A stretch of DNA of 32,366 bases from Lentisphaeria bacterium (GTDB lineage: Bacteria > Verrucomicrobiota > Lentisphaeria > Victivallales > Victivallaceae): NCBI GenBank assembly GCA_017450705.1, contig JAFSTC010000111.1:1-32366 (forward strand). The letters are read 5' to 3'. Each line of letters opens with the position of its first letter. Position 1 is the first letter of the stretch. The position numbers and the translations under genes were made by a program. Shown here in pieces: positions 1-32,366 of the stretch. Below the pieces are notes generated by a model. It searched no databases and was not told where the DNA came from. It saw only the letters and a list, made by a program, of their open reading frames with translations.

Positions 1-1
1 G

Positions 2-412
2 CGATTCTGTCCTTCCGTGACGAGAAATGCGACGAGCCCCACCTCTTACGGGATCAATATGAGCCTGGGCCTCAACTCGGCTCCCGCCACGAAACCGGCC
101 GGGATCCGCGGCGGGCAGTACTGGGGCGGTCTGTGGGTGACTGGAAGCGGAATGTGCATCTTCGCCAAAGTGGACCGGGTGCCGGCCCCCGGCCGTCTGG
201 CGACCGCGGGGGACAGCTCATCGGGATACTCGATCAAGCCCAACAGCGAATCTGCCGTCTGGCCCGGCGTCGCCAAGGGCGCTGAGTTGCGGCACAGCGA
301 CAAGCTGAACATGGCTTTTCTCGACGGACATGTCGAAACAATGGGAGCCGCTCAGGTCCCCTGCTGGTTCTCCGGCGATACGGTCATCCGGCTGAACAAG
401 CCCTGGTATTGA
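2..412 (+). CDS. Pseudopilin-type secreted protein, C-terminal part (5' end outside window)
   Basis: Only the C-terminal ~136 residues are present; the frame is open to the window edge, so the GTG at 17 is internal and not a start. The fragment opens with a Cys-Pro segment followed by S-Y-G-I-N-M, as in proteins of the prepilin N-terminal cleavage/methylation family found in PVC bacteria. Near the end it has H-S-D-K-L-N-M-A-F-L-D-G, the H-x9-DG motif of that family; the complete paralogue at 21605-22357 has the same motif. By homology the missing N-terminus would hold a type IV pilin-like signal and the protein would be exported to the envelope or surface. No substrate can be read from the sequence. 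It ends before a strong hairpin at 504-534 and is probably the last or only gene of its transcript. Confidence 0.75.
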   Translation, partial: RFCPSVTRNATSPTSYGINMSLGLNSAPATKPAGIRGGQYWGGLWVTGSGMCIFAKVDRVPAPGRLATAGDSSSGYSIKPNSESAVWPGVAKGAELRHSDKLNMAFLDGHVETMGAAQVPCWFSGDTVIRLNKPWY

Positions 413-503
413 GGATATCCGAAGGCGGAGGATACCGGACACCGATCCTCGCAAGACATTTTTCCGCCTGTTCCCGGCCGGGAAACGGCCTGAAAACTCA
501 AAA

Positions 504-534
504 CGGCGTCCGCGGGATCAGTCCGCGGACGCCG
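504..534. terminator. Bidirectional hairpin terminator
   Basis: A perfect 12-bp inverted repeat (504-515 with 523-534) encloses a 7-nt loop. Read on the minus strand the stem is followed by TTTTGAGTTTT, a good Rho-independent tail for the dehydrogenase gene ending at 579. Read on the plus strand the tail is CTTGTCTTA, weaker, but it may also end the pseudopilin transcript. It sits between two convergent genes, where a shared terminator is expected. Confidence 0.8.
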
Positions 535-578
535 CTTGTCTTATCGAACGGTTCTGTTTTTCCGGTCGACCGGCCCGG

Positions 579-1688
579 TCAGAAATCGAAGTGATACTGA
601 TCGAGATGGTAGGTCTGCTGGAGTTCCTTCATGGTCTTCTGCAGCGCCTCGTTGACGGGCACGCCCTGGGTGCTGCGGCGGACGAAGTTCTCGTACTCCT
701 TCTCGCCCGCGGTGTAGATGCGGGTGCGGCCGGGGGCCTTGCGGGAGTTGCGCAAAGTGCGGAGGATCTCGCCCGTCGTATGCTTGAAGTCCTCGGGATC
801 GATGAAGTTGGCGATGTTGATAGCGATGAAGAAGTGGCCCAGATGGTAGGGCTGCTTCACGCCTTCGGGGGAGAAGCCCAGCAGGCCCTTGAGGAAACTG
901 CCGTGCTGGAGCGCGGCGCTGAGGATCTCCACCACCGTGGCGTAGCCGTAGCCCTTGTAGCCCGCGGTCTCCTCGCCCAGTCCGCCCAGGGGCGTGAGGG
1001 CGGCCTTGCCCTTGACCAGGTCTTCCAGGATCTGCAGCGTGTCGGTGCGGGTGTTGCCGTTCTCGTCGATGACCCACCCGGGAGGCAGTTCCTTGCCGGC
1101 GCGGCCGTAGACTTCGATCTTGCCCCGCTGGGAGACGCTGGTGGCGCAGTCCAGGAAGAAGGGGAATTTCTCGTCCGTGGGCATGGCGAAGGTCAAAGGA
1201 TTGGTCCCCAGCATGTTCTCCACGCCGAAGGTGGGGGCGATGGAGGGCCGGGCGTTGGTGCCGCAGATGCCGATCATGTTCCTTTTGGCCGCCATCAGCG
1301 CGTAGTACCCGGCGATGCCGTAATGGGTGGAGTTGCGGACGACCGCCATGCCCATGCCCAGTTCTTCGGCCTTGTCGATGGCGTACTGCATGGCCTGTTT
1401 GCTGGCGACCATGCCCATGCCGTCGTGGGCGTCGATGACGGCGGTGGTCGGGGACTTGCGGACCCACTCCACCTCGGTCACGGGCTTCTGGATCCCGGCG
1501 TTGATCCGGTCGATGTAGATGGGCTTCAGCCGCCCGATGCCGTGGGAGTCGATCCCCAGCTTGTCCGCGGTGATCAGCACCTCGGCGCAGGTGGCGGCGT
1601 CGGAAGCGGGCACCCCCGCGCCGATCAGCGCGTCGCGCATGAAGTTTTCCAGCGTTGCGAAATCGATGTAACAGATCTTCCCGTCCAT
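579..1688 (-). CDS. Ldh-family (malate/L-lactate/ureidoglycolate-type) NAD(P)-dependent dehydrogenase
   Basis: The 369-residue protein matches the Ldh_2 family (E. coli AllD/YlbC, plant and archaeal malate dehydrogenases), which oxidises 2-hydroxyacids with NAD(P) in the cytoplasm. Family hallmarks are present: an N-terminal helical segment ending in D-S-H-G-I-G-R, the stretch N-S-T-H-Y-G-I-A-G-Y-Y with the catalytic-type His, and G-T-N-P-L-T-F-A-M-P before the D-C-A-T-S segment. An upstream ATG at 1757 would add 23 basic low-complexity residues, but the promoter read at 1758-1786 puts the transcription start inside that stretch. The ATG at 1688, preceded by AAAGGAAAA and matching where family members begin, is therefore preferred. 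The substrate cannot be told from sequence. The divergent XRE-cupin gene is a plausible regulator responding to a small metabolite. Confidence 0.88.
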   Translation of the reverse strand: MDGKICYIDFATLENFMRDALIGAGVPASDAATCAEVLITADKLGIDSHGIGRLKPIYIDRINAGIQKPVTEVEWVRKSPTTAVIDAHDGMGMVASKQAMQYAIDKAEELGMGMAVVRNSTHYGIAGYYALMAAKRNMIGICGTNARPSIAPTFGVENMLGTNPLTFAMPTDEKFPFFLDCATSVSQRGKIEVYGRAGKELPPGWVIDENGNTRTDTLQILEDLVKGKAALTPLGGLGEETAGYKGYGYATVVEILSAALQHGSFLKGLLGFSPEGVKQPYHLGHFFIAINIANFIDPEDFKHTTGEILRTLRNSRKAPGRTRIYTAGEKEYENFVRRSTQGVPVNEALQKTMKELQQTYHLDQYHFDF

Positions 1689-1757
1689 CCCCGGTTTTCC
1701 TTTCCTTTTTCCGCGTCCGGAAGACCCGGCCGCGTGTTTAGCTTGTTGTTTAGTCAT

Positions 1758-1786
1758 AAAATACCCCGGTCTTCACAAAAAATCAA
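1758..1786 (-). promoter_or_regulatory. Sigma-70-type promoter of the dehydrogenase gene
   Basis: On the minus strand, TTGATT (1786-1781), 17 bp, then TATTTT (1763-1758). The predicted transcription start falls near 1751, downstream of the ATG at 1757, which supports translation from the ATG at 1688 with a leader of about 60 nt. Read by eye; not scored. Confidence 0.6.
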
Positions 1787-1795
1787 GGGGAGAAT

Positions 1796-1824
1796 TTGCA
1801 AAAGCGCGTCCCGGAGGGTACATT
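1796..1824 (+). promoter_or_regulatory. Sigma-70-type promoter of the XRE-cupin regulator
   Basis: TTGCAA (1796-1801), 17 bp, TACATT (1819-1824). It lies back to back with the dehydrogenase promoter, the two -35 boxes being 9 bp apart, so a protein bound between them could control both genes. Confidence 0.6.
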
Positions 1825-1845
1825 AACGGCATCGGGGAAAAAGCA

Positions 1846-2418
1846 ATGGATCTTCTGAGGATATCGCAAAACGTCCGGGCGCTGCGGATCGCCCAGGGCA
1901 TGACGGTGGACCAGCTGGCCGCGAAAAGCGGCTTCAGCAAGGGCTTCATCTCGCAGGTGGAGAATTTCCGGCTGACGCCGTCGCTCAAGGCCATCAACAG
2001 GATCGCCGCGGCGCTGGGCACGGAGGTCTCCGTGCTGTTCCAGAGCGAGGCGCAGGTGCCGGAATACACCTTCGGCAACATCGGTTCGGGCGAGGAGGTC
2101 ACCCGGGACAACGGGGGCCATTTCGGCATCGTTTACCGCTCGTTAGCCTACCGCCAGATCGGCCGGGGCATGGATCCCTTCCTCATCGAATACCACAGGG
2201 CCGCCGAGGAGCGGGCCTTCATGATGCACGACACCGAGGAGTTCTACATCCTGCTGGAGGGCGAGGTGGATTTCTTCATCATCGAGGAGAAGAACCGCAC
2301 CCGCATGAAGGCCGGGGACACGGTGTATCTCAAGGCCAATATCCCCCACCGGGTCGCCCTCGCGCCGGACTGCGCCTACGCCAAGGCCCTCAACGTCTAC
2401 GCGGGGCCTCCGGCGTAA
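1846..2418 (+). CDS. XRE-family transcriptional regulator with C-terminal cupin domain
   Basis: 190 residues. Residues ~7-62 form a Cro/C1-type helix-turn-helix (L-R-x-A-Q-G-M-T-V-D-Q-L-A, then S-K-G-F-I-S-Q-V-E-N as recognition helix). Residues ~105-185 form a single cupin barrel with H-D-T-E-E-F-Y-I-L-L-E-G and a second motif G-D-T-V-Y-L-K-A-N-I-P-H-R. This HTH-cupin layout (PuuR/SutR-like) usually describes a cytoplasmic repressor whose cupin binds a small ligand. It is divergent from the Ldh-family dehydrogenase gene across 157 bp containing back-to-back promoters, so control of that gene and of itself is a reasonable inference. Its 3' end overlaps the convergent C_GCAxxG gene by 29 bp. 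The ligand is unknown. Confidence 0.9.
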   Translation: MDLLRISQNVRALRIAQGMTVDQLAAKSGFSKGFISQVENFRLTPSLKAINRIAAALGTEVSVLFQSEAQVPEYTFGNIGSGEEVTRDNGGHFGIVYRSLAYRQIGRGMDPFLIEYHRAAEERAFMMHDTEEFYILLEGEVDFFIIEEKNRTRMKAGDTVYLKANIPHRVALAPDCAYAKALNVYAGPPA

Positions 2419-2869
2419 CGCCTCTTTCGACAAGCTCCTTTTCCAGAATTTCCGCGGCGGCGGCCACCAGTCCGGGACAGGGTCTTTCCCTGTAGTAGGC
2501 GGCCGTCCGCTTTTCGGAGACGGGGGAGTCCGCGCCCGCGCGTTCCTCGCCCAGCAGCTCCCGGCAGATGATGGATCCGGTCCGGGCCCGGAACTCTTCC
2601 GCCAGTTTCCGCACGAGGGCGTAATGGGCGTCTTTGGCGGCTTTGTCGGCGGGATCGGTGTTGCCGAAAAGAATATTGACGACCAGCGTCATGCCGGAGA
2701 CGGCGCCGCAGATCTCCCGCAGACGCCCAACGCCGCCGCCGAAACCCGAGGCCAGACGCATGGCCTCCTCGTCCGAGAGACCGCACTCCGGGGCGAAAGC
2801 CCGCAGAACGGACTGCGCGCAGTTGGCGCCTTCTCTGAAATAATTTTCGGCCAGTTCTTTTTTCGTCAT
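2390..2869 (-). CDS. C_GCAxxG_C_C family cysteine-rich protein
   Basis: 159 residues matching the C_GCAxxG_C_C family: an early N-C-A-Q-S-V segment, G-F-G-G-G-V-G-R, then I-C-G-A-V-S-G-M, and later single cysteines in I-I-C-R-E-L-L-G and R-P-C-P-G. Family members are often thought to be redox- or metal-related, but no biochemical role is firmly known. The ATG at 2869 is chosen because GAGGTG lies just upstream; the GTG at 2875 would sit on that Shine-Dalgarno. The stop codon of the upstream YraN-ComF gene lies 3 nt away, so the gene is probably translationally coupled and is the last of the prmC operon. No signal peptide is seen. Confidence 0.82.
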   Translation of the reverse strand: MTKKELAENYFREGANCAQSVLRAFAPECGLSDEEAMRLASGFGGGVGRLREICGAVSGMTLVVNILFGNTDPADKAAKDAHYALVRKLAEEFRARTGSIICRELLGEERAGADSPVSEKRTAAYYRERPCPGLVAAAAEILEKELVERGVTPEAPRRR

Positions 2870-2871
2870 TT

Positions 2872-4083
2872 TCACACCTCGAAATCATCGGTTTTCACAA
2901 TTTTGGGCCGGTACGGCGGTCTTTTGCCGCACAGCGCCCGGCGCCGGGATATGGTCAGCAGAAAAACGGCCGCCGCGCCGGCCTTGACCAATTCCTTCGC
3001 GGCGGCGGTCAGCGTGGAGCCGGTGGTGTAGACGTCGTCCACCAGCAAAATCTTCTTTCCGGCGACCCGTTCGGGCGAGACGCAGACGAAAGCCCCCCGG
3101 AGATTTTTCAGCCGGGCGGTGCGGCCGAGGGTGGCCTGCCGCCGTCCGAGGCGGGTGCGTTTGAGGAGGACGCGGAAGGGCACGTGCAGATACCGGGCCG
3201 CGGATTCCCCGAAAAGCGCCGCCTGATCGTAGGAGCGCAGCGCCTTGCGCAGCCAGTGCATGGGGACGGCCGTGACGAGATCGGGGGCGAAGCCGGCCTC
3301 GGAGACTGCATCCGCGCCGAGGCGGCCCAGGGGACGGGCCAATTCCGGATGACCGCCGTATTTCAGCTTGTGGATCAGCGTCCGCCCCAGTCCCCGGTGC
3401 TCGAAAAGCGAAATGCTGTCGCGCCACAGGGGCCTGACATGGTTGGCGACGCACCGGGAGCAGAGCGCGAGGACGCCGTCCAGTTCGCCGCCGCACCCGG
3501 GACAGCGCCGGACGGGCTTGACGGCATAGAGTTTCGCGAGGCAGTCCGGACAGATGTGGCCCGCCCCCTGCCCCGCCCCCGTCCCGCAGACGGGACAGGG
3601 CAGAAGATTGAGCCGCCGCCAAAGCCTTTTCCAGAGAGGGAGAGGCGGTTCCGGGCGGGGCGTCGCGGGCGTCGCTGCGGGAGGGCGCTGCGGCGGCAGG
3701 ATCGGCAGATAGTCGGCGTCCCGGCGGAAACTCAGGAGTTTGCCGTCGGGCGCGTACTCGATCTCGACAAGGTCGAACCGGGAAGAGACGGCGGGATCCC
3801 CGAGGAGCGCCAGATAGACCCGGGAGGCGTTGTAGTTGCGCCTGCGCTGGCGGGGCGAAAGGTTGCCCGCGGGCGAAAATCCCGCCTTGCGGTGCAAAGT
3901 CTTCACCTCGACGAAATGGATCTCCTCCCCGTCCCAGGCGACGATGTCCAGCTCTCCGGCCTTCGTCCGCCAGTTGCGGGCCCAGATCTCGAAGCCCTGC
4001 TCTTCGAGGGCGGCGGCCGCGAGGGCTTCTCCCCTGCGTCCCAGGGCCTGACGGGCCCGGCGTCCGGCGGCAAAGGACTTCAT
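2872..4083 (-). CDS. Fusion of a YraN/UPF0102 nuclease-like domain with a ComF-type phosphoribosyltransferase
   Basis: 403 residues in one uninterrupted frame. Residues ~10-125 are a YraN (UPF0102) domain with the PD-(D/E)XK-like pattern E19, G-E-L-D (E44, D46) and F-V-E-V-K (E59, K61). Residues ~127-150 are a Pro/Ala-rich linker. Residues ~160-400 are ComF-like: two zinc-ribbon pairs (C163, C166, C178, C181 and C194, C197, C208, C211), then a PRTase fold with the PRPP-binding motif I-L-L-V-D-D-V-Y-T-T-G-S-T at ~345-357. The two families are normally separate genes; ComF acts in DNA uptake and replication restart, and YraN is linked to recombination. The ATG at 4083 overlaps the prmC stop as ATGA, so it is coupled to prmC; the open frame further upstream is antisense noise. 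Function as a fusion is inferred only. Confidence 0.85.
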   Translation of the reverse strand: MKSFAAGRRARQALGRRGEALAAAALEEQGFEIWARNWRTKAGELDIVAWDGEEIHFVEVKTLHRKAGFSPAGNLSPRQRRRNYNASRVYLALLGDPAVSSRFDLVEIEYAPDGKLLSFRRDADYLPILPPQRPPAATPATPRPEPPLPLWKRLWRRLNLLPCPVCGTGAGQGAGHICPDCLAKLYAVKPVRRCPGCGGELDGVLALCSRCVANHVRPLWRDSISLFEHRGLGRTLIHKLKYGGHPELARPLGRLGADAVSEAGFAPDLVTAVPMHWLRKALRSYDQAALFGESAARYLHVPFRVLLKRTRLGRRQATLGRTARLKNLRGAFVCVSPERVAGKKILLVDDVYTTGSTLTAAAKELVKAGAAAVFLLTISRRRALCGKRPPYRPKIVKTDDFEV

Positions 4084-4910
4084 GGCTTCTCCGCGATCAC
4101 GAAACGGTCGCGTCCGGTCAGGTCCCGGGCGATGCGGGCCGAAAGACCCAGCTCTCCGAAAAGCGCCGCAAGAAGCGGAGCCTGGAAGGGGGAGAGCTCG
4201 AACGCCGCTTTTCCGCCCGGAGCCAGATGCCGGGGCAGCGCCCCCGCGGCCCGCCGGATCACCCCGAGCCCCTGTCCGGGGGCGACGAGAGCCAGCGCGG
4301 GCTCGTGATCCCGCACCTCGGGGGAGAGCGTTTCGTACTCCTCCTCGGTCACGTAGGGCAGATTGGCCGCGACGAAATCGAAGGTCTCGTTTTCCACGGC
4401 GGAAAAGAGGTCGCTTTCGAGGAACCGGATCTTCGCGCCGCACTGCCGGGCGTTGCTCCGGGCGACCTCAAGCGCCCCGGGGCTCACGTCCACGGCCGTG
4501 ACGTCGATGTCGGGCCGCTCCGTCGCCGCGGCGATCGCGATGGCGCCGGAGCCCGTGCCCAGATCGAGAAGTCTGCCGTTCCGCGGCAGGGAAAGGAGAA
4601 GGATATCCACCAGAAGCTCCGTCTCGGGACGGGGGATCAGGACCGCGGGCGAAACGCGAAGTTCGAGGTCCCGGAAACAGGCCCGTCCCGTGAGGTACTG
4701 CAGGGGCTCCCTGCGGCAGCGGCGGGCGGCGAGACGGCGCAGAAGCGTCTCCGTCCCGGGCGCAAGTTCCGGCCCGGGTCCCAGCTCCATTTCGAGGGCG
4801 GGGATCCCGGCGGTCTCCGAGACCAGACGCAGAGCGTCCGCCCGGGGCGTCTCCACGCCCGCGGCGGCAAAGTCCCGCTCGAATATCCCGACAAGTTCTT
4901 TCGGCGTCAT
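4080..4910 (-). CDS. prmC: Peptide chain release factor N5-glutamine methyltransferase PrmC
   Basis: 276 residues, the usual length. It has an N-terminal helical domain, R-E-P-L-Q-Y-L-T-G, L-I-P-R-P-E-T-E, and the SAM-binding loop D-L-G-T-G-S-G (116-122). PrmC methylates the GGQ glutamine of RF1/RF2 in the cytoplasm. The substrate-binding tetrapeptide, normally N-P-P-Y, reads N-L-P-Y (183-186); other landmarks are normal, so activity is still expected. The ATG at 4910 has GGGGAGAG just upstream. The frame stays open far beyond this point only because it runs antisense to the gene at 5079-7241. prmC often follows prfA; here it is first in its operon behind the promoter at 4959-4987. Confidence 0.93.
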   Translation of the reverse strand: MTPKELVGIFERDFAAAGVETPRADALRLVSETAGIPALEMELGPGPELAPGTETLLRRLAARRCRREPLQYLTGRACFRDLELRVSPAVLIPRPETELLVDILLLSLPRNGRLLDLGTGSGAIAIAAATERPDIDVTAVDVSPGALEVARSNARQCGAKIRFLESDLFSAVENETFDFVAANLPYVTEEEYETLSPEVRDHEPALALVAPGQGLGVIRRAAGALPRHLAPGGKAAFELSPFQAPLLAALFGELGLSARIARDLTGRDRFVIAEKP

Positions 4911-4958
4911 GTCTCTCCCCGCTCCGAAGGGCCTGAAAATTCCGATTCTCCGAAAGAA

Positions 4959-4987
4959 AATATAGGCTTTTTCCCCTCTTTTTGCAA
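4959..4987 (-). promoter_or_regulatory. Sigma-70-type promoter of the prmC operon
   Basis: Minus strand TTGCAA (4987-4982), 17 bp, TATATT (4964-4959). It gives a leader of about 45 nt before the prmC start codon. Confidence 0.65.
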
Positions 4988-5007
4988 GTAAAAAAACGCG
5001 TTCCCCA

Positions 5008-5036
5008 TTGCTTTTGCGCCGGAGAAGGGATATCTT
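5008..5036 (+). promoter_or_regulatory. Sigma-70-type promoter of the CBM9-like secreted protein gene
   Basis: TTGCTT (5008-5013), 17 bp, TATCTT (5031-5036). The -10 box lies inside the left arm of the inverted repeat 5029-5053, so the promoter is probably regulated. Confidence 0.6.
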
Positions 5037-5053
5037 AACGGCGGGAAGATATC
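5029..5053. promoter_or_regulatory. Inverted repeat over the -10 and start region (candidate operator)
   Basis: GATATCTT (5029-5036), 9 bp, AAGATATC (5046-5053): perfect 8-bp arms. It covers the -10 box and predicted transcription start of the gene at 5079, a classic repressor position. The binding protein is unknown. Confidence 0.5.
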
Positions 5054-5078
5054 CAACCGCAGGGAGGGAAAGGGTGAA

Positions 5079-7241
5079 ATGAAACTGTCTTTCGGACGGC
5101 GCTTCTTTTGGCAAACGCTCCTGCTGCTGAGCGGCCTTGCCGTTTCGGCGGAAGCGGGGACGCCCCGGCTCGTCATCGACCCGGCACAGGACCGGACGAC
5201 CGCATGCAGCGCGGCGTGGGAGGGCACGGAGGTGCTCCCGGCGCGCTCCCCCCGCTTTGCGATCAGCTTTCTGCCGGAGCGCTTCGAGGTGACCGTGACC
5301 GTTCCCTTCCTGCCCGGAGAACTCCGGACGGCGGGGAAGAAGGACGACGAAGAGGCCATGTTCCTGGGCGACACCGCCGAATTCCTCGTTTCGCCGGATC
5401 CGGGGAGCGGCACTTACTTTCACATCGCCATGGATCCCGAGGGCCTGTGCTACACGGCCCGGAAGCGCGACACGTCGTGGGAGCCGCGCATTTCCCGCTC
5501 CGTGACGAAGCATGACGGCTTCTGGGAGATGCGTCTGGGCATCCCCTACGCGGCTCTCGGCACGACCCGTCCCCGGCCGGGCACGGTGTGGCGCGCCAAT
5601 TTCGCGGCAAAAGTCCCATCCTCGGCCGGCGGGAAGCTGGGGGCCAGCTGGAGCGGTGCCAGGGATTTCCACAGGATCGAAGACATGGGGGAGCTGGTCT
5701 TTTCCTCCCGTCCCGAAGAAACGCCCCGGCTCCTGTCGTGGAAGATCGGGGACGGCGTCTTCGAAGCCGTCCTTTTCGTTCCTGAAAAATACGCGGGCTC
5801 CCGGGCCCGGTGCCGCCTCGGCGAAAAGACGTGGCCCGCGCGGGGATCCGGACTCCTCCGGAAGTGGGAGATCCCCGTCGGAGGGAATTACCTCTTCCCC
5901 AAAAACTTCATCCCCGTGGAGATCGCACTGGAAACGCCGGGGGGGACGGACAGGCTTTCCGGCCGGATCGGCGTCCCCTGCCCGCACACGCTGGAAACGG
6001 ACAGTTTCCACTATACCCCCGACATGACGCAAGTCCGCTTCACCCATACCTTTCCGCAGCCGGCCGAGCTCCGGCTCAAAACGCCGGAGGGCAGGATCCT
6101 TTTCCGGGGAAGCGCGCCTGCCGGGGGCGCGGTCCCGCTGGCGGGGCTGGCCCCGGGCCGGTACACGCTGGAACTCCGGTCGGGGACTTTGCGCACGTCC
6201 CGGCTGATCGTCCTCACCCGGACCCTTTCGCCGCGGCCCGTCGGCCGGGAGGAAAAGTTCGAGATAACCGACGGCCTCTTCCGGCTGGGCGGGAAACCGG
6301 TGTTCCTCGCGGGCGGGAGTTCGACGCCCCGGGCCCATCTGCAGGGACAGCATGTCTTCAACCTCAAAAGCGGCAACTGCGGTTCCCAGCCCGGCGCCGT
6401 GAGCCTCAGGGGACTGCCGACGTACAAGCTGATCCGGCGCCGCCCCGCGGTCTACCGCCTGAAGCCGGAGGCGGAAAAGATCATCGACGCCCGCCTCGCG
6501 GAGACGCCTCCGGGCAACCGGGAGATCTGCCGGTTGTGCTACGAGGCCCAGATCCCCCTCGTCGCGGGAGACGAAAAATCCCCCCGTCCGGCGGATGCGG
6601 CGGCGCATTACGCACGTCAGTACGCGATGCTGAAAAAGCGCGCGCCGGAGCGGTATTTCTCGATCCACGTCGACCGGCCGGAGGCGCTTGAAAAATTCAT
6701 CGGCTCCTGCGACGTCTTCGAATACGCCTCGTGGCGCTCCTCCTACGCGCGGAACATGATGCGCCATCTCGTCGAAGACATGGAGCGCCTCCGGGGAAAG
6801 GCGGGGAAAAAACCCGTGATCTTCTGGCTGGGCGGCTCCATCCCCGACGGGGAGTGCCGTCTGGCGGAGGAGCTGCGGGCGGCGGCTTACTGCGCCGTCG
6901 CATGCGGCCTCAACGGCGTCGTCATCCACCTGGGGCACGGCGGTCTGCGGCCGGAACGCCGGCGCCTGTGGTCGGTGATCTCCGGGATCGCCGCCGAGAT
7001 GCAGGACGTTTACGAAGATTTCGCCGCGGGGACGCCGGAACCGGGATTCGTGACGGAGCTTTCCGGAGACTTCTTCTGCGCCGCCCGCCGGTGCGGCGGC
7101 AAAGTCCGGGTCATCGTCGTCAACATGCGGGGTTCCGAACAGCGGCTCCGTCTGAAGACCCGATCCGGAGAGACCGACGAAGTCCTCACCCCCTTCGAAC
7201 CGGTCTCTTTCGCGTGGGAGACCGGGGAAAAACCGCATTGA
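5079..7241 (+). CDS. Secreted protein with N-terminal CBM9-like domain and uncharacterised C-terminal region
   Basis: 720 residues. A signal peptide ([18 protein letters not shown]) covers residues 1-~25. Residues ~30-205 resemble the CBM9-like domain of secreted carbohydrate-binding proteins, with [21 protein letters not shown] and W-R-A-N-F-A near its end. Residues ~320-375 look like an Ig-type beta domain. Residues ~393-660 may be a TIM-barrel-like hydrolase region ([11 protein letters not shown] at its start, then Y-F-S-I-H-V-D-R and V-I-F-W-L-G-G), and ~665-720 a small beta domain. No catalytic pair could be assigned. A role in binding or processing an external polysaccharide is inferred. 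It is a single gene with its own promoter and candidate operator, divergent from prmC. Confidence 0.72.
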
Positions 7242-7266
7242 TTTTTGATGTGCAAGGGAGTATATT
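7238..7266 (+). promoter_or_regulatory. Sigma-70-type promoter of the hisE-to-epimerase gene cluster
   Basis: TTGATT (7238-7243), 17 bp, TATATT (7261-7266), overlapping the stop codon of the preceding gene. It is the only clear promoter before thirteen closely spaced plus-strand genes ending at 17649; internal promoters cannot be ruled out. Confidence 0.65.
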
Positions 7267-7315
7267 ATATCCGTCGGGTATTTTCGATCGTCTCACAGCG
7301 GAGTCGCAGATCATA

Positions 7316-7579
7316 ATGAAAACTTTTGAGGAACTGTTCGCGGAACTGACCGCGAAGGCCGAATCCGGGGATCCCGCTTCGGGGACCGTGAAGGAGCTGG
7401 CCAGGGGCACCCATTTCATCGGCAAGAAGATCGCGGAGGAGTCCGGAGAGGTCTGGATCGCCGCCGAATACGAGGGCAAGGAGCGCACGGCAGAGGAGAT
7501 CTCGCAGCTGCTCTACCATCTCCAGGTCATGATGATCGACCGCGGTCTGAAACTCGAGGACGTCTACAGGTACTTATGA
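7316..7579 (+). CDS. hisE: Phosphoribosyl-ATP pyrophosphatase HisE
   Basis: 87 residues, normal for stand-alone HisE. It carries the MazG-like metal-binding pattern ([16 protein letters not shown]) and the C-terminal Q-L-L-Y-H-L-Q-V-M motif ending L-E-D-V-Y. It hydrolyses phosphoribosyl-ATP to phosphoribosyl-AMP, step 2 of histidine synthesis. The stop overlaps the hisG start as ATGA, coupling steps 2 and 1. The recognisable wording ([21 protein letters not shown]) resembles actinobacterial HisE as remembered, as does the hisE-hisG order. The Shine-Dalgarno (GGAG, 12 nt upstream) is weak. Confidence 0.93.
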
Positions 7580-8439
7580 ACAGCACATCCGCTTTGAAGA
7601 TCGCCATCCCCAACAAGGGCGCCCTGAGCGAGGGCGCCGTGAAACTGCTGCTGGCCGCCGGTTACCGCTGCGGCCGCGGCGGACGGGAATTGATCGTGAG
7701 AGACCCCGACAACAATGTCGATTTCATGTTTCTCCGCCCCCGGGACATCGCGCTCTATGTGGGACGCGGCATCATCGACGCGGGGATCACGGGCCGGGAT
7801 CTGGTCGCCGACAGCGGCGCCGAAGTGAGCGAACTTCTGGCGCTGGGCTTCGGGAGATCCCGCTTCTGCTTCGCCGCCCCGAAAGGGACCGTGCGTTCCG
7901 TGGAGGAACTCGGCGGCAAACGCATCGCCACGAGCTACCCCGAACTTCTGCGGCAAAACCTGAAAAAAAGAAACCTCTCCTGCCCCGTCGTCAAGCTGGA
8001 CGGCGCGGTGGAGATCTCCGTGCAGCTGGGCGTGGCCGACGCCATCGCCGACGTGGTGGAGTCCGGTTCCACCCTGCGGGAGGCGGGATTGGAGATCATC
8101 GGCGACCCCATGCTGCACTCCGAGGCGATCCTCATCGGCGCGGGGGAGGAGATCCAGGACCACCCCGACATCCGGCGGCTCATCGGCCGCATCCAGGGCA
8201 TCCAGGTGGCGGCAAATTACGTCATCATCGAATACGATATCCAGCGCAGCCGTCTCGAGGTCTGCTGCAAGGTGACGCCGGGACTGGAGTCGCCGACGAT
8301 CTCCCCCCTGTCCAACCCGGACTGGGTCGCGGTCAAGGCCATGGCGCCCCGAAGCGACTGCAACCGCATCATGGACGAACTCCACGCCCTCGGCGCCAAG
8401 GCGGTCATCGTCACGGAGATCCGCTCCTGCCGCCTGTGA
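7576..8439 (+). CDS. hisG: ATP phosphoribosyltransferase HisG, long form
   Basis: 287 residues, first step of histidine synthesis (ATP + PRPP). The catalytic region has [18 protein letters not shown] and the PRPP loop [16 protein letters not shown]. Residues ~212-287 form the C-terminal HisG_C regulatory domain ([12 protein letters not shown], then [13 protein letters not shown]). This makes it the long, histidine-inhibited form that needs no HisZ, and no hisZ is seen nearby. Several stretches closely match remembered mycobacterial HisG, so transfer with hisE from Actinobacteria is possible. The start is the ATG overlapping the hisE stop. Confidence 0.95.
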
Positions 8440-8470
8440 CGCCGATTTCAGACTATAAGGATTTTTCAAG

Positions 8471-9445
8471 ATGAAAAAAACGATTCTCGAGCGTGCCCGC
8501 GAGGTCTTCGACATAGAGATCGAAGGCGTGCAGACACTCCGGAACGAACTGGGTGAAAGTTTCGAGACCCTCGTCAAACGCTGCGCCGCCACCATCGAAA
8601 ACGGCGGCAAGCTGGTCGTCACCGGCATCGGCAAGTCCGGCTACATCGGCAAGAAGATGGCGGCGACCCTCTCCAGCGTCGGCAGTCCCGCGGTGTTCAT
8701 GCACCCGGTGGAAGCCCGCCACGGCGATCTGGGCATGATCCAGAAGAACGATCTGCTCATCGCCCTGAGCTACAGCGGCGAGACCGAGGAACTCCTCGCC
8801 GTCCTGACGCCGGCGAAACGGCTGGGCGTGGAACTGGTCTCCATCACCGGCAGCGGAGAGTCCACGCTGGCCAAAATGAGCGATCTCGTGGTGGAGATGC
8901 CCGTCCCCCGGGAGGCCTGCCCCTTCAATCTGGCGCCCACGACGACCACCACGGCGCTGCTGGTCCTCGGCGACGCGCTGGCCCTCGTGCTGCTGGATCT
9001 CCACGGGTTCACCAAATCGGACTACGGACGTCTGCACCCGGGCGGCGCCATCGGCCGGATGGTCACCATGCGGGCCAGGGACATCATGCGCAAGCTGGAA
9101 AACTCCGCCCTCGTCCGGCCCCGGTGCACGGTGCGCGAGGCGATCTACGCCATGAGCCACGCCCGCTGCGGATCGGCGATCATCACCGACGACGACGGGA
9201 AACTGCTGGGCATCTTCACGGACGGGGATTTCCGCCGTCTCGCGGAGAGGGAGGAAAAGGTCCTGGAGCTGATCATGGGCGACGTCATGACCAGAAACCC
9301 CGTCTCCGTTCAGGCCGACGCCCTGGCCGTCGAGGTGCTCAAGATCCTCGAGAAGCGCCATATCGACGACATCGTCGTCACCGACGGCGGCAAGGTCGCG
9401 GGCTTCATCGACGTGCAGGACCTGCCGGGACTCAAGATCATGTGA
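8471..9445 (+). CDS. kdsD: KpsF/GutQ-type arabinose-5-phosphate isomerase
   Basis: 324 residues, the family length. Residues ~35-170 form a SIS domain (G-I-G-K-S-G-Y-I-G with K55, S-Y-S-G-E-T-E-E, L-H-P-G-G-A-I-G with the conserved His). Residues ~205-322 hold two CBS domains (D-I-M-R and D-V-M-T-R-N-P-V). The enzyme converts ribulose-5-phosphate to arabinose-5-phosphate, the Kdo precursor for LPS, in the cytoplasm. It precedes BamD-like and LptE-like genes, which fits an outer-membrane building role. The ATG at 8471 has AAGG about 10 nt upstream. Confidence 0.92.
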   Translation: MKKTILERAREVFDIEIEGVQTLRNELGESFETLVKRCAATIENGGKLVVTGIGKSGYIGKKMAATLSSVGSPAVFMHPVEARHGDLGMIQKNDLLIALSYSGETEELLAVLTPAKRLGVELVSITGSGESTLAKMSDLVVEMPVPREACPFNLAPTTTTTALLVLGDALALVLLDLHGFTKSDYGRLHPGGAIGRMVTMRARDIMRKLENSALVRPRCTVREAIYAMSHARCGSAIITDDDGKLLGIFTDGDFRRLAEREEKVLELIMGDVMTRNPVSVQADALAVEVLKILEKRHIDDIVVTDGGKVAGFIDVQDLPGLKIM

Positions 9446-9468
9446 ATTTTTCAGGAGGACGCGCCCGT

Positions 9469-10545
9469 ATGAAAAACATCCTTCTCTTTCTCTTCGCCTG
9501 TCTGGCCGCGGCAGCCGTCTCGGCCGCCGGAGATGCGGAGGCGACGCGCGTCTACGAAGAGGGCTACAAGGCGTATCAGGACGGCCGTTACTACAAGGCG
9601 GCGAATCTCTTCGAGGACGCCCGGATCCTGGCGAAAAGCCCGACGATCCGGGCCAACTGCCTCCGGGCGCAGGTCGGCGCCTGGCGGATGTGCGAAATGC
9701 CCTACCGGGAATACAAGGCCATCGAAGCGCTCCTCAACGGCTACCCCGAATTCGCCAATTTCAAGGAGCTGGTGACCCGGGAGTACGAGATCGGCACGGC
9801 CTATTACCGGGGGACCCGGGAACCGGCCTACTGGCATCTGCGCTGGGTCCCCTGGCTCAGGGACGACAACAAGTGCGCCGAGATCTACACGCAGGCCCTG
9901 AAGCGCGCCCCCTTCTCCCCGCAGGCCCCCTCGGCCCGGCTTCGGCTGGCCCACCTGCTGGACGAGGAGGGCAAGAACAAGGCCTCCATCGAACAGCTGC
10001 GCACGATCGTCAAAGACTACCCCGATTCCCCCGAGTATCGCTACGCCCTGCTCGCCCTTGCCAACGGTCTCTTCATCCAGGCCGAACGGGGCGACGGCGA
10101 CGGCAGGTACGTCAACGAAGCCCACGACGTCCTCGCGCTCTACAGCCGCAAGTTCCCGAAGACGCCCGAGATGGAGTGGGTCCGGCGGCAGCTGACCATC
10201 TGCAGGGACATCCAGGGCAAACGCTACTACGACATGGCCTGCTACTACAACAAAAACGGCAAACAGGACGCTGCGCGGCGCTACCTGGCCATCGTGCTGC
10301 GGGACTACCCCGACAGCACCTCCGCTCCGGAAGCGGAAAAACTGCTGGTGACGCTGGACAAGACCTTTGTCCCCGGCGATTTCGTCCAGGAGCCCGACAC
10401 CCGGCTGCCGCGGCTGCGCATCTACAAGATACCCAAAGAGGCGCCGCGGGTCCTGCTCACGCCCGGGAGAGGGAAGAACCACTATCTCATCCCCGTGCCC
10501 GACTATTCCCACAGCAAAGATCAAACTCGGGAGACGAAAAAATGA
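9469..10545 (+). CDS. BamD-like/TPR secreted protein
   Basis: 358 residues. A short signal peptide is followed by repeated TPR-like helices (Y-E-E-G-Y-K-A-Y-Q-D-G-R-Y-Y-K-A-A-N-L-F near the start, then repeats ending D-Y-P-D-S at two places), as in BamD/YfiO of the outer-membrane beta-barrel assembly machine. It is longer than typical BamD (~245 residues). There is no clean lipobox: the only early Cys (residue 11, in L-F-A-C) follows a very short hydrophobic stretch, and signal peptidase I cleavage after V-S-A looks likelier. BamD identity is therefore tentative; a periplasmic TPR adaptor is the alternative. AGGAGG precedes the ATG at 9469, and the stop overlaps the LptE-like start. Confidence 0.65.
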   Translation: MKNILLFLFACLAAAAVSAAGDAEATRVYEEGYKAYQDGRYYKAANLFEDARILAKSPTIRANCLRAQVGAWRMCEMPYREYKAIEALLNGYPEFANFKELVTREYEIGTAYYRGTREPAYWHLRWVPWLRDDNKCAEIYTQALKRAPFSPQAPSARLRLAHLLDEEGKNKASIEQLRTIVKDYPDSPEYRYALLALANGLFIQAERGDGDGRYVNEAHDVLALYSRKFPKTPEMEWVRRQLTICRDIQGKRYYDMACYYNKNGKQDAARRYLAIVLRDYPDSTSAPEAEKLLVTLDKTFVPGDFVQEPDTRLPRLRIYKIPKEAPRVLLTPGRGKNHYLIPVPDYSHSKDQTRETKK

Positions 10546-11063
10546 TGACAAGGAAACATTTTCTCCGGACGCTCTGTCTCCTGCCGGCGCTCGCCCTCCT
10601 GGCCGGATGCGGCTACAGGATCGGCTATCTGGGGCACCCCCAGCTCAAGAGCATCGCCGTCGCCCCGGTGGTCAACGACACGCTGGCCTACAATGTCGCT
10701 TCCAACATGCGGAATCTGCTCTGCGAGTGCTTCCAGACCGACGGCACGATGAAGCTCACCGGGATGAAAACGGCCGACTGCATCATCTATGCGCGGGTCA
10801 CGGCCATCACCTTCAGCGAGATCTCGTGGAGTTCCCGCAAGAACAACACCTATACGCCGAACCAGTGGAAAGTCCAGCTGTCGGCGGAGTTCTCGGTCGT
10901 TCTGCCCGGCCGGGCCGAGCCCCTGCTGAAGGACGTGAAAGCCTCCGGGACCGCCGAATTCATGAGCGGCCCCGACATTGAGATCAGCCGCAATTACGCC
11001 ATCAAACAGGCCTGTTTCGTGGCCGCCAAGGACATCGTCTCGCAGGTGACGGAAGCCTGGTGA
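10542..11063 (+). CDS. LptE-like LPS-assembly lipoprotein
   Basis: 173 residues with a textbook lipoprotein signal: basic start, hydrophobic core and lipobox L-A-G-C (Cys23), followed directly by G-Y-R-I-G-Y. The G-C-G-Y-R opening, then a strand reading S-I-A-V-A-P-V-V-N-D-T, matches the LptE/RlpB family. LptE plugs LptD in the outer membrane for LPS export. The neighbouring KdsD-like and BamD-like genes agree with this role. The start overlaps the previous stop (ATGA) with GGGAG upstream. Family assignment rests on the N-terminal pattern, length and context. Confidence 0.75.
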   Translation: MMTRKHFLRTLCLLPALALLAGCGYRIGYLGHPQLKSIAVAPVVNDTLAYNVASNMRNLLCECFQTDGTMKLTGMKTADCIIYARVTAITFSEISWSSRKNNTYTPNQWKVQLSAEFSVVLPGRAEPLLKDVKASGTAEFMSGPDIEISRNYAIKQACFVAAKDIVSQVTEAW

Positions 11064-11078
11064 GCTGGAGGGAACGGC

Positions 11079-12386
11079 ATGCTGCTGAGTATCGCGAAAA
11101 AAGGGCAGTCGCTTCTGCTGCTGTCTTTTGCGCTGTTCGCCCTTGCCGGAACGCTTCTCCTCAAACTGCCGGGCATGACGCTGCACGGCGATCTCGCGTG
11201 GATCGACGCCTTCTTCATGGCGACCAGCGCCACCTGCATCACGGGACTGGCCACGGTGCCGGTCACTGAGTTCACCCTCGCCGGTCAGATCGTCCTCGCC
11301 GTTCTCGTCCAGATCGGCGGGATCGGCATCATGACATTGAGCGCCTCGATCCTCCTGTCGCTGGGCAAGGGACTGTCCTTCAGCGACACGCTGCTGATCT
11401 CGTCGATCAACGACAATTTCTCGCTTCGCGGCACGGAGGGACTCACCCGCATCGTTCTCAAGTACAGCCTCTTCACCGAAGGCGCGGGCGCCGCCGTCAT
11501 TTACGTCGGCTGTCTCCTCAACGGCGGCGACTGGCTCAAGTCCCTGTGGGAGGCCGTCTTCGTCGCCGTCTCCAGCTTCTGCAACGCGGGTTTCACGCCC
11601 TATGCCGACAGCATGGCCTCGCAGCACGCCCTCTCCAAAATCGGCTGTGCCGCCCTGATCGTTTTCGGCGGACTTGGCGTCTACGTGATCTACGATCTGC
11701 TTCAGGTGGTCAGGAAAAAGCAGAACAGACTGCGGGTCCACTCCAAGGTGGTCCTGCTCACAACAGCCGTTCTGCTGATCGCGGGGACGGTGATCCTCAA
11801 GTGCGCCGGTCTGCAGGGCGGAGTCGCGCTGAACTGGTCCGACGCGGCGTTCCTGTCGGTCTCATGCCGGACGGCGGGCTTCTCGACCTTCGAGATCGGG
11901 ACTCTCTCGGACGCGGGTCTCCTCTCGGCCATGATCCTCATGCTGATCGGCGCCTCCCCCGGCTCCACGGGCGGCGGCATGAAGACCAGCACCGTCGCCG
12001 TGGCGGCGGCGGCCATCTGGAACACGTTTCTGGGCAACACCGAGGTCCTGATGTTCAAGCGCATGGTCCCGGGGGCCAACGTGCTGCGGGCCTTTTCCAT
12101 CATCGTCATCTTCCTTCTGCTGACCTACACGGCGACCATGGTCATGCAGATTTTGGCCCCGCGGACGGATATGACCGCCGTCATTTTCGAATCCATCTCG
12201 GCGCTGACGACGACGGGCCTTTCGATGAACGGCACGACGAGCTCCTTCCTCGCGCCGGCGAAGTTCATGCTGGCCGTCTTCATGTACATCGGCCGGATGG
12301 GTCCCTTCACCATCATGCTCTTTCTGCTTTCCCGCGAAAAGCGCGGGCAGCTCAAATATCCCCAGGAACGCATCATCATCGGGTGA
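11079..12386 (+). CDS. ktrB: Ktr/Trk-type potassium transporter membrane subunit
   Basis: 435 residues, KtrB-sized. Four M-P-M repeats each carry the selectivity-filter glycine: T-C-I-T-G-L, S-F-C-N-A-G-F, S-C-R-T-A-G-F and T-T-T-G-L-S. It also has G-A-S-P-G-S-T-G-G-G-M-K in the intramembrane loop region. KtrB forms the inner-membrane K+ channel-like subunit, usually Na+-coupled, gated by the KtrA ring. The ktrA gene follows 4 nt after the stop. GGAGGG lies just before the ATG at 11079. Confidence 0.93.
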   Translation: MLLSIAKKGQSLLLLSFALFALAGTLLLKLPGMTLHGDLAWIDAFFMATSATCITGLATVPVTEFTLAGQIVLAVLVQIGGIGIMTLSASILLSLGKGLSFSDTLLISSINDNFSLRGTEGLTRIVLKYSLFTEGAGAAVIYVGCLLNGGDWLKSLWEAVFVAVSSFCNAGFTPYADSMASQHALSKIGCAALIVFGGLGVYVIYDLLQVVRKKQNRLRVHSKVVLLTTAVLLIAGTVILKCAGLQGGVALNWSDAAFLSVSCRTAGFSTFEIGTLSDAGLLSAMILMLIGASPGSTGGGMKTSTVAVAAAAIWNTFLGNTEVLMFKRMVPGANVLRAFSIIVIFLLLTYTATMVMQILAPRTDMTAVIFESISALTTTGLSMNGTTSSFLAPAKFMLAVFMYIGRMGPFTIMLFLLSREKRGQLKYPQERIIIG

Positions 12387-12390
12387 GATC

Positions 12391-13047
12391 ATGGCAAGAA
12401 ACAGTTACGCGATCTTCGGGCTCGGCTCCTTCGGGTCAAAACTGGCTCTGGAGCTGAGCAAGGCGGGCAACACGGTCCTCGCCTGCGACATCAACCCCCT
12501 GCGGGTGGACGAAATGCGGGACAAGGTGACTCAGGCTGTCATCGCCGACGTCAGCAGCGAGGAGACCGTCAAGGAGCTGAACGTGGCGAAATTCGACGCG
12601 GTGATCCTTGGCATGAGCTCCTATTTCGAAAAGCAGATCCTGGCCCTGACGCTTCTCAAGCAGGAGGGCGTCCGCCGCGTCCTCGCCAAGGCCAACACCT
12701 CCATTCAGGAAAAGATCCTCTACCGCCTCGGCGCGGACGAAGTCATCCAGCCGGAGCAGGACGTGGCCCACCGTCTGTCGCGGCGGCTCTCGCTTGCGAA
12801 CATCACCGACATGTTCGAGTTCAAGGGTTCGGCCATCGCCGAAGTCACCGTGCCGGGGAATCTGGGCGGCCGGACGCTGCGGGAACTGGATCTGCGGGGC
12901 AAACATCAGGTGACGGTGCTGCTGCTGCGCAAGCCCGGCAGCACCGAGGAGACGCCCCCGGGCCCGGGGACGCTGATCGAAAGAGGCGACCAGCTGACCG
13001 TCTTCGGCAGTCAGCAGTCCATCGTGCAACTTTTCAAGGAGGTCTGA
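12391..13047 (+). CDS. ktrA: Ktr/TrkA-type potassium uptake regulatory subunit
   Basis: 218 residues, the normal KtrA length. Residues ~5-125 form an RCK_N Rossmann domain with G-L-G-S-F-G (10-15) and D33 at the end of strand 2 for nucleotide binding. Residues ~135-218 form an RCK_C domain. It forms a cytoplasmic ring that gates KtrB in response to ATP/ADP or NAD(H). Encoded directly downstream of ktrB with GGTGAG before the ATG. Confidence 0.93.
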   Translation: MARNSYAIFGLGSFGSKLALELSKAGNTVLACDINPLRVDEMRDKVTQAVIADVSSEETVKELNVAKFDAVILGMSSYFEKQILALTLLKQEGVRRVLAKANTSIQEKILYRLGADEVIQPEQDVAHRLSRRLSLANITDMFEFKGSAIAEVTVPGNLGGRTLRELDLRGKHQVTVLLLRKPGSTEETPPGPGTLIERGDQLTVFGSQQSIVQLFKEV

Positions 13048-13050
13048 AAA

Positions 13051-13491
13051 ATGAGCAACTGTATTTTCTGCCGGATCATCGCGGGCGAGATCCCCGCCGT
13101 GAAAATTTACGAGGACGATCTGGTGCTGGCGTTTCTCGACATCTCGCCCATCAATTTCGGTCACACGCTGGTCATCCCCAAAGAGCATCACGAGTCCAGC
13201 TCGACGATCCCGGAGGCCACGGCGGGGAGGATGTTCCGCGTCGGCAGCCGCATCGGGATCGCCCTCAAGCGCAAGTTCGACTACGACGCCTTCAATCTGC
13301 ATCTGGCGGACGGGACCGCGGCGGGTCAGGTGGTCATGCACGCCCATCTGCACGTGGTGCCCCGGGGCGTGGAGGACGGCTTCCGCTGGAACTGGCGGCA
13401 GCTGAAGTACGGCGAAGGCGAAATGCAGGAGTTCGCCGAAAAGCTTTCGGCCAAACTGGCCGCCGACCTCGCCGGGGAGTCGGGGAAATGA
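13051..13491 (+). CDS. HIT-family nucleotide hydrolase/transferase
   Basis: 146 residues. It has the N-terminal C-I-F-C pair that often binds zinc and the catalytic histidine triad in H-A-H-L-H-V-V-P-R. HIT proteins hydrolyse nucleotide phosphoramidates or dinucleoside polyphosphates in the cytoplasm; the substrate cannot be chosen from sequence. Only 3 nt separate it from ktrA, and its stop overlaps the next start (ATGA). Confidence 0.92.
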   Translation: MSNCIFCRIIAGEIPAVKIYEDDLVLAFLDISPINFGHTLVIPKEHHESSSTIPEATAGRMFRVGSRIGIALKRKFDYDAFNLHLADGTAAGQVVMHAHLHVVPRGVEDGFRWNWRQLKYGEGEMQEFAEKLSAKLAADLAGESGK

Positions 13492-14204
13492 AAAAACTCT
13501 GCGCGCTATTCCTGTGCGCCCTCTGCACGCTGATCTTCCCGGCGGGAGCCGGGGAGCTGGACGAACTTTCCCGGGAACTGGACGACATCGAACGGGATTT
13601 CTGGACGGCGGCGATCCTCCCCTCGGACAGCATCCTGCGCCGGGAGGTCGGCGCGAGGCTGGCGGCCTTCCAAGCCAGAGTCCTGACCATTCAAAACAGG
13701 CTCAGGGAAAAAAGGATCCCCGGCGTTCCGAATCTCGCCGTTCCCTGCGCCGAACTGCAGGAGATATTTTCCATGCTCACGCCGGCCAGCCTTTCCGGCT
13801 ACAGGATCTCGCTCAAAGAGACCGGCATGGGCAGTTACCAGAAGGAGTTCATGAGATCCCAGCGTTTCAAGAAGAAAGACGGGAAGGAGCTGCCCAAGTA
13901 CCCGACCTTGAAGATCGTCAACGCCTCCGCCTACATCAGCTGGGTGAACGGCATCTGCCAGCACAATCTCCAAAAACTCAGGACCCTCGCCAGATCGTCC
14001 GCCAGAACGACGAGGAGCAAAACGACTCAGAAGAGGAGCCGTCCCGGATACAGACCGGTGAGCAGCGCCGTCCGGAACGCGTTCGAGACCTACATTCTGG
14101 CCATCGGCAAACTCCGCGAGGGCCTGGTCGTTCTCGCCCAGAACAAATTTTACAAGGAACCCCCCAAGCCGCAGGAGCCCCCCCATGTCAGGAAACATCA
14201 TTGA
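13488..14204 (+). CDS. Secreted basic protein of unknown function
   Basis: 238 residues, not recognised. Residues 1-~22 are a clear signal peptide (two Lys, hydrophobic core, cleavage near A-G-A-G). The mature part starts with acidic heptad-like helices, passes through a Lys-rich patch (Q-R-F-K-K-K-D-G-K), and has a Ser/Thr/Arg/Lys-rich low-complexity stretch at ~165-185. The end is Pro-rich (P-P-K-P-Q-E-P-P-H). A periplasmic or envelope location is inferred. The start overlaps the HIT stop and the 3' end overlaps folD by 20 bp, so it is firmly inside the operon and likely translated. Confidence 0.7.
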   Translation: MKKLCALFLCALCTLIFPAGAGELDELSRELDDIERDFWTAAILPSDSILRREVGARLAAFQARVLTIQNRLREKRIPGVPNLAVPCAELQEIFSMLTPASLSGYRISLKETGMGSYQKEFMRSQRFKKKDGKELPKYPTLKIVNASAYISWVNGICQHNLQKLRTLARSSARTTRSKTTQKRSRPGYRPVSSAVRNAFETYILAIGKLREGLVVLAQNKFYKEPPKPQEPPHVRKHH

Positions 14205-15081
14205 CGGCAAGGCCGTCGCCGCGCAGATCAACGCCGAAACGGCGGAAGCCGTTCTCGCCCTCAAGAACAAAGGCAAGGAGACCGCCCTCGCCGTGATCCT
14301 CGTCGGCAGCGATCCGGCCTCGCAGGTCTACGTGCGCAACAAGGTGCGCACCTGCGGCGAGCTGGGGATCCGCTCCATCAAACGGGAACTGCCCGAGACC
14401 GCGACGACCGAGGAGGTCCTGGCCGCCGAGGAAGAGTTCAACCGCGATCCCGCCGTGGACGGCATTTTGGTGCAGTCCCCTCCCCCGCCCCAGGTGGACG
14501 AGGCCAAAGTCATCGAGGCCATCGATCCCGACAAGGACGTGGACTGCTTCACCGAGAGAAACGTGGGCAGGATCCTCATCGGCGACAACCCCGTGCTCAA
14601 ACCCTGCACCCCTTGGGGCGTCCTCGAACTTCTCAGGCGCTCCGGCGTCGATCCCGCGGGGAAGCACGCCGTCATCATCGGCCGTTCCAACATCGTCGGC
14701 AAGCCTTTGGCCGCCATGCTGATGCAGAAAGCGGCGGGCGCCAACGCCACCGTGACGATCGTCCACTCGGCCACGAAGGACATCGCCAAATACACCCGTG
14801 AAGCGGACATCCTCATTGCCGCCATCGGCAGGGCCGGTTTCGTCACGGGCGACATGATCAAGCCCGGAGCCGTCGTCATCGACGTGGGCATCAACCGCGT
14901 CTTCGACGAAAAGCTCGGGAAGAACCGCCTGACGGGCGACGTGGTCTTCGAGGAGGCCGTGGAAAAAGCCGCCGCGGTGACCCCGGTCCCCGGCGGCGTC
15001 GGTCCCATGACCATCGCCATGCTGATGCGCAACACCGTCGAGGCTTCGAAGTTCTTTTACGGACGGCGCCGGGGGAAATGA
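14185..15081 (+). CDS. folD: Bifunctional methylenetetrahydrofolate dehydrogenase/methenyl-THF cyclohydrolase FolD
   Basis: 298 residues. Interconverts 5,10-methylene-, methenyl- and 10-formyl-THF in the cytoplasm. The active-site pair is kept in V-Y-V-R-N-K (Y49, K53), as is the Asp of K-D-V-D (D120) and the NADP-binding segment G-R-S-N-I-V-G-K-P. Two usually invariant segments are altered: G-I-L-V-Q-S-P-P-P-P where most have V-Q-L-P-L-P, and K-D-V-D-C-F-T where most have K-D-V-D-G-F-H. Catalysis should survive. AGGAG lies 7 nt before the ATG at 14185, inside the end of the previous gene. Confidence 0.93.
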   Translation: MSGNIIDGKAVAAQINAETAEAVLALKNKGKETALAVILVGSDPASQVYVRNKVRTCGELGIRSIKRELPETATTEEVLAAEEEFNRDPAVDGILVQSPPPPQVDEAKVIEAIDPDKDVDCFTERNVGRILIGDNPVLKPCTPWGVLELLRRSGVDPAGKHAVIIGRSNIVGKPLAAMLMQKAAGANATVTIVHSATKDIAKYTREADILIAAIGRAGFVTGDMIKPGAVVIDVGINRVFDEKLGKNRLTGDVVFEEAVEKAAAVTPVPGGVGPMTIAMLMRNTVEASKFFYGRRRGK

Positions 15082-15635
15082 GCGGACTTCTGCTCCACAT
15101 CTGCTGCGCGCCCTGCGGCGGCGGATGCGTCGCGCGCCTGAAGGACGAGGAGGATACGGAGCCCGTTCTCTACTACTCCAACTCCAATCTGTGCGACAGG
15201 GAGGAGTTCGACCGCCGTTTGGACTCGGTGAGGATCCTCGCCCGGACCCGCCGTCTGCGGCTCGAGGTGGATCCCTACGACCACGCCGGGTGGCTCGCCT
15301 TCGTCGCGGGGCTCGAAAACGAGCCCGAGCGCGGCGCAAGGTGCGACAGGTGTTTCGCATGGAGCCTCGGCCGCACGGCGAAGATGGCCGAAGCGCTGGA
15401 CATGGATTTTGCCACCACGCTCACGGTCAGTCCCCTGAAGGAGAGCCGCCGGATCTTCGCCGCGGGCAGACGCTTCCCCCGCTTCAGGGAGATCGACTTC
15501 AAAAAGAAGGATGGCTACAAACGCGCCTGCGAGATCGCCTCGCAGCTGGGATTCTACCGCCAGAATTTCTGCGGATGCGAATTTTCGAAGCGGCCCTGTC
15601 CCGCAAAAACACAGGAGGAAATGCAAAAAAAATGA
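15078..15635 (+). CDS. queH: Epoxyqueuosine reductase QueH
   Basis: 185 residues. It has the QueH (former DUF208) layout: L-L-L-H-I-C-C-A-P-C near the start (C9, C10), G-A-R-C-D-R-C-F (C89, C92) and Y-R-Q-N-F-C-G-C-E-F-S near the end (C165, C167), which together bind an Fe-S cluster and a second iron. It performs the last step of tRNA queuosine synthesis. The start overlaps the folD stop (ATGA). Because QueH does this job, the QueG-like proteins at 24803-26622 need not. Confidence 0.92.
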   Translation: MSGLLLHICCAPCGGGCVARLKDEEDTEPVLYYSNSNLCDREEFDRRLDSVRILARTRRLRLEVDPYDHAGWLAFVAGLENEPERGARCDRCFAWSLGRTAKMAEALDMDFATTLTVSPLKESRRIFAAGRRFPRFREIDFKKKDGYKRACEIASQLGFYRQNFCGCEFSKRPCPAKTQEEMQKK

Positions 15636-16720
15636 AACAGGATCTTTCGACCATCGCCGGCTTGTTCCGGATGCACGGCCTTTTCGTCGCAGCCGAGCCC
15701 TACGGCACGGGACACATCAACGACACCAGTAAGGCGACCTTCGACCAGAGCGGGACGCCCGTCCATTACATCTTCCAGCGGATCAATCACAACGTCTTCA
15801 AGGATCCGGCAGCCGTGATGAAAAACTTTTCAAGGGTCTGCGCCCATCTGGGGGCCCGGGCCCGCGCCCGGGGCGACGCCCGGGGGGCCATCGACCTGAT
15901 CGCGGCGAAGACGGGAGAATCCTTTGCCGTCGACGGAAACGGCAATTTCTGGCGGGCCTACTGCTTCATCGAAAACGCCCGCACCTTCGACGTCATCGAA
16001 TCCGCCGCGCAGGCCCGTCTTGCGGCGCAGGCCTTCGGCCGTTTCCAGTGCGAGCTGGTGGATCTGCCCGGGGAGCGGCTGATCGACACGATCCCCGATT
16101 TCCACAACACGCCCAAACGGATCGAGGCGCTGGAACGCGCCGCTTCCGCCGACAAGGCCGGACGCCTCAAGGAGGTGAAAAAGGAGTTCGATTTCATCAT
16201 GGCCCGCAAGGAGGAGTGCGGCATCCTTCTTGACCTCAACGCCAAGGGCGAGATCCCCGAACGCATCACCCACAACGACACGAAGCTCAACAACGTCCTC
16301 CTGGACTCTTCCACGGGGGAACCTGTCTGCGTCATCGATCTCGACACGGTGATGCCGGGTCTGGTCCATTACGACTTCGGCGACATGGTCCGCACGAGCA
16401 CCAGTCCCGCGATGGAGGACGAGAAGGACTTGAGCAAAGTCTTCATGCAGTTCGAGATGTTCGAGGCCCTTCTGCGGGGCTACCTCGACAGCGCGAAGGG
16501 CTTCCTCACTCCCGCCGAGAAACACTATCTGCCCTTCAGCGGCAAACTCATCACGCTGGAGATCGGGACCCGGTTCCTCACCGACTATCTGGAGGGGGAC
16601 GTCTACTTCAAGATCCACCGGCCCGAACACAACCTCGACCGCTGCCGCACCCAGCTCAAGCTGGTGGAATCCATCGAATCGCAATACGACAAAATGATGA
16701 AACTTCTGGAATCTTTATAA
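15632..16720 (+). CDS. APH-family sugar kinase, N-acetylhexosamine 1-kinase (NahK)-like
   Basis: 362 residues, close to bifidobacterial NahK (~359). It has a kinase fold with an early G-T-G-H-I-N-D loop, the catalytic loop T-H-N-D-T-K-L-N-N-V-L-L-D (D216), and the metal-binding V-I-D-L-D-T-V-M-P-G segment. NahK phosphorylates GlcNAc/GalNAc at C1 in the cytoplasm. The next gene is a UDP-sugar 4-epimerase-like SDR, which fits an amino-sugar or Leloir-like route. Other APH-like kinases share this fold, so the substrate is inferred. AGGAGG precedes the ATG, which overlaps the queH stop. Confidence 0.78.
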   Translation: MKQDLSTIAGLFRMHGLFVAAEPYGTGHINDTSKATFDQSGTPVHYIFQRINHNVFKDPAAVMKNFSRVCAHLGARARARGDARGAIDLIAAKTGESFAVDGNGNFWRAYCFIENARTFDVIESAAQARLAAQAFGRFQCELVDLPGERLIDTIPDFHNTPKRIEALERAASADKAGRLKEVKKEFDFIMARKEECGILLDLNAKGEIPERITHNDTKLNNVLLDSSTGEPVCVIDLDTVMPGLVHYDFGDMVRTSTSPAMEDEKDLSKVFMQFEMFEALLRGYLDSAKGFLTPAEKHYLPFSGKLITLEIGTRFLTDYLEGDVYFKIHRPEHNLDRCRTQLKLVESIESQYDKMMKLLESL

Positions 16721-16731
16721 GGGGGAAAAAC

Positions 16732-17649
<918 letters not shown>

Positions 17650-17664
17650 CAAGCACAAACTCCG

Positions 17665-18330
17665 TCACTTGAACTTGAGAACAAGACGGGCCGAAGCCTC
17701 TTTTTCTCCCCGCGTCACAACGGGAGCGATTCGAAAGAACGCTCCCGCCGGGGCGACTGTCAGGCCTTCGGCTTCGACGGTCACGGAAACACCGGAAAGG
17801 GTGAGCGCAAGCCGCTTTCCGTCCGGGGAGAGGACGTATTTTCCGACCCGGTCGAGAGGCCACCTGAGGACGAGCAGCGCAAGTTTGACGTCTTCCTGCG
17901 GCAGGTCTTTCACCGTGCAGGACAAGCGGATCTCGGCCCGCTCCCCGGAGAAGCCGAAGACGTATTCCGCCGACGTCCCGGGGAAGACCTCGGGATAAGG
18001 CTTCCAGCGGCGGCGGCAGAAGACGGCCCGCGCCGTGACGCTGTTCCGCCCGGGATCGGGCGAAAGTCCGCTCCAATAGTCCTCCCCGGTGCGGAAGAAG
18101 GTCTTGCCGTTCCCGGGCAGGAGCTCGTCGCCGAAGTCGAAGAAGGGCACCTTCCTGCCGTCGGCGAGGACGATTTCGGCGGGAAAGGCGTGGTACTTGA
18201 GGAACCGGCAGACCAGTTGAGGCGTTTTGACGGTCATTTTCTCCGACACCGGGTCGAACGCGCCGAAAGACACCTCCCCCGCGGCCAGCACCGCCGCGAA
18301 GGGCAGAAAACAACACAAAACCCTTTTCAT
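17665..18330 (-). CDS. Small secreted protein of unknown function
   Basis: 221 residues, not recognised. A signal peptide ([18 protein letters not shown]) is followed by an all-beta-looking chain with many short hydrophobic strands; no catalytic motif is visible. The ATG at 18330 overlaps the stop of the DUF6259-like gene (ATGA) and has GGAGG upstream; the longer upstream frame is rejected because it lacks a signal peptide and a ribosome site. It is the last gene of the four-gene minus-strand operon. A binding or accessory role to the large secreted protein is inferred from context only. Confidence 0.68.
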   Translation of the reverse strand: MKRVLCCFLPFAAVLAAGEVSFGAFDPVSEKMTVKTPQLVCRFLKYHAFPAEIVLADGRKVPFFDFGDELLPGNGKTFFRTGEDYWSGLSPDPGRNSVTARAVFCRRRWKPYPEVFPGTSAEYVFGFSGERAEIRLSCTVKDLPQEDVKLALLVLRWPLDRVGKYVLSPDGKRLALTLSGVSVTVEAEGLTVAPAGAFFRIAPVVTRGEKEASARLVLKFK

Positions 18331-21300
18331 CGCGCCTCCTCCCCGCCCAAGCAGAATCTCCAGGTGCCGAAATTGCAGAGCTGTTCCCCGAAAAAGTTGA
18401 AAAAGAGCAGATGGCGGCCCTCGACGCGCGATGTCAGGGGTATCGAAAGGCGGCCGTAATGACGCCACGACTTCGTGCGGAATTTTTTGTCGAGGGCAAC
18501 GACCGCGGCGATCTTCCCATTCACCGGATCGTCCAGCCGCACTTCGATGCGTCCGACGCCGCTGTCCGCCGGGGCGGCGAGTTTGAGGTCGAGGGCTCTT
18601 TCCGTCCCGTCGAAATCGACGGTCCCCGCGCAGACGCAGGTGCGGCTGATGTAGGTCACGGAGCGGTCCTGCGCGTTGACGACGCCGTTCCAGACCTTGA
18701 CCGCGTCACTGCCGAAATGTTCCGTTTTTGCGGAGAGCGCCTCCCGGTGCGGCAGTTTTTTCAAATCGGGGAGGAAGGGATCGGGGGGAGGAGAAGCTAT
18801 CTTTCGGAACTGTTCCGCGATGTGTTTTTCAAGCTTTTCAGGAACGTTCCCCGCCAGCATGAGGAGAAAATGCCCGGGAGCGATCTCGAAGGCGTCATTC
18901 GCCCGCGCCCGGCAAACCCGCCCCGAGGAGGAGAAGCATTTGACGGGCGCGTCCTTTTCGAGAACAAGACGGTTCATTTTCGTCTCCTTCGAAATGTTGA
19001 TGACGATGTACGCCGTGCAGTCGCCCAGTTTCCAGGCGGCTGCGACAAGAGCGGGCGTGGCGATGACCCGGTCGTAATGGTAGGCCCAGAAATTTTCGAT
19101 CATCTCCGGCTTTTCCGCGAGGACGGGAGGCCGCGCCATCAGCCCCTCCTGAAAGAAGTCCAGCAAGGCCGTGCGCAGATAGATCATTCTCCGAAGACAG
19201 GCCCGCAGATCGGCCAGCAGGGGAGAGGTGATCCCCCACTGGACGAACTGTTCCGAGTTGACCAGCTGCGTCGCGAGGACGGCACAAGAGGCCTCGGGGG
19301 TCCCGCCGGAGATGCCGCCGAAGAACTGGGTGCGTCCCGAATACACCAGCGGGAACAGGGGGACCTGATGCCGGTAGACCCAGCGCCAGGGCAGCACGCC
19401 GTCGAAAAGACCGACGCAGGGCTCGGCGTTGTCCTCGGTGAAGATCATCCCCCCCTTCCCGAATTCCGGCGAGCTGCGGACGGCGTCGAAAACGGGGAAC
19501 TGCCCCAGGTGATACCAGTTGTCCGGCGAATCCGGCGCGTGCCCGTGATCCGGCGATCCGCAGGGGAGCGCCCGGGCCGCGCCGATCTGGTCGCAGTACA
19601 CGGCGTCGAATCCCTGAGCCAGCATGCGCCGGACGAGAAGCGGCGCGTATTTCCGGTAGGTTTTCCCGGCGGGGCAGATCACGGCGTAGGGGATCCCTCC
19701 GAAGTTTTCGACGGCGGGCTTTCTTCCCCGCATGACCGTGCCGGGCAGAGCCTCCTTCGTGAAAAACACATCCTCCCCCCGCACGTCCCGAAGGGGCCAC
19801 AGCCGGGGATCGCAGTAGCCGGAGGTATGGATCCCCGCCTCCCGCAGACGCGCGATGGCTTCGGCCAGAAGCGGCTTCACCCGGCAGTGGGGCGAAAGGG
19901 AGGTCGTCACACACTCCTGCCACTGCCGCAAGTCCAGCAGATAGGGTACGCCGAGGTATTTTTTGAGGGCCAGCAGCTCCGGCAGATGCTGAAATTGCAG
20001 ATTCGGCCAGGGGAGCCGGAAGGCGTTGCGCACGGCCCACGCGGGCGTGCGGATGGATCTCTTCCACCAGCGGGGGGCATATTCTTCCAAAAGTCCCCGG
20101 TAGATCAGGCCCGCGTCGTACCAGTCGCCCCGGAAAAGCTGCCAGACGGCCGTCCCGGCGCGGACGGTCCCGCCCGGGGGGATCCTGTGGGTGAATGAGG
20201 CGGAAAAGACGTTTCCTGAGCAGACAACCCGCAGGCGTTTCGACGCGGCGCGCTCATCCATCAAGGCCAGCATGACGCCGGTTTCGGGGGTGTAGAACGC
20301 CCCCAGCGGCATGGCGCAGGCGCCCCGGGGATAATCGCCGTCGAAGGGCTTTTTCGCCGCATCTTGCCACGGCCGGGCAACGCCGCTGCCCTCGGGGGTC
20401 AGCACCCGGGCGTTTTTCGGATCGGGCACTTGAAAGGAGAGCACCGGGAAGTCCAGTCTTGCCAGCGGCGCTTTCCCCGCATTTTCCACGTCGATCTTCG
20501 CCGTGAGACGGTCGTCGGCAAAATGCAGTTCCAGCCTGACGGCAAGTTTCTCCCCGGGAGGCGGCAATTCGTAGAGCAGAACGGCGCCGGAGGGGGCGGG
20601 CTGGACTTTGACGCGCCACGCCGGGGACTGCCCGTCGAGGACGACGGGGCGGCCCATTCGGGAGAGCGTCAGTGCAAAGAAGGGCGCGTCGGGTCCGAGG
20701 AGCTCCCGGCCCGTTTTGCCGTCGAACCAGGAGAGGACGCCGCAGGCGTCGGGGAAGCGGGAGATCACCAGCTGCGACGTCTTCCCCTCGAGAACGGTGA
20801 AGCTCAAGGAGGCGGAACGGATCAGCTCCCGGAGTTTTTCGTCGGTCACGCCCCGGCCCGCGGCGCGGGCCAGCGCGGACCGGACGGCGGGGGAACAGCC
20901 GCTTTCGTCGATGAGCCTCTTCTGCCGTTCCGAAAGACGCCTTTCGACCTTGAAGGCGGGGGTCACGCCGGGAGAAGCGAGCACCAGCTCGCGGATGCGC
21001 TCTTCGGTGAGAACGCCCCCGCAGACCGCGACGTCGGCCAGCACCCCGGAAAAGCGCCAGGGCAGACCGAAGCTCTCGGCGCTGCCGATCTCGAGAAAAT
21101 CGGAGGTCCCCTCGGGCGGAAGTCCGGGGATCCGGTGTTCCCCGACTAGTTTCCCGTCCAGATAAAACCGGACTTCGTTCCACGCTTCGCCCTGATCGAT
21201 CAGACTGTGCCGGCGGAGCGTCACGGCCAGATGATGACGCCGGGTTTTGTTGTTCAGTTCCGGCAGACGGGGCGTTTCGTACCAGCTGCCCCACTTGCCC

Positions 21301-21608
21301 TCCCGGTGAAAACAGACGCCGAGACGGTCGCCCCGCCGGGCGACGGCCAGCTCCCTGTGCCGGTAAAAGAAGGCGTCCAGCCGTCCGGCGGGCCCGGCGG
21401 GCCCATCGGTCTTCCGCTGGAAAACCGCCGTCAGCGTCAGGCCCTCCCGCCACGGGATGCGCTTGACTTCCCGGCAGACGAGGCCCCTTTTTTCGCCCGA
21501 AAAAACGGTATCCCCCGCCTTTCGGTAAATCGGCGTCTCCCCGGCGGAAGAGAGCTCTCCCGCGAGGAACAGCACAAGCGCGCAGACGATCCCCGCCGCA
21601 AGTTTCAT
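18327..21608 (-). CDS. Large secreted LamG / DUF6259-like glycosidase-type / CBM6-like protein
   Basis: 1093 residues. Residues 1-~22 are a signal peptide. Residues ~30-215 look like a LamG/concanavalin-type domain ([13 protein letters not shown], then [16 protein letters not shown]). Residues ~230-480 are beta-rich. Residues ~490-830 resemble the DUF6259/GH-like TIM barrel ([35 protein letters not shown]). Residues ~960-1085 resemble a CBM6-type beta-sandwich ending H-L-L-F-F-N-F-F-G. The Asp of Y-C-D-Q and the Glu of T-E-D-N could be catalytic, but this is a guess. The ATG at 21608 overlaps the pseudopilin stop. Probably an exported glycan hydrolase; substrate unknown. Confidence 0.75.
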
Positions 21609-22357
21609 TGCTGTCGCGTTCCGGAGCTGTGCAAAGTCCACTGGACGCCCATGGGCGAGTTCACAAGTTCACCCCCGTTCATGGACGCGGTGTGTCCGTC
21701 GAGGAAGGCCGTGTTGGCGTTGTCGCCGTGGACCCGCCAGATGCCGATGTCCGACGTGCAGGCGCTCCGGGAGGTGAAGGCGTACCACCCCACGGGACCG
21801 TAGGCGGCGTTGGCGAAATTGGCCGCATCGGCGAAGAGCAGGAAGGCCGAAGGCATTTTGACGCTGGTCGTCTTGACACAGTCCTTGTTGCCCCAGTTGA
21901 TCCCCTTGCGGGCCCGGGCGTACTCCGTGCGCTCGTTGGAGTTTTTCATGTTGAGCATGCCGTAGCTGTTGGCCTGGCGGCAGCTGTTGAAGGGTTCTGC
22001 CGGTGTGACGCCCTTGGGGTTGGCGATCTCGGGGCAGAGCAGGACTTTCGGCGTCAGATAGGCCGTCTTCCCCAGCTTGTCCAGGCCGCAGAGGATCCAG
22101 TTCCAGTGGGTCATGTTCCCGGCGGGGTCCAGCCGGGAGATGATCACCATGTCCTGACTGTCGGCGGCGTAGCTCAGTTCGGCCTGGATGGTCTGCTTCA
22201 GCTGCGAGATGCAGCTGGAGGTCCGCGCCCGAGCCCGGGCCTGCTGCAGGGCAGGCATCAGCATGGAAGCGAGAATGGCGATGATGGCGATCACGACCAG
22301 AAGCTCGATCAACGTGAAACGCGCTTGCGGCCTGTCCGAGCGAGATGACTTTTTCAT
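21605..22357 (-). CDS. Pseudopilin-type secreted protein with H-x9-DG motif
   Basis: 250 residues. The N-terminus holds a type IV pilin-like signal: basic leader, then [16 protein letters not shown] with the Glu at +5, as used by prepilin peptidase. The rest is a globular PVC-type domain with L-L-C-P-E, N-S-Y-G-M, L-L-F-A-D-A and the C-terminal [12 protein letters not shown]. The ATG at 22357 is preferred over 22372 because AAGGAAAGG precedes only the former. No other pilus or type II secretion gene is nearby. Its stop overlaps the start of the large secreted protein, so the two are probably made together and may act together at the cell surface. Confidence 0.88.
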
Positions 22358-22393
22358 GACCTTTCCTTTCATGATATAACGGTCGAGACGACG

Positions 22394-23524
22394 TTATTTC
22401 AAAAAAACTCCGTTTTCGATGACGATCCGGCCACGGGGCTCCCGGGAAAGGACCCGGAAGCCGGTTTCGCCGCCCGGCGCGTCCAGCCGGACCGGGAGCA
22501 CGACGTCGCCCGCAAGTTCGAACTTTTCCGCGCAGACGCCGCCGTTCACAAGCTCAAGCACAAGCGGTCCGGCATCCTCCAAACGGACCTCGGCCGAAAA
22601 ATGCCGGTAGACGCCCCGGGGGATGGCGTACAGCAGGACCGCTTCGCTGTTGACGCCGAAAGCGATGTCGTTCCCCTTCTCCTCATACCGCCGCAGGGCG
22701 AAGCCGCCCGAGCCGCCGATGGGGTAAGCGAAGGGCGAAAATTCGGCAAGACGCCGCTCCGGAACGAGAGGCGCCCGGTCTTCCGCGATGGCGAACACCG
22801 TGGCGACGGCGTCCGTCGCCAGAGAAAGGGCGTTGAGGAACATGATCTTTTCGTTTTCCTCAGGCGTTCTCCGGCTTGCGCCGTAGAGAAAATCGACGGC
22901 CAGATCGAAGAGAGCCCTCCGGCTGGAGGCCCCGTCCCGGACATACCGCGCGTAAAGCAGGGAAACCGCCTCGTCGATGCTGTCCGAAAGGATCCGGGGG
23001 GCGGCGGCGAGGGTCAGAAAAGACTCATCGAAAGGCAGTTTTGCGAGGTATTTGGCGGTCTCCCGGCCCGAGAGGCGGTCGAGGACGAAGAGATCCGTCC
23101 CGTCGGCCCCCTCCAGCGCGTGGAGCCCGAAGAGAGAGTCCTCGATGAAATGCAGAAGACAGCCCAGATATTTCCAGGCTTCTTTCCGTTCGCCCAGCCG
23201 CAGAAGACCGATGGCCTTTTCGATATAGAAACGCATCCCCTTTTCGACGTGGCGGAGATTGTCGTTGGGCCTGAGATGGACCATTTTGAGACCGTTCTCT
23301 CCCCGCGTCCAGTAGCGGTAGAACTCCTCCACCGGCGTGTGGGGCGGGTAGTGGAATTGGATCCCGTCGGTGAAATACATGTACGGCTCCGCCTCGGCGT
23401 GGCGGGGCCCCCAGTAGTCGTCGGGCCAGCAGCAGCAGTCGAGATCGAAAGACGCCGCGTCCGGCACTCCGGCGCAAGCAAGTGCCCGGGCCGTCAGGCA
23501 TTTGTGGAACGCTTCACCGGGCAT
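22394..23524 (-). CDS. PLC/S1-P1-like all-alpha domain with C-terminal NPCBM-like domain
   Basis: 376 residues, no signal peptide. Residues 1-~250 are helical and contain H125-x3-D129-x5-H135-x2-E138 (in L-L-H-F-I-E-D-S-L-F-G-L-H-A-L-E), resembling the zinc site of zinc-dependent phospholipase C/S1-P1 nucleases; H7 and W33-P-D may contribute. Residues ~270-376 (F-G-V-N-S-E-A-V-L-L-Y, then F-S-A-E-V-R-L-E-D) look like an NPCBM-type carbohydrate-binding beta domain. It is first in the four-gene operon, with a promoter shared symmetrically with the GntR-type regulator. An intracellular hydrolase acting on an imported glycoconjugate is one reading. The fold assignment is tentative. Confidence 0.5.
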   Translation of the reverse strand: MPGEAFHKCLTARALACAGVPDAASFDLDCCCWPDDYWGPRHAEAEPYMYFTDGIQFHYPPHTPVEEFYRYWTRGENGLKMVHLRPNDNLRHVEKGMRFYIEKAIGLLRLGERKEAWKYLGCLLHFIEDSLFGLHALEGADGTDLFVLDRLSGRETAKYLAKLPFDESFLTLAAAPRILSDSIDEAVSLLYARYVRDGASSRRALFDLAVDFLYGASRRTPEENEKIMFLNALSLATDAVATVFAIAEDRAPLVPERRLAEFSPFAYPIGGSGGFALRRYEEKGNDIAFGVNSEAVLLYAIPRGVYRHFSAEVRLEDAGPLVLELVNGGVCAEKFELAGDVVLPVRLDAPGGETGFRVLSREPRGRIVIENGVFLK

Positions 23525-23589
23525 TTTTCAAACTCATCCTCCGATACGTCCGCGATCGCGGAACACCTGATGTCTATTTATGCAACAGT

Positions 23590-23618
23590 AATATACCCTT
23601 CTTCGGGCATTTTGTCAA
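23590..23618 (-). promoter_or_regulatory. Near-consensus promoter of the 23524-17665 operon
   Basis: Minus strand TTGACA (23618-23613), 17 bp, TATATT (23595-23590), a near-perfect sigma-70 promoter. Its -35 box forms one arm of the inverted repeat 23612-23632 whose other arm is the -35 box of the divergent regulator gene. Confidence 0.75.
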
Positions 23619-23632
23619 GTTCCCCTTGACAA
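23612..23632. promoter_or_regulatory. Inverted repeat joining the two divergent -35 boxes (candidate operator)
   Basis: TTGTCAAG (23612-23619), 5 bp, CTTGACAA (23625-23632), perfect 8-bp arms. The symmetry places one TTGACA in each direction, so a dimeric regulator bound here would block both promoters at once. The symmetry may instead be a by-product of two facing TTGACA boxes. Confidence 0.5.
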
Positions 23633-23654
23633 GAGGAGATATCTCCGCTAGATT
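23626..23654 (+). promoter_or_regulatory. Near-consensus promoter of the GntR/LacI regulator
   Basis: TTGACA (23626-23631), 17 bp, TAGATT (23649-23654). The spacer contains the 12-bp palindrome at 23635-23646. Confidence 0.72.
23635..23646. promoter_or_regulatory. 12-bp perfect palindrome in the promoter spacer (candidate GntR operator)
   Basis: GGAGATATCTCC lies between the -35 and -10 boxes of the regulator gene, the usual place for autorepression by a dimeric winged-helix protein. Binding by the product of the adjacent gene is inferred. Confidence 0.5.
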
Positions 23655-23679
23655 ATATAGAAGGACATTCGGAGGGGGA

Positions 23680-24750
23680 ATGAAAAAGGAAGTCGCGAAA
23701 ACGCAGTATCTGCTGCCTGAAAAACTGAAGCGGAACTCGACCGTTCCGCTGTATTCCCAGATCCACGCCCAGCTCAGACGGGAGATCGTTCTCGGGAACT
23801 TCCGCCCGGGAGAGAAATTCTACTCCTATCGGGAGCTCAAGCAGCTCTACGGCGTGGAGCTGCGGACCGTCGCCGCGTCACTGAATCTGCTCGTCCGGGA
23901 CGGTCTGGTCGAAAAACAGGCGGCACGGGGCACCTACGTCCGCAGAACGGATCTCTGCCGCGAGGTGGGCAACATCTGGTTCGCCGTGATCGGCCATGAG
24001 GGATATCATCCCTTTTACTTCAACGCCCTCAACGGCCTGATCTGCGAAGCGCAGAAATTCGGACTGCGGGTGATGGTCAAGCTGAGCGGCGGCCGGAAGG
24101 ATTTTCTGGAATGGTTCGAACCCTCTCCCGGAGAAGGGCTGATCCTCACGGGGGAAATCGACAACGCACTCGTCCACCGCGCCGGAAAGAAATGCAACAA
24201 CAACGTGGTCGTGATCGGCAACTACGAGAACATCGAAAACGCGGGGACCGTCTGCGCCCGTTTTTCCGCCGCGCTGGAGACCGCCCTCTGCCTGGCCTGG
24301 AACAAGGGAGCCCGGCGCTTCATGCTGATCACGGGCGACATCACCCGTCCCATCTCCCGGGGGCTGAGGGAGAAAGTCAGGGTCTTCTGCGAAACGAAAA
24401 AATGCGGATTCGTTCCCGTCTCCGCTCCGGAGGAAGACGGTTATGCGGCACTGGCGGATGCGACGGCCCTCCCCGACTGCATCGTCGTGACCGAAGCCGC
24501 CTACAAAGGCGTCCTCTACCGCATGCTGGAACAACGGCTGCGGTGTCCCGACGACATCTTTCTCATCCGCTACGGCCGAGAGCGTCAGGACCGGTCGTCC
24601 CCCGATTACGCCGCCGTAGACATGGAGGGCGACGGGCGGAAATTCGGAGCGGCGGCTCTGCGGCTCCTGCTACGCGGCGGCAAGGAAACAACGGCGCTGG
24701 ACATCGTCTGCAGGATCAAACGCGATCAGGAAAAATCGTGGCCGGTCTGA
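23680..24750 (+). CDS. GntR-type DNA-binding / LacI-type sensor hybrid transcription regulator
   Basis: 356 residues. Residues ~20-90 form a GntR winged helix (P-L-Y-S-Q-I-H-A-Q-L-R-R-E-I, then Y-R-E-L-K-Q-L-Y-G-V and L-V-R-D-G-L-V-E-K-Q-A-A-R-G-T-Y-V). Residues ~100-350 resemble a periplasmic-binding-protein/LacI sensor fold: N-I-W-F-A-V-I, a P-F-Y-F-N-A-L-N-G-L segment, and D-C-I-V-V-T-E-A-A-Y-K-G-V-L. This AraR-like layout usually senses a sugar in the cytoplasm. It is divergent from the four-gene secreted-protein operon and very likely controls it. GGAGGGGG precedes the ATG at 23680; longer upstream frames overlap the promoter and are rejected. Confidence 0.88.
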   Translation: MKKEVAKTQYLLPEKLKRNSTVPLYSQIHAQLRREIVLGNFRPGEKFYSYRELKQLYGVELRTVAASLNLLVRDGLVEKQAARGTYVRRTDLCREVGNIWFAVIGHEGYHPFYFNALNGLICEAQKFGLRVMVKLSGGRKDFLEWFEPSPGEGLILTGEIDNALVHRAGKKCNNNVVVIGNYENIENAGTVCARFSAALETALCLAWNKGARRFMLITGDITRPISRGLREKVRVFCETKKCGFVPVSAPEEDGYAALADATALPDCIVVTEAAYKGVLYRMLEQRLRCPDDIFLIRYGRERQDRSSPDYAAVDMEGDGRKFGAAALRLLLRGGKETTALDIVCRIKRDQEKSWPV

Positions 24751-24802
24751 CGAAGCCGAAAGCGGCGTCGGGCGTTTTGTCAGCAGCTCTTCCGGGCACG
24801 CG

Positions 24803-25855
24803 CTAATACCAGTCGGACTTGACCCCTCCCGACATCGCCTCGGGGTTCTCGGGGTCGTAGACGAAGCCGTGATGGTCCTCGTGTCCCCGGGGGGGCTTCT
24901 CGGGGATCCGCCAGGGCTTCTCGTCGGTGAAATCGTGCCGGAAGATGTTGCCGATGCGGCGGCGTTTCTCCAAGTGGTTCATACAGCTGATGATGCATCC
25001 CCGGGCGCCGCAGATGGCGATGGGGTACGCCGAAAACGCCTTCCACGTGGGCACGGCGGAAAAAAGCGAATGACCGAAGTTCCACCCCTCGACCCAGGTG
25101 TTGCCCTGCTCCTCCATGGGCAGATAGATACCGGGAAAAGTCTTGACGAAGTGGGGCGAAGTCGTCCGGTTGAGCCCGAAATGGGTGAGCTTGCACTTGC
25201 CGACCTTGAGGTCGTTGCACTCCCAGCTGACGCCGCCCGCGGTGATGATGTTGCCCTTGTCACGGTCGATGGCGTTGCCGGGGCAGTCCCGGACGCAGAG
25301 CTTGCAGCGGTCGCAGATGCGGCCGATGCGGATGGGGTCCGGCTCCAGCTCGGCGTCGGTCAGGATCAGTCCCAGCCGCTGGCGGGGACCGAACTGGGGC
25401 GTGAGCAGGACCTTGCTCCAGCCCATCTCCCCCAGACCGGCCATGACGGCGGCGATGCGCAGACTCACGTTGATGTCCCGGGGATACTTCCCGCCCGGGG
25501 GCACGGGTCCCCGGGGACCGGCCTCCTTGAGCGTCGCGGCGGGCGGACAGGGCACCGAGAGATACCCGTGGTCCTCGATGAAGCGGCCGATGCGGTAGTT
25601 GGCCTGATGGACCAGCTTGGTCAGTCCGGAGTAGGCGAAGACCTGATAGCTGGGCCAGTGGGTCCCCCGTTCGATGCCCCGGTAGCAGCCGCGGATGATC
25701 CGGCGGGCGAAGACGATGACCGACTTCGCCCCGGGAAAGACCGTGCGGGGACTCATGTATTCGGGCGCGCCGTCGAAGCGTTCGATGGGCGCGATGCCGA
25801 TGGCGTCCACGCCGACGACGTTTTTGGCGAAATCCTTGAGTTCCTGCGACGTCAT
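24803..25855 (-). CDS. QueG-like 4Fe-4S protein (paralogue 2)
   Basis: 350 residues. N-terminal half resembles the QueG/reductive-dehalogenase B12-binding region (D-A-I-G-I-A-P, A-K-S-V-I-V-F-A-R, then G-L-G-E-M-G-W and L-T-P-Q-F-G-P-R). A ferredoxin motif C181-x2-C184-x2-C187-x3-C191-P follows, with further cysteines at 213, 221 and in C282-G-A-R-G-C287-x3-C291 that could complete a second cluster. It lacks the HEAT-repeat tail of true QueG, and queH is already present, so a queuosine role is doubtful; a corrinoid/Fe-S reductase on another substrate is more likely. The start overlaps the stop of paralogue 1 (ATGA). Confidence 0.72.
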   Translation of the reverse strand: MTSQELKDFAKNVVGVDAIGIAPIERFDGAPEYMSPRTVFPGAKSVIVFARRIIRGCYRGIERGTHWPSYQVFAYSGLTKLVHQANYRIGRFIEDHGYLSVPCPPAATLKEAGPRGPVPPGGKYPRDINVSLRIAAVMAGLGEMGWSKVLLTPQFGPRQRLGLILTDAELEPDPIRIGRICDRCKLCVRDCPGNAIDRDKGNIITAGGVSWECNDLKVGKCKLTHFGLNRTTSPHFVKTFPGIYLPMEEQGNTWVEGWNFGHSLFSAVPTWKAFSAYPIAICGARGCIISCMNHLEKRRRIGNIFRHDFTDEKPWRIPEKPPRGHEDHHGFVYDPENPEAMSGGVKSDWY

Positions 25856-26622
25856 TTTTTTGCCTCGAGGTGCTTGCAGCAGGCCCTTCCGCAGGCGGCG
25901 CCGGTGCGGTTGGGTTCGAGCCCGAGGGAGTAGGGTCTGGGCCACGTGCCCGTGGTGCAGACCCGGCAGCTTTCGACGCGCAGACGCCAGTGGCGCATGG
26001 TCCCGGCGGGATAGACGGCCTCGACGGGGGTGTTCCGGTCGAGGGCGCAGGCGGGACAGGCCGCGGCGCAGGCCCCGCAGTGGTCGCACAGCCCGCCGGG
26101 GAACACCGGATCGGGCGCGAGCTCCAGATCGGTCAGCACGGCGGAAAAGACCTGCCGGGGACCGAACTGCGGCGTGAGGAAGAGTTTGCCGTCTCCCAGC
26201 TCGCCCAGACCTGCGGCATAGGCGGCGTACTCCATGTCGATGATGACGTCGGGGGCCGGACGGTCGGGCGAAACGGGCACGCCCTTGTCACGCAGCTCGT
26301 AGGAGCAGCGGACAAGGGGAACCGTCTCGAAACCCTCGTTCTCGACTTGGCGGCAGAAGTTGTAGGTCACCTCCTGCATGTAGTTGGAGAACCCGGTGGG
26401 ATCCGCGCCGGAGTAGGTCCCCCAGTTGGTCCCGTTCTCGATCCCCTGCAGGGCCCCCCGGAGGATCCGGAACCCCAGCACGATCACCGACTTCGTATCC
26501 GGCTTGATCGCCGCCGGATCCTCGTTGCCCGGGACCTCGGCAAAGCGTTCGACGGGCGCGATGCCGACCAGATCGGCGCCGCAGTCCCGCGCCAGTTTCT
26601 TCACAGCTTGCGCATCGAGCAT
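25852..26622 (-). CDS. QueG-like 4Fe-4S protein (paralogue 1)
   Basis: 256 residues, clearly related to the next gene: A-D-L-V-G-I-A-P-V-E-R-F at the start, T-K-S-V-I-V-L-G, G-L-G-E-L-G-D and L-T-P-Q-F-G-P-R. One ferredoxin motif, C179-x2-C182-x2-C185-x3-C189-P, is followed by scattered cysteines (219, 222, 244, 248, 249) that may bind a second cluster. It is much shorter than QueG. The ATG at 26622 lies about 70 nt below a near-consensus promoter with an overlapping palindrome, and it leads a two-gene operon. The function is not established; the pair may form a heterodimer or act on consecutive steps. Confidence 0.72.
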   Translation of the reverse strand: MLDAQAVKKLARDCGADLVGIAPVERFAEVPGNEDPAAIKPDTKSVIVLGFRILRGALQGIENGTNWGTYSGADPTGFSNYMQEVTYNFCRQVENEGFETVPLVRCSYELRDKGVPVSPDRPAPDVIIDMEYAAYAAGLGELGDGKLFLTPQFGPRQVFSAVLTDLELAPDPVFPGGLCDHCGACAAACPACALDRNTPVEAVYPAGTMRHWRLRVESCRVCTTGTWPRPYSLGLEPNRTGAACGRACCKHLEAKK

Positions 26623-26652
26623 TTTTCTTCAGCCTTTCAGTTGGACTCGGTC

Positions 26653-26676
26653 CGGCGGAACGGCAGACTTCCGCCG
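26653..26676 (-). promoter_or_regulatory. Small hairpin in the 5' leader of the QueG-like operon
   Basis: An 8-bp GC-rich perfect stem (26653-26660 with 26669-26676) and an 8-nt loop lie between the promoter and the start codon. It is too short to name as a riboswitch; it may affect leader stability or be chance in GC-rich DNA. Confidence 0.3.
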
Positions 26677-26683
26677 CCCGCCA

Positions 26684-26705
26684 TGTATACCATATATAGT
26701 ATACA
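26684..26705. promoter_or_regulatory. 22-bp near-perfect palindrome over the -10 box (candidate operator)
   Basis: TGTATAC (26684-26690), 8 bp, GTATACA (26699-26705); six of the eight central bases are also symmetric. It covers the -10 box and transcription start of the QueG-like operon. TGTATAC half-sites recall GntR-family operators, but the regulator is not adjacent and is unknown. Confidence 0.6.
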
Positions 26706-26726
26706 CTTTCCTCTTTCTTTTGTCAA
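26698..26726 (-). promoter_or_regulatory. Near-consensus sigma-70 promoter of the QueG-like operon
   Basis: Minus strand TTGACA (26726-26721), 17 bp, TATACT (26703-26698), the closest to consensus in the window. With an overlapping palindrome, this is what a strong but tightly repressed gene pair would look like. Confidence 0.78.
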
Positions 26727-26758
26727 ACGAAATTCCGAAAAACGGCGGGGGAACGCCG

Positions 26759-27934
26759 TCAGGACTCCCGGCGGCGGTGCCTGTGGACCGACTGCAGGAG
26801 GCCGCAGGAGGCCATGCTGGCGAGGATGAAGGAGCCTCCGTAGCTCACGAAGGGCAGCGGCAGTCCCGTCACCGGGGCTATGCCGATGCTCATGCCGATG
26901 TTGACGAAGATGTGAAAGATCATGAGGCATCCGATCCCGCAGGCGATGAAGCGCCCCAGCGGATCGCAGGCGAGGAAGGCCGTCCGCCAGATGGAGTACA
27001 TCAGCAGGGCGTAAAGCCCCAGCAGGATCAGGGAGCCCGCATACCCCGTCTCCTCGGCGATCACCGAAAAGATGAAATCGTTGTTGGCCACGGTGTGGGG
27101 CAGGAATCCCAGCGTGTTCTGTTCTCCGCGGCCGATGCCCTTGCCGGAAAACCCGCCGGAGCCCACCGCCAGACGGGACTGATAGACGTTGTAGCCCCGG
27201 TTCCGGCGGTCGCTGTCCGGATTGAAGAAGACCCGGATCCTGTCCCGCTGGTAATCCCGCAGCAGCGGACGGATCCGCAGCGTCTCGTTGAGGGCGATGG
27301 CCCCGCCGATGAGCAGGACCGCCACGGTGGCGATGAGGATCGGACGCCACCTGAGTCCGGCGCAGAAGATCATGCCGATATAGGCCGGCAGAAGCACGGC
27401 GGCGCTGCCCAGATCGGGTTCCCGGGCGATGAGGAAGAAGAGCGGGGTGAAGATGAGAAGGCTCAGCAGAAGCCCCGTCTTGCGGTTGACGTCGAACCGG
27501 GGGGCCGAGAAGACAACGGCCAGAAACAGCACCATGACCACCTTGGCGAACTCCGACGGCTGGAGCCGGACGGACCCGATCTCGATCCAGCGGACCGCGC
27601 CGTAGATCCGCACGCCGAACCTGAGCGTGAGGATCAGCAGAACGACCACGGCGGCGTAGGCCGAGAAAACCGCCAGACGGAATGCCGCGCGCCGGTAGTC
27701 CGTCAGAGCGCAGAGAAGCCAGAGACAGCTTCCCAGCCCGATCCACTGCAACTGGCGGAAAAAGGCCTGACTGCCCCCTCCCCCGTAGCCGCGTCCCGTG
27801 GAGTAGATGAAGACCAGTCCGATCCCCAGCAGTCCGAGGACGGAAAAGATCTGCACGAGATCCAGCCCGGCAAAAAAGCCGCCTTCACGTTCGGAACGGA
27901 GGGCGGCGGGATGTCTGGGTTCGGGACTGGGCAT
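26759..27934 (-). CDS. rodA: Rod-shape/peptidoglycan polymerase RodA (SEDS family)
   Basis: 391 residues with about ten membrane segments. SEDS landmarks: G-A-V-R-W-I with the conserved Trp, Q-P-S-E-F-A-K, A-R-E-P-D-L-G-S-A, L-G-F-L-P-H-T-V then N-D-F-I-F-S-V-I-A-E-E with the conserved Asp, and the C-terminal G-L-P-L-P-F-V-S-Y-G-G-S. The L-G-F-L-P segment favours RodA over FtsW. It polymerises lipid II in the inner membrane with a class B PBP for cell elongation. The start lies 6 nt after the purA stop with only a weak ribosome site, so coupling to purA is likely. No mreBCD or pbp2 genes are adjacent. Confidence 0.92.
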   Translation of the reverse strand: MPSPEPRHPAALRSEREGGFFAGLDLVQIFSVLGLLGIGLVFIYSTGRGYGGGGSQAFFRQLQWIGLGSCLWLLCALTDYRRAAFRLAVFSAYAAVVVLLILTLRFGVRIYGAVRWIEIGSVRLQPSEFAKVVMVLFLAVVFSAPRFDVNRKTGLLLSLLIFTPLFFLIAREPDLGSAAVLLPAYIGMIFCAGLRWRPILIATVAVLLIGGAIALNETLRIRPLLRDYQRDRIRVFFNPDSDRRNRGYNVYQSRLAVGSGGFSGKGIGRGEQNTLGFLPHTVANNDFIFSVIAEETGYAGSLILLGLYALLMYSIWRTAFLACDPLGRFIACGIGCLMIFHIFVNIGMSIGIAPVTGLPLPFVSYGGSFILASMASCGLLQSVHRHRRRES

Positions 27935-27940
27935 CTGCAG

Positions 27941-29212
27941 TTATTTTTCCACCGAAAAAGTCTGGTCGCGGCGCGGCCCGACGGAGACGATCGCGATCTT
28001 CGAACGGACCAGCTCCGCCGCGCGGGTGAGGTACTTTCTGGCATTCTCCGGCAGTTCGTCCCAGCTGCGGGCGCCGGAAATGTCGGTCTTCCAGCCGTCG
28101 TGCCATTCGTAGACAGGCTTCGCCGAGGCCAGCTCCTCGACGGAGGCGGGGAACTGATCGGTCACCTTGCCGCCGATCTCATACCCGGTGCAGATGGCCA
28201 CTTTGTCGAAACCGTCGAGGACGTCCAGTTTGGTCACGGCCAGACGGTCGATCCCGTCCACCATGCAGGAGTACCGCGCGGCCACGGCGTCGAACCAGCC
28301 GCAGCGCCGGGGACGGCCCGTGGTGGCGCCGAACTCGCGCCCGACCTCGCGCAGCTGATTTCCCGCGGCGTCGAAAAGCTCCGTGGGGAAGGGCCCCTCC
28401 CCCACCCGGGTGGTGTAGGCCTTGAGGACGCCCCACACGCTGCGGACGGCCTGAGGCGGCAGACCGCTGCCCGTGCACGCCCCGCCGGAAACGGTGTTGC
28501 TGCTGGTGACGAAGGGATAGGTCCCGTGGTCGATATCGAGCAGCGCTCCCTGAGCGCCTTCGAAGAGGATGTTCTTTCCCGCCGCGACGGCCTCGTTGAC
28601 CGTGTAGGTGGAATTGCCCACGTGGGGAGCCAGATACTCGGCCGCGGCCAGCACCTTGGCCAGTTCCGCTTCGACGTCGACCGTCTCCGCGCCGCAGGCG
28701 GAAAGCACCTTATTGGCGTAGGCCGCCTCGGCCCGGAATTTTTCGGAGAGCCGCTCGGGAGCAAGGAGATCGACGGCGCGGATCCCCACGCGGCGCATCT
28801 TGTCGGTGTAGGCCGGACCGATGCCCCGCCCGGTGGTCCCGATCTTGACCGCGGCGCTGCGCTCGTTGACCCGGTCCAGACGCTTGTGGTACTCGAAGAT
28901 CAGATGGGTGCGGCTGGAGAGCTCCAGCTCCGACACGTCGAAGCCGCAGGCGGCCACCTTGAGCATCTCGTCCTGAAGCGCCACGGGGTCGGCGACGACG
29001 CCGTTGCCGATCACGCACTTGACGCCCTTGCGGAAGATCCCGGAGGGGATCAGGTGCAGAACGTAGCGGTTCTCGCCGATCTCCACCGTGTGCCCGGCGT
29101 TGTTGCCGCCCTGAAAACGGACCACCATGTCGACGTCGCGGGTCAGCACGTCGATGAGTTTGCCTTTTCCCTCGTCACCCCACTGGGTGCCCACCAAAAT
29201 ATCGACCGGCAT
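27941..29212 (-). CDS. purA: Adenylosuccinate synthetase PurA
   Basis: 423 residues, normal length. It has G-T-Q-W-G-D-E-G-K-G-K (GTP/IMP loop with the catalytic Asp), Q-G-G-N-N-A-G-H-T-V with the catalytic His, G-T-T-G-R-G-I-G-P-A-Y, F-E-G-A-Q-G-A-L-L-D-I-D-H-G-T and T-K-L-D-V-L near the C-terminus. It makes adenylosuccinate from IMP, aspartate and GTP. The ATG at 29212 is chosen over 29230 because GGAGGAG lies just upstream of it, inside the longer reading. It is first in an operon with rodA, behind the promoter at 29263-29291. Confidence 0.96.
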   Translation of the reverse strand: MPVDILVGTQWGDEGKGKLIDVLTRDVDMVVRFQGGNNAGHTVEIGENRYVLHLIPSGIFRKGVKCVIGNGVVADPVALQDEMLKVAACGFDVSELELSSRTHLIFEYHKRLDRVNERSAAVKIGTTGRGIGPAYTDKMRRVGIRAVDLLAPERLSEKFRAEAAYANKVLSACGAETVDVEAELAKVLAAAEYLAPHVGNSTYTVNEAVAAGKNILFEGAQGALLDIDHGTYPFVTSSNTVSGGACTGSGLPPQAVRSVWGVLKAYTTRVGEGPFPTELFDAAGNQLREVGREFGATTGRPRRCGWFDAVAARYSCMVDGIDRLAVTKLDVLDGFDKVAICTGYEIGGKVTDQFPASVEELASAKPVYEWHDGWKTDISGARSWDELPENARKYLTRAAELVRSKIAIVSVGPRRDQTFSVEK

Positions 29213-29262
29213 AACAGACAGCTCCTCCATGCTTGCTTTGAAGAGAAAAATCTCACCTATTT

Positions 29263-29291
29263 AAAGTAACCCTTCCCCGCGGGAATTGCAA
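29263..29291 (-). promoter_or_regulatory. Sigma-70-type promoter of purA-rodA
   Basis: Minus strand TTGCAA (29291-29286), 17 bp, TACTTT (29268-29263). The spacer contains TTCCCCGCGGGAA (29273-29285 on the plus strand), nearly symmetric, which may be a regulator site or chance. Confidence 0.55.
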
Positions 29292-29336
29292 GGACGGGCG
29301 GCATCAAAAAAACGGCTAAAAAACATTTCCCCCGCC

Positions 29337-29364
29337 TTGACAACCCGGAAAATGGCACTATATT
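29337..29364 (+). promoter_or_regulatory. Promoter of tRNA-Cys
   Basis: TTGACA (29337-29342), 16 bp, TATATT (29359-29364); an 18-bp spacing to TATTAT (29361-29366) is the alternative. The tRNA begins about 20 nt further on, as expected. Confidence 0.65.
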
Positions 29365-29383
29365 ATGAAACACGAACTCTCGA

Positions 29384-29457
29384 GGCGTGGTAGCCAATCG
29401 GTTAGGCAGCGGTCTGCAAAATCGCTCAGACCGGTTCGACTCCGGTCCACGCCTCCA
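29384..29457 (+). tRNA. tRNA-Cys (anticodon GCA), CCA encoded
   Basis: A full cloverleaf can be folded. The acceptor stem is GGCGTGG with CCACGCC, the anticodon stem GCGGT with ATCGC around loop CTGCAAA (anticodon GCA), and the T stem ACCGG with CCGGT around TTCGACT. The discriminator is T and the 3' CCA is encoded at 29455-29457. Seven T residues follow (29458-29464) and may help end the transcript. No integrase or duplicated 3' end was seen, so it does not appear to be used as an attachment site here. Confidence 0.96.
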
Positions 29458-29492
29458 TTTTTTTGCCCGCGGAAACTGTCCGGAGGTGCCGC

Positions 29493-30881
29493 ATGGAATG
29501 GATCGCCGTCGTTTTCTCTCTCGTCCTGGGATTTTTCATCGGCTGGAAATACGGTTCCCGCGCCGTGACCGCCCTGAACGCCCGGGTCTCCGCGCTGACG
29601 TCGGAGCTGGCGGTCAAAACCGAGGCTTCCGAGCGGGAAAAAGCCATGCTCGCCGAAAGCGCCGCCAAGGAGATCGCCCTGCTCCGGGACGCCTCCGAAA
29701 AAAATGCCGCCGCCGAAAGGGAGAACACGAAACGGCTCCTCGCCGAACAGGAGAAGGCGATGGCGCTCAAGCTCGATCTCATCAAGGCCGAATTCAAGGC
29801 CCTCTCCGAACGCATCTTCACCGAAAAAAGCGACCAGATGAAAAAGGAGAACAACCAGCAGATCGAGCAGCTCCTCAAGCCCCTGCGGGAAAAGATGGCG
29901 GAATTCAAGCAGTCCGTCGACGCCTCCCGTGAGAAGGGCATCGAACAGTCCGCCCGCCTGTCGGAGCAGATCCAGAAGATGCTGGACGAAGCCAGAAAAC
30001 TCGGGACCGAGGCCGATTCCCTGGCCGCCGCCCTCAAAGGCGAGCAGAAGACCCAGGGCAACTGGGGAGAGATGCTCCTCGACGACATCCTCTCCCGCAG
30101 CGGTCTTCAGGAAAATGTCCACTACGAGAACCAGCCCACCATCTGCGGCGCCGACGGGAGACCGCTCAAAACCGACGAGAACAAAATGCTCCGCCCCGAC
30201 GTGATCGTCCACTACCCGGACGGGCGGGACGTCATCATCGACAGCAAGGTCAGCCTCACCGCGTATCTGGACTACATGAACGCCGACTCCGACGAGGAAA
30301 GAAACGCCGCCCTCTCGCGCCACATCGCCAGCGTCAGGAAACATGTGGAGGAGCTGGCCGCGAAAAACTACGCCTCCTTCCTCAAAAACTCCGGCAGGGA
30401 GACCATGGATCTCGTCCTCATGTTCATCCCCAACGAATCCCCCTACCAGCTGGCCATGACGGGGGATCCCGGGCTGTGGCAGAAGGCCTTCGACCGCAAG
30501 GTCGTCATCGTCAGCCCCGTGAACCTCATCGCCCTGCTCCAGCTCATCCGCATGGCCTGGGTCAAAGCCGAACAGGACCGCAATCAGGAGGAGATCCTCA
30601 AATACGCCGGCCAGATGCTGGACCGCATCTACGCATTCTACGAGGATTTCGACGAGATCGGCCGCCAGCTGGAAAAGACGGAACAGATCTACGGCAGCGC
30701 CGTCAAACGCCTGAAACAGAGCGCCCGCGGCCACAGCGTCGTCAACTCCGGAGAAAAACTGCGCAAACTGGGCGTCAAGCTCACCAAGGCGCAGAAGCTC
30801 CCCGCCCGTCTGGAGATCTCCCCCGAAGACGATCCGGCCGGTCTCCCCCTCCCCGAAGAGGCCGGCGAAGCCGCGGAGTGA
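29493..30881 (+). CDS. rmuC: DNA recombination protein RmuC
   Basis: 462 residues. An N-terminal membrane anchor (W-I-A-V-V-F-S-L-V-L-G-F-F-I-G-W) is followed by a long coiled coil (~30-165) and the RmuC domain: G-N-W-G-E-M-L-L-D-D-I-L, R-P-D-V-I-V-H-Y-P-D and V-I-I-D-S-K-V-S-L near its core, which resemble a PD-(D/E)XK nuclease. RmuC limits DNA inversions at short repeats. GGAGGTG lies just before the ATG at 29493, so the longer open frame starting inside the post-tRNA T-run is rejected. The MFS gene follows 4 nt after its stop. Confidence 0.92.
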   Translation: MEWIAVVFSLVLGFFIGWKYGSRAVTALNARVSALTSELAVKTEASEREKAMLAESAAKEIALLRDASEKNAAAERENTKRLLAEQEKAMALKLDLIKAEFKALSERIFTEKSDQMKKENNQQIEQLLKPLREKMAEFKQSVDASREKGIEQSARLSEQIQKMLDEARKLGTEADSLAAALKGEQKTQGNWGEMLLDDILSRSGLQENVHYENQPTICGADGRPLKTDENKMLRPDVIVHYPDGRDVIIDSKVSLTAYLDYMNADSDEERNAALSRHIASVRKHVEELAAKNYASFLKNSGRETMDLVLMFIPNESPYQLAMTGDPGLWQKAFDRKVVIVSPVNLIALLQLIRMAWVKAEQDRNQEEILKYAGQMLDRIYAFYEDFDEIGRQLEKTEQIYGSAVKRLKQSARGHSVVNSGEKLRKLGVKLTKAQKLPARLEISPEDDPAGLPLPEEAGEAAE

Positions 30882-30885
30882 TCCC

Positions 30886-32169
30886 ATGACAAGCTACGCG
30901 GAGACCCTGCCGCCCGACCGGAGGCGGCATTTCGAACGCATCGCCATCACCTCGACGATGTTCGGCTGCATCTCCACCCAGCTCATCGAAAGCAACGCCC
31001 CCGTGGTGCTCTACCTGACCATGCTGGGAAGCAGCGAATCCGTCTCCATGTTCTCCTCGAGCCTGCCCAATTTGTCCCACATCCTGCTCCTCATCCCCTG
31101 CGCCGCCTTCGCCGCCCGCCGGGGACTGCGCCGGACCTATACCCTCTCCAGCGCGGCGGGCTTTCTCGCCTTCCTGCTCATCGCCTGTGCACCGTACCTC
31201 GGCAGCTTCTCCCGGAGCGCCGTCATCTGCGGGTGCTTCGCCTACGCCGTGACCCTGACGTTCTACGCCTCCACCTGGTACCCGCTGCTGGACAATATCC
31301 TCACATCCGAGACCCGGAGCACCTTCTTCAGCAAAATGCGCTTCACCTACATGCTCTTCAACGCCGCACTGCTCTTCCTGCTGGGGAAAGTCCTCGACAG
31401 GACCTCCTCCATCGGCGCCCTGCAGATCGTCTTTCTCCTGGCCGGAAGCGCCCTCTGGGGCAGGAAATTCTGCATGGATCGACTCCCCATCTCCCCCGAC
31501 ATGGCCCGGGAATCCCCCAAGCTGAAAAGCTCCCTCGCGACCTGTCTGGGCAATCTCCCGCTGATGAAATTCTCGTTCTACCTCGCATGCATGTACCTCG
31601 TCGTCCCCGCCGCCCCCGCCCTCGCCCTCGTCTCCATGAAAACGTCCCTGGGCCTCGAAAACGGGACCATCGTCGTCATCTCTTCCGCCGCCCTCGTCGG
31701 CCGCCTGACGGGATATCTCCTCATGGGACTCCTCGCAAAACGCCTCTCCATGCGGCTTCTCGTCATCGGGACACACCTGGGGACGCTCCTCGCCGTCGGC
31801 CCCCTGATCTTCATCACCTCCGACACACCCGCCCTTGCCCTCGTGCTGGGGGCCGTCTTCTTCCTGAACGGCGTCGTCTGGGCGCTCCTGCTCTGCATCA
31901 ACTCCGTGGAGATGCTGGCCCTCGCCCGGCCCGGCAACAAGATCATGGCCATCGCCTTCTGCTCCAGCGCCATCGCCCTCGGCGGCGCCGCCGGGACCCT
32001 CATCACCAGCGCCCTCCTGGGCTGCGCCGCCTTCCCCGCAAAGATCGTCCTCGCCGGTTTCGCCGTCTCCAGGTTCCAGCTCTTCTTCGCCGCCTACACG
32101 CTGGCGGTCATCCTCTTCCTCGGTCTCCTCCCCCTCGTCCCCGCCGTCACCCGGCAGGAAAAGCACTGA
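30886..32169 (+). CDS. Major facilitator superfamily permease of unknown substrate
   Basis: 427 residues with about twelve membrane segments in two halves and a central cytoplasmic stretch (~205-225). A basic R-R-G-L-R-R-T-Y loop follows TM2-3, the typical MFS position. No substrate-defining motif was recognised; many members are drug or sugar exporters. It is probably cotranscribed with rmuC and is followed by the long hairpin at 32283-32344. Confidence 0.78.
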   Translation: MTSYAETLPPDRRRHFERIAITSTMFGCISTQLIESNAPVVLYLTMLGSSESVSMFSSSLPNLSHILLLIPCAAFAARRGLRRTYTLSSAAGFLAFLLIACAPYLGSFSRSAVICGCFAYAVTLTFYASTWYPLLDNILTSETRSTFFSKMRFTYMLFNAALLFLLGKVLDRTSSIGALQIVFLLAGSALWGRKFCMDRLPISPDMARESPKLKSSLATCLGNLPLMKFSFYLACMYLVVPAAPALALVSMKTSLGLENGTIVVISSAALVGRLTGYLLMGLLAKRLSMRLLVIGTHLGTLLAVGPLIFITSDTPALALVLGAVFFLNGVVWALLLCINSVEMLALARPGNKIMAIAFCSSAIALGGAAGTLITSALLGCAAFPAKIVLAGFAVSRFQLFFAAYTLAVILFLGLLPLVPAVTRQEKH

Positions 32170-32282
32170 CCCGTGGGAGCCGGGGGGCGCTTGCGCCGCC
32201 CTCCCCGGACCCCTCCCGGCGCCCCGTGGCACGGGGAGGCGTGTAGGCCGGTGGCACGCGGGCCGCGGGCTGGAAAGACGTG

Positions 32283-32344
32283 TTGCAAAATAAATGCGCG
32301 GTCTTCCCGCTTTTCTGCGGAAAGACCGCGCACATATTTTGCAA
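32283..32344. terminator. Long near-perfect hairpin, probable bidirectional terminator
   Basis: A 62-bp inverted repeat: outer arms start TTGCAAAATA and end TATTTTGCAA, the middle is GCGCGGTCTT with AAGACCGCGC, and an inner CCGC/GCGG stem closes on a 6-nt loop. Only about three positions are unpaired in some 28 bp. The A-tract and T-tract at the base are what a bidirectional Rho-independent terminator needs, and it lies after the MFS gene. The stem is longer than most terminators, so a small palindromic repeat element is an alternative. The rest of 32170-32366 shows no gene. Confidence 0.6.
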
Positions 32345-32366
32345 CGGCTTGCCGCCGGGGGGACGA

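Follow-up and report, generated by a model that had tools for sequence, protein, structure and literature searches.

In the window analyzed here, a stretch of 32,366 nucleotides from a Lentisphaeria bacterium, a regulator gene and a putative operon are arranged back to back, and we consider it likely that together they form a divergon of an AraR-type repressor (a GntR/LacI chimera) and its target operon. Comparison with related loci leads us to expect, with good confidence, that the regulator sits over the start of the operon promoter P− at 23568–23587 and so represses the operon, leaving the inverted repeat between the −35 boxes of the two promoters unused. A first-pass annotation of the locus had proposed a two-way switch in which a dimer bound to that repeat shuts off the regulator gene and the operon together; what we describe is probably a one-way off-switch instead. 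The two consensus promoters placed back to back are seen directly in the DNA. A dimer of the regulator would bind to TGATGTCTATTTATGCAACA, over the predicted P− start, and the bound regulator would block transcription of the operon until a ligand of its LacI-like domain, probably of the sugar type, releases the repression. Since the promoter of the regulator gene, P+, carries no such operator-type site, that gene is probably constitutive or tuned only indirectly. The features on which this reading is built are collected in Table 1.

Table 1. Features of the divergent locus (position 1 is the first letter of the window).
Feature	Positions	Strand	Description
Fourth ORF of putative operon	17665..18468	minus	No family match
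Third operon gene	18327..21641	minus	Large carbohydrate-active protein: DUF6259, LamG-like, CBM6-like
Second operon gene	21605..22372	minus	Prepilin-type protein (pseudopilin), N-terminal cleavage motif
First operon gene	22394..23524	minus	Conserved partner of the regulator; putatively related, at a distance, to zinc-dependent phospholipase C
Perfect palindrome TCCGCGATCGCGGA	23549..23562		Leader of the P− transcript
Predicted operator TGATGTCTATTTATGCAACA	23568..23587		2 bp downstream of the P− −10 box, over the predicted operon start
P− promoter of operon	23590..23618	minus	TTGACA 23618-23613, spacer 17, TATATT 23595-23590; 11/12 consensus
Inverted repeat TTGTCAAG-TTCCC-CTTGACAA	23612..23632		8-bp arms, made up of both −35 boxes and 2 additional pairs
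P+ promoter of regulator gene	23626..23654	plus	TTGACA 23626-23631, spacer 17, TAGATT 23649-23654; 10/12 consensus
Perfect palindrome GGAGATATCTCC	23635..23646		Within the P+ spacer
Regulator	23680..24750	plus	AraR-type chimera: GntR winged helix at residues 24-87, sugar-binding domain of LacI type at 207-332

A predicted operator over the operon start

The first-pass annotation was confined to 23590–23654 and thereby missed the more telling element at 23568–23587. The element TGTTGCA..ACATCA, common to the regulatory regions, was first spotted by eye and then tested blind, with a 20-bp palindrome sought by expectation-maximisation in the regulatory regions of six relatives and the window left out (the six training loci represent five genomes, L057 being close to L058). 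The search returned TGTNGTATANNTATACNACA with a log-likelihood of 40.0, compared to 26.4 ± 1.8 (maximum 31.4) in 100 dinucleotide-shuffled sets. When this motif of the relatives is applied to the 32-kb window its top match is TGATGTCTATTTATGCAACA at 20.1 bits, with the next match at 9.9 bits and a highest score of 11.4 in 100 shuffled windows, and no score above −2 bits is found at the −35 repeat or at P+. From these scores, the neighbouring regulator most likely binds TGATGTCTATTTATGCAACA rather than the −35 repeat, i.e., 25–60 bases from the operator first proposed.

The placement of the sites is also consistent among relatives. All ten predicted sites (one in the window and nine in relatives, from five genomes) overlap the −10 box of a near-consensus promoter or begin 2–10 bp beyond it, which is where a polymerase-blocking repressor would sit. 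Sites of the second kind are found at P− in the window, at the phospholipase-like gene and the HAD operon in L057, at the HAD operons in L054, L056, and L058, and at the regulator-led operon in L060; L055 has a weak site only (10.1 bits). The sites that overlap −10 belong to the regulator's own promoter in three relatives (L054, L057, and L058), so autoregulation appears to be widespread in the group, and something unrecognised, e.g., the palindrome at 23635–23646, could act on P+. The genes that lie behind the same motif in relatives encode HAD, pilin, and DUF4838/GH67N or GH123 proteins, a content that fits polysaccharide or glycan use.

As a negative control we used seven genomes of the same genus in which the first operon gene has a homologue but the regulator has no orthologue at the search thresholds. 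The motif was absent upstream of the homologue (best 4.5 bits) and elsewhere in the 4-kb loci of these genomes (best 7.7 bits), which means that the motif tracks the regulator and not the gene. A regulon search of the bacterium's own genome with the operator gave the window site alone at 2 mismatches, the remainder being at control level; since there is no second good site, the regulator looks to act locally.

The regulator and the genes it adjoins

The regulator matches PF00392 (GntR winged helix) at 49.2 bits (cut-off 27) and PF13377 (Peripla_BP_3) at 28.1 bits (cut-off 26.5), and its profile matches in the PDB are GntR and LacI/CcpA chains. The protein combines an N-terminal GntR domain with a C-terminal GalR/LacI-type ligand-binding domain, and a GntR winged helix joined to a LacI-type periplasmic-binding-like domain is how AraR-subfamily proteins are built (PMC4494728). 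The palindromic operator in the promoter of linked carbohydrate genes that goes with the AraR type has its counterpart in the predicted site at 23568–23587 and in the sites of the relatives. Four other genomes have orthologues with 40–47% identity, and two have more distant ones at about 30%; the regulator as query against named genomes gave no match, and a literature search for Victivallis GntR regulators gave nothing directly useful. Homologues of the first operon gene accompany the regulator in five other loci, divergently in L055 and L057 and on the same strand in L054, L056, and L060. The divergent gene order reported earlier for the window is borne out, and the proposal that a sugar-type regulator, encoded at 23680–24750, serves the adjoining operon is supported by its domains and by the linkage kept in these five loci.

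The product of the first operon gene weakly resembles a zinc-dependent phospholipase C. Residues H7, D35, H58, H125, D129, and H135 are invariant in its alignment, and PF00882 gives no match for the window protein and a weak match (18.2 bits, cut-off 26.8) for the homologue L054, the single homologue matching. A PDB profile search with the product found no match, and its structure predicted from the single sequence was unusable (pLDDT 36). The family to which it belongs (homologues L055, L056, L057, L054, L060, L156–L161, and L163) is conserved with invariant H/D residues, is probably a divergent zinc-dependent phospholipase/nuclease fold, and recurs in the bacterial order, mostly without a database match. 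One homologue, L159 (G030:C20:95824-96948), has an in-frame TAG stop.

The promoter pair and alternative readings

The two near-consensus promoters in mirror image, described in the first-pass annotation with −35 boxes 7 bp apart, are found by inspection of the sequence and by the scan alike. The gap between the −35 boxes is 23619–23625, and transcription is predicted to start near 23583 for P− and near 23661 for P+. They are the sole two sites at the threshold of the scan in 18000–26500 (shuffles: mean 1.0, sd 1.0). Over the whole genome (3.97 Mb, 117 contigs), TTGACA-17-TANANT has 79 matches vs. 1 for the reversed control, which marks it as a true promoter consensus in this organism; P− and P+ are therefore very likely both real promoters, yet ordinary for this bacterium. 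Close divergent pairs with −35s within 100 bp were seen three times genome-wide, with 0.04 expected, so chance is excluded as their source; the two further pairs (C39:58028/58142 and C48:11659/11760) have −35s 72–85 bp apart, and the former adjoins a GntR paralogue. Back-to-back TTGACA boxes within 30 bp occur at three places in the genome, which is the control level, and the window's is the only one of the three with −10 boxes.

Two polymerases would hardly find room together where −35 boxes are separated by 7 bp, which is why indirect tuning of P+ is allowed for in the mechanism given above. In a promoter-competition switch the regulator would bind at the P− start only; as the shared −35 region admits one polymerase at a time, repressing P− would shift the output of P+ and give reciprocal control with no second operator. 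We regard such promoter competition as a serious possibility, though not as the expected behavior. It agrees with an operator on one side only and with a 7-bp spacing of two TTGACA boxes whose single occurrence in the genome is in the window, but it is argued from geometry and from what is generally known of the polymerase footprint, and relatives do not keep so tight a spacing (in L057, a divergent relative with clear promoters, the −35s are 42 bp apart). A literature search on interference between promoters set back to back yielded no report of direct use. That the locus is a reciprocal switch, in which a repressor at one promoter controls both because −35 boxes so near each other cannot take two polymerases at once, seems unlikely.

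A second regulator acting on GGAGATATCTCC in the P+ spacer, on TCCGCGATCGCGGA in the P− leader, or on both would account for the presence of two perfect palindromes of at least 12 bp in the 155-bp intergenic region, which arises in 0.001 of shuffles, although this is a post hoc observation. We find this reading quite improbable, as exact copies of neither palindrome turn up in other promoters of the genome (TCCGCGATCGCGGA has no other exact copy, and GGAGATATCTCC has one, apparently outside promoters); no conservation of either was found in relatives. The lack of conservation and the position of its second copy also led us to reject GGAGATATCTCC as the regulator's site; it is possible that it serves another protein or weak autoregulation.

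The single inverted repeat of the first-pass annotation does exist, but 6 of the 8 pairs (12 of the 16 paired bases) of TTGTCAAG-N5-CTTGACAA are simply the −35 boxes, and two extra contiguous pairs beside such boxes have a chance of about 16%. The genome contains no second copy with up to 2 mismatches; with up to 3 mismatches there are 17 other places vs. 11 for the control, and the repeat is not kept in the divergent relatives. Since it consists mostly of −35 boxes, does not recur in the genome, and was not found in relatives, the repeat is no independent sign of an operator, and in our judgment it is, in good likelihood, a by-product of two consensus −35 boxes set back to back. The trap is a general one, as back-to-back consensus −35 boxes always resemble an inverted repeat. 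A regulator dimer on this repeat that turns both promoters off at once is very improbable even though the repeat is present at the center of the divergent region and a single site often serves both sides in GntR divergons (PMC4494728), because most of its pairs are −35 boxes, it has no near copy in the genome, it does not match the relatives' motif (−2 bits or less), and the −35s of L057 lie 42 bp apart; nor does the sequence give any indication that the regulator gene is shut off jointly, with the candidate operator covering the start of the minus promoter only.

Known systems and related loci

Among known systems the locus is closest to the AraR type of Bacillus subtilis, a GntR subfamily with which it shares the GntR winged helix and GalR/LacI-type sugar-binding domain, a palindromic AT-rich operator (here predicted), and the role, likewise predicted, of a repressor of adjoining carbohydrate genes (PMC4494728). 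It differs from that subfamily in the predicted operator sequence and in its targets, which are a phospholipase-like protein, a pseudopilin, and a DUF6259 protein rather than arabinose genes. For AraR-type regulators the releasing ligand is a sugar such as L-arabinose, and here too a sugar-type ligand is probable. In the single-site divergons of the FadR and HutC subfamilies, as here, the regulator is divergent from the structural operon and one intergenic site (predicted in our case) lies nearer the latter, which agrees with the general trend among GntR divergons (PMC4494728). These are other subfamilies, however, and at the present locus the predicted site lies over a single promoter's start, and a 7-bp −35 junction joins the pair.

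Lentisphaerota-related bacteria have many AraR-type regulators beside carbohydrate-degrading genes, and the locus offers a testable operator for an uncharacterised one. The adenylosuccinate synthase encoded in the window shares 70% identity with those of a Lentisphaerae MAG and of a Victivallaceae MAG. The operator consensus and the conserved pair of regulator and phospholipase-like gene can be used to predict a small regulon in relatives. A distant relative of the regulator in L059 has a different perfect-arm palindrome, ACTGTAACG-N6-CGTTACAGT (10988-11011), just past the −10 box of its promoter, which is probably another operator of the same class. Several GntR paralogues of the window's own genome (L004, L005, L006, L007, and L008) have a TTGACA-17-TATATT promoter directly upstream, and at some of them short repeats follow the promoter, e.g., ACTGGACTGGGTTGGACTGG in L004.
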